Shown here piece by piece: positions 1 through 57,516 of a stretch of 57,516 nucleotides of DNA. Both the position numbers and the translations under genes were made by a program. This stretch comes from Gammaproteobacteria bacterium. GTDB taxonomy: Bacteria > Pseudomonadota > Gammaproteobacteria > Thiohalomonadales > Thiohalomonadaceae. The DNA lies in contig JAPHTQ010000039.1 of assembly GCA_026196275.1 (NCBI GenBank), positions 1-57,516 of the forward strand, given 5' to 3'. The notes under the pieces were generated by a model that was not told the origin of the DNA, did no database searches, and saw nothing but the letters and a program-made list of their open reading frames with translations. How positions within the stretch are numbered: the first letter of the stretch is position 1; each line of letters starts with the position of its first letter.

Positions 1-67
1 AGGGAATGGCGCGCCCTTTCCAAGCAACGCAACGCCGCAGATGACGGCTTCTCGCCGCGCCCGCAGG

Positions 68-163
68 GAGGCCCGCAAATGCCCCAATCCTGCGTTGCAC
101 CCCTTGAAAAGGGCGGACCATTCTCTGCGGGCTGCGCCTTGTCTTGGGGCATTTGCGGGCCTC
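68..163. repeat. 20-bp perfect inverted repeat with 56-bp spacer
   Basis: Positions 68-87 and 144-163 are exact reverse complements of each other, and the 56 bases between them are GC-rich. The element lies in the region upstream of the DksA-like gene. It may be a small palindromic element, a remnant of a mobile element, or the terminator of a gene outside the window. No ORF lies within it. Confidence 0.7.
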
Positions 164-235
164 TGAAAACGCCAATCAGTATGAAACACTACACTAGTGC
201 ACTGCACTAACCGATTATTTGGAGAAGATACCTGC

Positions 236-628
236 ATGTCCCACTTAAGTGATGAACAACTTGCCGAACTGAAGCAGACCCTGGAGGTTCAGCGCATGCA
301 GCTGCGCCAGGATATCCGCGACGAGCTGCTGCGCAGTGACGATGAACAGTATGGTGAACTGGCCGGTCAGGTGCACGATACCGGCGATGAGTCCGTGGCC
401 GACCTGCTCTCCGACATCAACTCCGCGGTGATCGGTCAGTCGATCAAGGCGCTGCGCGAGGTCGAGGCGGCACAGGAGCGGATACGTGAGGGCTATTACG
501 GCCGCTGTGAAGACTGCGAGGTTGATATCCCCTACGAGCGGCTCAGGGCCTACCCCTCGGCCCGTCGTTGTCTCGCCGATCAGGAGCGCTATGAAAAGCT
601 CCACGGTGAGGAGACGTCGAGTATTTAG
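236..628 (+). CDS. DksA/TraR family C4-type zinc-finger protein
   Basis: This 130-residue protein belongs to the DksA/TraR family, which acts in the RNA polymerase secondary channel to modulate transcription with ppGpp. The N-terminal half is a predicted coiled coil, and the C-terminal half carries the zinc-finger pattern C-x2-C-x17-C. The fourth cysteine position, the last residue of CLAD, is aspartate. The start at 236 is preferred over an ATG at 197 because GGAGAAG lies 8 bases upstream and MSHLSDEQLAEL matches family N-termini. A rho-independent terminator follows at 713. It is shorter than DksA proper (about 150 residues), so it is probably a paralogue. Confidence 0.85.
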   Translation: MSHLSDEQLAELKQTLEVQRMQLRQDIRDELLRSDDEQYGELAGQVHDTGDESVADLLSDINSAVIGQSIKALREVEAAQERIREGYYGRCEDCEVDIPYERLRAYPSARRCLADQERYEKLHGEETSSI

Positions 629-630
629 AT

Positions 631-840
631 TTCACCGCAAAATTTGTCGCATCCTGCTCACGCCCCTCACCTACCTCCGTGTAGGCGAAGGCGCAAAGAA
701 AGCGGATGATATAAGCCGGGTAGCGATGCCCGGCTTTTTCATGTGTGAGTGTCAGCGAGCCAGAGCACAGGGGAACTCCATTGGTTCTTAAGCAGTTACT
801 GCTTTGAAGCCCTTTGCGTACTCTGCGTCTCTGCGGTGAG
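631..840. repeat. Paired inverted CGCAAAG-type repeat element, copy A
   Basis: A degenerate left arm (TTCACCGCAAAA at 631, GCGCAAAG near 689) faces a right arm at 809-840 that reads the complementary pattern and ends in CTGCGGTGAG. The right arm ends immediately before the stop codon of the leftward phosphoesterase gene. Similar paired arms recur at 22992, 35273, 36863, 42166 and 43262. Confidence 0.5.
713..738 (+). terminator. Rho-independent terminator after the DksA-like gene
   Basis: AGCCGGG and CCCGGCT pair around an 8-base loop, followed by TTTTT. It lies inside repeat element copy A and would end rightward transcription from 236-628. Confidence 0.75.
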
Positions 841-1374
841 CTACTGTTTCTCGCGGGGTTTGGTGCCGGGGACGTTGCGGATCTCGAACGCCATCGTCTC
901 CAGGTCGCCGATAATGTAGCTGGCCCGGGGACCGAGGCCGGCGATGGTGCCGGGGTTGAGGATCAGGGTTTGTCCCTGTTTGATGTTCTCCACCGGGGTG
1001 ATCGCCGGGTGATGGTCGTGGCCGCAGCAGACCATGTCCCAGTCGCCGGTCAGCGCCAGCGCCTCGGCGTAGTGGGGGTAGTGGACCAGGAAGATGCGCT
1101 TGCCGGCCAGCTCCAGCCCCGCATCCATTCCGTGATAGTGAATCACACTCTTCGGCTCCTGGGTGAGCATGAACATCGCGTAGGTATCGCCTTCATTGTT
1201 ACCGTGAATCACATGCACCGGCAGGCCCAACTGCTGCAGCGGGCGCAGGGCCGTGGGGGCGCACACGTCACCGCAATGCAGCACCGCCTCGGCGCCTAGC
1301 GACTTGGCTTCCTTCACGGCTGCCGCGAGCAGATCGCGGCGGTCGTGGCTGTCCGAAACAATACAGATTTTCAT
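841..1374 (-). CDS. YfcE/MJ0936-family metallophosphoesterase
   Basis: This 177-residue protein is a small calcineurin-like phosphodiesterase with the full metal-binding series: D-x-H at residues 8-10 (SDSHD), GDVC near 35, GNNEGD near 59 and GHDHHPA near 117. The family hydrolyses phosphodiesters using Mn or similar metals; the physiological substrate is usually unknown. Its ATG overlaps the TAA of the upstream pyrophosphatase gene by one base (TAATG), which implies translational coupling. A repeat element abuts its 3' end. Confidence 0.88.
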   Translation of the reverse strand: MKICIVSDSHDRRDLLAAAVKEAKSLGAEAVLHCGDVCAPTALRPLQQLGLPVHVIHGNNEGDTYAMFMLTQEPKSVIHYHGMDAGLELAGKRIFLVHYPHYAEALALTGDWDMVCCGHDHHPAITPVENIKQGQTLILNPGTIAGLGPRASYIIGDLETMAFEIRNVPGTKPREKQ

Positions 1375-1922
1375 TAGAAGTTAGGCTTCTCTGGGGCCTG
1401 TTGGTACATTTCCATAGAGTCCAAGATCTCCTTCTTGGCATCCTCCACATCGCCCCACCCCTCGACACGGACCCATTTGCCTTCGTCCAGGTCCTTGTAG
1501 TGCTCGAAGAAGTGGGCGATCTGCTCCAGCAGTGCCGGCGACATGTCGTTGATGTCCCTGGCGTTGCGGTAGATGCGGCAGAGCTTGTCGACCGGTACCG
1601 CCAGCACCTTGGCATCGTCACCGGACTCGTCGGTCATCTTCAGTACGCCAACCGGGCGGCAGCGGATCACCGAACCGGGGATCAGCGGCACCGGGGTGAC
1701 TACCAGTACGTCTACCGGGTCGCCATCGTCGGAGAGGGTGTGCGGCACATAACCATAGTTGCAGGGGTAGTGCATGGCGGTGTTCATGAAGCGGTCGACG
1801 AACATGGCGCCGGTCTCCTTGTCCACCTCGTATTTGACCGGATCGCTGTGCGCCGGGATCTCGATGATGACGTTAATGTCGTTGGGGACGTCATTACCGG
1901 AAGAGACTCTGTCGAGATTCAT
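1374..1922 (-). CDS. ppa: Soluble inorganic pyrophosphatase (family I)
   Basis: This 182-residue cytoplasmic enzyme hydrolyses PPi to two phosphates, pulling biosynthetic reactions forward. It carries the family I signature DGDPVDVLV near residue 70, the aspartates that bind the metals, and the NYGYVPHT segment. Length matches the bacterial hexameric family. It is the first gene of a two-gene operon with the phosphoesterase. A strong terminator at 1948-1980 separates it from the membrane pyrophosphatase gene, so it must have its own promoter between them. Finding it beside a PPi-conserving pump and a PPi-dependent kinase is notable because it competes for the same substrate. Confidence 0.96.
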
Positions 1923-1947
1923 GTGCTTGGCCTCAAGAGTATTGCTG

Positions 1948-1980
1948 CAAAAAAGAAAGGGCCGGTAATTATACCGGCCC
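1948..1980 (-). terminator. Rho-independent terminator after hppA
   Basis: A 9-bp perfect stem (1959-1967 with 1972-1980) and a 4-base loop are followed, on the minus strand, by a T-rich tract complementary to 1949-1958. It separates hppA from ppa. Confidence 0.9.
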
Positions 1981-2032
1981 TGTCAGGATATGAAAGAGGC
2001 GGGGCGTTCCCGTTGGAGCGCCCCGGTGGCTA

Positions 2033-4048
<2,016 letters not shown>

Positions 4049-4109
4049 TGTGTAAACCTCCCGTGGATGGATTTTGTGTTTGTTTTTGCGTTTTGTTAAA
4101 TTCTCTGGA

Positions 4110-4145
4110 CAACAAAACAAAAGGGGAGCTGCGCTCCCCTTTGTG
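4110..4145 (-). terminator. Rho-independent terminator between pfp and hppA
   Basis: AAAGGGGAG and CTCCCCTTT pair around a 5-base loop, and the minus strand then reads TTTTGTTTTGTT. It would end or attenuate pfp transcription before hppA. Confidence 0.85.
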
Positions 4146-4148
4146 TTG

Positions 4149-5417
4149 TTATTTGACCTCGAACTCGTCGAGCTTTTTCGCTACCGCGACATTTTTTAGC
4201 CTTACATACTTTGGCATGCCGTTTTTATGGTAGGGCGGATAATCCTCTCCCTTGATCAGCGGCTCCAGATACTTGCGACACTTCGGTGTAATGCCGAAGC
4301 CGTCCTTGCTGATAAAGTTCTTGGGCATCATCTTCTCGACATTGGCGACCTTGCTCAGCGGCGCCTCGCCCACCTTCCAGCGGTAAGGCTTGTCGGAAGT
4401 GCGTACCACGGTGGGCATCACCGCGTTTTTGCCCTTGAGCGCCAGTTCAACGGCAGCCTTGCCCATGGCATAAGCCTGGTCCACGTCCGACTTGGAGGCG
4501 ATATGGCGTGCGGCGCGCTGCAGGTAGTCTGCTACGGCCCAGTGATATTTGTGGCCCAGATCCTCGCGGATCATGTTGGCCACCACCGGGGCGACGCCAC
4601 CGAGCTGGGCGTGGCCGAAGGCGTCCTTCAGCCCCTGGTCGGCGAGGAATTTGCCGTCGGCATCGTGCACACCTTCGGAGACCACTACCGAGCAGTAACC
4701 GTGTTGCTTGACCTTCTCGTCCACCGTGGCCATAAACTTCTTGCGGTCGAAGGGGACCTCGGGGAAGAGGATCACTACCGGGATCTCGGTCTCCTCGTCG
4801 GAGGCGAGACCACCGGCGGCCGCGATCCATCCCGCATGGCGTCCCATCACCTCCAGCACGAATACCTTGGTGGAGGTGGCGCACATGGAGGCGACATCGA
4901 AGCTCGCCTCGCGGGTGGAGACAGCGATGTACTTGGCCACCGAGCCGAATCCGGGGCAGTTGTCGGTGATCGGCAGGTCGTTGTCCACGGTCTTGGGCAC
5001 ATGGATCGCCTGGATCGGGTAGCCCATCTTTTTTGACAGCTGGGAGACCTTGTGGCAGGTATCGGCGGAGTCACCACCACCGTTATAGAAGAAGTAACCG
5101 ATATTGTGGGCCTTGAACACCTCGATCAGGCGCTCATATTCGGCCTTGTTCGCCTCCAGACTCTTGAGTTTGTAGCGGCAGGAGCCAAAGGCCCCGGAAG
5201 GGGTATGGCGCAGGGCGGCGATGGCGGACTTGGACTCCTTTGAGGTATCGATAAGATCCTCGGTCAGGGCGCCGATGATGCCGTTTCGCCCGGCATAGAC
5301 CTTGCCGATCTTGTCCTTGTGTTGACGCGCGGTCTCAATTACCCCGCAGGCCGAGGCGTTGATCACCGCAGTGACACCGCCGGACTGAGCATAAAACGCA
5401 TTCATTTTTTTTGCCAT
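4149..5417 (-). CDS. pfp: Pyrophosphate-dependent 6-phosphofructokinase
   Basis: This 422-residue cytoplasmic enzyme reversibly interconverts fructose 6-phosphate and fructose 1,6-bisphosphate using PPi. The phosphoryl-donor site reads GGGDS at 113-117 and PKTVDND at 141-147; the lysine in the second motif is characteristic of PPi-dependent enzymes, whereas ATP enzymes have glycine there. [15 protein letters not shown] supports the substrate site. In autotrophs and methanotrophs such enzymes can also act in the Calvin cycle in the gluconeogenic direction, generating PPi that a membrane pyrophosphatase can use. That coupling is inferred here from the adjacent hppA. An upstream GGGAGACGGG-type ribosome site supports the start. 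Confidence 0.93.
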
Positions 5418-5997
5418 GTTGTTCCCGTCTCCCTAATATATTGGTTACACCGGTTTTTACTGTTTGGTGTTCGTCTTCTTCGCCTGGTGCTGGGTCTGCA
5501 CCGGCAGAAGGATGACAACGCACTCGGTCAAGTCATTTATGTTGTTAAAGCCCGGAATATTTGCCGTGGCACTGATTTTCACCCCGTATCGCTGAACCTG
5601 AATACTGCCTATTAGGACATTGTTCAACGGTGGTTGGCAAATCGCCAGGGCAACCTCATGTTTTTCGAAGGCCGGTGTAACTTCCTGATCTTCGCTTGAA
5701 GGCCGCAGGAATGCGGCCTTCAAGCCTACAGGGATCTATTCTCGGCACACCGGAAATCAGGAAGTTACACCGGTCTGGGCACGGATTTTATGTGAGTATG
5801 CGCTCAACCTGGGGCAAATCGCTTTATTGTTTGACTTGAGTATAAAAGTGAGATTAGCTTAAACCCTTGGACGAAGTAACGGCAATGCAATTTGTATATA
5901 CCATCATGCAAAAAACTTAACCCGCTCCGTCCGGGGTCGGGTCTGGCAGGCGAAATAATAAGAACGTGAGTCAACAGGAGTGGAGTGAGGAACTGCA
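5418..5997. other. Long intergenic region between pfp and adk
   Basis: This 580-base region separates the divergent pfp and adk genes. Positions 5418-5671 show nothing recognisable. Positions 5672-5773 hold a nested palindrome described separately. Positions 5774-5997 are AT-richer and should hold the adk promoter, but no convincing -35/-10 pair was found. AGGAGTGGAGTGAGG just before 5998 is the adk ribosome site. Confidence 0.6.
5672..5773. repeat. Nested palindrome: 18-bp inverted repeat enclosing a 13-bp hairpin
   Basis: The outer arms 5672-5689 and 5756-5773 are perfect reverse complements over 18 bp. Between them, 5695-5707 and 5712-5724 form a perfect 13-bp stem with a GGAA tetraloop. 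There is no long T-run, so it is not a typical terminator. It could be a small non-autonomous element, a structured RNA or a bidirectional transcription barrier. Confidence 0.75.
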
Positions 5998-7281
5998 ATG
6001 AGAATCGTGCTGTTGGGGGCGCCCGGCTCCGGTAAAGGGACACAGGCCAAGCTGCTGAGCGAAAAATACAGGATTCCCCAGATATCCACCGGCGACCTGT
6101 TGCGTGCTGCGGTTGAGGGGCAAACTCCGCTCGGGCTGCAGGCGAAGGCGACTATGGAAGCCGGCCAGCTGGTCGGCGATGAGGTAGTGCTCGGTATTAT
6201 CCGGGAGCGCCTGAGTGCTGAGGATGCCAAAAACGGCTTTATCCTTGACGGCTTCCCTCGCAATATTTCCCAAGCCGAGGCACTCGATCTCATGCTGGAG
6301 GACATGGGGATGCCGATCGACGCGGCTATCCTCATCGATATTGATCTGGACAGCCTGATGCAGCGCCTCACCGGCCGGCGCACCTGTGTCTCCTGCGGGC
6401 AGATGTATAACATCTTCACCTCTCCGCCGCGGCTGGATGACCGCTGCGATAAGTGTGGCGGTATTCTCAAGCATCGCGCCGATGACAATGAAGAGACCAT
6501 CAGCAACCGTTTACGTATCTATGAGGCGCAGACCGCTCCCCTGGTGGCCTATTTCCGCGCTCAGGATAAGCTGTACAGCATCGATGGCCAAGGTGAGATC
6601 GACGAAATTTTCCAGCAGGTTACCACCATCTTGGAGGAGGTTCGCAGCAAACCGGTAGCGGCAGCCAAACCCAAGGATGAGGCGATCCGCAGTGCGGCGG
6701 AGAAAATCGCCGCAATGATGCAGACCGGAGGGGCCGAGGAGACACCCCGTCCAAAAGCGAAGAGGCCATCAAAGCAGCCGTCGAAGACGGCCCCCGCCAA
6801 GGCAAAGGGCGAGGCCGAAAAATCTGCCACAAAGAAAGCCGGAGCCAAAAAGGGAGCGCCCAAGAAGGCAGCGCCCAAGAAGGCAGCGGCCAAAAAGTCG
6901 GTCGCCAAGAAGGCCGCGGCCAAAAAGAGTGTCACTAAAAAGTCAGTGGCCAAGAAGTCGGCTGCGAAGAGGTCAGCGGTCAGGAAGGCGGTAGCCAAAA
7001 AGGTTGTTACCAAGAAGAGCGCAGCCAAAAAGACGGTGAGCAAGAAGGCCGCTCCCAAGAAGGCTGCAGTGAAGAAAAAGACCGTCAAGAAGTCTTCAGT
7101 TAAAAAAACGCCAGTGAAGAAGACACCAGTAAAAAAGACACCAGTAAAAAAGGCGCCAGTAAAAAAGGCGCCGGTGAAAAAGGCGCCGGTGAAAAAACGC
7201 CCGGTGAAGAAGGCGCCGATAAAAAAGAAGGTGGCGGCAAAAAAATCTTCAGTTAAGAAGAAATCTGGAAAGAAACGCTAA
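5998..7281 (+). CDS. adk: Adenylate kinase with C-terminal histone-H1-like lysine/alanine tail
   Basis: Residues 1-217 are a complete adenylate kinase (ATP + AMP to 2 ADP): P-loop GAPGSGKGT at 7-15, the AMP-site STGDLLRAA at 30-38, DGFPRN at 84-89, and a zinc-type LID with C130, C133, C150 and C153. E. coli Adk lacks these cysteines. After a linker (218-275), residues 276-410 are 27 consecutive in-phase pentapeptides of the form xxxKK, then a short out-of-phase end rich in KK. Such tails resemble histone H1 and AlgP-type DNA-binding repeats. There is one uninterrupted frame of 427 residues, about double the usual length. A strong terminator follows. The kinase call is firm; nucleic-acid binding by the tail is inference. 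Confidence 0.95.
   Translation: MRIVLLGAPGSGKGTQAKLLSEKYRIPQISTGDLLRAAVEGQTPLGLQAKATMEAGQLVGDEVVLGIIRERLSAEDAKNGFILDGFPRNISQAEALDLMLEDMGMPIDAAILIDIDLDSLMQRLTGRRTCVSCGQMYNIFTSPPRLDDRCDKCGGILKHRADDNEETISNRLRIYEAQTAPLVAYFRAQDKLYSIDGQGEIDEIFQQVTTILEEVRSKPVAAAKPKDEAIRSAAEKIAAMMQTGGAEETPRPKAKRPSKQPSKTAPAKAKGEAEKSATKKAGAKKGAPKKAAPKKAAAKKSVAKKAAAKKSVTKKSVAKKSAAKRSAVRKAVAKKVVTKKSAAKKTVSKKAAPKKAAVKKKTVKKSSVKKTPVKKTPVKKTPVKKAPVKKAPVKKAPVKKRPVKKAPIKKKVAAKKSSVKKKSGKKR
6823..7227 (+). repeat. 27 tandem 15-base units coding for xxxKK pentapeptides
   Basis: The 3' part of adk is made of imperfect 15-base units, each ending in two lysine codons. Units around 7110-7200 are nearly identical (TPVKK x3, APVKK x3), which suggests recent unit duplication. 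Such DNA is prone to length change by slippage. Confidence 0.85.
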
Positions 7282-7300
7282 GTCCTGGATTGGAAAAATG

Positions 7301-7337
7301 AAAAGGCGGCCACAGGAAAACCTGTAGCCGCCTTTTT
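7301..7337 (+). terminator. Rho-independent terminator after adk
   Basis: AAAAGGCGGC plus ACAGG pairs with CCTGT plus GCCGCCTTTTT around an AAAA loop. It ends the adk transcript. Confidence 0.92.
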
Positions 7338-7437
7338 GGATCCTGGCGACAGAATATTTTGCATTTATGCCCTGTACAGCCGGCTCACCTGTGCTATCTG
7401 TTTGTTTAATCATGGATGGTACTGAGCGGAGGTGGTT

Positions 7438-7554
7438 ATGCGCACAACAAAGCATTCGGATTCGTGGCGGGATGTGGTTCCTGCATTGTTGTTGCTGGTG
7501 GCCGTGTTGCTGATCCTTGTGGCGCCAGTCGAGGCGGCTACGTTGTTGCCCTAA
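7438..7554 (+). CDS. Possible 38-residue hydrophobic small protein
   Basis: A short frame begins at an ATG preceded by GCGGAGG and encodes 38 residues: a basic start (MRTTKH), a hydrophobic core of about 14 residues (VVPALLLLVAVLLILVAP) and a small-residue end VEAATLLP. It resembles a signal peptide or a single-span small membrane protein. It lies between the adk terminator and the converging tas gene, so it would be monocistronic. A coding role is suggested by the ribosome site and amphipathic layout only; no family is recognised. Confidence 0.35.
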   Translation: MRTTKHSDSWRDVVPALLLLVAVLLILVAPVEAATLLP

Positions 7555-7568
7555 CTATAGCCTCCGGC

Positions 7569-8612
7569 TCAGGGGCAGGGATTGGGGTAGCGGGTGTGGA
7601 TCGCTTCGATCTCTTGCAGTAGCTCTTCGCCCAGTTCGAGGCCGATACTGGCGATATTGGCCTTGAGCTGTGCCATGTTGGTGGCACCGATGATGGTGCT
7701 GGTGAGGAAAGGACGGCTGTTGACATAAGCCAGTGCCATCTGCGCCGGATCCAGGCCGTGGTTATGGGCCAGCTTCACATATTCGGCGGTGGCGGCCAGG
7801 GCCTGCGGGTTGCTGTAGCGGTCGTAGTCGGGCCAGTTGGTCAGACGAGCCCCCTTCGGTGCAGCACCCTCCAGGTATTTTCCGGAGAGTACACCGAAGC
7901 CCAGTGGCGAGTAGGCCAGCAGTCTCACATCCTCGCGGTGGGCGACCTCCGCCAATCCTACCTCGAAGCTACGGTTGAGCAGGCTGTAGGGGTTCTGTAT
8001 CGAGACCACCCGCGGCATCTGCATGCAATCGGAAAGCTGCACAAAGCGCATTACGCCCCATGCGGTTTCGTTGGAGAGGCCGATATGGCGTACCTTGCCG
8101 GCCTGCACCAGATCGTTGAGCAGCTGCAGCGTTTCGATGATCGGGATCGGCTGGTCGTCCGGATCGTGCTCATAGCCGAGCCTGCCGAAGAAATTGGTCT
8201 TGCGCTCAGGCCAGTGCAGCTGGTAGAGGTCGAGGTAATCGGTCTTGAGCCGCTTGAGGCTGCCGTCGACCGCCTTGGTGATGTTGTGGCGGTCGAGGTG
8301 GGTCTGACCTTCGCGGATATGGGGCAGCCAGTCGGCACCGGGTCCGCAGACCTTGCTGGCGAGGATGATATCGTCACGTTTACCCCGCCCCTGCAGCCAC
8401 TTGCCGATGAACTCCTCGGTCTTGCCGTAGGTCTCCGCTCGCGGTGGAATGGCATAGAGTTCTGCCGTATCGATGAAGTTGACCCCTTGGTCCAGGGCAT
8501 AGTCGAGCTGCTGGTGGGCCTCCTTGAGCGTGTTCTGCTCGCCGAAGGTCATGGTGCCGAGGCAGATCACACTGACATCGATACCTGTCCGTCCAAGTTT
8601 GTGATACTTCAT
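7569..8612 (-). CDS. tas: NADP(H)-dependent aldo/keto reductase, Tas-like
   Basis: This 347-residue TIM-barrel oxidoreductase closely follows E. coli Tas: it opens MKYHKLGRTG, has LGTMTFGEQN near 18-27, the catalytic Asp and Tyr in FIDTAELY, the lysine in IILASKV, QLHWPERKTNFFG, and SIQNPYSLLNRSFE. It reduces carbonyl substrates with NADPH; the natural substrate is uncertain. The start at 8612 is chosen because GGAGAG lies 6 bases upstream and the alignment begins there; upstream in-frame ATGs (8642, 8822) would add unrelated residues. It is divergent from rimO. Confidence 0.93.
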   Translation of the reverse strand: MKYHKLGRTGIDVSVICLGTMTFGEQNTLKEAHQQLDYALDQGVNFIDTAELYAIPPRAETYGKTEEFIGKWLQGRGKRDDIILASKVCGPGADWLPHIREGQTHLDRHNITKAVDGSLKRLKTDYLDLYQLHWPERKTNFFGRLGYEHDPDDQPIPIIETLQLLNDLVQAGKVRHIGLSNETAWGVMRFVQLSDCMQMPRVVSIQNPYSLLNRSFEVGLAEVAHREDVRLLAYSPLGFGVLSGKYLEGAAPKGARLTNWPDYDRYSNPQALAATAEYVKLAHNHGLDPAQMALAYVNSRPFLTSTIIGATNMAQLKANIASIGLELGEELLQEIEAIHTRYPNPCP

Positions 8613-8815
8613 CTTCAGCTCTCCGCATACTGTTTTGTTCATAGTATACGCGGCAGGGGGTGGAGGAAATCCCCCCTTAGTCTGTAGCGCTGTACAGCTT
8701 GTCCTGCCGTCAGGCAGGCCGACCCGAGGAGAAAGATGTAGAATGGGCAGCTGACGCCAGAGCGCTGCGGCGCCGGCTATCCACATCAAACCCAGTACTC
8801 CAGCGGACCAACACC

Positions 8816-10135
8816 ATGTCACAGAAGATCCCCCACGTCGGTTTCGTCAGCCTCGGCTGTCCCAAGGCCACCGTTGATGCCGAACGCATCCTCACCCGGC
8901 TACGTGCCGAGGGGTACCGTATCTCTCCCAGCTACGACGATGCCGATCTGGTGGTGGTCAACACCTGTGGTTTTATCGACGCCGCGGTGGAGGAGTCACT
9001 GGAGACCATTGGCGAGGCGCTGGCGGAGAACGGCAAGGTCATTGTTACCGGCTGTCTCGGCGCCAGGGAGGGGGTAGTGCAAAGTGCCCACCCACAGGTG
9101 CTGGCGGTGACCGGCCCAGACTCCCTTGAGGAGGTGATGGGGGTGGTGCACAGTCATTTGCCGCCACAGCACAATCCCTTTACCGATCTGGTGCCCGAGA
9201 GCGGTATCAAGCTCACCCCGCGCCACTACGCCTACATCAAGATCGCCGAGGGGTGTAACCAGCAGTGCAGCTTCTGCATCATCCCCTCGATGCGTGGCAA
9301 GCTGGTCAGCCGACCCATTGGCGCGATCCTGGAGGAGGCGGAGAAGCTGGTCAACGACGGCGTCGAGGAGCTGCTCATTGTCGCCCAGGATACTGCCGCC
9401 TACGGTGTCGATGTGAAATACCGCACCGAGTTCTGGGAAGGACGCCCGCTCCGGAGTGATATCGAAACCCTGGTCAAACAGCTCGGCTCGCTCGGCGCCT
9501 GGGTGCGGCTGCACTACATCTACCCCTACCCCAGGGTGGACCGGCTGGTGGAGCTGATGGCCGAGGGCTATGCCTTGCCCTACCTCGATGTGCCGATGCA
9601 GCACGCCAGCCGGCGGGTGCTCAAGGCGATGCGCCGCCCGGCGGATAGCGAGAACATGCTGCGGCGCATCGAAACGTGGCGTGAGCTGATCCCCGAGATC
9701 GCCCTGCGCTCCACTTTCATCGTCGGCTTCCCTGGCGAGAGCGAGGAGGATTTTGAGACGTTGCTCGATTTCCTGCGCCAGGCGCGGCTCGATCGCGCCG
9801 GCGCCTTCACCTACTCGCCGGTGGCGGGGGCCCCCGCCAACGAGCTGGCCGAGCCGGTCCCGGAAGAGGTGAAGCAGGAGCGACTGGAGCGTTTCATGGC
9901 GGTGCAGAACGCCATCAGTGCCGAGAAACTGCAGCAACGCGTCGGCAACAGTTACACGATTCTGATTGACGCGGTGGAGGGCGACAATGCCATCGGTCGC
10001 AGCTACGCCGAGGCACCGGAGATCGACGGGGTGGTGGTGATCGAAAACGGTTCAGGTCTGGAGTTGGGCGATGCGGTGGATGCGGTGATCACCGCAGCGG
10101 ATGAACATGATCTCTATGCCAAGCTGGTTCAATGA
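8816..10135 (+). CDS. rimO: Ribosomal protein S12 methylthiotransferase RimO
   Basis: This 439-residue radical SAM enzyme adds a methylthio group to the conserved aspartate of ribosomal protein S12. The N-terminal UPF0004 domain provides three cysteines for the auxiliary cluster ([21 protein letters not shown]), the radical SAM motif is CNQQCSFC near 147, and the C-terminal part (from about 370) is a TRAM domain. GCPKATVD and DVPMQHAS favour RimO over MiaB. The start at 8816 gives [17 protein letters not shown] as in homologues. Confidence 0.96.
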
Positions 10136-10203
10136 TTAATGGCCACGACATTCACGCAAATCCGGGGGATGGTGGGTAAGGGTTATGGATAAATGGCGTG
10201 GGG

Positions 10204-10548
10204 CTATTGCCCCGGAGCGCAACGCTCTGTGGTGCCAACCTCACAACCCTTGTAGCACTTGACCTTGCCGTAGGCGTCGAGAGCCGCTCCACCTCCGGGT
10301 ACGGTTGAGCACCAGACCTCTCCATCCCGGTCACGGGCACAATGGCCAATTCCACATTTGACGGTGCCATGGTTATCGCGCAGTGCACCGCCACCGACCG
10401 GCGCGCAGAAGACCTTGCTGTATTGATCCCTGGTGCATTCACCGGCGCCGCAGACGACATTGCCGTACTGGTCCTGGATGCAGTCGGCCAGTGCTGCCGC
10501 TGGTGCGGTGAGCAAGGCAAGAAGGAGGAGGGCGCTTTCCTGTCTCAT
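10204..10548 (-). CDS. Secreted cysteine-rich repeat protein
   Basis: This 114-residue protein has a clean signal peptide (MRQESALLLLALLTAPAAALA, cleavage near 21). The mature part holds about ten cysteines and repeats a short unit like D-x-Y-G-x-V-x-C followed by a second Cys about five residues on (QYGNVVCGAGEC, NHGTVKCGIGHC, AYGKVKCYKGC). The regular cysteine pairs suggest a disulfide-bonded or metal-binding periplasmic protein. No named family is recognised. It stands alone between rimO and an MFS gene. Confidence 0.7.
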   Translation of the reverse strand: MRQESALLLLALLTAPAAALADCIQDQYGNVVCGAGECTRDQYSKVFCAPVGGGALRDNHGTVKCGIGHCARDRDGEVWCSTVPGGGAALDAYGKVKCYKGCEVGTTERCAPGQ

Positions 10549-10613
10549 GCGGTTATCCCCAACGTTGGTTTTTATTAAGTGTAGCCGCCACTGGATGAAC
10601 GCAGGCGTCGGTG

Positions 10614-11870
10614 CTACTGGTTGACCGTCCCAGGTCCCCCCTCCCCCTCGTCGAGACGCGGGTCCATCTCCAACGCCACGGGTGATGTACGCACCATGGG
10701 GGCGAACTCCATCTGCTCTTCGGTTGAAATGGTCCGGCCGACGCGCAGGCGATAGAGGCCGAGCAGACCGAGCAACAGCAGCGAGGCAGCAAGGAAGAGC
10801 ATCAGGCTGCCTGGGCCAACCTGCTGCATGAAGTAACTGGCGATGGTCGGGCCAATCACAGCACCGGCGCCGTAGATCAGCAGCAGGGCGCGGCTCGCCT
10901 CAAGGATATGGGCAGCATCGAGGTGGTCGTTCACGTGGGCGACGCTGATGCCGTAGAGTGAGAAGGCAAGTCCGCCGTAGACCACGGCGATAGCGATGAG
11001 CAGGCTGTGGGAGATCTCCACACTGAAAAAGGCACCGGTGGCCACTGCGGCGGTGACGAAGCTTATCCACACCAGCATATGGCGCCGGTCATAGTGATCC
11101 GAGAGGTGGCCGATGGGCCACTGCAGCAGCGCACCGCCGATAATGGTCAGGCTCATAAAGAGGGCGATGCCGGCGTCCTCCATGCCGATGCGTCGGGCGA
11201 ACAGCGCGCCCAGACCCCAGAAGGCGCCGTTGATGATGCCGCTGGTAAGCGCCCCGCTGACACCCAGAGGGCTGATGCGGTGCAGGTGCTTGAGGCTGAG
11301 AGGCGGGGCAATCACTGCTGCCGGCTGCAGGATCCTGGTGAGGGCTATCGGCACCACCGCCAGCGCTACCAGCAGGGCGGTGAGGCTGAACAGACGGTAG
11401 CCGCCGATGTCATCCACCAGGATGAGGTACTGTCCCAGCGCCATCGCCAGCAGGGTGATGATGGTGTAGACGGCGAGAAAGCGGCCACGCTGCTCGCTGG
11501 GGGCCATGGTAATGAGCCAACTCTCAACCACCATATAGAGCCCCACCATGGCGGTGCCGGTGACGATGCGCAGTGCAGTCCATAGCCATGGATCGATCAC
11601 CATACCGTGGGCGATAGCCGTAGCGGCGGTGATCGCGGCAAAGGCGGAGAAGGCGCGGATGTGGCCGACACTGCGGATCAGTTTCGGGCAGAGGAAGGTG
11701 CCGACGATAAAGCCCATGAAATAGGCCGACATCATCACACCGATGACTGTCAAGGCAAAGCCCTCGACGTTGGCGCGTAGCGCCAGCAGTGTACCCTGCA
11801 GGCCGATGCCGACGAGCAGCAGGCCGATACCAAGCAGTAGAGGGAAAGTGCGTGTGGCGATGGTGAGCAT
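10614..11870 (-). CDS. Major facilitator superfamily transporter
   Basis: This 418-residue protein shows about 12 hydrophobic segments in two halves and begins with a membrane segment (FPLLLGIGLLLVGIGL). GFIVGTFLCPKLI resembles the MFS loop 2-3 region, and the second half repeats it (PIGHLSDHYDRRHML). Such proteins are inner-membrane secondary transporters; the substrate cannot be told. It is divergent from the dehydrogenase at 12086 across 215 bases, so the two may share a control region. Confidence 0.88.
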   Translation of the reverse strand: MLTIATRTFPLLLGIGLLLVGIGLQGTLLALRANVEGFALTVIGVMMSAYFMGFIVGTFLCPKLIRSVGHIRAFSAFAAITAATAIAHGMVIDPWLWTALRIVTGTAMVGLYMVVESWLITMAPSEQRGRFLAVYTIITLLAMALGQYLILVDDIGGYRLFSLTALLVALAVVPIALTRILQPAAVIAPPLSLKHLHRISPLGVSGALTSGIINGAFWGLGALFARRIGMEDAGIALFMSLTIIGGALLQWPIGHLSDHYDRRHMLVWISFVTAAVATGAFFSVEISHSLLIAIAVVYGGLAFSLYGISVAHVNDHLDAAHILEASRALLLIYGAGAVIGPTIASYFMQQVGPGSLMLFLAASLLLLGLLGLYRLRVGRTISTEEQMEFAPMVRTSPVALEMDPRLDEGEGGPGTVNQ

Positions 11871-12085
11871 AGGTGGCCTGTGATGTAAATGGGGAACCGG
11901 TTACCTCTGAGTCGCGTTGGACGGCATTTGTGCTTGCATGGCAATGGTTATTTTCACTTGCTGCAAAAATCCGTCCCTTATTGCATTGTAACCGGTTGCG
12001 GCATGCTTTTGGCTGCAGTTTGCAGGTCGCTTTTTATTCAAGCAAGATGGTTCCATCGCCTGAAGACAGCAACGGAGAGGTAAGG

Positions 12086-13324
12086 ATGTACGACTTTCTG
12101 GAACAGAGTACGCGTTTGATGCATCAGGCGGCGGAGGTTGCCGAGCTTGACCCGGCCGTGGTGGAGTTGCTCTCGGCGCCGGGCAGGGTGGTCAGTTTCC
12201 GCATCCCCCTGAAGATGGACGATGGCAGTTGCCGTATCTTCGATGCCTACCGGGTACGCTATAACGATGCGCTCGGCCCCTCCCGCGACGGTACCCGCAT
12301 CTCGGCCGATCTCGATGTGGAGGAGTGCAAGGCGCTAGCACTGATCATGTCGGTCAAGCACGCCGCCGGGCTGATCCCGGCTGGTGGCGGCAAGGGCGGC
12401 ATTACCTGCAATCCGCGTGAACTGAGCAAGCTGGAGTTTGAGCGGCTCTGCCGCGCCTATATCCGTTATCTTCGCCCCTCTGGTCCCGACTACGATGTGC
12501 TGGGCGCCGATATCGGCACCGACCTGCAGAGCATGGCGTGGATGCTGGATGAGTACGAGCAGATCAGCGGGCGTCACGCACCGGCGGCGATCAACGATAA
12601 GCCACCGATCATCGGCGGCACCCTGGGTGGCTACGAGGCGACCGGTCGCGGGGTGTTCGACGTGTTTCGTGAGGCGGCGGACGAGACCGGCTTCGAGATC
12701 AACGGCACCCGGGTGGTGGTGCAGGGCTTCGGCCAGGTCGGTTCGGTGGCGGCGCAGATGTTCGCTGAGGCCGGTTGTCGGGTGATCGCGATCAGTGACA
12801 GTCGCGGCGGCGTCTATTGTGAGGAGGGGCTCGATGTGGCGGCGCTGCTTGAGCACAAGCAGCAGAGCGGCCGGGTGGCCGACTTCCCCGGTACCACCCC
12901 GCTGACCAATACCGAGTTGCTGGAGACCGAGTGCGATGTGCTGGTGCCCGCTGCGCTGCAGGGAGTGATCACCGAGGAGAATGCGCCGAACATCCGTACC
13001 CAGTTGCTGGTGGAGGCGGCCAACGGCCCGACCACGCTGGAGGCCGATGCGCTATTGATGGAGCGGGGGATTACCATCGTGCCCGATGTGCTAGCCAACG
13101 CTGGCAGTGTGCACCTGTGCCAGATGGAGCGAACCCAGGGGCTCTCTGATGACTACTGGGATCTGGAGACCATCAACCGTCTGCGGCGCAAGCGTCTGGT
13201 CGGCGGCTATCGCGCCGCGGTGAATACCGCGGCACGCTACAATCTTGCTTCGGCGCGCCTGGGTGCCTGGATCAACGCCCTCAAACGCATTGAGGAGGCG
13301 ATCAAAACCCGCGGCTGGTGCTGA
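12086..13324 (+). CDS. Divergent Glu/Leu/Phe/Val dehydrogenase family protein
   Basis: This 412-residue protein has both domains of the family: the GGGKGGI segment near 97-103, an ADIGTDLQSMAWMLDEY segment near 138-154 that includes the catalytic aspartate region, and a Rossmann motif VVVQGFGQVGS near 214-224. The usual substrate-binding run GPxKGGxR is altered to GPSRDGTR, so the substrate may not be glutamate. The start at 12086 (MYDFLEQS) has AGGTAAGG upstream; an in-frame ATG at 11873 would add a poor N-terminus. It converges on the U32-like gene, 11 bases away, and lies in a cluster with an aldolase, an ATP-grasp ligase and a hydrolase. Confidence 0.88.
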   Translation: MYDFLEQSTRLMHQAAEVAELDPAVVELLSAPGRVVSFRIPLKMDDGSCRIFDAYRVRYNDALGPSRDGTRISADLDVEECKALALIMSVKHAAGLIPAGGGKGGITCNPRELSKLEFERLCRAYIRYLRPSGPDYDVLGADIGTDLQSMAWMLDEYEQISGRHAPAAINDKPPIIGGTLGGYEATGRGVFDVFREAADETGFEINGTRVVVQGFGQVGSVAAQMFAEAGCRVIAISDSRGGVYCEEGLDVAALLEHKQQSGRVADFPGTTPLTNTELLETECDVLVPAALQGVITEENAPNIRTQLLVEAANGPTTLEADALLMERGITIVPDVLANAGSVHLCQMERTQGLSDDYWDLETINRLRRKRLVGGYRAAVNTAARYNLASARLGAWINALKRIEEAIKTRGWC

Positions 13325-13335
13325 TGTCCGCTCGG

Positions 13336-14265
13336 TTAGCGGGGTATCGCCAGGTCCACCCCGCCGGCGGGTGAGCACCTGATATCGGGATTCTCCTTCT
13401 CGATCAGCTCCATGACGATCTCGGCGTCGCGCATCCGGTCACGGATCATGTCGGCGTGGTAGCTGTCGGAATTCCACGGTGCGTAGATCACCTCTTCGGA
13501 TGGGCCGGGCTCGATCTTGAAGTAGCACGGCGCGGCCACGCGGGCGATCTCCGCCGCCTCGTAGAAGCGCACGAAGCCGCCCATGGCGTTGACCAGGCAG
13601 AGGTAGATATCCATCGGGATCTCAATGCTGGAGCGGATCGCCGAGAGCATCGGCAGGCTCAGATCGGCCAGTGGATTGAAGGTGTTGGCGCCCAGTTGCT
13701 GGGCGACACGGGCGCCCATGGGATTGGCCTGACCGGCAAAGACCGAGAGCTTCATGATCACATCCTCCGGGATCACCCCTTTGTGTCGTAGCTGGTTGAC
13801 CAGCCACAGCACCCCCTCGTCCGCCACCAGAAAACCGCGAAAACCCGCCTCCATGCAGCGCTCGATATCCTTGAGCCAGTAGCGCACACTGTCCATGCCG
13901 CGCAGGCGCATGCCGGAGACCAACCCCTCTTTGGTGGCGATCTGCCGGCCGCTGTCCCAGGCGCGCCGTGGGCCGGGGGTCATCACCACTTCGATGCGCT
14001 GCTCCCGCGCCAGGGCGGCAAAGTCGCGCAACTCCGACCGGGTGAGATAGGTGGCGCCGCCGACGGTGGCGATGATGCGGTGTACCGGGACCTGACGGCG
14101 TTCGGATTCGGCGATCAGTGTCTCCAGCGATGAGACCCGCTCTACTCCGGAGATCTCGATGCGGTAGTGACCGCCATCGGGAAAGGAGCGGGGGGAGGAT
14201 GGCAGGTGGTTGTTGTCGTGGGCAGGGAGCCCCAGCTCCTCCAGTGCGTGTTCGAGATCCTTCAT
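13336..14265 (-). CDS. U32 peptidase-like TIM-barrel protein
   Basis: This 309-residue protein resembles the U32 family: a beta/alpha-barrel with LGANTFNPLADLSLPMLSAI near 191-210, MGGFVRFYEAAEIARVAAP near 228-246 and KIEPG near 250. U32 proteins include collagenase-like peptidases and the cluster-binding UbiU/UbiV hydroxylation factors. Here the four cysteines are at 137, 223, 247 and 297, which does not obviously match the UbiU/V ligand pattern. It is transcribed against its neighbours but sits between the dehydrogenase and the DapA-like gene. Its function is not assigned. Confidence 0.65.
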   Translation of the reverse strand: MKDLEHALEELGLPAHDNNHLPSSPRSFPDGGHYRIEISGVERVSSLETLIAESERRQVPVHRIIATVGGATYLTRSELRDFAALAREQRIEVVMTPGPRRAWDSGRQIATKEGLVSGMRLRGMDSVRYWLKDIERCMEAGFRGFLVADEGVLWLVNQLRHKGVIPEDVIMKLSVFAGQANPMGARVAQQLGANTFNPLADLSLPMLSAIRSSIEIPMDIYLCLVNAMGGFVRFYEAAEIARVAAPCYFKIEPGPSEEVIYAPWNSDSYHADMIRDRMRDAEIVMELIEKENPDIRCSPAGGVDLAIPR

Positions 14266-14384
14266 ATCTTACCCCTCGCGGCTTCCGCTAACGATGATCT
14301 TTATCTCTTCGTGTGATTCAGCAAGTATGTCGCTTGCAATGTCATCATACAGCTCATACGGTGGTGGTGATCAAGGAGGTTTCC

Positions 14385-15443
14385 ATGCCGGTTAGCAGCG
14401 CTGAACTGATCGCAGATCCGATAGGACGCTATCCCCACGCCACCGTGGCCTGTTTCGACCCCACCTGTGGTGGATTGCCGCGCCGTTCGCTTGATGAGCC
14501 CCGTACCATCGCTTTTCTTGAACGGTTGGCCCGGCTGGGGGCTGAGGGGGTGCTGATCGCCTCATCCACCGGGCAGGGGCACCTGCGCACTGTGGCGGAG
14601 CTGGAGGCGTGGTTCCACTGTGCCGCCCGGGCAGACCTGGCTGAGACCGTTCCGATGGCGCTGCTGCGCCCCGAGGATGGCGAGAGGTCCAATCTGCGTC
14701 TGATGGATCGGCTGGCCGAGAGTGGCTATCCAGCGCTCTTTCTGCGACCGGGCACCGACCTGCCCGCCGATGCCGGTGATGAGGCGGTGAGCGACAGCCT
14801 GGCACCGCTGCTCGCTGCCGCCGCCGAGCGCGGTTTCGCGGTGGGGCTCTACAGTATCTCCGATGTCAGCGGCCTGCCGCTGACCCCCGGGGCGGCGGCA
14901 CGTCTGGTAGTCGCACCCGGTGGCGGGCATCTTGTGGCCGTGAAGGTCACCGAGGTCGATTACGACACCACTACCGCCCGTTTTCTCGCCCACCCCGCGC
15001 TGACCCGGCTGAAGATCGTCCAGGGCTGGGATCCCCATCTGGGGCGCGCCCTGCGCGATGGCCCGCGTTTCGATACCGAAGGGCGCCAACGAGCCGGTAT
15101 TACCTCCGGTCTGATGTCGCTGGCACTGTTTCAGTACCAGCACCTGCTCGCCGCTGGCCGGCGGGGCGACTGGCAGGAGCTGGAGCAGGCACAGCGGGCC
15201 GCCACTGACCTGTTCCGGGCGATGCAGGACGACCCTCACCACTTCGCCGACCTGCAGCGGGCCAAATACATCATGGGGCTGGGCCACCCGCTCACCGGAG
15301 AGGTGACGCCGGAGCAGGTGGGACGGGTGTTCGCCGCGCTGGAGGGGTTGCCCCGCCCGGCCGATCGGCAGCGCCTCGCCCGCAGCCTCGACCTGATGGG
15401 CGACGGCCCGTATCACGACCGCCTGCTGGCCCTGTCGAGTTAA
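14385..15443 (+). CDS. Dihydrodipicolinate synthase (DapA)-family aldolase/lyase
   Basis: This 352-residue protein belongs to the class I aldolase family of DapA and N-acetylneuraminate lyase. The Schiff-base lysine is K187 in VAVKVTE, the catalytic tyrosine is Y156 in GLYSIS, and STGQG near 61-65 is the keto-acid-binding loop. It is longer than DapA (about 290), with a C-terminal helical extension. A perfect AAGGAGGT lies 4 bases before the ATG at 14385, which decides this start. It likely adds or removes pyruvate or a related keto acid; the second substrate is unknown. It probably forms an operon with the ATP-grasp and hydrolase genes. Confidence 0.85.
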   Translation: MPVSSAELIADPIGRYPHATVACFDPTCGGLPRRSLDEPRTIAFLERLARLGAEGVLIASSTGQGHLRTVAELEAWFHCAARADLAETVPMALLRPEDGERSNLRLMDRLAESGYPALFLRPGTDLPADAGDEAVSDSLAPLLAAAAERGFAVGLYSISDVSGLPLTPGAAARLVVAPGGGHLVAVKVTEVDYDTTTARFLAHPALTRLKIVQGWDPHLGRALRDGPRFDTEGRQRAGITSGLMSLALFQYQHLLAAGRRGDWQELEQAQRAATDLFRAMQDDPHHFADLQRAKYIMGLGHPLTGEVTPEQVGRVFAALEGLPRPADRQRLARSLDLMGDGPYHDRLLALSS

Positions 15444-15480
15444 TGCACTATGTTTAGGTAGTGGATACCGCAAATATTTC

Positions 15481-16797
15481 ATGAGCAGGGAGAGGCGATT
15501 GCGCAAGAAGAATATCTTTGTTCTCGGCCTGGAAGAGTACAATCTGCAGAAGCTGAAGGGGATCCGCCATGCCCGTCACTACCGCTTTCATGGTCTGCTG
15601 GAGTATGGCGAGGTGGTGAAACCGCTCGATTACCCCTACCTGGAGCTGCTGGCCAAGGCGCAGCGGCAGTTACAGCGGTTTTCCGGGCCTATCGATGCCA
15701 TCATCACCCACTGGGATTTCCCCGCCGATACACTGGCGCCGCTGCTGTGCCGAAAGTTCGGCCTCCCCTCGCCCTCGCTGGAGGATGTACTCAAATGCGG
15801 TCACAAGTACTGGGCACGGCTGGAACAGCAGAAGGTGATCCCCGAGGCCATCCCGCGTTTCTGCGCCTTCGACCCGTTCGATAAGGATCCGTTATCGCAG
15901 ATCGATCTGCCCTACCCCTTCTGGATCAAGCCGGTCAAAGCGTTCGGCTCTTTTCTCGGTTTCTATATCGACAGCGCGGAAACCTTCCAGTCCCATCTGC
16001 CCACCATTCGAAACAATATCTCGCGCATCGGTGATGCTTTCAATGTCGCCCTGGACTTTGCTGACCTGCCGCCGGAGGTGGCTGCTATCGACGGCAACCA
16101 CTGCATCGCCGAGGAGTTGATCCGCGGCGATCGCCAGAACGGCCCCGAGGGCTATATCTACCAGGGGAAGGTGCACGTCAACGGTATTACCGATTCGTTC
16201 AAGGATGAGGAGGGCAAGAGCTTTACCCGTTACGAATACCCCTCGCGCTGGCCGCAGGCGATGCAACAGAAGAGCCTGGAGGTGACCGAACGGTTAATGT
16301 CGCGGATCGGGCTGGATAACAGCGCCTTCAACCTGGAGTTCATCTGGGATGAGCAGAGCGGCGCGCTCAAGCTGCTGGAGGTCAATCCGCGCATCTCCCA
16401 GTCATTAAGCGACATGTTCGAGAAGGTGCACGGCAGTTCCAACCACGAAGTGGCGGTGGAGCTGGCGCTGGGACTGGAGCCCGACTACCCGCGGGATGAG
16501 GGTCACTTCAACTGCGCCGCCAAGTTCATGTGGCGCCACTATGGCGATGCGCTGGTGGTGCGCACTCCCAGCGAAGAGGAGATCCGGCAGGTAAAGGAAC
16601 GCTTTCCGGAGACCGGGGTCTACATCGAGGCGGTGGAGGGCGAACAGCTCTCCACGCTGCGCGATCAGGACAGCTACAGTTACGAGATCGCGATCCTTCA
16701 TATCGGTGCCGACGATCACGAGCAGTTGCTGCAGCGCTATGCACAGTGTCGTGAAATGCTCACCTTTGAATTTGCCCCGGCCGGGGAGGAGCGATGA
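15481..16797 (+). CDS. ATP-grasp domain carboxylate ligase
   Basis: This 438-residue cytoplasmic protein has an N-terminal Rossmann-like region (NIFVLGLEEYN), a central ATP-binding lysine in PFWIKPVKAFGS near 147-158, and the acidic magnesium site FNLEFIWDE...LLEVNPRISQS near 283-306. ATP-grasp ligases join a carboxylate to an amine through an acylphosphate. It resembles unassigned ligases used to make small peptides or amino-acid conjugates. Its stop overlaps the start of the next gene (ATGA), so the two are translationally coupled. Confidence 0.85.
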   Translation: MSRERRLRKKNIFVLGLEEYNLQKLKGIRHARHYRFHGLLEYGEVVKPLDYPYLELLAKAQRQLQRFSGPIDAIITHWDFPADTLAPLLCRKFGLPSPSLEDVLKCGHKYWARLEQQKVIPEAIPRFCAFDPFDKDPLSQIDLPYPFWIKPVKAFGSFLGFYIDSAETFQSHLPTIRNNISRIGDAFNVALDFADLPPEVAAIDGNHCIAEELIRGDRQNGPEGYIYQGKVHVNGITDSFKDEEGKSFTRYEYPSRWPQAMQQKSLEVTERLMSRIGLDNSAFNLEFIWDEQSGALKLLEVNPRISQSLSDMFEKVHGSSNHEVAVELALGLEPDYPRDEGHFNCAAKFMWRHYGDALVVRTPSEEEIRQVKERFPETGVYIEAVEGEQLSTLRDQDSYSYEIAILHIGADDHEQLLQRYAQCREMLTFEFAPAGEER

Positions 16798-18818
16798 GGA
16801 TCGTTGAGGAGTTGCCCTACAAGGTCAGGGTGGAGGAGCACCTCCTGATCAGCTTGTCGGATGGGACCCGGCTGGCGGCACGGTTGTGGCTGCCGGAGGG
16901 GGCGGAGGAGGCACCGGTACCGGCCATTCTTGAATATATTCCCTACCGCAAACGGGATCTGACCCGTGTACGCGACGATATGACTCACCACTATCTGGCC
17001 GGCCACGGTTATGCCTGCCTGCGGGTCGATTTGCGTGGTTCGGGGGAGTCGGAGGGGGTATTGGTGGATCAGTACCGCCAGCAGGAGATGGACGACGGTT
17101 ATGAGGTGATCCACTGGCTTAGCGAGCAGCGCTGGTGCAACGGCAGCGTCGGGATGATGGGGATCTCCTGGGGTGGCTTTAACAGCCTGCAGATCGCCGC
17201 CATGCGCCCGCCCGCCCTCAAGGCGATCATCACCGCCTGTTCCACCGACGATCTCTATCTCGACAATATGCACTATATGGGAGGATGTCTGCTCACCGAC
17301 AACCTCTCCGAGTCCACCACCATGTTTTCGGTCAACACCTGTCCGCCCGATCCGGCGCTGGTAGGGGAGCGCTGGCGGGAGATGTGGCTGCAACGGCTGG
17401 CCGGCAGCGGTCTCTGGCTGGATATCTGGCTGCGCCACCAGCGCCGCGATGACTACTGGCGTCACGGCTCGGTCTGCGAGGACTACGCTGCAATTCAGTG
17501 CCCGGTGATGGCGGTGGGAGGCTGGGCCGACGGCTACACCAATGCCATTTTCCGCCTGCTGGAGCATCTTGAGGTACCGCGGCTGGGTCTGGTCGGGCCC
17601 TGGGGGCATAAATACCCCCACCTGGGCCGACCGGGGCCGGCGATCGGCTTTCTGCAGGAGGCACTACGCTGGTGGGACCACTGGCTGAAGGGGCAGGAGA
17701 CCGGGATCATGGAGGAGCCGATGCTGCGCGCCTGGATGCAGGCGAGCGTACCGCCTACCACGCGCTACAGCCACCGCCCGGGGCGCTGGATCGCAGAGAG
17801 GCGGTGGCCCTCGCCCGATGTCGAGTGGCGGAGCTACTATCTTGCCCCCCATCGTCTTGTCACGGAGCCCGGGCAGCGCCGGCAGCCGGAGGCGGCACAG
17901 ACACTGCAATCGCCGCTTAGCGTCGGGCTCTTCGCCGGCAAGTGGTGCTCCTATACCGCGGCGCCGGATCTGCCCCACGATCAGCGCGAAGAGGATGGCG
18001 GAGCCCTGGTCTACGACAGCCCTGTTTTGGAAGAGCCGCTGGAGATCCTGGGAGCACCGCAGTTTGAGCTGGAGTTCTCTGTCAATCGCCCCGTGGCGAT
18101 GGTGGCGGTGCGTCTCTCCGATGTGGCCCCCGATGACAAGGCCACCCGCATTACCTATGGCCTGCTCAACCTTACCCACCGCAACGGCAACGCCGAATCG
18201 CAGCCGCTGGAGCCGGGCAGACGATATCGGGTGAAGGTGGGGATGAACCACATCGCCCAACAGTTCCCCGTCGGTCACCGTCTTCGCCTCTCGATCTCCA
18301 CCTCTTACTGGCCGCTGGCCTGGCCACCACCGGCGTCGGTGTGCCTGATGCTCTACAGTGAATGCAGTGTGCTGAAGCTGCCGATACGCCGGCCCAACCC
18401 CGATGACGAGGCGGTCCACTTCGAGGAGCCGGAGGGAACGGCGCCGGCACGGGTTGAACATATCGAACCGCCTCACCATAACTGGTTGGTGCACCGCGAC
18501 CTTGCCGAGGATCGCTCTGTGCTTGAGGTGATCAAGGATGAGGGGGTATACCGAATCGATGAGATCGAGCTGGAGGTGGGGGATCGGACCTGGGACCGGT
18601 ACAGCTACCAAGGGGACGACTTTACCTCGCTGCGTGGTGAGACACGCACCGAGCGTACCTTCCGCCGCGGCGACTGGGCGGTGCGCACCACCACACGAAC
18701 CGTCCTGACCGCTGACACCAACCACTTCTACATTCGTGCCGAACTCGACGCCTACGAGGGGGAGTCGCGGGTATTCTCCGAGAACTGGTCACTAGCCATC
18801 CCACGCGATGGGGTGTGA
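16794..18818 (+). CDS. CocE/NonD (X-Pro dipeptidyl-peptidase) family serine hydrolase
   Basis: This 674-residue alpha/beta hydrolase has the nucleophile S125 in GISWGGF, a likely acid D246 in GGWADGY and H272 in GPWGHKYPH. EYIPYRKRD near 47-55 supplies the oxyanion tyrosine seen in cocaine esterase. The C-terminal part from about 420 is the jelly-roll domain of the family. No signal peptide is seen, so it acts in the cytoplasm. Family members cleave X-Pro peptides, esters or acyl-amino-acid bonds. Coupling to an ATP-grasp ligase suggests it processes or recycles the ligase product. A shared terminator at 18853 ends it. Confidence 0.88.
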   Translation: MRIVEELPYKVRVEEHLLISLSDGTRLAARLWLPEGAEEAPVPAILEYIPYRKRDLTRVRDDMTHHYLAGHGYACLRVDLRGSGESEGVLVDQYRQQEMDDGYEVIHWLSEQRWCNGSVGMMGISWGGFNSLQIAAMRPPALKAIITACSTDDLYLDNMHYMGGCLLTDNLSESTTMFSVNTCPPDPALVGERWREMWLQRLAGSGLWLDIWLRHQRRDDYWRHGSVCEDYAAIQCPVMAVGGWADGYTNAIFRLLEHLEVPRLGLVGPWGHKYPHLGRPGPAIGFLQEALRWWDHWLKGQETGIMEEPMLRAWMQASVPPTTRYSHRPGRWIAERRWPSPDVEWRSYYLAPHRLVTEPGQRRQPEAAQTLQSPLSVGLFAGKWCSYTAAPDLPHDQREEDGGALVYDSPVLEEPLEILGAPQFELEFSVNRPVAMVAVRLSDVAPDDKATRITYGLLNLTHRNGNAESQPLEPGRRYRVKVGMNHIAQQFPVGHRLRLSISTSYWPLAWPPPASVCLMLYSECSVLKLPIRRPNPDDEAVHFEEPEGTAPARVEHIEPPHHNWLVHRDLAEDRSVLEVIKDEGVYRIDEIELEVGDRTWDRYSYQGDDFTSLRGETRTERTFRRGDWAVRTTTRTVLTADTNHFYIRAELDAYEGESRVFSENWSLAIPRDGV

Positions 18819-18852
18819 CGACGGTCTCCCTGAGCCGTTAAGGGGCAGGCAA

Positions 18853-18886
18853 AAAGAAGGCCCGCTCGGTGGCGGGCCTTCTCTTC
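18853..18886. terminator. Bidirectional terminator between the hydrolase gene and ectC
   Basis: AGAAGGCCCGC pairs with GCGGGCCTTCT around a 6-base loop. On the minus strand the stem is followed by CTTTTTGCC, and on the plus strand by CTTCTC. It serves two convergent operons. Confidence 0.85.
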
Positions 18887-18900
18887 TCGCGCTGTGCGGA

Positions 18901-19326
18901 TCAGCCCAGGCGCACCGCGTCGTACTCGGCCTGCCTGGGATGGGGGGTGTAGGCGCCATCCTCGTCGTGGTGTTCGCGCCCGGTAACCGGAGGGGTGAAG
19001 GCGCAGATGAGGCGCATCTCCTCCTTGCCGCCGCGTAGCAGGTGCTCGTCGTGCTCGTTGAGCAGGTAGAGGGTGCCGTCCTTGATCGGGTAGACCTTGC
19101 CGGTTTTCAGATCCTCGATCTCGCCATCACCGGCGACGCAGTAGACTGCCTCGATATGGTGCTTGTACCAGATGTGGGTCTCGGTGCCGGCCTTGATGAT
19201 AGTCTCGTGGAAGGAGAAGCCCGCCTTATCGTCATCAAGGACAAAGCGGCGACTCACCCAGTTGCCGTTCTCGGCGTGGACCTCGCGGTCGGAGCCCTTG
19301 ATCTCGTCCAGGGTGCGGACAATCAT
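18901..19326 (-). CDS. ectC: L-ectoine synthase
   Basis: This 141-residue cupin cyclises N-gamma-acetyl-2,4-diaminobutyrate to ectoine, the last step of synthesis of this compatible solute. MIVRTLDEIKGSDREV, the HIWYKHHIEAVYCVAGDGE metal and substrate region near 51-69, and the LLNEHDEHLLRGG segment near 88-100 match EctC. Length is slightly above the usual 130 or so residues. Its start overlaps the end of ectB by four bases (ATGA), so it is the last gene of the ectABC operon. Confidence 0.97.
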   Translation of the reverse strand: MIVRTLDEIKGSDREVHAENGNWVSRRFVLDDDKAGFSFHETIIKAGTETHIWYKHHIEAVYCVAGDGEIEDLKTGKVYPIKDGTLYLLNEHDEHLLRGGKEEMRLICAFTPPVTGREHHDEDGAYTPHPRQAEYDAVRLG

Positions 19327-20600
19327 GCCACCACCCCCTTGCGGGCATCGTCGCTGCGCTCCAGCAGGTTGCCGATCGCCTTGTCGATGATCGCCATGCC
19401 CTCGCGCAGCGTATCTTCCTCAATGGTCAGCGCCGGCAGAAACTTGACCACACTGTCGTCGGCACCGGCCAGCTCGATGATGAGATTGTTGTCGAAGGCC
19501 TCCTTGGAGACGTCACCGGCGAAACCACCTCGTCCGATATCCAGACCCCAGACCATACCGCGGCCACGCAGTTCGATCTCGAGTTGAGGGTACTTCTCGG
19601 CGATGCGGCTCAGCTCCTCCTCCATGATCTGGCCCTTGTACTTGATCGACTCGGAGAAGTCCTCGTTCTCCCAGTAGGTCAGCGCCTGGGTAGCGGCAAC
19701 GAAGGCGAGGTTGTTACCGCGGAAGGTGCCGGTGTGCTCACCCGGCTGCCACTGATCGAGCTCCGGGCGCATCAGCAGGATAGCCATCGGCAGACCCCCA
19801 CCGATCGACTTGGACATGCAGACCATGTCGGGTTTGATGCCGGCCTCTTCGAAGCTGAAGAAGGTGCCGGTACGGCCGTTACCCACCTGGATGTCGTCGA
19901 TGATCAGCAGGATGTCGAACTCATGGCAGAGTTCGGAGAGCTCCTGCAGCCACTTGGTACTGGCGACGTTGATGCCGCCCTCACCCTGCACGGTCTCGAC
20001 GATGATCGCGGCCGGCAGGTCGATGCCGGAGGAGCCGTCCGAGAGAAATTTGCGCAGATAGTCGATGGTGTTGACGTCCGGGCCGAAGTAGCCGTCGAAC
20101 GGTACCGAGTCGGCGTTGTTGCGCGCACCGTAGGACTCGTCGCGGTAGAAGTCGTTACCGGTGACCGCCAGCGCGCCCATGGTCAGACCGTGGTAGCCGT
20201 TGGTAAAGGCGATAACGTTGGAGCGGCGCTTGACCATACGAGCCAGTTTCAGCGCGGTCTCCACGGCGTTGGTCCCGGTGGGACCGGTGAACTGGATTTT
20301 ATAGTTCAGGTTGCGCGGCGTGAGGATGGTGTCCTGGAACTTCTGCAGGAAGTTCTTTTTCGCCACGGTCGCCTTGTCCAGCGCGTGCACGATGCCGTCG
20401 CGCTGCAGGTACTCGATCAGCGCTTCGGAGATGATCGGGTTGTTGTGGCCGTAGTTCAGGGTGCCGGCACCGGCAAAGAAGTCGATGAACTTGTTGCCGT
20501 GCTCGTCATAGATGAACGAGCCCTTGGCGGTGTCAAAGATCGCCGGGAAGGAACGCACATAACCGCGTACTTCAGATTCCATCTCTTCAAAGATTCTCAT
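19323..20600 (-). CDS. ectB: Diaminobutyrate--2-oxoglutarate transaminase
   Basis: This 425-residue PLP enzyme converts aspartate semialdehyde to 2,4-diaminobutyrate, with glutamate as donor. The class III aminotransferase features are present: TGPTGTNAVETALKLAR near 108-124, IIDDIQVGNGRTGTFFSFE near 234-252 and the PLP lysine in MSKSIGGGLP. It opens MRIFEEMESEVRGYVR as in EctB proteins. It lies between ectA and ectC in the same operon. Confidence 0.97.
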   Translation of the reverse strand: MRIFEEMESEVRGYVRSFPAIFDTAKGSFIYDEHGNKFIDFFAGAGTLNYGHNNPIISEALIEYLQRDGIVHALDKATVAKKNFLQKFQDTILTPRNLNYKIQFTGPTGTNAVETALKLARMVKRRSNVIAFTNGYHGLTMGALAVTGNDFYRDESYGARNNADSVPFDGYFGPDVNTIDYLRKFLSDGSSGIDLPAAIIVETVQGEGGINVASTKWLQELSELCHEFDILLIIDDIQVGNGRTGTFFSFEEAGIKPDMVCMSKSIGGGLPMAILLMRPELDQWQPGEHTGTFRGNNLAFVAATQALTYWENEDFSESIKYKGQIMEEELSRIAEKYPQLEIELRGRGMVWGLDIGRGGFAGDVSKEAFDNNLIIELAGADDSVVKFLPALTIEEDTLREGMAIIDKAIGNLLERSDDARKGVVA

Positions 20601-20628
20601 AATCGTTTTCTCCAGTCGTGGATAATTC

Positions 20629-21126
20629 TTATTTCCAGGGCCCGATACGGATCAGGCGCTCTTCCTCATGTGCTTCGCCGCCGAAGTGGTGGACCTCAAT
20701 AAAGGTCTCTTCGCTGCTTTGTGCCCCAACTTTCTCGGCATAGTGCTGAAAGACCCGTCTTGAGGGAAGGTTAGACGGTGAAATGGTGGTTTCCAGTGTG
20801 TGGACATCGGCGCAGAACGGCCGCGCCATCACATGCTCAAGCATCCGACCGGCAAGACCGTGGCCGCGGGCCGCCTCATCCACCGCCACCTGCCAGACGA
20901 ACAGCGTCTCGGCACGGCCGGGGATGAGGTAGGCGGAGAGAAAACCGACGATTCGGTCATTGGCTTCAGCCACCACGCAGGTATCACGAAAGTGGCTGCA
21001 GAGCAGGAAGTAGTTGTAGCTGGAGTTCACATCCAGCGGCGGGCAGCGCTGAATCAGCTCATGCACCGGCTTGCCCTCCTCCAGGTTAGGGAGGCGCAGC
21101 TGTATCTCAAGTTTCTCAGTCATCAT
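20629..21126 (-). CDS. ectA: L-2,4-diaminobutyrate N-gamma-acetyltransferase
   Basis: This 165-residue GNAT enzyme acetylates 2,4-diaminobutyrate with acetyl-CoA. PPLDVNSSYNYFLLCSHF near 29-46 is diagnostic for EctA, AEANDRIVGFLSAYLIPG carries beta 2-4, and DEAARGHGLAGRML near 87-100 is the acetyl-CoA loop. It is the first gene of ectABC. A promoter and a palindromic operator lie just upstream (21170-21226). Confidence 0.96.
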   Translation of the reverse strand: MMTEKLEIQLRLPNLEEGKPVHELIQRCPPLDVNSSYNYFLLCSHFRDTCVVAEANDRIVGFLSAYLIPGRAETLFVWQVAVDEAARGHGLAGRMLEHVMARPFCADVHTLETTISPSNLPSRRVFQHYAEKVGAQSSEETFIEVHHFGGEAHEEERLIRIGPWK

Positions 21127-21169
21127 TAACCTTGGGGTTATGGGCTGGGGAATCGTCTGCGCAGAAATA

Positions 21170-21183
21170 GTTTGTGCACAAAC
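21170..21183. promoter_or_regulatory. 14-bp perfect palindrome, candidate EctR operator
   Basis: GTTTGTGCACAAAC is a perfect palindrome lying 13 bases downstream of the ectA -10 box, so it spans roughly +7 to +20. MarR-family regulators bind such short palindromes, and EctR1 of halotolerant methylotrophs represses ectABC from a site overlapping the promoter. The sequence differs from the published EctR site as I recall it. Confidence 0.65.
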
Positions 21184-21196
21184 GAATCATTTCGCT

Positions 21197-21226
21197 ATTA
21201 TATGCTTATTAAGTTGTTGATTTCAA
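21197..21226 (-). promoter_or_regulatory. Sigma-70-type promoter of ectABC
   Basis: On the minus strand, TTGAAA (21221-21226) and TATAAT (21197-21202) are separated by 18 bases. Transcription would start near 21190 and give an ectA leader of about 65 bases containing the palindrome. Confidence 0.75.
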
Positions 21227-21342
21227 GCTGACATTGCCGTGTTGTTATCACTGTTTACCGAAGCAATACGTTTTGTGTAGAAATTAAATTATCGTGACAA
21301 CAGCGTGAATCCTTGAAGAAGTTATAGCCTCACTGGAGAAGA

Positions 21343-21858
21343 ATGGAAAGATACGCAGATGTTCTGATTTCACTGCGGCGCATTATCCGCGCCATCGATA
21401 TGCGCTCGCGCCGTCTGATGCAGCAGGCCGGTTTTACCGGGCCGCAGTTGCTGGTGCTGCAGGCGCTGGGAACCTGTGAGGAGATGACCGCGGGCGAGTT
21501 GGCCCGGGAGGTGAACCTGAGTCAGGGGACGGTCACCTCGATTCTCGATCGGCTGGAAAAACGCGAGCTTATCCAGCGCATCCGCTCGCACACCGACCGG
21601 CGCAAGGTCTACGTCAAGCTGACCGGAGAAGGCAGTGAGCAGCTAGCCTCCGCCCCGACCCTGCTGCAGGAGCGCTTTATCGAGCGCTTCAATGAGCTGA
21701 AAGAGTGGGAGCAGCATCAGATCCTCGCCTCGCTGCAGCGCCTGGCGGAGATGATGGATGCCCAGGACATCGAGGCGGCACCGGTGCTCGATATTCGCCA
21801 CGACCTGGAGGGCCAGGCGCCTCCCGAGGATTGGAAGCCCGCGGCTGGGGATAAATGA
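21343..21858 (+). CDS. ectR: MarR-family transcriptional regulator of the ectoine operon
   Basis: This 171-residue winged-helix protein has the MarR layout: dimerisation helices at both ends, and the DNA-binding segment TAGELAREVNLSQGTVTSIL near 50-69 with the wing SHTDRRKVYVKLTGEG. Its divergent position beside ectABC, 216 bases away, matches EctR1 of methylotrophs, which represses ectABC at low salinity. That role is inferred from position and family. AGAAG precedes the ATG. Confidence 0.87.
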   Translation: MERYADVLISLRRIIRAIDMRSRRLMQQAGFTGPQLLVLQALGTCEEMTAGELAREVNLSQGTVTSILDRLEKRELIQRIRSHTDRRKVYVKLTGEGSEQLASAPTLLQERFIERFNELKEWEQHQILASLQRLAEMMDAQDIEAAPVLDIRHDLEGQAPPEDWKPAAGDK

Positions 21859-21861
21859 TTA

Positions 21862-21885
21862 CTCACCACAGAGGCACGGAGCACA
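21862..21885. repeat. Partial CGCAAAG-type repeat arm
   Basis: CTCACCACAGAGGCACGGAG resembles one arm of the dispersed inverted-repeat family, without a partner. It follows the ectR stop codon directly. Confidence 0.35.
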
Positions 21886-21888
21886 CAA

Positions 21889-21913
21889 TAAAAAAGGCCC
21901 GCATTTGCGGGCC
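21889..21913 (-). terminator. Terminator between ectR and prk
   Basis: GGCCCGC pairs with GCGGGCC, and the minus strand then reads TTTTTTATTGTG. It ends prk and may also stop ectR transcription. Confidence 0.85.
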
Positions 21914-21936
21914 CTCGTCTTCTTACCTTAACGCGC

Positions 21937-22833
21937 TCAGCCCTTGCGGCTCTTCTCGATCATGTTGTGGATGATGGGGGCCAGGATCAGCTCCATGGCG
22001 AACCCCATCTTGCCGCCGGGTACCACGATAGTGTTGCGGCGAGACATGAAGGAGTCGGGGATCATATTCAGCAGGTGCGGGAAGTCGACGCCGGTTTTGA
22101 CCGGATCGCGGAAGCGGATCACCACGAAGGACTCGTCCGGGGTGGGGATGTCGCGGGCGATGAACGGGTTGGAGGTGTCGACGGTCGGCACGCGCTGGAA
22201 GTTGATGTCGGTACGGGAGAACTGCGGGGTGATGTAGTTCACGTAGTCCGGCATGCGGCGCAGGATGGTGTCGACGATCGCCTCGGCGCTGTAGCCGCGC
22301 TGGGCGTTGTCGCGGAAGATCTTCTGGATCCACTCCAGGTTGACGATCGGTACTACACCGACCAGCAGGTCGGTATAGGCGGAGACGTCGACATCCCCGT
22401 CCTTGGCACCGCCGTGCAGCCCCTCGTAGAACAGCACGTCGGTCTCCTCGGTGATCTCTTCCCACGGGGTGAACTGGCCGGCGGTGTAGTCGCTACCACC
22501 CAGGCGCGCATTGTGGTGATCCGCCTCTTCATCGCTGTGAATATAGTAGCGACGCTTGCACTGGCCACTCTCGCCGTAGGTCTTGAAGGTCTCGGCCAGC
22601 AGGTCGAAGTGGTTGGCCTCGGGACCGAAGTGGGAGAGGTTCTTCCCCTCCTCGGCGAACTTGGCGATCGCCTCTTTCATCGCGGCACGATCATAGCGGT
22701 GGTAGCTGTCACCCTCGATGACCAGCGGCTTGATCTTTTCGCGGAAGAAGATGTGCTCGAAGGCATTCTTAACGGTGGTGGTCCCGGCGCCGGAAGAGCC
22801 GGTGACCGCAATCACGGGATGCTTTGCAGACAT
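21937..22833 (-). CDS. prk: Phosphoribulokinase
   Basis: This 298-residue proteobacterial (class I) enzyme phosphorylates ribulose 5-phosphate to make the CO2 acceptor of the Calvin cycle. The P-loop is GSSGAGTTTV near 12-21, followed by VIEGDSYHRYDR near 38-49 and YEGLHGG near 132-138, which holds the catalytic acid region. The length fits the octameric bacterial form. No RuBisCO gene lies in the window, so this is a detached prk. It is the main evidence that the host is autotrophic. Confidence 0.97.
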   Translation of the reverse strand: MSAKHPVIAVTGSSGAGTTTVKNAFEHIFFREKIKPLVIEGDSYHRYDRAAMKEAIAKFAEEGKNLSHFGPEANHFDLLAETFKTYGESGQCKRRYYIHSDEEADHHNARLGGSDYTAGQFTPWEEITEETDVLFYEGLHGGAKDGDVDVSAYTDLLVGVVPIVNLEWIQKIFRDNAQRGYSAEAIVDTILRRMPDYVNYITPQFSRTDINFQRVPTVDTSNPFIARDIPTPDESFVVIRFRDPVKTGVDFPHLLNMIPDSFMSRRNTIVVPGGKMGFAMELILAPIIHNMIEKSRKG

Positions 22834-22991
22834 AGATCTACTCCTAAAACAGGATTGAAAATGCTTTTATTTCAGCGGCTTGAATTCTTTGAACCGCGCA
22901 TTTTATCTGATTAACCGCCCCAAAGTCTCGGAAAAAATAGCACTATTTGCTTTGCTAATACTTAATATGCTGTTTTAAAAGCAAAAAATAA

Positions 22992-23123
22992 CAGCAGAGG
23001 CGCAAAGGCGCAGAGATTAAAGGTGGTGCAGGAGTGCTGTGATAATGGGGTCGACCTGAGTGAGGCCGGCTGAGTGTGAATATCGCTTTATCCCCCTTTT
23101 CGCCTCTGCGCCTTTGCGGTAAA
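22992..23123. repeat. Paired inverted CGCAAAG-type repeat element, copy B
   Basis: The left arm (22992-23019) reads CAGAGGCGCAAAGGCGCAGAG and the right arm (23098-23123) reads its inverted partner ending CTTTGCGGTAA. The right arm ends 4 bases before the stop codon of purD. The rest of 22834-22991 is AT-rich and must hold the prk promoter. Confidence 0.7.
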
Positions 23124-23127
23124 TGAT

Positions 23128-24414
23128 TTATACCTTCTCCCGGGCGATGGCGCGGTAGCCGATGTCGCGGCGCATGAACATGCCGCTCCAGCTGATCCTG
23201 TCGGCCAGTGCGTAGGCCTTGGTCTGCGCCTCGCTGACTGTGGCGCCCAGGGCGGTGGCACAGAGCACACGGCCGCCGGCGGTGACCACCTTGCCGTCCT
23301 TCTCGGTGGTGCCGGCATGGAAGATCTTGGCATCCGCCGAGTCAGCACCGTCGAGGCCGTGGATGACGTCCCCTTTGTTGTAGCTGCCGGGATAACCGCC
23401 AGCGGCGAGTACCACGCCCATGGCGGCGCGTGCGTCCCATTCGACCGTGACGCTATCGAGCCTGCGATCCAGTGCGGCGTTGCACAGGGCGACCAGATCG
23501 GAGTTGAGGCGCATCATGATCGGCTGGGTCTCCGGGTCACCGAAGCGGCAGTTGTATTCGATCACCTTGGGCGTGCCATCGGCGCTGATCATCAGCCCGG
23601 CGTAGAGGAAGCCGGTGTAGGGGTTGCCCTCGGCAGCCATCCCCTTAACGGTCGGCACGATCACTTCGCGCATGATGCGCGCGTGCACCTCAGCGGTGAC
23701 CACCGGAGCTGGTGAGTAGGCGCCCATGCCGCCGGTGTTGGGACCGGTGTCGCCTTCGCCGACGCGCTTGTGGTCCTGGCTGGTGGCCATCGGCAGGATG
23801 TGCTCGCCGTCGACCATGCAGATGAAGCTCGCCTCCTCGCCCTCGAGAAACTCCTCGATCACCACCCGGTGGCCCGCCTCGCCGAAGGCGTTGCCGGCGA
23901 GCATGTCTTTTACTGCCGCCTCGGCCTCCTCCATCGTCATGGCGACGATCACACCCTTGCCCGCCGCCAGACCATCGGCCTTGATGACGATGGGGGCGCT
24001 CTGTTGGTGCAGGTAGGCCAGCGCCTCGTCCACATCGGTGAAGTTGGCGTAGGCGGCAGTGGGGATGTTATGGCGGGCGAGAAAGTCCTTGGTGAAGACC
24101 TTGGAGCCCTCCAGCTGGGCGGCAGCCCTGCTCGGGCCGAAGCAGCGCAGGCCGGCAGCCTCGAAGGCGTCGACCACACCGATCACCAGTGGCGCCTCGG
24201 GGCCGACAATGGCCAGGTCGATGGCGTTGTCACGGGCAAAGCTGACCAGCGCCTCGATATCCTCCACGCCGATGGCCACATTCTCCAGCTTTGCCTCGCG
24301 GGCGGTGCCTGCGTTGCCGGGGGCGACGAAAACCTTCTCCACCTCGGGCGACTGGGCCGCCTTCCACGCCAGGGCGTGCTCACGACCACCGCCGCCAATC
24401 ACCAATACCTTCAT
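23128..24414 (-). CDS. purD: Phosphoribosylamine--glycine ligase
   Basis: This 428-residue ATP-grasp enzyme carries out the second step of purine synthesis. [18 protein letters not shown] at the start, [10 protein letters not shown] near 75-84, the ATP-binding [13 protein letters not shown] near 142-154, and [11 protein letters not shown] near 290-300 are all diagnostic. The start at 24414 gives the canonical N-terminus; the frame runs upstream to 24621 but that part is not conserved-looking. A repeat element lies against its 3' end. Confidence 0.97.
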
Positions 24415-24511
24415 CTGATTGCCTTTGTCTATATTCCAAACCTGCCGACACCGCACATCAGCGCCGGTTTGCGGCGCAAGATTGTACCACAGGGTAGCAA
24501 TGTGTTGCCCC

Positions 24512-24557
24512 GGGGAGAAAGGCTCTGCGTCTTTGCGTTGAAAAAGCCTTTCTCCCC
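24512..24557. repeat. 13-bp hairpin stem carrying a CGCAAAG-type core in its loop
   Basis: Positions 24512-24524 and 24545-24557 are perfect reverse complements (GGGGAGAAAGGCT). The 20-base loop contains CTGCGTCTTTGCGTTG, the core of the dispersed repeat family. It lies between purD and the phospholipase D-like gene. The remaining bases of 24415-24651 show nothing else. Confidence 0.75.
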
Positions 24558-24651
24558 AAGCAAACCATCTTGCGGTGGCGTCGGGCTTTTGCAGCTTGGC
24601 GGTGGTTTTGTCGCCGCTCACAGGTAGCCGCGCAGCTGGCCGGGTTGCGCA

Positions 24652-25803
24652 TCAGTCGTCCTTGTGGCGTTGGCTGCGGCGTTCGACCCACAGATCCACC
24701 GAGCCCCATAACCATTCCAGCAGCCGCCGGTGCCAGGGGCGGCGGTACCAGTGTTCCGCCTTGACCTCGTGGCTGTCGGAGAAGTCCTGCTCAAACATGC
24801 AGGCGACCTTCCGGGCCATTTGTGCGGAGGCGATCTCCTGGTTCGCCTCCAGGTTCCAGCGCAGGTTCCAGCGGTCGATGTTGCTTGATCCGATTGAGAC
24901 CCAGTCGTCGCAGAGCAGCACCTTGGCGTGCAGAAAACGCGGCTGGTATTCGTAGATGCGTACGCCGTGACGCAGCAGCCGGGCGTAAAAACGACGCCCG
25001 GCATGACGTACCGCAGGGTGGTCGGTATGCGGCCCCGGCAGTAGCAGGCGTACATCAGCGCCGCTGCGGGCGGCACGGCGTAACAGGCGACGGATCTTGC
25101 GTGAGGGGATGAAGTAGGCGGTAGCGATCCAGATGCGCTGCTCGGCACCACGCAGGCGATTGATCAGTGAGCGCTTGATGTCGGCATGGGCCGGTGAGCT
25201 GGGGGCGAGACGGCCACGCTGTGTACCACTGTGCTGATCTTCGGGGGGAGTGGACAGTTGCAGCTCGCTCTGGCTCCAGCGCTGCCAGTTCTCCTGAAAC
25301 AGCTGTTGCCAGTCGGCCACCACGGGTCCATGACCCCGCAACATGACCTCATGCCAGGCGCCGGGGTTGCCTGCGGAATCGAACTCGTCGGTGATGCCGG
25401 TACCGCCGGTAAAGGCGGTATGGCCATCGACGCAGAGCAGCTTGCGGTGATCGCGCAGCAGGTTGCGTCGCAGGTGGCCATAGCGCAGGGGATTGTAGAA
25501 GGCCAGTTCGACCCCGCCCCCCTGCAGGATCCGCAGGTCCTGTCGATGCAGGCCACGGGCACCGAAGTCATCCAGCAGCAGGTAGACCTTTACGCCGCGT
25601 TCGGCGGCAGCGCACAGGGTCTGGATAAAGGTATCGGCGATGTTGCCGGACTCGAACAGGTAGAACTCCAGCAGTACATGGCTACGGGCTTCGTTGATCG
25701 CCTGCAGCATGGGAGGAAAGAACTGCTCGCCGTCGATCAGCAGCTCGAAGTGGTTGCCGTCGCGCCACGGGTAGCGGTAGTGCTTGTCCTTGACGGTTGC
25801 CAT
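24652..25803 (-). CDS. Phospholipase D-family cardiolipin synthase-like protein
   Basis: This 383-residue protein has two HKD motifs, HRKLLCVDGHTAFTGGTGI near 123-141 and HAKVLLCDDWVSIGSSNID near 296-314, the hallmark of phosphatidyltransferases such as ClsB. It lacks the N-terminal membrane anchors of ClsA. It probably makes cardiolipin from phosphatidylglycerol or a related donor at the inner membrane. The start at 25803 (MATVKDKHYRYPWRDGN) fits ClsB-like proteins. It lies 13 bases after rnd and is likely in one operon with it. Confidence 0.88.
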   Translation of the reverse strand: MATVKDKHYRYPWRDGNHFELLIDGEQFFPPMLQAINEARSHVLLEFYLFESGNIADTFIQTLCAAAERGVKVYLLLDDFGARGLHRQDLRILQGGGVELAFYNPLRYGHLRRNLLRDHRKLLCVDGHTAFTGGTGITDEFDSAGNPGAWHEVMLRGHGPVVADWQQLFQENWQRWSQSELQLSTPPEDQHSGTQRGRLAPSSPAHADIKRSLINRLRGAEQRIWIATAYFIPSRKIRRLLRRAARSGADVRLLLPGPHTDHPAVRHAGRRFYARLLRHGVRIYEYQPRFLHAKVLLCDDWVSIGSSNIDRWNLRWNLEANQEIASAQMARKVACMFEQDFSDSHEVKAEHWYRRPWHRRLLEWLWGSVDLWVERRSQRHKDD

Positions 25804-25816
25804 GGCTGCAGAAAGC

Positions 25817-26968
25817 CTACTCCCGGTGGATGATGTCGAGCTGTCCGTTCTCCACCAGCAGGGCCAGTCTGCCCTCCAGCAGTTGCTGCAGCGCTCCGCC
25901 GGCGATGGCGGCACGCCAGCCGTGCAGCAACGGGATATCTCGCTCCCCCATCACCAGTTGCTCCAGTTCACGTCGTCCGGCCACGGCGCCGGGGCTGATG
26001 TTCTGGCGCCGGCAGCGCTCACGCAGCAGGGCCATCATGGCATCGACCAGCGGCTCCTGCTCCGGCGCAAGACGCTTGCCGCCTTTGGCCTTGGGCCACT
26101 GCGCTTTTGGCAGATTTTTCGCCTCGTCAATCAGGCGCAGCAGGGTATCGCCGTGGCGCTTTACGGTGCCCTCTTCCAGACCACGGATGCGGTGCAGTTT
26201 GCCCGGTTCCTGCGGCATCTGCCTGGCCAGGTCGAGCAGGATCTCATCCTTGAGGATCCAGCGCCGTGGCCGGTCGCTCTGCTGTGCCTGCTCCTCGCGC
26301 CAGCCGGCCAGCGCCTGCAGTACCGCCAGTTGCACCCCCTTGAGGCGGTTGCTGCCCTTGACCCGCAGCCAGGCCTGTTCCGGCGGGTTGCGGTAGCGGG
26401 CCGGATCGGTCAACTCGTCGAAGTCGGCCTGCAGCCACTGTTCGCGCCCCAGCTCTTCGAGTTGCCGGCGCTGGCTGAGGTAGACCTCGCGCAGATGACG
26501 CACATCGTCGGCGGCGTAGGTCAGCTGCGCATCGTCGAGCGGCCGTCGGCACCAGTCGGCACGGGCGTGGGCCTTCTCCAGTTCGATACCCAGCTCGATC
26601 TTCACCAGGTTGCCGTAGCCGATCTGCTCACCGTGGCCGAGCAGGGTAGCGGCGATCTGGGTGTCGAAGATGGGGGCCGGGACCTCGCCGCGCATCTCGA
26701 AGAAGATCTCCAGGTCCTGGTGTGCGGCGTGCAGCACCTTGGTGATGGCGGGGTCGTAGAGCAGATCGAGCAGCGGCGAGAGATCCTCCAGTGCCAGCGG
26801 ATCGACACAGGCGATCACTTCAGGGTTGGCCACCTGTAGCAGGCAGAGGCGCGACCGGTAGGTCTTCTCGCGCAGGAATTCGGTGTCCAGGGTAAACCAG
26901 TCGTGGTGGCGAAGCTGTCGGCACAGCTCGTCGAGTTGCTGGGGAGTGTCGATATAATGTGCGCTCAT
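25817..26968 (-). CDS. rnd: Ribonuclease D
   Basis: This 383-residue 3'-5' exoribonuclease trims tRNA and other small RNAs. The DEDDy catalytic residues are visible: FTLDTEFLREKTY near 23-35, HAAHQDLEIF near 84-93 and YAADDVRHL near 148-156. The C-terminal half contains HRDC-type helical domains. The start at 26968 gives MSAHYIDTPQQLDEL; the frame continues upstream to 27328 but that part overlaps the neighbouring divergent gene and is not coding-like. Confidence 0.95.
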   Translation of the reverse strand: MSAHYIDTPQQLDELCRQLRHHDWFTLDTEFLREKTYRSRLCLLQVANPEVIACVDPLALEDLSPLLDLLYDPAITKVLHAAHQDLEIFFEMRGEVPAPIFDTQIAATLLGHGEQIGYGNLVKIELGIELEKAHARADWCRRPLDDAQLTYAADDVRHLREVYLSQRRQLEELGREQWLQADFDELTDPARYRNPPEQAWLRVKGSNRLKGVQLAVLQALAGWREEQAQQSDRPRRWILKDEILLDLARQMPQEPGKLHRIRGLEEGTVKRHGDTLLRLIDEAKNLPKAQWPKAKGGKRLAPEQEPLVDAMMALLRERCRRQNISPGAVAGRRELEQLVMGERDIPLLHGWRAAIAGGALQQLLEGRLALLVENGQLDIIHRE

Positions 26969-27097
26969 GCGGTGTCGTCGATTGTCGGTAAAAGGGAAGT
27001 ATAACGGATCGGGCTGCCTTAATTGCTGCGCTCCGTGGCGAGACGGTATCATGGATTTCGACATGTAACGTAAAGCACGAAGGGAACGAGGACTTTC

Positions 27098-27604
27098 ATG
27101 GGAGCACTTTTGCGCGTTATCGGGCAGATCGCAATGTTGCGACAGGGGCCGCAGGTGCTGCCTGCCTCCACTCTGTTGCTGTGGCTGGCGCTGATCGCCC
27201 ACTGGTTGACCGGGGTCGTGCTGGGAAGCCACGCCCTGCCGCTGGACGGGGCGTTTCTCTCCTCGCTGGTAGGTACCCTGACCATGGTGGCGGTGGTGCA
27301 CGGTCTGTTGTTGCTGCACCGGCGCCATAGCCGGGTTTTACAGACCCTGACGGCACTGGCCGCCTGCGAGACCTTGCTGGGACTGGTGGCCATTCCCGTT
27401 AGCGTCTGGTTCAATATGGGCGGGGGATTGCAGGATGTTGCGGTGCTCCTTTCGCTACTGCTGTTTGGCTGGAACATCGCCATTGCCTCCCACATCCTGC
27501 GCCACGCCCTGGGTGTGTCGCGGGGCATGGGCTTTCTTTTCGCCGTCGGTTACACCCTGGTGTCCATCACTCTGGGCAGCTTCCTGGTGCCGGTAGAGGG
27601 CTAG
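27098..27604 (+). CDS. Putative four-span inner-membrane protein
   Basis: This 168-residue protein has four hydrophobic segments (about 22-43, 54-74, 82-102 and 108-128) and a fifth weaker one near 143-160. No signature motif or family is recognised. It starts after GAACGAGG and its stop is 8 bases before mpl, so it is probably co-transcribed with mpl and may act in the envelope. Confidence 0.7.
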   Translation: MGALLRVIGQIAMLRQGPQVLPASTLLLWLALIAHWLTGVVLGSHALPLDGAFLSSLVGTLTMVAVVHGLLLLHRRHSRVLQTLTALAACETLLGLVAIPVSVWFNMGGGLQDVAVLLSLLLFGWNIAIASHILRHALGVSRGMGFLFAVGYTLVSITLGSFLVPVEG

Positions 27605-27611
27605 TCAGAAG

Positions 27612-28955
27612 ATGAAAATCCATATTCTCGGTATTTGCGGCACCTTCATGGGCGGGGTGGCGCTGCTGGCCCGCTCCCTGGGGCATGAGGTCAGCGGCCA
27701 GGATGCCGGGGTCTATCCGCCGATGAGCACCCAGTTGGCCGAGCAGGGGATCACCCTGTATGAGGGATATGATCCTGGGGCGATCCCTGCGGAGGTCGAG
27801 ATGGTGGTGATTGGCAACGCCCTCTCCCGCGGCAATCCGGCGGTGGAGCATGTGCTTAACCGCGGCCTGCCCTATACCTCCGGGGCGCAGTGGCTCAGCG
27901 ACAACCTGCTTGGCGGCTGCTGGGTGCTGGCGGTGGCCGGCACCCACGGCAAGACCACCACCGCCTCGATGCTCGCCTGGATCCTGGAGTTTGCGGGGAT
28001 GAGGCCGGGCTTTCTTATTGGCGGCATCCCGCAGAATTTCGGGCTGTCCGCCCGCCGCGGTGAGACGCCGTTCTTTGTCGTCGAGGCCGACGAGTATGAC
28101 ACCGCCTTTTTCGACAAGCGCTCCAAGTTCGTTCACTACCGCCCGCGTACCCTGGTGCTGAACAACCTGGAGTTTGATCACGCCGATATTTTCCCCGACC
28201 TGGCGGCGATCCAGCGCCAGTTCCACCACCTGGTGCGTACCGTGCCGGGCGAGGGGCTGATCCTCGCCCCGGCGGGGGATGAGAACATGACCGAGGTGCT
28301 GCGGATGGGCTGCTGGACTCCGGTCGAGCCCTTCGCTGCAGAGAAGGGATGGGGGCGGCGGTTGCTGGCCGATGACGGCAGCCGTTTCGAGGTGTTGTGG
28401 TGCGGCACGTCACAGGGCGTGGTCGAGTGGGAGCTGCTGGGTGAGCACAATGTCAGCAACGCCCTGGCGGCCATCGGTGCAGCGCGTCACGCCGGTGTCC
28501 CCGCCGCCCAGGCGATCGAGGCGCTGGCCGCCTTCCGCAATGTCAAGCGGCGCATGGAGGTGCGCGGCGAGGCCGGGGGGGTAACCGTCTATGACGACTT
28601 TGCCCACCACCCTACCGCCATTGCCGCCACCCTCGACGGCCTGCGCAAGAAGGTCGGTGCTGCCCGTATCATTGCCGTGCTCGAGCCGCGATCGAACACC
28701 ATGCGGATGGGGGTGCACAGGGAGACGCTGCTGCCCTCACTGGCGGCTGCCGACCGGATCTTTATCTATGCGCCGGCGGATCTTGGCTGGGAGCTACCGG
28801 CGGGAGGGGCCGACACGGTCAGCAGCTGCAGCGATTTTGACGAGTTGCTGCAGCGGGTGTTGCAAGAGGCAAGGCCCGGCGATCACCTCCTGGTAATGAG
28901 TAACGGCGGCTTTGGTGGTATCCACGGCAAACTGTTGCAGATGCTGGCAGACTGA
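27612..28955 (+). CDS. mpl: UDP-N-acetylmuramate:L-alanyl-gamma-D-glutamyl-meso-diaminopimelate ligase
   Basis: This 447-residue Mur ligase recycles the murein tripeptide onto UDP-MurNAc. The N-terminal ICGTFMGGVALLARSLGHEV is typical of Mpl, the ATP site is GTHGKTTTASMLAW near 115-128, EADEYDTAFFDKRSK near 157-171 and YDDFAHHPTAI near 325-335 complete the catalytic regions. Length matches Mpl (about 450). Confidence 0.95.
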   Translation: MKIHILGICGTFMGGVALLARSLGHEVSGQDAGVYPPMSTQLAEQGITLYEGYDPGAIPAEVEMVVIGNALSRGNPAVEHVLNRGLPYTSGAQWLSDNLLGGCWVLAVAGTHGKTTTASMLAWILEFAGMRPGFLIGGIPQNFGLSARRGETPFFVVEADEYDTAFFDKRSKFVHYRPRTLVLNNLEFDHADIFPDLAAIQRQFHHLVRTVPGEGLILAPAGDENMTEVLRMGCWTPVEPFAAEKGWGRRLLADDGSRFEVLWCGTSQGVVEWELLGEHNVSNALAAIGAARHAGVPAAQAIEALAAFRNVKRRMEVRGEAGGVTVYDDFAHHPTAIAATLDGLRKKVGAARIIAVLEPRSNTMRMGVHRETLLPSLAAADRIFIYAPADLGWELPAGGADTVSSCSDFDELLQRVLQEARPGDHLLVMSNGGFGGIHGKLLQMLAD

Positions 28956-29048
28956 TCACTGAAGAAATTGAGAGGCGCAGAGATTTCCCCTGAGCCGTTG
29001 CAGCGACTATCCTGAAGGCAACAGAATAACCGAACCACCATTACTGCT

Positions 29049-29678
29049 ATGCCGATACCTGCCGACACCGTCTCCCTTGCTATTACCGGCGCCTCGGGTG
29101 CCCCCTATGGTCTGCGCCTGCTCGAGTCCCTGCTGGGTGCCGGCAAACGGGTCTATCTGATGGTCTCGGCGCCGGCACAGGTGGTGCTGGCCACCGAAAC
29201 CACACTTAAGGTACCGGGGCGTCCCGAGGCGATGCAGCGCTTTTTCAGCGACCACTTCTCTGCCGGGCCGGGGCAGCTGGAGGTCTTCGGTCGTGAGCAG
29301 TGGATGGCGCCGGTAGCCAGCGGTTCGAGTGCGCCCTCCTCGATGGTGATCTGCCCCTGCTCCACCAGCACCCTCTCCTCAGTGGCCAGCGGGGCGAGCA
29401 ATACCCTGATCGAACGGGCGGCCGATGTGATGCTCAAGGAGCGGCGGCAGCTCATCATGGTGGTGCGCGAGATGCCGCTGTCGGCGATCCACCTGGAACA
29501 CATGCTCAAGCTGGCGCAGCTGGGGGTGACCATCATGCCCGCCTCGCCCGGTTTCTATCATCAGCCGCAGACGGTGGAGGATATGGTTGATTTCGTGGTG
29601 GCGCGGGTGCTGGACCACCTGGGCATCGCGCAACAGTTGGCGCCCCGCTGGGGTGAGGCGGCACAGGGCGGCCAGTGA
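29049..29678 (+). CDS. ubiX: Flavin prenyltransferase UbiX
   Basis: This 209-residue enzyme attaches a dimethylallyl unit to FMN to make the prenylated cofactor of UbiD decarboxylases in ubiquinone synthesis. [14 protein letters not shown] near 13-26, the [17 protein letters not shown] segment near 101-117 and [16 protein letters not shown] near 136-151 match the family. Its TGA overlaps the ATG of the next gene (TGATG). Confidence 0.95.
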
Positions 29679-30268
29679 TGCACCGGCACACGATCCCCAT
29701 TTTTCCCCTGCACTCGGTGCTGTTTCCCGGCGGACCGCTGGCGCTGCGCATCTTCGAGGCGCGTTACCTGGATATGGTTAGCCGCTGCCTGCGTGAGGAG
29801 AGCGGTTTCGGCGTGGCGCTGATTCGGGAGGGGCATGAGGTGGGGCAGGCCGCGGAGGTTTACGAGGTGGGCACTCTGGGACGGATCAGCTACTGGGAGC
29901 AGCGCAAGGACGGGCTGCTCGGGATTACGCTAAAAGGTGAACGGCGTTTTCGCATTCTCGATAGTGAAGTGGCGGAGAACCAGCTGCTTGTCGCCGAGGT
30001 GGAGCTGTTGCCCAATCCACCGGCAGTGCCACTGCCGGAGAAGTACCAGCATCTGGCCGGCTTGCTGGGGCGGATGCTCACCGAGCTGGACCAACCCTAT
30101 TCCAGTCTGGTTCGGGAGCTGGACAATGCCGAGTGGGTCGGGGCACGGTTGGCGGAGCTGCTGCCGCTGGAGCTGGTACAGAAGCAGCGGCTGCTGCTTG
30201 AGGAGGATCCACTGCGGCGGCTGGAGCGGCTGGAGGATCACCTGGCGGGGCAACTTGGACTCAGGTGA
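29678..30268 (+). CDS. LON substrate-binding-domain protein
   Basis: This 196-residue protein consists of a stand-alone Lon N-terminal (substrate-binding) domain: IPIFPLHSVLFPGGPLALRIFEARYLDMV near the start, then VGTLGRI and ERRFRIL. There is no AAA or protease domain. Such proteins are common in proteobacteria and their role is unknown. The ATG at 29678 overlaps the ubiX stop; a GTG at 29675 is an alternative. Confidence 0.85.
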   Translation: MHRHTIPIFPLHSVLFPGGPLALRIFEARYLDMVSRCLREESGFGVALIREGHEVGQAAEVYEVGTLGRISYWEQRKDGLLGITLKGERRFRILDSEVAENQLLVAEVELLPNPPAVPLPEKYQHLAGLLGRMLTELDQPYSSLVRELDNAEWVGARLAELLPLELVQKQRLLLEEDPLRRLERLEDHLAGQLGLR

Positions 30269-30384
30269 GCGCGGGACCACTGTTTTCTGGCACGGCTTGG
30301 GCGACATCGGACGTTCGCTGAATGTGTGCCTAGGGATTATGTACTATACTGAAATAGGTAGGTATATCCCTATGGAAGGAGAAC

Positions 30385-30786
30385 ATGATGAAGCGTAACT
30401 ATCGGATAAAACAGGTAGGGGTGATGCTGCTTTCAGTGGCACTGTTGGGGGGACAGCTGACCCCGGCCTATGCGGCGATGACCTCCACCACGACACTGCT
30501 GCAACAGGAGCAGCGTGCGTTTGAGCGGAGCCAGTTGCTGGAGGCGCTGGAGCGCGAGTCGGTACAGACACAGCTGCGCGAGCTTGGCGTCGATGCCGAG
30601 GCGGCAAAACAGCGGGTGGCGGCAATGACCGATGGAGAGATCCGTCAGCTTAATGCGCGCCTTGCCGAGATGCCTGCCGGGGGCGATATCCTTGGTGCCG
30701 TGCTGGTAGTCTTTATCGTCCTGGTGATCACCGATATGCTGGGGGCGACGGACGTCTTTCCGTTCGTAAAATCGGTCAACAACTGA
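30385..30786 (+). CDS. PA2779-family small membrane protein
   Basis: This 133-residue protein has a signal peptide or N-terminal anchor (VGVMLLSVALLGGQLTPAYA), a helical middle with LRELGVDAEAAKQRVAAMTD near 67-86, and a C-terminal hydrophobic span (ILGAVLVVFIVLVITDML). This layout matches the PA2779 family. A strong GGAAGGAGAA site precedes the ATG. It is directly followed, one base after its stop, by its usual partner, the PA2778-type peptidase, so the two form an operon. Confidence 0.8.
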   Translation: MMKRNYRIKQVGVMLLSVALLGGQLTPAYAAMTSTTTLLQQEQRAFERSQLLEALERESVQTQLRELGVDAEAAKQRVAAMTDGEIRQLNARLAEMPAGGDILGAVLVVFIVLVITDMLGATDVFPFVKSVNN

Positions 30787-30787
30787 G

Positions 30788-31777
30788 TTGCCTGTTTCCC
30801 TGCACAGGGCCGGCCGCCCGGCCGGCCTTCTCCTGCTATGCCTGCTTTTGACCGCCTGTAGTTATACGGGGCAGAGTACCCGCCTGCAGCAGTCCCCCCC
30901 GGAGCTCCTACCTTCACGTCATGAGCTTGTGTCCACCCCCTTTTTCCCCCAGCAGCGCTATCAGTGCGGTCCGGCGGCACTGGCTACCGTGCTGGGCGTC
31001 CAGGGTAGCCGGGTCCATCCTGATGAGCTGGTGGATAAGGTCTATCTGCCGGCGCGCCAGGGGAGTGTGCCGTTGGAGATGGAAGCGGCGGCACGTAGTT
31101 ACGGCATGCTGGTCTATCCGTTGGAACCGCAACTGGAGGTGCTGCTGAGCGAGGTGGCGGCGGGACACCCGGTGCTGGTGTTGCAGAATCTGGGGCTCTC
31201 CTGGTGGCCGCGCTGGCACTATGCAGTGGTGGTAGGTTATGACCTGGTCGAGCGAGAGATGGTGCTGCGCTCGGGGGAGACGCGCCGCTACCGCGTGGCC
31301 ATGAGGGTGTTCGAGAGGACCTGGCAGCGCGCCGAATACTGGGGACGCGTGATCCTGACGCCCGGCGAGATGCCGGCTACTGCCAAGCCCTTGCCCTATC
31401 TTCGCGCCGCCCTGGCGCTGGAGCAGAGTCGACAGGAGCGTGCCGCGTTGACCGGCTATCGGGCTGCCACCGACAGGTGGCCGGAGTCTGCGCTTGCCTG
31501 GCTGTCACGGGGCAATCTGGCCTACCGTCTGGAGGCCTACGCTGAGGCGGAGCAGAGTTTTCGTGATGGTCTTGTCGCCTCACCGGAGCAGGCCGATCTA
31601 TGGAACAACCTGGGCTATGTCCTGGCAGCACGGGGTTGTGGTGCCGCGGCCCTGACGGCGCTGCAGTGTGCGATCGCGTTGCAACCGGATAATTCCCTCT
31701 ACCGTGAGAGTCTCCACGAGCTGGAGGCTGCTGTGGCGCAGGGTGAACGGTGTGAACCCATCTCCTGTCCGTTCTGA
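30788..31777 (+). CDS. PA2778-family C39-like cysteine peptidase lipoprotein with TPR
   Basis: This 329-residue protein begins at a TTG one base after the previous stop. It has a lipobox (LLTAC) giving an acylated cysteine near 24, a C39-like peptidase domain with QCGPAALATVL near 59-69 and the catalytic histidine in WHYAVVVGYD near 143-152, and TPR-like helices from about 230 to 310. It probably acts at the periplasmic face of the envelope on a substrate linked with its PA2779 partner. The substrate is unknown. The TTG is inferred; no ATG exists before the lipobox. Confidence 0.85.
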   Translation: MPVSLHRAGRPAGLLLLCLLLTACSYTGQSTRLQQSPPELLPSRHELVSTPFFPQQRYQCGPAALATVLGVQGSRVHPDELVDKVYLPARQGSVPLEMEAAARSYGMLVYPLEPQLEVLLSEVAAGHPVLVLQNLGLSWWPRWHYAVVVGYDLVEREMVLRSGETRRYRVAMRVFERTWQRAEYWGRVILTPGEMPATAKPLPYLRAALALEQSRQERAALTGYRAATDRWPESALAWLSRGNLAYRLEAYAEAEQSFRDGLVASPEQADLWNNLGYVLAARGCGAAALTALQCAIALQPDNSLYRESLHELEAAVAQGERCEPISCPF

Positions 31778-31808
31778 CACGGGATTTTTGATGCTGGCCT
31801 TTTCGTAG

Positions 31809-33797
31809 CTATTCGGCGTCTGCTCCGAGCAGCAGCCCCTCACCACTCCAGCCGGGCAGTGTGCTGTCACGTTCAAAGCGCTTTATCGGCAGCGTCAGTG
31901 GGAAGCGCAGGAACTGTTGCAGTGCGGTGTCGAAGTCGTTGTCGGTGCGCGGGGCGGTCAGCCCGTTTTGGGTTACCGGCTGCAGCCAGGCAATGTTACC
32001 CAGCCACAGCGGCTGTTGTGACGGTTCCAACCGGTAGTGGCTGGGCCACAGGCGCAGGGTCAGCAGCCGCCGGTTTGCCTCATCCTCCCTGACCAACAGC
32101 AGAGTCTCGTTGTGGCCGTCGTGCACCTGTGGCAGAACCGGCATAATGGCAAGTGGCGTATCGGGGTTGAGCCAGGCCAGCCAGCTCAGCGGGGTGACCT
32201 CCGGCGGTCGCCGCCAGCCCAGCGCGCTCAGTTGCTGGCGTAGTGCCTGCGGATCACCGGCAAACTGCAGGTTCAGCGGGTGGTTGTTGTAACCTCGAAG
32301 ATCGGCGCGGTAGGCCGGCACGGTTTGCCAGCCATTGCGCCACCAGTCGCTGGCGCTCAGTGAGGTTGTCTCCACCTGGCGGGCGTAGCGTTGCAACTGT
32401 TGTTCGTGGTTCTGCACGTTGTGCCAGATGCCGGCGACAGCCAGAGCCAGCAGGGCCACGACGGCGAGCCTGCCGCTGGCGATGTGCTCCGCCGGATGGT
32501 GGCGGTAGCCGATCCCCAGCAGTGCGACCCAGGCCAGCCCCAGTGTCATCGCCCCCAGTGCTCCCGATAGTCGTGAAGCGCCCAGATAGAGTTGCGCCAG
32601 GGCAATACCACCGAGCAGGGTGCAGGCCAGGGCATAGACACGCCAACGCCTGTGCTCATGCCGCTCCCGAGCGATAAACACGGCAAGAAATCCGTAGACT
32701 GCGATCGCGCTCATCAGCTGCCCGCTGTGCAGCGGTGTACCGGGACTGCCTTGCGTCGCCGCCTCCAACCACCGCAGGTTGAGGCTGAGCAGGAAGCCGA
32801 TCCCTATCGCTGCCAGCCAGTGTTTCGCGGCGTGGTGGTAGTGGCGGCGCCACAGCCAGGCAAAGACCACCAGCGACAGCGGCAGCAAAACCTGCCACTC
32901 GCCCAGCTGAGACAATGTCACGAAAAAACTGTCCATCAGCGGTGTGCGCAGCGAGCCGAACGTATTGAGCAGGTAAGCGTCCAGTTGAGATAGCACTCCC
33001 TCGTGCCCGCTGGCATGTGCCACCAGAGCAAACAGGGTGGAGGCGATCAGCAACAGCACTGCCAGTAGCGTCAGCCCGCGTGCCTCGGGGTGTTCCGGAT
33101 CGAGCAGCGAGGCGGGGATTTCACCCATCAGCGGATGGAGACGGGCCCAGGCGAGGCTCTGCTGGAGTAGGGGATAGGCGTGGCGGTGTAACCGGTTAAA
33201 CAGCAGACGCAGTAGCCACAGGGCAACAAACAGCACCCCCAGCAGGGTGCCGGTGAGCACCGCCAGGCGCGAGGCCACCTCGGAGGCCAGTCCCAGTGAG
33301 GTGGCGAAGAGAATGCCGGGGAAAACATAGACCGGGGCCCATAGAACGCCCGAGAGGATATTGAACAGCGCAAAGCGGCGTGTCGGCATCTCCAGCATGC
33401 CGGCCACGGCAGGGATCACCGGACGGATAGGGCCGATGAAACGCCCGAGCAGGATGCTCTTGCCACCATGGCGATAGAAAAAGTGGGTGGCACCGGCGAT
33501 CAACTCGGGATGGTTGCGCAGTGGCCACAGGGTCTTGACACGCATGTGGTAGCGCCTTCCCAGCCAGAAGCTGACCCCATCACCGGCGATAGCCCCCGCC
33601 GCCGCCCAGATGAGGGTCGGCCACAGCGGCAGGGCACCGCTGCCGACCAGGGCGCCGATACCGAACATCATCGCCGCCCCGGGCAGAATCAGCCCCACCA
33701 GCGCCAGCGATTCGAAAAAGGCGATAAGGAATATCCCCAGCCCGGCCCAGGCCGGGTTGGCACCTATCCAGCTAAACAGGCTGTTAATCGCTTCCAT
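31809..33797 (-). CDS. DedA / PAP2-like / LssY C-terminal fusion membrane protein
   Basis: This 662-residue protein fuses an N-terminal DedA/VTT domain (about 1-200, with FFESLALVGLILPG and GRFIGPIRPVIPAVAG), a PAP2-like membrane domain (about 230-445), and a LssY-type soluble C-terminus (about 470-650). In the PAP2 part, the PSGH and SR-x5-H-x3-D motifs appear as LHSGQL and SRLSGALGAMT, so the catalytic histidines are missing and phosphatase activity is doubtful. DedA proteins move lipid carriers across the inner membrane. Confidence 0.87.
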   Translation of the reverse strand: MEAINSLFSWIGANPAWAGLGIFLIAFFESLALVGLILPGAAMMFGIGALVGSGALPLWPTLIWAAAGAIAGDGVSFWLGRRYHMRVKTLWPLRNHPELIAGATHFFYRHGGKSILLGRFIGPIRPVIPAVAGMLEMPTRRFALFNILSGVLWAPVYVFPGILFATSLGLASEVASRLAVLTGTLLGVLFVALWLLRLLFNRLHRHAYPLLQQSLAWARLHPLMGEIPASLLDPEHPEARGLTLLAVLLLIASTLFALVAHASGHEGVLSQLDAYLLNTFGSLRTPLMDSFFVTLSQLGEWQVLLPLSLVVFAWLWRRHYHHAAKHWLAAIGIGFLLSLNLRWLEAATQGSPGTPLHSGQLMSAIAVYGFLAVFIARERHEHRRWRVYALACTLLGGIALAQLYLGASRLSGALGAMTLGLAWVALLGIGYRHHPAEHIASGRLAVVALLALAVAGIWHNVQNHEQQLQRYARQVETTSLSASDWWRNGWQTVPAYRADLRGYNNHPLNLQFAGDPQALRQQLSALGWRRPPEVTPLSWLAWLNPDTPLAIMPVLPQVHDGHNETLLLVREDEANRRLLTLRLWPSHYRLEPSQQPLWLGNIAWLQPVTQNGLTAPRTDNDFDTALQQFLRFPLTLPIKRFERDSTLPGWSGEGLLLGADAE

Positions 33798-33916
33798 GCC
33801 TCTATTCTAACGGTGGTTGGGGCTGGGGGGAGAATTCTTGCAATTATCGGTATCTCCCGGACCAGTGAGCCACTCTCCAGGCCCTGCCTCTGGGATAAAG
33901 TCCGTTCTCATACGGA

Positions 33917-33943
33917 CAAAAGCCGCTCGACGAGCGGCTTTTG
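33917..33943 (-). terminator. Terminator after hemL
   Basis: CAAAAGCCGCTCG pairs with CGAGCGGCTTTTG with almost no loop beyond the central A. T-runs flank both sides, so it may work in both directions. Confidence 0.85.
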
Positions 33944-33964
33944 TGATTGTGACGCTCCTCGCCG

Positions 33965-35248
33965 TTACAGGCTGGCGAGCACCCTTCCCGCCGCGGCAAT
34001 GGTCTCCTCGATATCCGCGTCGCTGTGAGCGGCGGAGACGAAGCCGGCCTCGAAGGCAGAGGGGGCGAGATAGACCCCTTCGTTGAGCATTCCGTGGAAG
34101 AAGAGCTTGAAGCGATCGGCGTTGCACCGCTCCACCGCCTGACCGAAGGCGGTGATCTTCTCCTCTTCGGTGAAGAACAGGCCGAACATGCCGCCGACAT
34201 GGTTCTCGCTCATCGGGATACCGGTCTTCTTCGCCTCGCCCATGATGCCTGTGACCAGTTTCTCCACCTTGGCGCTGAGCCCCTCGTAGAAGTCGGGCTG
34301 CTCAGCCAGCTTGAGTGTGGCCAGCCCGGCGGCCATCGCCACCGGATTGCCGGAGAGGGTACCGGCCTGATAGACAGGGCCGAGAGGCGAGATCTTTTCC
34401 ATGATCTCGCGCTTGCCGCCGAAGGCGCCCACCGGCATGCCGCCGCCGACCACTTTGCCCAGGGTGGTCATGTCGGGCCTGACGCCGTAGTGGGCCTGGG
34501 CGCCGCCGAGGGCGACGCGGAAGCCGGTCATCACCTCGTCGAAGATCAGCACGCTGCCGTACTCGTCGCACACCTCACGCAGTCCTTCGAGAAACCCGGG
34601 CAGCGGCGGGATGCAGTTCATGTTGCCGGCCACCGGCTCGACGATGATGCAGGCGACCTGGCCGCCGATGTGGCTGAACGCCTCCTTCACCTTCTCGATG
34701 TCATTGAACGGCAGGGTGACGGTGTGCTCGGCCAGCGCCGCCGGCACCCCTGGGGAGTTGGGCACGCCCAGGGTCAGGGCGCCGGAGCCGGCCTTGACCA
34801 GCAGAGAGTCGGAGTGGCCGTGGTAGCACCCCTCGAACTTGACGATCTTGTCGCGGCCGGTATAGCCGCGGGCGAGACGGATGGCGCTCATGGTCGCCTC
34901 GGTGCCGGAGCTGACCATGCGCACCATCTCCATCGAAGGCACCAGCTCGCACAGCTTGTCCGCCATCACCGTCTCGATCACGGTGGGCGCGCCGAAGGAG
35001 AGGCCGCTGGCGGCAGTCTCCTGCACCGCTTTGATCACCGCCGGGTGGGCGTGGCCGGCGACCATCGGCCCCCAGGAGGCGACGTAGTCGATGTACTTCT
35101 GGTCCGATTCGGAGAAGGTGTAGGCACCCTCGGCGCGCTTGATGAAGATCGGCTCGCCACCGACGCCCTTGAAGGCGCGGACCGGCGAGTTGACGCCGCC
35201 GGGGATGTGCTTCTGGGCGGCTTCAAAAAGTTCGTGTGAATGCGGCAT
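33965..35248 (-). CDS. hemL: Glutamate-1-semialdehyde 2,1-aminomutase
   Basis: This 427-residue PLP enzyme makes 5-aminolevulinate in the C5 heme pathway. [17 protein letters not shown] near 15-31, [17 protein letters not shown] near 117-133, [10 protein letters not shown] near 242-251 and the PLP lysine in [18 protein letters not shown] near 267-284 are diagnostic. The start at 35248 ([12 protein letters not shown]) has AGGAAT upstream; an in-frame ATG at 35278 is less likely. Confidence 0.97.
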
Positions 35249-35272
35249 GGTTAGATTCCTGTTTGTCTGAAT

Positions 35273-35408
35273 TTTCACCGCAGAGACGCAAAGGCGCAGA
35301 GAGGGTTAAAAACAGCAATGAATGTGTCACCGATAGCGTGTGGATATTCTGGCTGCCTGTGGGTACGTATGCGTTTTAACCTTTGCGCCTTTGCGCCTTT
35401 GCGGTTAA
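35273..35408. repeat. Paired inverted CGCAAAG-type repeat element, copy D
   Basis: The left arm (35273-35302) reads TTCACCGCAGAGACGCAAAG and on; the right arm (35373-35408) has three tandem CTTTGCGC-like units and includes the thiE stop codon itself. It fills the gap between hemL and thiE. Confidence 0.75.
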
Positions 35409-36034
35409 TGGGTTTCAAAAAGCTTGCTGATGCTCTCGGCGGCGCCGCGGATATCTGCTTGACCGAAGATGCCGTTGATCACGGCGAGCAGGTCGGCGCC
35501 GGCCTCGACCAGTGGTGCGCCATTGTCGGCGGTGATACCGCCGATGGCAACCACCGGGATGGCCAGTTGCTGTTTGGCCTGGCGAAGCAGTTCCACCTCC
35601 GCCTTGAGCGCATCGGGCTTGGTGGGGGAGGGATGAAAGCTGCCGAAGGCGACATAGTCGGCACCGGCCTGTTCCGCCTCGATGGCGCGTTGCAGATCGT
35701 TGTAACAGGAGACCCCGATAATGGCGTTGTCGCCGAGCCGGGCGCGGGCAGCGGCGATGTCGTGATCGTCCTTGCCCAGGTGGACTCCCTTGGCCATCAC
35801 CTGTACCGCCAACTCCACATCGTCGTTGATGATCAGCGGGACACCCAGTGGCCGGCACATGTTGTTCAGGTCGGAGGCCTCCCACTGGCGGCGCATCACA
35901 TCGTCGCCCTTGTCACGATACTGGATCATCACCGCGCCGCCCTGAATGGCCAGGGCGACCGCCTCGACCATCTGTTCGGGCGAGAGCAGTTTGCTGTCGG
36001 TAATGGCATAGAGTCCGTGTGGTACGGCTGTCAT
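35405..36034 (-). CDS. thiE: Thiamine-phosphate synthase
   Basis: This 209-residue TIM-barrel enzyme joins HMP-PP and thiazole phosphate to thiamine phosphate. YAITDSKLL near 9-17, IQYRDKGDD near 36-44, LIINDDVELA near 66-75, GVHLGKDDHD near 83-92, YVAFGSFHPSPTK near 132-144 and AIGGI near 174 cover the active site. The start at 36034 (MTAVPHGLYAITD) has AAGGTT upstream. The end of the coding region lies inside a repeat arm. It follows thiD by 7 bases. Confidence 0.96.
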   Translation of the reverse strand: MTAVPHGLYAITDSKLLSPEQMVEAVALAIQGGAVMIQYRDKGDDVMRRQWEASDLNNMCRPLGVPLIINDDVELAVQVMAKGVHLGKDDHDIAAARARLGDNAIIGVSCYNDLQRAIEAEQAGADYVAFGSFHPSPTKPDALKAEVELLRQAKQQLAIPVVAIGGITADNGAPLVEAGADLLAVINGIFGQADIRGAAESISKLFETH

Positions 36035-36041
36035 GGGAACC

Positions 36042-36842
36042 TTACTCCTCTTCACTGCGCGCCCAGAAAAGGCGATTGGGGTGGTGTTGGCCGAGACCGA
36101 GACGAAAGCCGTGCTTGAGGCTCTCCCAGGTGTACTCCTGCGCCTCGTGGATGGCGGTGAACGGCTCCAGCCCCTGCGCCAGCAGGCCGGCAATGCTCGA
36201 GGCGAGGGTGCAGCCGGAGCCGTGGTAGCTGTGTGGCAGCCGATCCCAGGAGAAGGTCTCCAGTAGGCGGTGGTTGCCGTAGAGGCGGTTGTCCACCGTT
36301 TCGCTGTTCTCATGGCTGCCGGTGATGAGCACCAGTTCGCAGCCGCCATCAAGCAGCTCCTGGGCACAGGCATCGAGGGTGTCCGCCTCGTGAGCCAGGG
36401 CGCGGGCCTCTTCGCTGTTGGGGGTGAGTACCGTGGCGTAGGGAAAGAGCAGTTCACGCATCGCCGACTGCATCTCCTCGCCGGAGAGGTGGGTGCCGCC
36501 GCCAGCGCGCAGGATCGGGTCGAGTACCACCGGGATGTCGGGGTAGTCGTGCAGGATGGAGTGGATCACCTCGATGATCTCCACGCTGCCGGTAAGACCG
36601 ATCTTGAACGCCGCCACCGGCATATCCTCCAGCACCGCACGCGCCTGCTCCACCACCAGCGTCGGCTCTACCGGCACCACCCGCTGTACGTTCTGCGTAT
36701 CCTGCACCGTCAACGCGGTGATCACCGGTGCCGCCTGCGCGCCCATGCTGGCGATCGCCTCGATGTCGGCCTGAATGCCGGCGCCGCCGCTCGGGTCGTT
36801 GCCGGCAAAGCTCATTACCACGGGAATTTTGTATTGGCTCAT
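36042..36842 (-). CDS. thiD: Hydroxymethylpyrimidine/phosphomethylpyrimidine kinase
   Basis: This 266-residue ribokinase-family enzyme phosphorylates HMP twice to supply ThiE. AGNDPSGGAGIQADIEA near 14-30 and the anion hole GSGCTLASSIAG near 208-219 are diagnostic. It forms an operon with thiE, which uses its product. Confidence 0.96.
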   Translation of the reverse strand: MSQYKIPVVMSFAGNDPSGGAGIQADIEAIASMGAQAAPVITALTVQDTQNVQRVVPVEPTLVVEQARAVLEDMPVAAFKIGLTGSVEIIEVIHSILHDYPDIPVVLDPILRAGGGTHLSGEEMQSAMRELLFPYATVLTPNSEEARALAHEADTLDACAQELLDGGCELVLITGSHENSETVDNRLYGNHRLLETFSWDRLPHSYHGSGCTLASSIAGLLAQGLEPFTAIHEAQEYTWESLKHGFRLGLGQHHPNRLFWARSEEE

Positions 36843-36862
36843 GGTTGTCTCAATAAAAATAT

Positions 36863-37069
36863 TTCACCGCAAAGACGCAGAGGGCGCAAAGGGAGTAAAA
36901 GCGTTTTCCCTGCCTGCCCTCCTCTGGGCGTATTGATTTTAGCTGTTGCGTGTGTGGCTATCTGCATATATATGTTTTTTTATGAAGCATTTCTGTGCTG
37001 AAACCTCAGGCACCAATCAATGCTTGTTAGCGTTTTTTCCTTCGCGTCCTTTGCGTCTTTTCGGTGAAC
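36863..37069. repeat. Paired inverted CGCAAAG-type repeat element, copy E
   Basis: The left arm (36863-36893) reads TTCACCGCAAAGACGCAGAG and on; the right arm (37039-37069) reads GCGTCCTTTGCGTC and ends TCGGTGAAC. The core between the arms is AT-rich with no ORF. The right arm ends 3 bases before the stop codon of the aldolase gene. Confidence 0.8.
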
Positions 37070-37072
37070 AAT

Positions 37073-37636
37073 TCAGTCAGTCAGCGTCCCTGCCTGGAGC
37101 GCCAGGAAGGCGGTCTTGGCGGAGAGCTCCAGGGAGCAGCTCCATTTGTAGGCCAGATTAAGATTTTTTGCCTGGGCGTAGACGCCGTGTCCGCGTACCA
37201 CTGTGATGGGGTATTCGGCCAGCACTTCGGCGACCCTCTCCGGCGCTTCGTCGACATAGCGATCATAAGAAATGGTGATCACGGGCACCCGTGGGAAGTA
37301 ATACTGCCCCTCGAAGTCGGGTGGAATAAAGTCCTGGCCGCTCAGTGTCATGGCTACCGTATAGGGGCCGTGGCTGTGCAGCACTGCGCCGGCTTCGGGG
37401 TTGTGCCGGTAGACCAGGCGGTGCAGTGGTGCATCGAGCGAAGCGTCGTCGCCGAGACGACCTTCCAGTTCGCAGCGGATCAGCTGGTCGGCGCTCAGGG
37501 TGTCGGCGCAGGCACCGCTGGGTGTGACCCAGAAGTCCCGGGCCACCCGTACCGAGGCGTTACCGCTGTGGGAGTCGTTGTTGCCGTACTGGCGCAGCCA
37601 GCGGTAGTGGCGTACCAGATCCTCGCGTGGGTCCAT
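37073..37636 (-). CDS. Class II aldolase/adducin family protein
   Basis: This 187-residue protein matches zinc-dependent class II sugar-phosphate aldolases of the fuculose-phosphate type. HSGNASVR near 23-30 binds phosphate, HSHGP near 92-96 and RGHGVY near 148-153 supply metal-binding histidines. It is shorter than FucA (about 215). The substrate cannot be told; MtnB-like dehydratase activity is an alternative, but no other methionine-salvage gene is near. Confidence 0.82.
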   Translation of the reverse strand: MDPREDLVRHYRWLRQYGNNDSHSGNASVRVARDFWVTPSGACADTLSADQLIRCELEGRLGDDASLDAPLHRLVYRHNPEAGAVLHSHGPYTVAMTLSGQDFIPPDFEGQYYFPRVPVITISYDRYVDEAPERVAEVLAEYPITVVRGHGVYAQAKNLNLAYKWSCSLELSAKTAFLALQAGTLTD

Positions 37637-37721
37637 ATCGTGTTCCTGATCTCGTTCGGTTGTATTGCGGTTGGAGAAGTATACCGAATCGTGGCGGCTC
37701 CGAATAAGGGAAAGGGGGCGT

Positions 37722-38333
37722 TTAGCCTTTCAAGCCCTTGCTGTTGCCGGTGGATTTGGACAGCTCGGCGGTGAGTACCCGGCGCATCGCCTCCTCCATG
37801 CTCAGGTTTATCGGTTCGACCTGCGAGCGGGGCAGGTAGAGGGTGTAGCCGCCGATCTGGTAACTCAGCGGCAGGTAGACGGCGACGATCTCCTCATCCC
37901 CTGCCTGCATGCCGGGGATATCCTCCACCCGCTCGCGGGTGAGAAAGCCGATCAGCCTCGCCCCGCCGAATGACACCATCACCACCTGCTTGAGTCCGCC
38001 GCGCTGTTCGGCCGCGGAGAAATAGCTCATGAAATCGTGCAGCGAGCCGTAGATCGATTTGACCAGCGGGATCCTCTCCATCAGTGCCTCGACCAAACGG
38101 AACAGGCGCTGCACCACCCAGGCGTTCACTGCCAGGCCAATGAAGAATAGCACCACCAGCCCGGCTATCACTCCCAGCCCCGGCAGGTAAAAACGTTCCG
38201 GCACTACCAGGGTGATCACCGGATGCAGCAGTTTTTCGGTGTAGACGGCGATCCAGTAGATGAGGTAGAGCGTCAGGGTAATGGGAAGTACCGCGGCCAG
38301 GCCTCTGAGCATGTTTTTCCACAGATACTGCAT
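37722..38333 (-). CDS. DUF502-family membrane protein
   Basis: This 203-residue protein has two membrane spans (about 10-30 and 51-74), then a soluble part with IPLVKSIYGSLHDFMSYFS near 88-106 and GFLTRE, which is typical of DUF502. The function of the family is unknown. It stands between znuB and the aldolase in the same orientation. Confidence 0.88.
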   Translation of the reverse strand: MQYLWKNMLRGLAAVLPITLTLYLIYWIAVYTEKLLHPVITLVVPERFYLPGLGVIAGLVVLFFIGLAVNAWVVQRLFRLVEALMERIPLVKSIYGSLHDFMSYFSAAEQRGGLKQVVMVSFGGARLIGFLTRERVEDIPGMQAGDEEIVAVYLPLSYQIGGYTLYLPRSQVEPINLSMEEAMRRVLTAELSKSTGNSKGLKG

Positions 38334-38364
38334 TGGTGTTCTCCTTGCTATGTCAGGGCGGTGG

Positions 38365-39153
38365 TTACTGCACTGTGCGGCGCTGCAGTTGACTAAGGAA
38401 AAAGAGCAGCGCCGCGGTAACGACGATGGCCGGCCCCGCCGGCAGATCCCACTGGAACGAGCCGAACAGTCCGCCAGTGACGGCGAGCATGCCGATCACT
38501 GCAGCCAACAGCGCCATCTGCTCAGGGGTTCGGGCGAAGTGGCGTGCCGTGGCAGCGGGGATGATCAACAACGAGGTGATGAGCAGGATGCCGACCACCT
38601 TCATCGCAGTGGCGATCACGAGCGCAATGAGCAGCATGAACAGCAGGCGGGTGCGCCCCACCTTCACCCCCTCCACCTGGGCCAGTTCCTCGTGCACCGT
38701 CATTGCCAGCAGCGGCCGCCACAGCCACAGCAGCAGGCCAAGTGCGAACAGCGAGCCGAGACCGATCCAGAGCAGATCGCCGTTACCTACCGCCAGGATA
38801 TCGCCAAACAGATAGCCCATCAGATCGATGCGCACATTCTCGGCAAAGGAGACCGCGACCAGCCCCAGTGCCAGGGCGCTGTGGGAGAGGATGCCGAGCA
38901 GGGTATCCGAGGCGAGCTTGCGCTGGTGCTGCAGTGCGACCAGGGCGAGCGCCAGCAGCAGGCAGACCGATACGATGGCCAGATTCAGATTCAGCTCCAG
39001 CAGTATGCCGAGGCTGACGCCGAGCAGGGCCGAGTGGGCCAGGGTGTCGCCGAAGTAGGCCATGCGCCGCCATACAACAAAGGTGCCCAGGGCTCCGGTG
39101 ACCAGCGCTACCGTCAGGCCGGCGAACAGGGCGCGCAGCAGAAAATCATCCAT
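38365..39153 (-). CDS. znuB: Zinc ABC transporter permease ZnuB
   Basis: This 262-residue polytopic protein is the membrane channel of the high-affinity zinc importer. VVWRRMAYFGDTLAHSALLG near 27-46 and the later EGVKVGRTRL coupling-loop region match ZnuB. The start at 39153 (MDDFLLRALFAG) overlaps the end of znuC by 8 bases, so the frame upstream of it is not used. It is the last gene of zur-znuC-znuB. Confidence 0.94.
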   Translation of the reverse strand: MDDFLLRALFAGLTVALVTGALGTFVVWRRMAYFGDTLAHSALLGVSLGILLELNLNLAIVSVCLLLALALVALQHQRKLASDTLLGILSHSALALGLVAVSFAENVRIDLMGYLFGDILAVGNGDLLWIGLGSLFALGLLLWLWRPLLAMTVHEELAQVEGVKVGRTRLLFMLLIALVIATAMKVVGILLITSLLIIPAATARHFARTPEQMALLAAVIGMLAVTGGLFGSFQWDLPAGPAIVVTAALLFFLSQLQRRTVQ

Positions 39154-39916
39154 CGCGCTGGCCCTCCTGGCAGCTGCCGCACCAGCCGTTTTTATCCGCC
39201 TGCTGATGGTGGTGGTGGGTGTAGGGGGCGAGGCCGTCGAGCGGGCCGGCGATGATCTGTTCGCCGCCGCCCGGGCCTTGGGCACGTCGCTGTTCCGGGT
39301 GGCCGGTACAGCAGACCTGCTGATCGAGGCAGAAGACGCGATCGGTGCGTGCCATCACCAGGTGCAGGTCGTGCGAAACCATCAGGATGCCGCAGCGGCG
39401 TTCATCGCGCAGGCGCGAGATGAGGTCGTAGAGCTCGCTCTGGCCGGTGACATCGACCCCCTGGATCGGTTCGTCGAGAAACAGCAGTTGCGGCTCGCGC
39501 AACAGGGCGCGGGCCAGCAGTACCCGCTGGGTCTCGCCGCCGGAGAGGGTGGCCATCTGGTTTTCGATAAGATGGCCGGCACCCACCTCCTGCAGTGATT
39601 CAGCCAGACGCGCTTCGCCGCAGCGGTGGGTCAGGGTGAGAAAGCGGCGCACCGTTAGCGGCAGCACCGGATCGATGCTGAGCTTCTGCGGTACATAGCC
39701 GACACGGATGCCGGGACGGCTCTTCACCTGGCCGTGGTTGGGCTGTTGCAGCCCCAGCATGACCTTGACCAGGGTGGATTTGCCGGCGCCATTGGGGCCA
39801 ATAAGGGTGACGATCTCGCCCTGATGCACCGCCAGATCCACGTGATCCAGTACCATGCGCTGGCCGAAATGGACAGTAACCCCCTGCGCCTCTACCAGAG
39901 TGGTTGTTTTACTCAT
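39146..39916 (-). CDS. znuC: Zinc ABC transporter ATP-binding protein ZnuC
   Basis: This 256-residue ATPase drives zinc import. Walker A is GPNGAGKST near 39-47, the signature is LSGGETQR near 134-141 and Walker B is LLFLDEP near 153-159. The C-terminus is histidine-rich (YTHHHHQQ), as in many ZnuC proteins. The start at 39916 overlaps the end of zur by 8 bases. Confidence 0.95.
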   Translation of the reverse strand: MSKTTTLVEAQGVTVHFGQRMVLDHVDLAVHQGEIVTLIGPNGAGKSTLVKVMLGLQQPNHGQVKSRPGIRVGYVPQKLSIDPVLPLTVRRFLTLTHRCGEARLAESLQEVGAGHLIENQMATLSGGETQRVLLARALLREPQLLFLDEPIQGVDVTGQSELYDLISRLRDERRCGILMVSHDLHLVMARTDRVFCLDQQVCCTGHPEQRRAQGPGGGEQIIAGPLDGLAPYTHHHHQQADKNGWCGSCQEGQRDG

Positions 39917-40406
39917 GGCCGGCGCTCCGGCAGCCGGGGCAAAGCCCGCTGATCTCCACCGTCTGCCGCTCGATCTCAAAGCCTATGCGGCGGGCACTCT
40001 GAACCAGCTGTCGGTTGATCCCCTGATCGTCCACCTCCACCACCTGCTGGCAGCGGCTGCAGACCAGGAACTGGCCGTGGTGCGGGGTGCCCGGCGCGGT
40101 GCAGCCGGTGTAGGCATTGAGGCTCTCTATACGATGGATCAGACCCTGTTCCAGCAGAAACTCCAGTGCCCGGTAGACGGTCGGCGGGGCCGCCTTGAGC
40201 CCCTGTTCGTGCAGCCGTTCGAGTAGCGTATAGGCCCCTACCGGCTTGTGCTCCTGCCAGACCAGCTCAAGGATCTGCCGGCGCTGGGGCGTCAGTCGCC
40301 CGCCCTGTTCGGCACAGACGGCCCTGGCCTGGGCGAGTGCCGTGGCGATACAGGCGTGGTGATCGTGGCGTTCAGGCGGAAACGGCGATGAGATCGGCTT
40401 GCCCAT
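39909..40406 (-). CDS. zur: Zinc uptake regulator Zur (Fur family)
   Basis: This 165-residue winged-helix repressor has LTPQRRQILELVWQEHKPVGAY near 38-59, the recognition segment APPTVYRALEFLLE near 71-84, and structural zinc cysteines in CSRCQ and CPGC. With zinc bound it represses zinc import. Its gene heads the operon zur-znuC-znuB, and a Zur box lies at 40429, so it is likely autoregulated. The start at 40406 is preferred over 40448, which would run through the operator. Confidence 0.94.
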   Translation of the reverse strand: MGKPISSPFPPERHDHHACIATALAQARAVCAEQGGRLTPQRRQILELVWQEHKPVGAYTLLERLHEQGLKAAPPTVYRALEFLLEQGLIHRIESLNAYTGCTAPGTPHHGQFLVCSRCQQVVEVDDQGINRQLVQSARRIGFEIERQTVEISGLCPGCRSAGHE

Positions 40407-40428
40407 GTGCAGCTCCGGTGGAATAATC

Positions 40429-40441
40429 GTTATATTATAAC
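40429..40441. promoter_or_regulatory. Zur box between zur and znuA
   Basis: GTTATATTATAAC is a 13-base palindrome around a central T and matches the GTTATANTATAAC core of the gammaproteobacterial Zur consensus. It is placed to control both zur-znuC-znuB and znuA. Confidence 0.9.
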
Positions 40442-40462
40442 ATCTCATCTTCCGAGGTCACC

Positions 40463-41392
40463 ATGCTGCGTCATCTGTTTCTCCTGCTGGCACTATGCTG
40501 GAGCTTGCCAATGATGGCGGCTCCACGGGTAGTCGTCAGCATCGGCCCCGTGCATTCACTGGTGGCTGGGGTGATGGAGGGGGTGGCCGAGCCTCAGCTT
40601 CTGATCCCGGCCGGCGCCTCGCCCCACGCCTATGCACTGAAACCCTCGGATGCCCGGGCCCTGAGCGAGGCCGAACTGGTGGTCTGGATCGGCGAGGGGC
40701 TGGAGACGATGCTGGAGAAACCGCTGCACTCCCTGGCGGGCGAGGCACGGCTCCTGGAGCTGTTGCAGGTCGAGGGGATGCACCTGCTGCCTTCACGCAA
40801 GGGCGGCGTCTGGCATGAGCAGGAGCAGGGCCACCAAGCGGCGCATGCCGGGCATGGCCATGAGCTTGACGGGGTGGATACCCATCTGTGGCTGGCACCT
40901 GAGAATGCGCAACGTATTGTCGCTGCCGTGGCCGATGCGTTGTCGGCAATGGACGCTGCCAATGCAGAGCATTATCAGCGCAATGCCGCGACCCTGCGGC
41001 AGCGGATCGGTGCGCTGGCTGTGACCCTGGCACAGCGGCTGGAGCCGCTACAGGGACAGCCCTATATCGTCTTTCACGATGCCTACCACTACTTCGAGCA
41101 GGCTTTCGGTCTGCAACCAGCGGGCGCCATTGCAGTCAGCCCCGAGCAGCGTCCCGGTGCGCGGCGCCTGCTCGAGATCCGCCAGGCGATCCGCGACAGC
41201 GGCGCCCGCTGTGTCTTCAGCGAACCGCAGTTCAGGTCTGACATTGTTGAGGTGGTGCTGGAGGATACCGGTGCCCGCTACGGTGTACTCGACCCGTTGG
41301 GTGTCACTCTGACGCCGGGAAGGGGGCAGTGGTTTGCCCTGATGCAGGGACTGGCCGACAGCCTGGAGGCCTGCCTCACCGCAGGACGGTAG
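40463..41392 (+). CDS. znuA: Zinc ABC transporter substrate-binding protein ZnuA
   Basis: This 309-residue periplasmic protein has a signal peptide (MLRHLFLLLALCWSLPMMAA), then PVHSLVAGVMEG and the metal-ligand histidines (ASPHAYALKP, THLWLAPEN, FHDAYHYFE). A charged histidine-rich loop (HEQEQGHQAAHAGHGHE) near 119-135 is the usual zinc-scavenging loop of ZnuA. It is divergent from zur and shares the Zur box. Confidence 0.95.
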   Translation: MLRHLFLLLALCWSLPMMAAPRVVVSIGPVHSLVAGVMEGVAEPQLLIPAGASPHAYALKPSDARALSEAELVVWIGEGLETMLEKPLHSLAGEARLLELLQVEGMHLLPSRKGGVWHEQEQGHQAAHAGHGHELDGVDTHLWLAPENAQRIVAAVADALSAMDAANAEHYQRNAATLRQRIGALAVTLAQRLEPLQGQPYIVFHDAYHYFEQAFGLQPAGAIAVSPEQRPGARRLLEIRQAIRDSGARCVFSEPQFRSDIVEVVLEDTGARYGVLDPLGVTLTPGRGQWFALMQGLADSLEACLTAGR

Positions 41393-41466
41393 GATGTAAG
41401 CCGGTTCACAGGCTGGGATTCGCCCCACCAAATTAATGATGGGATGTATCCTATCCTGCGCGCCGG

Positions 41467-42150
41467 TCAGGCGAACAGGTTGCGGGTGCCGACGAGGATT
41501 AGCAGCAGCGCGCTGAACTGTTCGATGCGGGGCCGCCACTGTTGCAGCCGTTCGCGCAGGCGGCTGCCCAGGTAGGCGACGCCGACGCCGTAGAAGAGCG
41601 AGGGGATGGCAATGGCGCCGAGGCCGAAGCCGAGGCCGAGGGCCAGACCGTGCCAGGCGCTGCCCACTGCAGCGGCGGAGAAGAGCACGGTGCCCAGCGG
41701 CGCGCAGGGGCTGAGCGCCATTCCCGCCCCCATCAGGAATAGCCCGCCGGGCATCAGCGCACGCTGCGGCCCGGACCGGCCGCCCCGCGTAATCACCGCC
41801 TCGCCGCCGCCACTACGGCAGGCGTCCCCCCCTCGCCGGCGCAGCAACAGCGCCATACCTACCAGCACCGCCGCCGCCCCCAGCACCCAGCGCACCTCGC
41901 CGCCGCCGGCGGCCTTGCCCAGGTACTGCCCCGCCATCCCCGCGCCGGTGGCGAGCGTTGCATAGGCCGCCAGGCGCCCGAGAGAGAAGGGCAGCAGGGT
42001 GCGCCAGGCGTGGCGGATGCCGCCGTCGCTGGCGAGGAACACCGGCCCCAGATAGGGCAGGCAGGTGATGGTGCAGGCGCTCATGCCGAACACCAGCCCC
42101 AGGGCGATGGCCATCGGCAACGTCACCAGCGTCTGTTCGATCGGGATCAT
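41467..42150 (-). CDS. TauE/SafE- or CcdA-like membrane protein
   Basis: This 227-residue protein has about six membrane spans and a cysteine-containing first span (FGMSACTITCLPYLGPVF near 20-37), as in the sulfite-exporter TauE/SafE-annotated, CcdA-related proteins. Related proteins move reducing equivalents or small anions across the membrane. SPCAPLGTVLF near 150-160 is the repeat counterpart. The start at 42150 is chosen from MIPIEQTL. It precedes the double-cubane-type cluster in the genome but is downstream in transcription, separated by a repeat element. Confidence 0.78.
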   Translation of the reverse strand: MIPIEQTLVTLPMAIALGLVFGMSACTITCLPYLGPVFLASDGGIRHAWRTLLPFSLGRLAAYATLATGAGMAGQYLGKAAGGGEVRWVLGAAAVLVGMALLLRRRGGDACRSGGGEAVITRGGRSGPQRALMPGGLFLMGAGMALSPCAPLGTVLFSAAAVGSAWHGLALGLGFGLGAIAIPSLFYGVGVAYLGSRLRERLQQWRPRIEQFSALLLILVGTRNLFA

Positions 42151-42165
42151 AAAAAACCTCTCAAT

Positions 42166-42343
42166 GCAAAGGCGCAAAGACGCAAAGGGCGCAAAGGTTT
42201 TATTGCTAGATGAGTGGTATGCACGGTTTTCGGGGGTGTATTGTCGGTAAACGTTGTTTTCATCCAGCTCTGCCCATCAAGTAAATCTTGCGCCGGGGTT
42301 AGATGCCTGCCTGCATCCAAAACCCCTTTGCGTCTTTGCGCGA
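42166..42343. repeat. Paired inverted CGCAAAG-type repeat element, copy F
   Basis: The left arm (42166-42198) has four tandem units of the type GCAAAGGC/GCAAAGAC, and the right arm (42323-42343) reads CCCTTTGCGTCTTTGCGC. The stretch from 42151 to 42417 otherwise holds nothing recognisable. Confidence 0.75.
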
Positions 42344-42417
42344 TGTGCATGGATGCACAAGTGCCGCAGTGGCAGGACGCCATTGAGCGGCCCTTTGCGC
42401 TGAGATCTTTTTCAGCA

Positions 42418-43224
42418 TTACTCGCACTCGGCCAGGTACTCCTCGCGGGCGAGGATCGCGGCGCCGAAGGCGGTGGTGGTTTGTGGGTGTTCCGGTACCA
42501 CCAGTTCGCGCTGCAGTTCGTCCTCGATGGCGGCGACCAGTCCCTTGTTGAGCGCCGGGCCGCCGTCGAAGTAGACCCGGTCCTCGATGCCGACGCGCTT
42601 GGCCAGGCGCACGGTGCGCTTGGCGATAGAGTAGTGGATGCCGGCGACGATCTCGCCCTTGCCGTGGCTGTTGGCCAGCAGGCCGATGATCTCCGACTCG
42701 GCGAACACGGTGCAGGTGCTGTTGATCGAGAGCGGCGCGCTGGCGGCGTTGAAGTGGTAGTCGCCGAGCTCCTCCAGGTCGATCTCCAGGTTGCGCGCGG
42801 CCACGTCGAGGAAGCGCCCGGTGCCGGCGGCGCACTTGTCGTTCATGGCGAAGTTGGAGACGTTGCCGTCGGCGTCGATCTGGATCGCCTTGGAGTCCTG
42901 GCCGCCAATGTTGATGATGGTGCGCACCCCGCCGAAGGCCTTGCCGGTCTCGTGGGCGCCGATGGCGTTGGCGGTGATCTCGCTAATCGAGTCATCCGCC
43001 TCCTTGAACAGCTTGCGCCCGTAGCCGGTGGCGATGAGGTATTTCACATCATCCGGTTGCAGGCTCAGTTCGGCGAGCAGCCGTGCCAGCGCCTCCTTGG
43101 CGTTCTTGTGGAACAGGCTGCCGGAGGCGGTGATGTGCACCCCGGCAAGCTTGCCGTCTTCGTCCACCAGGGCGGCCTTGATCGCCGTAGAGCCGATATC
43201 GATGCCAGCAAAAACATTACTCAT
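42418..43224 (-). CDS. HgdC/BadF-type ATPase activator (reductase of a double-cubane protein)
   Basis: This 268-residue protein belongs to the ASKHA-fold ATPase activators of 2-hydroxyacyl-CoA dehydratases and double-cubane proteins. GIDIGSTAIKAALV near 7-20 and NIGGQDSKAI near 105-114 bind ATP. C131 (NDKCAAGTGRFLD) and C171 (STCTVFAESE) are the two ligands by which the homodimer holds a single [4Fe-4S] cluster. Known activators use ATP hydrolysis to push an electron to very low potential. It lies directly downstream of the HgdB-like gene, its presumed partner. Confidence 0.92.
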   Translation of the reverse strand: MSNVFAGIDIGSTAIKAALVDEDGKLAGVHITASGSLFHKNAKEALARLLAELSLQPDDVKYLIATGYGRKLFKEADDSISEITANAIGAHETGKAFGGVRTIINIGGQDSKAIQIDADGNVSNFAMNDKCAAGTGRFLDVAARNLEIDLEELGDYHFNAASAPLSINSTCTVFAESEIIGLLANSHGKGEIVAGIHYSIAKRTVRLAKRVGIEDRVYFDGGPALNKGLVAAIEDELQRELVVPEHPQTTTAFGAAILAREEYLAECE

Positions 43225-43261
43225 TTATCTTTTCTCTTGGATGTGTTGATTTGGTAACTCT

Positions 43262-43308
43262 CGCCAGGACGCAAAGGAAAAACCGGGCATCTCTTTGCGC
43301 CTTGGCGG
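43262..43308. repeat. Short paired inverted CGCAAAG-type element, copy G
   Basis: CGCCAGGACGCAAAGG faces CTTTGCGCCTTGGCGG across about 14 bases, so this copy can fold into one hairpin. It lies between the HgdB-like stop codon and the HgdC-like start codon. Confidence 0.65.
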
Positions 43309-43330
43309 CTTTCTGAGAGACCTCTTTTTC

Positions 43331-44611
43331 TCATGCGCGCTTCCGTTTGCGTGCCTTGATCGATTCGAGGAAGGCCTCGATGCGGGTGGAGAGCTGGCCC
43401 ATGTCGTCGGGGCTGTAGTCGGTCTCGATGTAGAGCATCGGGATGCGCCTGGCGTTGAGCGCCTCGGCGATGCTGCGCTGCTCCATCTCGTAGACCTGGC
43501 AGCCGGAGAAGGCCTGGTAGACCACGCCGTCGGCGTTGAAGCTGGCGGCCAGCTCCAGCAGCCGGCGCTGGCGGTCGTCGTTGCGGGTGAAGATGGGGCA
43601 GGTGCAGGGCTTGAGGTAGCGATCGGCCAGGCCGTCCACCATGTCGTTCACCCGCCACTCGTCCACCGCGGTCATGTCGTAGAGCATGCGGTTGGCCGAG
43701 CAGGTCTCGTCGGCCACCACCACACCGCCCGCCTCCTCGATGAGCAGCGGCAGCTTGAGGTTGGGGAAGATCGGCGGTGAGCCGGTGAAGAGGATGCGCG
43801 GCGCCTTGCGCTGGGCGGCCTGGAAACCGTTTTTCTGTCGCTCGGCCAGCTCGGCGTTGAGCTTCTCTACCGCCTCGGTCCAGCGCTCGATGTCATCGAA
43901 GAAGAAGGCGTTGGTCACCAGGAAGGCGTCCTTGCCGAGGAACAGTGCCGGGCTGCTTTTGCGCAGGTTATGCAGGGTGCGGAAGGCCGCCTGGGCGTGG
44001 GCGGTGCGGGCCATCGCCGCCTTGAGGCCCTTGCGCGTCAGCTTGTTGCCGGTGAGCCGGCCGAGGCGCAGGGCGAACTGGCGCACCGAGCGCTGCCAGT
44101 AGAGACGCGACTCCTCGCTCTCCTTGGCTGGGGGCAGTTCCAGGTCGTGGACGCTGTAGCCCATCCCCTCGATCATCGCGCCGGCCTTCTTCTTCTGGTC
44201 ACAGGTGGTGGGGTTGACCACCAGGTCGAGTTTGCCCACCCGCGGGATGGCGTTTTCAGAGCCGAGCATGCCGAGGGTCGCCTTGACCAGCGAGCAGGAT
44301 TTGGCGGGCATGAAGTCTGCGCCGATTTGATCGTAGTGGTAGGAGCCGTTGCACAGCCGCACCGGGGTGGCGCCCATGGCGTAGATCAGCTCCTCCGGGG
44401 CGTGGATGCAGGTGGTGCCGACCAGGGTCCCCTGGCGTGGCAGCGCCTCGCCCTGGCAGTAGACGCGGCGAAACAGTTCGTAGAAGTACGCCATCGCCTG
44501 CGGGTTGTCGTCGAAGCGGTCTGTGATGTGGTCGAGCACGTTCTCCGCCTCGCGCGCCTGGCGGCTCAGGTTGTAGGCCGGCCCGGCGCTAGTCGTGGTC
44601 ATGTCGCTCAC
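43331..44611 (-). CDS. HgdB-family double-cubane-type iron-sulfur protein
   Basis: This 426-residue protein is a two-domain COG1775/HgdB homologue (HAPEELIYAMGATPVRLCNG near 70-89 is the family signature). It is a single subunit. Candidate cluster ligands fall three in each domain: C68, C106, C137 in the first, and C304, C336 or C338, and C371 in the second. Six such cysteines in one chain match the double-cubane [Fe8S9] proteins better than true dehydratases, which split ligands over two subunits. Double-cubane proteins reduce small molecules such as acetylene or hydrazine in vitro; their natural substrates are unknown. The start overlaps the end of the NapH-like gene by 23 bases. Confidence 0.85.
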   Translation of the reverse strand: MSDMTTTSAGPAYNLSRQAREAENVLDHITDRFDDNPQAMAYFYELFRRVYCQGEALPRQGTLVGTTCIHAPEELIYAMGATPVRLCNGSYHYDQIGADFMPAKSCSLVKATLGMLGSENAIPRVGKLDLVVNPTTCDQKKKAGAMIEGMGYSVHDLELPPAKESEESRLYWQRSVRQFALRLGRLTGNKLTRKGLKAAMARTAHAQAAFRTLHNLRKSSPALFLGKDAFLVTNAFFFDDIERWTEAVEKLNAELAERQKNGFQAAQRKAPRILFTGSPPIFPNLKLPLLIEEAGGVVVADETCSANRMLYDMTAVDEWRVNDMVDGLADRYLKPCTCPIFTRNDDRQRRLLELAASFNADGVVYQAFSGCQVYEMEQRSIAEALNARRIPMLYIETDYSPDDMGQLSTRIEAFLESIKARKRKRA

Positions 44612-45578
44612 TGGTGTTTCCTTTGTGCATGCGTTTGATGAAGCCCTGCTCGGTGGACTCGTAGATGGGGATGCCGGCGAAGGTGGCCTTGAGCGCGCCG
44701 TCCTCAGGGCAGGCGGCGACGCACTTGAGGCAGAGGATGCAGTCGTCCTGCATGATGCGCGGCTCGTTCACCTCGTCGGCGATCTCCTTGATCTCCATAT
44801 CGCACACCCGGTAACAGTCGCCGCAGCGGGTGCATTTGTCGCCATCCTTCTTCAGCTTGAGCAGGGCGGGTTTGGAGAAGAGGTAGTGCAGCGCGCTCAT
44901 CGGGCAGAAGAAGCAGAAGAAGCGCTTCTTGATGAAGGCGCCGGTGAAGAACAGCCCGGTGACGAGCATCCCCAGCGCGGTCATCACCATCGCCGTTTTG
45001 CTGGAGAAGTCGATGGTCAGCTGCGAGGCGTCGCCGGTGAACAGCGGGATCACCATGCGCCCGGGGCAGATATCGCAGAACGGCGTGCCCATGGTGTGGG
45101 GCAGCAGACCGCCGCCGATGGCCAGCGGGATCAGGATGGTCAGCGCCAGTAGCACGTACTTGATCGGGGTCAGGGCACGAAACTGTGCCTGGCTGTAGCG
45201 CGCGTAGCGGATGCCGAGACGGGTGCGTAGCGCGGTGATCCAGTCCTGGATGGTGCCGAGCGGGCAGGCGTAGCCACACCACGCCTTGTTGAGTACGAAG
45301 AACCAGAGGGCGAACCAGAGGAAGGCGGTGAGCACACCGATGCCAGCGTAACCGAACAGCGCTTTCCAGTTCATCGCCATCAGGTGCTGCAGAGGCAGTA
45401 GGAAACAGACCCCGCCGCGCCCCTCCTGGTTGAAGCCGCAGGCGAAGGTCGGCAGGTTGTTGCCGAGGTTGATGGCGAAGTAGCCGCCATAGACCAGCAG
45501 CGCAAAAAAGCCGAGCTGCAGCCAGAAGCGCAGGCGGCGCAGGTTTAGGTTGTTGACGGCGGTGCGTAGCCTACTCAT
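44589..45578 (-). CDS. NapH-like membrane polyferredoxin
   Basis: This 329-residue protein has about five membrane spans and NapH/NosR-type cysteine motifs at their ends: CGYACP at 101-106, CDICP at 168-172 and CFFCP at 222-226. Two cytoplasmic [4Fe-4S] sites follow, CTRCGDCYRVC at 249-259 and CILCLKCVAACP at 280-291. NapH relatives pass electrons from quinol or across the membrane to iron-sulfur partners. It overlaps genes on both sides, so it is translationally coupled to the double-cubane-type protein, to which it could deliver electrons. Confidence 0.9.
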   Translation of the reverse strand: MSRLRTAVNNLNLRRLRFWLQLGFFALLVYGGYFAINLGNNLPTFACGFNQEGRGGVCFLLPLQHLMAMNWKALFGYAGIGVLTAFLWFALWFFVLNKAWCGYACPLGTIQDWITALRTRLGIRYARYSQAQFRALTPIKYVLLALTILIPLAIGGGLLPHTMGTPFCDICPGRMVIPLFTGDASQLTIDFSSKTAMVMTALGMLVTGLFFTGAFIKKRFFCFFCPMSALHYLFSKPALLKLKKDGDKCTRCGDCYRVCDMEIKEIADEVNEPRIMQDDCILCLKCVAACPEDGALKATFAGIPIYESTEQGFIKRMHKGNTSERHDHD

Positions 45579-46560
45579 CGAATTGCACCTCACGGTAGGG
45601 GCGGTGGCGGCGGCGTCGGTAGAGATAGATGCCGAGGCCAGTGGCCAGCAGGGCGAAGAGGCCGAAGGATATGCCGTAGGCGTAGGACTCGTAGTCGCGC
45701 GGCGACGGATAGTAGTTGCCGGCCAGGCTGCTGCGGTAGACGGTTTGCCGGTACGGGGTGCCTTCCACTTCGCCCGCCTCGGGTACGGTATGGGCGGCGA
45801 TCACCAGGTAGGGCTGGGCCTTGCGCTTTTCGAATTCGTGCCACGGCGGGTAGTAGTCGCGGATCAGGGTGTAGCTGACCCGCCCCTCGCTGTCGCTGAG
45901 TGCCTGGCGGCTCCAGCCCTGGGCCGTGGTGAAGGTGACTGCGGCGCCGGGCAGCGGCTCGCCGTTGCGCAGTACCTGGAAGGAGACGGTGTCGCCGTGG
46001 CTGAGCAGGGAGTGGAAGTTCTCCTTGGGCAGGCGCTCGCGCACGAGCTCCAGCGGGATAGCGGGGTTGTGGCGCGGCGGCATCTTCGATTGTACGTCGT
46101 CATGTCCCTCGCGGCAGCTGTGCTTGAGTACCTCGGCCTTGGCGATGTATATCAGTCGCCGCCCCTCGTCCACGTTGAGCCGCTGGTGGGTCAGGTAGGC
46201 GTTGTAGAAACCCTCTTCGGGCATGGGGAACTCGACGTTGTAGAGGCCGTGAACGGCGTCGCGCTGGACCGCCTGCTCGTGGGGCTGCCCGCTAGTGTCG
46301 AGTAGCAACAGCGGAGAGTGCGAGGGGAGCTGCTGCACGTAGCCCGCCTGCTGCGGGTTATCCTCATGGCGCAGCCAGAGGTTCTTGTAGTAGACGCCGC
46401 GGCGCTTCACCACCGTGCCGCCGTGGGCGTGTTCGCCGCCACCGTGCCCGGCGTGGGGTGGGACTTCGGAGAGCCACAAGACTTCGCTGGCAATGGCATT
46501 CCCCCCCGCCACGGCGAGTGTCAGCATCACAAGCAAGAATGCGGACGCATGTTTGATCAT
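45571..46560 (-). CDS. Periplasmic His-rich DUF4198-like protein with C-terminal anchor
   Basis: This 329-residue protein has a signal peptide (1-25), a histidine-rich segment HAGHGGGEHAHGG near 36-48, beta-rich domains with an Ig/carboxypeptidase-regulatory look (GEPLPGAAVTFTT and DSEGRVSYTLIRD), and a C-terminal span (GLFALLATGLGIYLY) followed by RRRRHR on the cytoplasmic side. It resembles DUF4198 or NikM-type proteins that bind metal, but identity is uncertain. Its end overlaps the NapH-like start by 8 bases. It is the first gene of the cluster. Confidence 0.75.
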   Translation of the reverse strand: MIKHASAFLLVMLTLAVAGGNAIASEVLWLSEVPPHAGHGGGEHAHGGTVVKRRGVYYKNLWLRHEDNPQQAGYVQQLPSHSPLLLLDTSGQPHEQAVQRDAVHGLYNVEFPMPEEGFYNAYLTHQRLNVDEGRRLIYIAKAEVLKHSCREGHDDVQSKMPPRHNPAIPLELVRERLPKENFHSLLSHGDTVSFQVLRNGEPLPGAAVTFTTAQGWSRQALSDSEGRVSYTLIRDYYPPWHEFEKRKAQPYLVIAAHTVPEAGEVEGTPYRQTVYRSSLAGNYYPSPRDYESYAYGISFGLFALLATGLGIYLYRRRRHRPYREVQFDE

Positions 46561-46874
46561 CGGGTTTCCTCTCAGGAACGGACTGGTTGTTTTAACGCGG
46601 TAACTCATCGCCCCGGCTCATGACCGGACACACTTTACCGTCTCGCGAGCGGCCACGCACGCAAGTTCCGATTTCGATTCAGCCACGGCGACATCCGTTA
46701 TATGCAGCAAGAACGGGGCCACTATTGTTCCCGTGAAAAAACAGGGGATAAGGTGGGTTCACTTGTTTCGAGTGCGTGAGATGCCGCGCCGGGCTGTGGC
46801 ATATGGTACAGCTTTCGCGCACGCGATGGGAATTTTTGAGGAGGCTGGGTGAGCCGGGTTTGCCGCTCAGGGGA
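46561..46874. other. Intergenic region upstream of the four-gene redox cluster
   Basis: This 314-base gap holds the promoter region of the leftward redox cluster and the region downstream of hemJ. No convincing sigma-70 pair or FNR-type palindrome was seen. A weak GC-rich dyad lies near 46780-46803. Confidence 0.5.
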
Positions 46875-47285
46875 TCAGAACGGTTTGACTACCACCAGGA
46901 TGGTGACAGCGGTGAGGATCAGCACCGGCGCTTCGTTGAAGAAACGGTAAAACTTATGGCTACGGGTGTTGCGGTCCACGGCGAACACCTTCACCAGGTG
47001 GCCACAGTAGAGGTGGTAGGCGATGAGCAGGCCTACCAGCGCCAGTTTGGCATGCATCCAGCCGCCGCTGAAGCCGTAGCCCAGCCACAGCCAGGTGCCC
47101 AGCACCAGCGCCAGTAGTGCCAGCGGGGTCATAAAACGGTAAAGCTTCTGTTCCATCAGCTTGAGCCGGGCGACCTCCGCCGGCTCACTGGCCATGGCGT
47201 GGTTGACGAAGAGCCGTGGCAGGTAGAACAGCCCGGCGAACCAGGCGACGACAAAGACGATATGAAAGGCCTTGAGCCAGAGCAT
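46875..47285 (-). CDS. hemJ: Protoporphyrinogen IX oxidase HemJ
   Basis: This 136-residue four-span membrane protein matches HemJ (UPF0093): MLWLKAFHIVFVVAWFAGLF with the key histidine H8, FYLPRLFVNHA near 20-30, and GWMHAKLALVGLLIAYH near 75-91. It oxidises protoporphyrinogen IX in heme synthesis, with quinone as likely acceptor. It lies 18 bases after the TlpA-like gene. Confidence 0.92.
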   Translation of the reverse strand: MLWLKAFHIVFVVAWFAGLFYLPRLFVNHAMASEPAEVARLKLMEQKLYRFMTPLALLALVLGTWLWLGYGFSGGWMHAKLALVGLLIAYHLYCGHLVKVFAVDRNTRSHKFYRFFNEAPVLILTAVTILVVVKPF

Positions 47286-47303
47286 TGACGTGATTCCCTC
47301 TGA

Positions 47304-47813
47304 TTAACCTTTTTGTTTGAGCATAGTGATGATGCGGCTGTGCAGTGCGTTCATGTCCATCTCGCCCAGCTTCTGCTGCACGATGCGCCCCTCGGGGGAG
47401 ATCAGGAACGAGGTGGGGGTCAACTTGACATCACCGAAGGCGCGGGCGGCGTTGCCGTCACGGTCGAGCGCGACCGGATAGGGCAGCTGCTTGAGCTTGA
47501 CCATCTCCCGTACCTGCACCTCGGGATCATAGGCCATGGCCAGGGCGATGATCTCCAGTCCCTGCGGTCCGAGTTCGTTGTAGAGCTCCACCAGATGAGG
47601 CATCTCCTTGACACAGCCGGGACAGGTGGTGGCCCAGAAGGTGACCAGCACGGGCCTGCCCTGCAGGGAAGCCAGTGAGATGTTCCTCCCCTCCAGCGTG
47701 GTTACCTCAAGCGCCGGTGCCGGCTTGAGACCGCTGGGGGTGAACCAGACATAGGCGAGAATGGCCACAAGGGCGATAGCGAAGGCGGCAATGGCAAGGT
47801 CTTTGGCTTTCAT
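47304..47813 (-). CDS. TlpA-like membrane-anchored thioredoxin-fold protein
   Basis: This 169-residue protein has an N-terminal anchor (LAIAAFAIALVAILAYVWF near 6-24) and a redoxin domain facing the periplasm with active site TTCPGC near 62-67. AYDPEVQVREMVK and PTSFLISPEGRIV match TlpA/ResA proteins. It probably reduces disulfides of periplasmic proteins such as cytochromes c. It may be co-transcribed with hemJ. Confidence 0.9.
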   Translation of the reverse strand: MKAKDLAIAAFAIALVAILAYVWFTPSGLKPAPALEVTTLEGRNISLASLQGRPVLVTFWATTCPGCVKEMPHLVELYNELGPQGLEIIALAMAYDPEVQVREMVKLKQLPYPVALDRDGNAARAFGDVKLTPTSFLISPEGRIVQQKLGEMDMNALHSRIITMLKQKG

Positions 47814-47860
47814 GGTGGTGTGTCGTCGTTGTGTTGGATTAGATGAATGGCTGGAGCGGC

Positions 47861-49216
47861 TCAGGCCCTGCCACTGTTACCCGGTTTGTCTGTTCCGGCG
47901 GTGTTTGGTTCCTCCGCCCGCAGGCGATCCAGAAAACCCTGGGCCAGGGAGCGGTAGATCGGTTCATGACAGACCAGTCGCGAGGCGCCATAGGCGATGA
48001 AGGCGGTGGCCATCAGCGGTAGCAGCATGGTGTGATTGTCGGTCATCTCCATGACAATGACAAAGGCGGTGATGGGGGTCTGCACCACGCCAGTAAAGTA
48101 GGCCACCATGGTGAGGATGACGATGGCCTGCATCCCCGGGCCACTGAACAATTCTGCCATTACCGCGCCGAGCCCGGCGCCGGTGGCCAGCGAGGGGGCG
48201 AAGATCCCCCCGGGTATGCCGCTGAGATAGGAGGCGACGGTAGCGATGATCTTGAATGCCGGGAAGAGAAGCCCCGCCTCCCCCTCGCCGCTGAGGGCGG
48301 CCTGGGCTTCCGGGTAGCCGGTGCCGTAGATGGTGCCGCCCGAGAGGATGCCGGCGAGTGCCACGACCAGTCCGCACAGCGCCGGTATCAGCAACGGGTG
48401 GCGTGACAGGTGCGGGGCGACCCAGCGTGAGCCGCTGACCAGGGTGCGGGCGAACAGGCCACCCAGCAGCCCCCCCGTGATCCCGACTACCGGGATGATA
48501 ATCCAGCCGCTGCCCAGCTGCAGTGAGGCGTGGCTGGTGCCGAAATAGGTGTAGTTGCCGAGTATCCCCATCGCGGTGATACCGGCGATCACCACCGCAG
48601 TGAGCAGGGTGCCGCTGGTGCGCTCCTCGAAGCTGCGGGCCATCTCCTCAATGGCGAAGACGATCCCCGCCAAGGGTGTATTGAAGGCGGCGGCGATGCC
48701 GGCCGCCCCACCGGCGATGATCAGGCTCTTGTCCAGGTAGTGTCGCGGGAAGTGGGCGTAGTGGCCAACCGTGTACATAATGGCGGCACCGATATGTACC
48801 GTTGGCCCCTCACGACCGATGGAGGCGCCGCACAGCAGGCCCAGCAGGGTGAGGAAGATCTTGCCGAAAGCAATGCGCAACGACAGTATGCTGCGGCGCA
48901 GATAGTGCATCTGTGGTCGCATCTCCAGTGCGGCAATGGCCTGGGGGATGCCGCTGCCCTGGGTGCCGGGGAAGTAGCGGCGGGTCAGCCAGGCGATAAG
49001 TACCAATCCGGCAGGGGTAATAATCAATGGCAGCCAGGAGGCCTGCGACTCCATGCGGTTGAACAGGTTATAGGCCTGTTCACTGCCCAGCGCGAACAGC
49101 GCGGAAACCAGTCCGACCAGAATGGCGCCGCCCCAGAAGACGAGCTGTGCCTTCCACTTGTGCGGGGAGAGGTAGGAGCGGAAGGTCATCCGCAAATAGC
49201 GCCTGGTTACTCGCAT
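47861..49216 (-). CDS. CLC-type chloride/proton exchanger
   Basis: This protein of about 450 residues has the CLC filter motifs: GSGIPQ near 87-92, GREGP (gating glutamate) near 130-134, and GIPGGIFAPSLATGAGLG near 333-350. The second (proton) glutamate is kept in AIEEMARSF. It is therefore an exchanger, not a channel. The ATG at 49216 is used; a TTG at 49243 or an ATG at 49189 are alternatives as no clear ribosome site is seen. No cytoplasmic CBS domain is present. Confidence 0.92.
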   Translation of the reverse strand: MRVTRRYLRMTFRSYLSPHKWKAQLVFWGGAILVGLVSALFALGSEQAYNLFNRMESQASWLPLIITPAGLVLIAWLTRRYFPGTQGSGIPQAIAALEMRPQMHYLRRSILSLRIAFGKIFLTLLGLLCGASIGREGPTVHIGAAIMYTVGHYAHFPRHYLDKSLIIAGGAAGIAAAFNTPLAGIVFAIEEMARSFEERTSGTLLTAVVIAGITAMGILGNYTYFGTSHASLQLGSGWIIIPVVGITGGLLGGLFARTLVSGSRWVAPHLSRHPLLIPALCGLVVALAGILSGGTIYGTGYPEAQAALSGEGEAGLLFPAFKIIATVASYLSGIPGGIFAPSLATGAGLGAVMAELFSGPGMQAIVILTMVAYFTGVVQTPITAFVIVMEMTDNHTMLLPLMATAFIAYGASRLVCHEPIYRSLAQGFLDRLRAEEPNTAGTDKPGNSGRA

Positions 49217-49359
49217 CAGGTTAGCAGTATCGGTTCGGCCCAAAGAGGCGCATTATGCCAGAGCTGCCGGCGGGTGTCGTCGCCATGTCGCTAACAGGGC
49301 TTTCGCTTTGCCCTGCCAGGATTTATCATTCCCCCTTTTGCGGATTACAGGTTGTCGTC

Positions 49360-50391
49360 ATGGTCAAGATTGGCATTGTCGGAGGTACCGGTTATACCGG
49401 CGTTGAGCTGCTGCGGTTGCTGGCAGCGCACCCCAAGGCTGAGCTGCGGGTGATCACTTCGCGCTCGGAGGAGGGTATGGCAGTGGCCGACATGTTTCCC
49501 AATCTGCGCGGCCATGTCGATCTGAAGTTCAGCGCCCCGGACGTGGCGGTGCTGCAGCAGTGTGATGTGGTGTTCTTCGCCACCCCCAACGGGATCGCCA
49601 TGACTCAGGTGCGGGAACTGCTCGACGCCGGGGTAAAGGTCATTGATCTGGCTGCGGATTTTCGTCTCAAGGATGTTGATGTCTGGCAGCACTGGTATGG
49701 CATGGAGCACGCCTGCCCGGAGCTGATTGAGGAGGCGGTCTACGGGTTGCCGGAGATCAACCGTGAGGCGATCAAGGCGGCGCGCCTGGTCGCCAATCCC
49801 GGCTGCTATCCCACAGCGGTCACTCTGGGCTATCTGCCCCTGCTGGAGCAGGGAGTGATCGGCACCGACGGGCTGGTGGCCGATTGCAAATCGGGCGCCA
49901 GTGGCGCCGGCCGGGGAGCCAACGTGGGGACGCTGTTGTGCGAGGTTGACAGCAGTTTCAAGGCCTACGCGGCAGCGGGGCACCGCCATCTTCCTGAAAT
50001 CAGAGAAAAGCTCGGATTGGTCGCTAACGAAAAGGTGGGGCTGACCTTCGTTCCGCACCTGTTGCCGATGATCCGCGGTATCCATGCCACGCTCTATGGA
50101 CGTCTTAAAGATACCTCGGTGGATCTGCAGGCGCTGTTTGAGCAACGTTATGCCGCCGAGCCCTTCGTCGATGTGTTGCCCGCAGGCTCCCATCCGGAAA
50201 CCCGCACCGTGCGTGGCGGCAATATGTGCCGCCTGGCGCTACACCGTCAGCAAGGGAGCGATACCGTCATCATACTTTCCGTAATTGATAACCTGGTCAA
50301 AGGCGCCGCCGGCCAGGCGGTGCAGAATATGAACATTATGTGTGGTCTTGAGGAGAGGTCCGGACTGGATGTGATTGCGGTTCTGCCATGA
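49360..50391 (+). CDS. argC: N-acetyl-gamma-glutamyl-phosphate reductase
   Basis: This 343-residue enzyme carries out the third step of arginine synthesis. [17 protein letters not shown] near 4-20 binds NADPH and ANPGCYPTA near 145-153 holds the catalytic cysteine. [17 protein letters not shown] near 229-245 is also diagnostic. The start at 49360 gives the canonical [14 protein letters not shown]. Its end overlaps the next gene by four bases (ATGA). Confidence 0.97.
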
Positions 50392-51098
50392 GTCATCATG
50401 TCGTCAGGGCCCGTACACAACGACAGCGTCAGCTGCTCATGCTGGCGGCTGTTGTGGTGATGGTTTTGCTTGGCTGGGGGCTGTTCGAGTACGGACGATA
50501 TCAGGGCGGATTTGATCGCTTCGCTGTACGAGAGGATATCCAGGCGCAGCGCCAGCGGCTCGATGAACTGGCGGATGAAAACGCCCGTCTGCGCGAGCAA
50601 CGGGCCATCATTGAGCGCAGTGGCCAGATTGAGCAGGAGGCCTACAAGCAGCTTCAGGGCACGGTTAACGGCCTGCAGGACGAGTTGCTTGAGTTGAAGG
50701 AGGAACTGGCCTTTTATCGAGGCATTGTCTCTCCCGGTGATGCAAACAAGGGACTCAACCTGCAAAGCTTCGAGTTGACGCCGGGGCGCGGGGCGCGCAG
50801 TTTCCGCTTCAAGATGGTGCTGACCCAGGTGTTGAGTACCGGCACGGTTGCCTACGGCAATATCGCGCTTTCGATAGTGGGAACCCAGGAGGGGGCCGAT
50901 AAGGAGTACACCCTTGCGCAACTCAGTGACAACAGCAAGGGGCTGCAATTTCGTTTCAAGTATTTTCAGGCCTTCGAGGGGGATATCTCCTTGCCAGAAG
51001 GGTTTCTCCCCAGTAAGGTCAATCTGGTTGTGAAACCCAGAAGCCGGACCCACAAGCAATTGACCGAATCCGTTGACTGGACGGTTCAGGAGAGCTGA
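50388..51098 (+). CDS. DUF6776-like coiled-coil membrane protein
   Basis: This 236-residue protein has one N-terminal span ([18 protein letters not shown]), a coiled coil at about 45-105 rich in Arg, Glu and Gln, and a C-terminal beta-rich domain ([20 protein letters not shown]). This layout matches DUF6776 proteins found between argC and bactofilin genes. It is likely a periplasmic-facing scaffold of unknown role. It lies 5 bases before the bactofilin gene. Confidence 0.78.
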
Positions 51099-51103
51099 TA
51101 GAG

Positions 51104-51544
51104 ATGTTTAGCAGGAAAAAAGATGATGCCCGGGGAAAACGTACCAAGATCGATACCCTGATAGGACAGAACTCGGAGTTGCGTGGCGATGTCGTGTTCA
51201 GCGGCGGGCTGCATGTGGACGGGGTGATCCAGGGCAATGTTTATGCCGAAGGGGATAGCGGTTCCACCCTCAGTGTCAGTGAACGTGGCCTTATCGAGGG
51301 CGAGGTGCGGGTTCCCAATATCGTTCTCAACGGCAGCGTCAAGGGGGATGTACATGCCGCCGAGCACATTGAACTTGCCAAAATGGCGCGGGTCACAGGT
51401 AATGTCTACTATAAACTGATTGAGATGGCGCGCGGGGCGGAGGTAAACGGTAATCTGGTTCACCGCGCCAGCGGGGCTGAGCAGGAGTTACTCCCCTCTC
51501 CCGCGGAGAAAGAGGCCGCGCAGGAGGAAGAGGTAAATACTTGA
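51104..51544 (+). CDS. Bactofilin
   Basis: This 146-residue protein carries the bactofilin beta-helix core (about 18-112): TLIGQNSELRGDVVFSGGLH, then repeated turns such as GVIQGNV, GLIEGEVRVPNI and GSVKGDVHAAEHIEL. It polymerises without nucleotide to form scaffolds at the membrane. The N-terminus is basic (MFSRKKDDARGKR). It is co-transcribed with the DUF6776-like gene, a probable membrane partner. Confidence 0.93.
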   Translation: MFSRKKDDARGKRTKIDTLIGQNSELRGDVVFSGGLHVDGVIQGNVYAEGDSGSTLSVSERGLIEGEVRVPNIVLNGSVKGDVHAAEHIELAKMARVTGNVYYKLIEMARGAEVNGNLVHRASGAEQELLPSPAEKEAAQEEEVNT

Positions 51545-51612
51545 CTATTTATCTCGGAATATGATATTTATCTGCCCAGGCTGTATGTTTACAAACGTTT
51601 TGGAGATGTGTG

Positions 51613-51954
51613 ATGAGTGAAGCAGAAAGCCCGTTGAACTTTACCGACAGCGCGGCCACCAAGGTCAAATCGCTGATCGAGGAAGAGGGTAACGCAAACC
51701 TGAAGCTGCGAGTCTACGTTACCGGTGGCGGCTGCTCCGGTTTTCAGTACGGCTTTACCTTTGACGAGAGCGTTAATGAGGGTGATACCGCCGTGGAAAA
51801 CAACGGCGTGACCCTGCTGATCGATCCGATGAGCTACCAATATATGGTCGGCGCCGAGATCGACTATAAGGAAGACCTTGAAGGTGCGCAGTTCGTGATC
51901 CGCAACCCCAACGCGAACACCACCTGCGGCTGCGGCTCCTCTTTCTCGCCGTAG
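51613..51954 (+). CDS. erpA: Iron-sulfur cluster insertion protein ErpA
   Basis: This 113-residue A-type carrier passes Fe-S clusters to apoproteins. The three conserved cysteines are in [11 protein letters not shown] and [19 protein letters not shown] and [18 protein letters not shown] are typical of ErpA. GGAGATG precedes the ATG; a GTG three bases upstream is an alternative. A very strong terminator follows. Confidence 0.95.
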
Positions 51955-51989
51955 TAGGTTCCTGCCCTGTCAGGGCACAGGCCATCGCA

Positions 51990-52030
51990 ACGGTCCTGGT
52001 GTGGTAGACACACCAGGACCGTTTTGTTTT
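51990..52030 (+). terminator. Rho-independent terminator after erpA
   Basis: A perfect 14-bp stem (51990-52003 with 52009-52022), a 5-base loop and TTTTGTTTT follow. It insulates erpA from the citrate synthase gene. Confidence 0.95.
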
Positions 52031-52126
52031 ACGGCCACACCGCTGCGGTGGCGCTTGAACTAGCTTCGGGCCGACCATATACGTACAATTCTGCAATAAT
52101 CGACCTAATTACTAAGGGGTTTTCGC

Positions 52127-53284
52127 ATGAGCGATTATCTGCCCGGACTCGAGGGGGTCCCGGCCACCCGCTCCAATATCTCCGTGATTGACGGAGAGAA
52201 GGGGATCCTCGCCTACCGGGGCTATCCCATCGAGCAGCTGGCCAAGCACAGTACTTTCGAAGAGACCACCATGTTATTGCTGGACGGGCGCCTGCCTACG
52301 GCGGGGGAACTGGCCGAGTTCGACCGCCAGTTGCGCCGCAACCGGCGGGTGAAGTTCAATATCCGTGAGATCATGAAAAACCTCCCGGCAACCGGGCACC
52401 CGATGGAGATGCTGCAGACGGCGATCGCCAGTTTGGGTATGTTCTATCCGAGTAATGAGTGCCTCACCGGTTCGGCTTTATGTGAGGACCTGAATTATAT
52501 TCATCGTATGACGGTGAAGTTGCTGGCGCGTATTCCGGTTATTGTAGCCATGTGGCAGCACATCCGTCAGGGCTACGATCCGATCCCGCCGCGTGAGGAT
52601 TTGACTACCGCGGAAAACTTTCTCTATATGCTGCACGGGCGTGAACCCGACCCGTTGTATGCGGAGATCATGGATACCTGCCTGGTGCTGCATGCGGAGC
52701 ATACTATCAACGCCTCCACCTTTGCTGCTCTGGTGGCCGGTTCGACCCTGGCCAGCCCTTATGGGGTGATTGCCTCTGCAGTCGGCACCCTGTCGGGGCC
52801 ACTGCATGGCGGGGCCAACGAGAAGGTGGTGGGTATGCTGGAGCAGATCGGTTCGCCGCAGAACGCTGAAACCTGGCTGGATGAGCAGCTGAAGAAAAAG
52901 GCCAAGATTTGGGGCTTCGGCCATCGTGAGTACTCGGTCAAGGACCCGCGGGCCAACATCCTGCAGAAGCTGATGGAGAAGCTGGCGCGTACCAAGGGTA
53001 CCCGTCACAGCCGGTTGTTCGATACGGCGCTGGCGCTGGAAGAGGTAGCCGAGGAGCGCCTCGGGGCCAAGGGGGTCTTCCCCAATGTGGATTACTACTC
53101 GGGGATCCTCTACACAGAAATGGGGATCCCCACGGATCAGTTTACCCCCATTTTCGCCATCTCGCGGGCTGCCGGTTGGCTGGCCCACTGGCGCGAGCAG
53201 CTGTCGGATAACCGTATCTTTCGCCCGACCCAGGTCTATATCGGCGAGCCGATCCGCGACTACGTCAGCATTGACAAGCGCTAG
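52127..53284 (+). CDS. gltA: Citrate synthase
   Basis: This 385-residue protein condenses oxaloacetate and acetyl-CoA. The catalytic histidines are in LHAEHTINAST near 188-198 and GPLHGGANEKV near 223-233; GFGHREYSVKDPR near 264-276 includes the third, and RSNISVIDGEKGILAYRGYP near 15-34 is typical. The length is that of the short bacterial type; 2-methylcitrate synthase is possible but no prp gene is near. It stands alone between the erpA terminator and convergent anmK. Confidence 0.93.
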   Translation: MSDYLPGLEGVPATRSNISVIDGEKGILAYRGYPIEQLAKHSTFEETTMLLLDGRLPTAGELAEFDRQLRRNRRVKFNIREIMKNLPATGHPMEMLQTAIASLGMFYPSNECLTGSALCEDLNYIHRMTVKLLARIPVIVAMWQHIRQGYDPIPPREDLTTAENFLYMLHGREPDPLYAEIMDTCLVLHAEHTINASTFAALVAGSTLASPYGVIASAVGTLSGPLHGGANEKVVGMLEQIGSPQNAETWLDEQLKKKAKIWGFGHREYSVKDPRANILQKLMEKLARTKGTRHSRLFDTALALEEVAEERLGAKGVFPNVDYYSGILYTEMGIPTDQFTPIFAISRAAGWLAHWREQLSDNRIFRPTQVYIGEPIRDYVSIDKR

Positions 53285-53332
53285 GCTGAGTGGCCTGCCA
53301 AGTCGGGTGTGGCCGCGGGAGCGGCTGTTGCG

Positions 53333-54448
53333 CTACGAAACAGGATTGGCCGGGTAGATGGCGCCCAGAATCACCGCCTCGCTGGCACCGGTCACGGCCG
53401 GGAGATTGCCGGGAAGTTGCCGCAGGGTTCGCCGCGCCAGCCAGGCAAAGGCCATCGCCTCGATCCAGCGTGGCTCAATGCCCTTTGCCGCGCTGCTCTC
53501 GACCCTGACCCCGGACAGATTGGCGGCAAGCCGCTGCATCAGATAACCGTTATAGGCGCCGCCGCCACAGACAACCACCTCCTCGCTGGCGGGACTGTAC
53601 TGATGGATCGCCTCGGCGATACTGCGAACAGTAAGCTCGACCAGGGTGGCCTGGATGTCCTCCGTCGGCAGGCTGTGGTGCAGCCGTGCCTCCAGCCAGT
53701 TGTGATTGAAGTACTCCCGTCCGGTACTTTTGGGTGGGGCAAGCCGGAAGTAGGGATCGTTCAGCAGCCGCTGTAACAGCTCGCTATTGAGCTGGCCACT
53801 GGCGGCCCAGCGTCCATCCACATCAAAGGGTTCCCCTTGCTGCAGCTGGCACCAGCTGTCCAGCAGGATGTTGCCGGGGCCGGTATCGAAGCCGCGCACA
53901 GGCTGCCCCCCGTCGGCAGGGAGAATACTGATATTGGCCATACCGCCGATATTGAGGATCACCCGCTCGCAGCGTCCGTCCCGATAGAGGGCGTTGTGAA
54001 AGGCGGGGACCAACGGGGCACCCTGACCGCCGACCACCATGTCGCGACGTCGGAAGTCCGCGATGGTGGTGATACCGGTCAGTTGGGCGATCGTGTTGCC
54101 GTCACCGATCTGTACTGTGTAGGGGGGTGAGGCATCAGGGGCGTGACGGATCGTCTGTCCGTGGCTGCCGATGGCCTTTACCCGCTGGCTGGCAACTGCA
54201 GCACTTTCCAGGAGTTGCTCTACTGTCTCGGCACTGAAGCGTCCCAGCTGTTGGTCGGCCAGTGCGCCGCGCTCGATTTCATTATCAGCCGCACTACTCA
54301 GGTCGAGCAGGCGGGCCCTCAATGTCGGTGGGAGAGGACGGCTGAGCGTGGCTGCAAGGCGGGGAGGGTTCTCCGTGAAGTCTACCAATACGGCATCAAG
54401 GGCATCCATGCTGGTGCCGGACATCAATCCTACATAGTATTCGCTCAT
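53333..54448 (-). CDS. anmK: Anhydro-N-acetylmuramic acid kinase
   Basis: This 371-residue sugar kinase recycles murein by turning anhydroMurNAc into MurNAc 6-phosphate. GLMSGTSMDALDAVLVDF near 6-23, GSHGQTIRH near 92-100, LNIGGMANIS near 167-176, and GFDTGPGNILLD near 188-199 are diagnostic. The start at 54448 (MSEYYVGLMSGTSMD) is used, as the upstream frame is not conserved-looking. It follows the M23 peptidase gene by 22 bases. Confidence 0.96.
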   Translation of the reverse strand: MSEYYVGLMSGTSMDALDAVLVDFTENPPRLAATLSRPLPPTLRARLLDLSSAADNEIERGALADQQLGRFSAETVEQLLESAAVASQRVKAIGSHGQTIRHAPDASPPYTVQIGDGNTIAQLTGITTIADFRRRDMVVGGQGAPLVPAFHNALYRDGRCERVILNIGGMANISILPADGGQPVRGFDTGPGNILLDSWCQLQQGEPFDVDGRWAASGQLNSELLQRLLNDPYFRLAPPKSTGREYFNHNWLEARLHHSLPTEDIQATLVELTVRSIAEAIHQYSPASEEVVVCGGGAYNGYLMQRLAANLSGVRVESSAAKGIEPRWIEAMAFAWLARRTLRQLPGNLPAVTGASEAVILGAIYPANPVS

Positions 54449-54470
54449 GCCGGTGGTGTCCGGACGGGGA

Positions 54471-55865
54471 CTACTGCTCGCCTGCCTCGGCCAGCTGGAC
54501 GCGCTTGAACAGATCGAGCTGCGCGAGCAGCTGACCGGATTGCTGCGCGAACTCTTCCCTGTACTTGGCCGGCAGCGGTTCGGCATCGGGCAGTTTCACG
54601 GTGAGCGGGTTGCGATGTGCACCGTTTATGCGGAATTCGTAGTGCAGATGCGGGCCGGTGGCCAGGCCGCTCTGGCCGACATAGCCGATCACCTGGCCCT
54701 GCTTCACTCGGCTGCCGTTGCCTACGCCCCGGCGGAAGTTTGACAGGTGGGCGTAGAGAGTGGTGATACTGCCGCCATGCTGCAGCACAACCGTCCTGCC
54801 GTAACCGCCTTTGACCCCACGGAAGATCACCTTGCCATCACCGGCGGCCTTGATCGGCGTGCCGGTGGCGGCGGCGTAGTCGACACCCCGATGCGGGCGT
54901 TTCTTGCCAAGGACCGGATGGTAGCGCTCACGGGTGAATTTGGAGGAGATGCGGTGAAAGTCCACCGGGCTGCGCAGGAAGGCCTTGCGCATGCTTTTGC
55001 CCTCAGGCGAGTAGTACTGGCTTTGCCCTTCGGCATTGGTAAAGAGTACTGCACGATAGGTGTTTCCGCGGTTGGTGAACTCGGCGGCGAGGATCTTGCC
55101 GTCACGCAGTTTGTCACCGTCCAGATAGTGCTCCTCGAACAGCAGGGCGAACTGGTCTCCCTTGCGGATATCCAGGGCAAAGTCCACATCCCAGCCGAAG
55201 ATATTGGCCAGCTCCATAATGATATTGTCCGAGAGGCCGGCCTCACTGCCGCTCTGGTAGAGTGAGCTGTCAATTCCGCCGCTGGCGTGGGTCAGCCGGA
55301 TCTCGACAGGATGCTCGATAACGTTGCTGTTGAAGCTCTCCCCCTTGCGGGTCACATAGAGACTTCTCTCCGGCGAGATGATGTACTTGATCGCCTGCAG
55401 CGTATTCTCTTCGATCTGGAAATGCAGTTTCTGTCCGGGGCGCAGCGCGGTGAGAAGCTTGCCGCCCTCATCTGCTTCGACCACGGCGTGCAGCTGCTGG
55501 GGGCTGAGTTCCAGGCGGCTGAAGATCAGTGACAGGCTGTCACCGGAACGCACCGTGACGCTCTTCCAGGGCAGATCCTGTGGCTGACGGGGTTCGCTAC
55601 GGGATTTGCCGAGCTGCTGCGGTAACGGCAGCGGCAGATCCAGGATCTCTTCTCTTGCTACCTGTCCGCTCGCAGGAGAGGCCTGCTGAGTGATTTGGCG
55701 GGTTGCCTCGGCATCGTGACTGGGGCTGAAGAGCGCCACGAGGCCCGCAGTGACGGAAAATATCGCCAGCAGGTGCAGGTGTTTACGATGCAGGCGCGGG
55801 GGGCGTTTCGTGTCCCCGGCGGCATGCGGCTTGTAATCCCGGTTTAAGTAGCTGCTGTAATTCAC
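54471..55865 (-). CDS. M23 murein DD-endopeptidase (MepM-like)
   Basis: This 464-residue protein has an N-terminal membrane anchor ([17 protein letters not shown] near 32-48), an OapA/LysM-like region ([19 protein letters not shown] near 103-121), and a C-terminal M23 domain with [13 protein letters not shown] near 323-335 and the zinc-site HLHYEF near 406-411. It cleaves murein crosslinks during wall growth. It is divergent from tyrS and precedes anmK in one operon. Confidence 0.94.
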
Positions 55866-55993
55866 GGATATTTCTCACAAAGTTTGTCCAAACATACCCC
55901 CATATAGATAAGGGGTCAATGATCGCCGTCGCATTCTGTAGTGAAATTTTCTGCTGTGGTAATCTAGCCCCATTTTTATGTCAGGAGAAAGGC

Positions 55994-57193
55994 ATGGCAA
56001 CGCTTGAGGAAGCGCTGGCACTTATAAAGCGCGGCGCACACGAAATCCTGGTCGAAGAGGGGCTGGTAGCGAAGCTCAAAGAGGAGCGGCCGTTGCGCAT
56101 CAAGGCCGGTTTCGATCCCACGGCCCCGGATTTGCACCTGGGGCATACCGTGCTGGTGAATAAACTACGCCAGTTTCAGGACCTCGGGCACGAGGTGATG
56201 TTCCTGATCGGCGATTTCACTGCGATGATCGGCGACCCGACCGGCAAAAGCGCCACCCGCCCGCCCCTGTCGCGCGAGCAGGTGATCGAGAACGCCAAGA
56301 CCTATGAGCACCAGATCTTCAAGATCCTCGACCCGGAGAAGACCACGGTGCTGTTCAACTCATCCTGGATGGGGGAGATGTCCGCAGCGGATCTGATCCA
56401 GCTGGCCTCAAAGCATACGGTGGCGCGAATGCTCGAGCGCGATGATTTCGACAAGCGTTACAAGGGTGGCCAGCCCATTGCTGTGCATGAGTTTCTCTAC
56501 CCGCTGGTACAGGGCTATGACTCGGTGATGATGAGGGCCGATGTGGAGCTTGGCGGCACCGACCAGAAATTTAACCTGCTGGTGGGGCGTCAGCTCCAGG
56601 AGAGCTTTGGCCAGAAGCCCCAGTGCACTATCACCATGCCTATCCTTGAGGGTCTGGACGGGGTGCAGAAGATGTCCAAGTCGCTGAACAACTATATCGG
56701 CATTAAAGACACCCCCGATGAGATGTTCGGCAAGCTGATGTCCATCTCGGATGAGCTGATGTGGCGTTACTTTGAGCTGCTGAGTTTCCGTCCGATGGCT
56801 GAAATCGAGGGGTTTGCTCAGGAGATCGAGCAGGGTATGAACCCGCGGGACATCAAATTTCTGTTGGCCGAGGAGATTATCACCCGTTTCCACGATGAGG
56901 CAGCGGCGAGCAAGGCTCGGGAGAACTTCATCGCCCGCTTCCAGAAGGGGGCGATGCCGGAGGATATCCCGGAGCTGACCCTCAGCGCGGATGAACCGAC
57001 CATACCCATCGCTAATCTGTTGCATAAGGCCGGTCTGGTGCAGAGTACCTCGGAGGCGCTGAGGATGATCCAGCAGGGTGCGGTGCGCATTGATGGCGAG
57101 CGCATCGAGGACAAGAAATTGCAGATCGAGATCGGCAGTTGCCAGGTCTATCAGGTGGGCAAGCGGCGCTTTGCCCGTGTCAGCGTGGTGTAA
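55994..57193 (+). CDS. tyrS: Tyrosyl-tRNA synthetase
   Basis: This 399-residue class I synthetase charges tRNA-Tyr. The HIGH-type motif is HLGH near 49-52, KMSKS is near 229-233, and a C-terminal S4 RNA-binding domain (AVRIDGERI) ends the protein. [14 protein letters not shown] is typical of the TyrZ/TyrS-2 type. The start at 55994 has AGGAGAAAGG upstream. It is directly followed by an rRNA operon promoter. Confidence 0.97.
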
Positions 57194-57276
57194 GCGTTCA
57201 ATGGGCGGCGCGAAAAGAGTAAGTTGTTGAGTTTAAAGGTTCTATTAAAATATTTAATGATTTGGGCAATTTTTTG

Positions 57277-57304
57277 TTGCGTATGCGAAGACGGTGCGTA
57301 TAAT
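57277..57304 (+). promoter_or_regulatory. Ribosomal RNA operon promoter
   Basis: TTGCGT (57277-57282) and TATAAT (57299-57304) are spaced by 16 bases, followed by a GC-rich discriminator (GCGCAGC), typical of stringently controlled rrn promoters. The AT-rich stretch 57238-57275 could be an UP element. Confidence 0.75.
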
Positions 57305-57473
57305 GCGCAGCTTCTTCGGCATTGACGCCAAACGGCTCAGGGCGAAGGACGGGGAAAAACATTCTCTCCGGGGAGAGAAAATCAGCGGTTTTCGATACCG
57401 AAAGCAACTCGAAATGAGTTGACAATTTTGTGAGTGTCGGTAGAATACCGGCCTCTTCGCTGAGAAGTTCAGC

Positions 57474-57516
57474 GGCGCTCTTTAACAATTTGGCTAAGTA
57501 ATTTGTGTGGGTACTC
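57474..57516 (+). promoter_or_regulatory. rrn leader with boxA and boxC antitermination sequences
   Basis: GCTCTTTAACAA (57478-57489) is the rrn boxA, and TTTGTGTGGGTACTC at the end resembles the boxC region of the E. coli rrn leader. The 16S gene is expected shortly beyond the window. Confidence 0.88.

Follow-up and report, generated by a model that had tools for sequence, protein, structure and literature searches.

In the window, i.e., the whole stretch of 57,516 nucleotides that was analysed, the four leftward open reading frames described in an earlier note are all present and the two overlaps of 8 and 23 bases between them are real; hgdB and hgdC are separated by a gap of 106 bases. The four-gene operon proposed there is sound as regards its four genes, but it overlooked a fifth gene of the conserved cluster, encoding a DsbD_2/CcdA-like membrane protein, as well as the TonB-linked context in which the cluster occurs in other genomes. 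The genes are as follows.

46560-45571, minus strand: gene for the periplasmic protein, with an alternative in-frame start upstream at 46608
45578-44589, minus strand: NapH-like gene, with residues numbered from the GTG at 45593
44611-43331, minus strand: HgdB-like gene, encoding a double-cubane [Fe8S9]-type protein
43224-42418, minus strand: HgdC-like gene, encoding an HgdC-type ATPase activator
41467-42177, minus strand: gene for the DsbD_2/CcdA-like membrane protein, the fifth gene of the conserved cluster

HemJ, TlpA, ClC, zur and znuA adjoin the operon in the window, and a functional link to these neighbours was rejected, since none of them is kept beside the operon in other loci.

Judged by its sequence, the HgdB-like protein is a genuine member of the double-cubane family. 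It scores 359.4 bits against NF040772, above the curated cut-off of 350, its nearest structures are PDB 7yyl and 6eno (E about 1e-68), and it falls far short of the equivalog cut-offs for CoA-ester dehydratases and reductases, all of which agrees with its previous assignment to the double-cubane type rather than to those enzymes. A 2-hydroxyacyl-CoA dehydratase or benzoyl-CoA reductase was rejected also because there is no HgdA/BzdO-type second subunit and only a single HGD-D protein genome-wide. The six cysteines that had been placed three per domain are candidate ligands of the [Fe8S9] cluster: C68, C106, C137, C304, C338 and C371 are all at least 97% conserved among homologues, and they align with cysteines of 7yyl, 6eno and the classical members. 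Where the choice had been left between residues 336 and 338 it falls on C338, as C336 is a serine in L079 and has no cysteine opposite it in classical members. C87, absent from the previous list, is a further conserved cysteine. The HgdC-like protein scores 237 bits against TIGR00241 (cut-off 125) and matches 4eht, 1hux and 7yyl_E in the PDB; its C131 and C171, already singled out, are invariant in 67 sequences and are predicted to be [4Fe-4S] ligands.

The predicted topology of the NapH-like protein has four transmembrane helices and eight C-terminal ferredoxin-type cysteines, with the ferredoxin domain on the cytoplasmic side. In the same prediction, C106, C110, C227 and C230 lie at the cytoplasmic face, while C52, C63, H70, C173 and C176 form a periplasmic Cys4-His site. 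All 16 cysteines and H70 are invariant in types A and B, and the residues of the periplasmic site are invariant in double-cubane and double-cubane-free types alike. The protein shares the four helices, the cytoplasmic cysteine pairs and two C-terminal 4Fe-4S motifs with the NapH-type quinol dehydrogenase ferredoxins, but its score against the NapH equivalog is 78.8 bits at a cut-off of 234, and E. coli NapH is without the periplasmic Cys4-His site. A structure model of moderate confidence (pLDDT 76) gave no significant fold match in the PDB.

The periplasmic protein is C-terminally anchored, with a His-rich loop at residues 36-46. Structure comparison of its AF2 model (pLDDT 86) gives Z 18.8 over 205 residues with Zcp, the matched structures of which are bound to Zn, Co or Cu, and Z 15.6 over 189 residues with Ni-bound IsDUF4198. 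The modelled fold resembles that of metal-loaded DUF4198 proteins, and metal binding is predicted; the Pfam DUF4198 match (E 3e-6, 27.8 bits) lies below the gathering score of 34. There is no N-terminal histidine near the mature start expected from a signal cleavage site judged by eye. The protein had been described as His-rich, and this needs qualification: no single histidine is conserved among 61 sequences, although 57 of 60 homologues have two or more His, Met or Cys residues in this loop. These residues are enriched in the loop of 59 of the 60, where they make up 14.1% compared with 4.4% in the rest of the protein (p 2e-11). DUF4198 proteins have been linked with PepSY transmembrane reductases (PMC8238504) and with TonB receptors (PMC12537917).

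Co-occurrence was computed for 64 loci from about five phyla whose HgdB-like proteins share 51% or more identity with that of the window; the denominators take in only those loci that have enough flank. The HgdC-type ATPase accompanies the HgdB-like relatives in 65/65 cases, the NapH-like protein in 59/59, the periplasmic protein in 54/54, the DsbD_2/CcdA-like gene in 30/31 and a TonB-dependent receptor in 29/31. The earlier note had proposed a genetic tie to the membrane polyferredoxin and the periplasmic protein, to be given up if co-occurrence were rare, and these counts bear it out; its view that the periplasmic side takes part is supported as well. The DsbD_2 gene and the receptor belong to the same cluster as the double-cubane genes. 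Carriers are found in Beta- and Gammaproteobacteria, Campylobacterota, Desulfobulbales, Bacteroidota and one Acidobacteriota bin, and the module occurs also on a Sulfurovum plasmid; a phage collection gave distant unannotated matches only. Apart from the ATPase, none of these partners is present at the classical double-cubane loci inspected (E. coli yjiML and three campylobacterial loci), and a literature search for the gene combination or a copper link found no description of the module.

The DsbD_2/CcdA-like protein matches PF13386 with E 5.5e-21, and its C35, C39, C120 and C158 are conserved. The TonB-dependent receptor, which in the window genome lies on contig C77, is often accompanied by ExbB, ExbD and TonB at double-cubane loci. 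It is matched best by generic models for siderophore, hemin and PqqU receptors, with scores that nearly all fall short of the cut-off, and it has weak similarity to PqqU and BtuB; no copper-receptor model matched specifically, and a NosA/OprC type is not indicated. The presence of the receptor points to uptake of a metal or metal chelate rather than to reduction of a free small molecule.

The window genome has a second, paralogous operon with NapH-like (32% identity, E 8e-57), DsbD_2 (44%, E 1e-50), DUF4198-like (27%, E 2e-9) and TonB parts, and with neither a double-cubane protein nor its ATPase. Its last gene encodes the copper chaperone PCuAC (PF04314, E 3e-35), which is present in 2 of 13 double-cubane-free loci. 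In another genome a double-cubane-free locus lies directly upstream of nosZ, in a Bacteroidota bin the double-cubane version precedes a nos-like cluster, and some Campylobacterota have the periplasmic protein as a fusion with a NosL domain and a Fer4_5 polyferredoxin. All these copper links are found elsewhere, and the window itself holds no copper-specific partner gene. Among Campylobacterales, nosZ is present in 18 of 29 carriers compared with 100 of 270 (p 0.015, by a statistic that ignores kinship). It is absent from the other 11 campylobacterial carriers and from most nitrosomonadal, Sulfuricurvum and Desulfurivibrio carriers, so that a NosZ-specific function was rejected. A link to nitrogen fixation was rejected as well, with nifH in 10/29 versus 55/270 (p 0.10) and one group of related genomes dominating. 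The cbb3 oxidase occurs in nearly all nosZ-less carriers tested and is too common to discriminate. Fur, Zur and NikR boxes showed no enrichment over shuffles and no conserved operator, and for FNR there were only four one-mismatch sites in a single genus, two of them the same site and thus not independent.

The reading that we tentatively prefer, at slightly less than an even chance, is that of an ATP-boosted, TonB-linked module for reduction and acquisition of a periplasmic metal, probably copper, in which the double-cubane part supplies low-potential electrons. The direction of electron flow, the metal and the reaction we infer as follows. The receptor would bring the metal or its chelate into the periplasm, where both the fold and the His/Met-rich loop of the membrane-anchored DUF4198 protein would take part in binding it. 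On the cytoplasmic side, the HgdC-type ATPase together with the double-cubane protein would deliver electrons of low potential to the ferredoxin domain of the NapH-like protein. Here the double cubane may serve as an electron store, as that of BzdN has been interpreted (PMC11971306). The NapH-like protein would carry these electrons across the membrane to the periplasmic Cys4-His site and there reduce the metal, in the case of copper from Cu(II) to Cu(I), or set it free of its ligand. The CcdA-like protein may keep thiols reduced or hand on the metal, and the released metal, most likely copper, would go to cuproenzymes of the periplasm, for example N2O reductase or cbb3 oxidase. The ATP-driven electron source is on the best reading an addition to a TonB-linked metal reductase and acquisition module. 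Against the proposal counts that Cu(II) can be reduced without a very low potential, so that a double cubane driven by ATP seems more than this step calls for. A more specific proposal, which we hold to be possible but rather doubtful, is an ATP-powered transmembrane electron pump: ATP hydrolysis by the ATPase would charge the double cubane, and its electrons, of very low potential and passing through the multi-cluster polyferredoxin with its periplasmic Cys4-His site, would break a TonB-imported metal complex that ordinary quinol-linked reductases cannot reduce.

The metal may be another than copper, since the tested IsDUF4198 prefers Ni and was not stabilised by Cu(II) (PMC12537917). The same architecture would then serve nickel, cobalt, zinc or an iron chelate, and the double cubane would reduce the metal complex or the ligand in it. 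For this speak the binding of Zn, Co and Cu by Zcp, the equal likeness of the receptor to siderophore, hemin and PQQ receptors, and the position of zur and znuA beside the operon in the window; but these two genes are not conserved neighbours elsewhere, and the adjacency of PCuAC, NosL and nosZ together with the Met-rich loops favours copper. We regard another metal as unlikely. The earlier note had let the membrane protein feed the ATPase: the NapH-like protein would oxidise quinol or a periplasmic donor, and the double-cubane protein would stand at the end of the chain in the cytoplasm, reducing a substrate that is small or bound to a metal. With this agree the gene order, the predicted cytoplasmic ferredoxin domain, and the reduction of acetylene, azide and hydrazine in vitro by known double-cubane proteins, nitrogenase-like enzymes the physiological role of which was called unclear in 2025 (PMC11971306). 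When the NapH-like protein is kept in a paralogous operon without ATPase or double-cubane protein, however, this type must have another acceptor than the ATPase, which speaks against the feeding step. The potential of quinol is, moreover, far above that of HgdC-type clusters, i.e., quinol is too oxidising to reduce them, and no cytoplasmic importer for a substrate is encoded unless DsbD_2 serves as one; we judge this explanation improbable. Import and reductive activation not of a bare metal but of a cofactor, organic or organometallic (corrinoid, tetrapyrrole or quinone-type), to which ATP-driven activators like the MCR activation complex offer an analogy, might account for the combination of a TonB receptor with an ATP-driven low-potential reductase and for the weak PqqU/BtuB similarity. 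It is very improbable, however, as the DUF4198 fold is metal-binding, most loci have no conserved cofactor-processing enzyme or inner-membrane ABC transporter, and no riboswitch was found upstream in 8 loci at Rfam gathering scores.

With an obligate membrane electron wire, an obligate periplasmic partner with a metal-binding fold and, in nearly all cases, a TonB receptor beside it, the role of the double cubane can be tested genetically in cells limited for metal. If the metal is copper, the module bears on copper supply for N2O reductase and cbb3 oxidase in sulfur- and iron-oxidising bacteria of sulfidic or iron-rich, low-oxygen habitats, and it matters for N2O emissions. The electron pump, if true, would give single-chain double-cubane proteins their first physiological role; we know of no earlier ATP-driven export of electrons to the periplasm, of which it would be the first case.

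The double-cubane protein of C. hydrogenoformans (DCCP; 6eno, 7yyl) and E. coli YjiM/YjiL likewise combine a single-chain HgdB-type protein with an HgdC-type ATPase. The classical pairs inspected stand alone or beside unrelated genes. The clade of the window protein, with 51% or more identity to it and about 32% to the classical proteins, is in contrast always encoded alongside a transmembrane polyferredoxin and a protein of the DUF4198 fold, and in most cases a TonB receptor. A transmembrane electron-transfer protein and a secreted DUF4198 protein are likewise found in the PepSY/DUF2271/DUF4198 reductase clusters (Meheust et al. 2021, PMC8238504); for systems related to these, reduction of metal outside the cytosol is assumed. 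In contrast to these clusters, the conserved genes of the module include no PepSY, DUF2271 or ApbE, and its carrier is an Fe-S NapH-like protein with an ATP-driven double cubane. Some members also unite a Fer4_5 polyferredoxin, a NosL domain and a TonB receptor, as do the Nos accessory proteins (NosR/NosH, NosL, NosA), but the searches made place the receptor outside the NosA/OprC type; the module occurs in many nosZ-less genomes, and it adds a double-cubane protein, its ATPase, DsbD_2 and a DUF4198-fold protein.

The four leftward genes described in the earlier note are all present in the window, with the overlaps it gave, and a fifth gene belongs to the conserved cluster:

45571-46560 (-), periplasmic protein
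44589-45578 (-), NapH-like protein
43331-44611 (-), HgdB-like double-cubane protein
42418-43224 (-), HgdC-like ATPase
41467-42177 (-), DsbD_2/CcdA-like protein

Among 84,980 species genomes scanned, 64 loci encode relatives of the HgdB-like protein (51-82% identity across most of the sequence), in records, mostly metagenome bins, of Gallionella, Sideroxydans, Thiobacillus, Sulfurisoma, Dechloromonas, Thiohalomonas, Sulfurimonas, Sulfurovum, Sulfuricurvum, Hydrogenimonas, Arcobacteraceae, Desulfurivibrio, Desulfobulbaceae, Bacteroidetes and Bryobacterales. When these loci are pooled with those from genome searches, and each gene is scored where flanking DNA suffices, the ATPase gene is present in 65/65 loci, the NapH-like gene in 59/59 and the periplasmic-protein gene in 54/54, counts that are slightly inflated by a few near-duplicate loci; the four-gene co-occurrence on which the earlier note had staked its proposal survives. 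On the same scoring, 31 loci can be judged for the further genes: 30 have the DsbD_2/CcdA-like gene, 29 encode a TonB-dependent receptor, and ExbB, ExbD and TonB each occur in 19. The NapH-like gene adjoins each of the five matches at 1e-30 in a 369-genome sample of the class, and a Sulfurovum mangrovi plasmid also bears the double-cubane cluster. As controls, E. coli yjiML has, by annotation, no NapH-like, DUF4198-like or DsbD_2 gene close by, and a search near three campylobacterial double-cubane loci of 32% identity finds none of the three. Among 299 Campylobacterales genomes, 29 carry the window's clade and 3 the classical kind, with no double-cubane protein at 33%-56% identity. The cluster is real and conserved; its mechanism we infer.

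The classical Campylobacterales pairs at loci L141 and L143 adjoin genes whose products start with CRNxACPxPVL, possibly sulfur-carrier (TusA/YedF-like) proteins, and lie near oxidoreductase genes, a context unlike that of the window's cluster. In the window, zur and a znuA-type gene (39909-41392), divergent, adjoin the DsbD_2 gene; these two neighbours are not conserved at other loci. The window also holds 16 matches to GCGCAAAGGCGCAAAG-type dispersed repeats, with 0.9 expected, and copies stand on either side of hgdC, at junctions where the genes mostly overlap or abut in other genomes:

23000, GCGCAAAGGCGCAAAG-type repeat
35286-35404, GCGCAAAGGCGCAAAG-type repeats
36867, GCGCAAAGGCGCAAAG-type repeat
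42164-42341, GCGCAAAGGCGCAAAG-type repeats
43259-43308, GCGCAAAGGCGCAAAG-type repeats

The HgdB-like protein scores 359 bits against the NCBI curated double-cubane family profile (cut-off 350), and its closest solved structures (E about 1e-68) are of the double-cubane protein 7yyl/6eno of Carboxydothermus hydrogenoformans. The six cysteines proposed earlier stand as candidate cluster ligands (C68, C106, C137; C304, C338, C371), except that the choice left between 336 and 338 falls to the invariant C338 and C336 drops out; C87 is likewise conserved. C131 and C171 are present in the ATPase, an ordinary activator of the HgdC type. Since the genome encodes no HGD-D protein besides the HgdB-like one, it has no heterodimeric dehydratase, and the absence of a second subunit, noted before, extends to the whole genome.

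From hydropathy and charge, the NapH-like protein is predicted to have four helices with both termini cytoplasmic; its AF2 model is of moderate confidence (pLDDT 76). The predicted topology places C106, C110, C227 and C230 at the cytoplasmic face, and C52, C63, H70, C173 and C176 in two periplasmic loops, while two ferredoxin motifs contribute eight further cysteines in the C-terminal domain. All these residues are invariant both in the double-cubane version of the cluster (type B) and in a paralogous version without the double-cubane protein or its ATPase (type A), whereas E. coli NapH has no equivalents of the five periplasmic ones. The protein would thus be a membrane-spanning cluster chain, with a putative metal or cluster site at its periplasmic end.

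For the confident AlphaFold2 model of the periplasmic protein (pLDDT 86), two solved folds score far above all others: Zcp (Z 18.8 over 205 residues), whose structures contain zinc, cobalt or copper, and an Ideonella sakaiensis DUF4198 protein with bound Ni (Z 15.6). The next unrelated fold scores Z 6.1. DUF4198 proteins typically have an N-terminal His (PMC12537917); it is absent here, and the family alignment has no conserved His. A loop of variable composition follows a conserved W-L-S/D motif; it is rich in His in some lineages and in Met in Nitrosomonadales (MGGMGGM), and has a Cys pair in Sulfuricurvum. His, Met and Cys make up 14.1% of the loop and 4.4% of the rest, and the loop is the richer part in 59/60 homologues. 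Copper-handling proteins typically have Met-rich plus His-rich segments.

With a sister genome's TonB receptor as query, one receptor, 61% identical, is found in the window's genome on another contig (C77), in a type A operon:

C77:146-7146 (L107), no double-cubane genes; in order receptor, DUF4198-like His-rich protein, NapH-like, DsbD_2, ExbB, ExbD, TonB, PCuAC

Its NapH-like (32%, E 8e-57), DsbD_2 (44%, E 1e-50) and DUF4198-like (27%, E 2e-9) products are paralogues of the window's, and the operon is a candidate for copper acquisition. Type A occurs in 13/369 class genomes (at least 48% identity), 3 of which also have the double-cubane version; two more genomes are matched only through that version's own NapH-like gene, at about 34%.

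PCuAC, a copper chaperone, terminates 2 of the 13 type A loci inspected. One genome (L130:6124-14926) has type A directly upstream of nosZ on the same strand, with NosD and other nos genes. In a Bacteroidota bin, genes for a NosG/H-like protein, an ABC ATPase, NosL and an ABC permease come after the double-cubane version. The periplasmic protein carries an N-terminal Fer4_5 polyferredoxin fusion in many Campylobacterota, and in some also a NosL domain, all in a single protein:

L051:4228-6984, Fer4_5 + NosL + DUF4198-like fusion, Campylobacterota
L053:4243-6996, Fer4_5 + NosL + DUF4198-like fusion, Campylobacterota

From the type A operon, the nos and PCuAC contexts and these fusions it follows that the core module is a TonB-linked transmembrane reductase, to which the double-cubane pair is an addition. 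The TonB receptor and DUF4198 fold indicate a metal or metal chelate; the PCuAC, NosL and nosZ neighbours indicate copper. Enrichment of nosZ among carriers, in Campylobacterales (18/29 against 100/270, p 0.015) and in the window's family (8/9 against 2/7, p 0.035), both with kinship ignored, weakly supports the copper reading. Exclusive service to NosZ is rejected, many carriers lacking nosZ; of 20 such carriers tested, 18 give a strong ccoN match (17 above the curated cut-off), 1 a weak one and 1 none. Among the Campylobacterales carriers, 26/29 have nosZ or nifH, the nosZ-less ones being mostly nifH-positive.

The earlier note had the NapH-like protein feeding electrons to the ATPase. The opposite direction is judged most plausible, because type A does its work with no double-cubane protein: electrons would pass from the NapH-like protein to the periplasm, with the double cubane and its ATPase most plausibly an optional, stronger donor to that protein. 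Such a role has some precedent in BzdN of benzoyl-CoA reductase, whose double cubane is interpreted as a cofactor for electron transfer or storage (PMC11971306). The weakest step of the model is the need for ATP-driven electrons, Cu(II) being easily reduced; possibly the substrate is a metal held by a very strong ligand, or a ligand attacked reductively.

We did not find the module described in the open-access literature searched, which is no proof of its novelty. The cluster is unusually informative about the double-cubane proteins, an orphan enzyme family. It is analogous to the clusters of Meheust et al. (PMC8238504), in which PepSY membrane proteins occur with flavinylated DUF2271 and with secreted DUF4198 proteins; here the wire is instead an Fe-S membrane protein, and the double-cubane version probably uses ATP.
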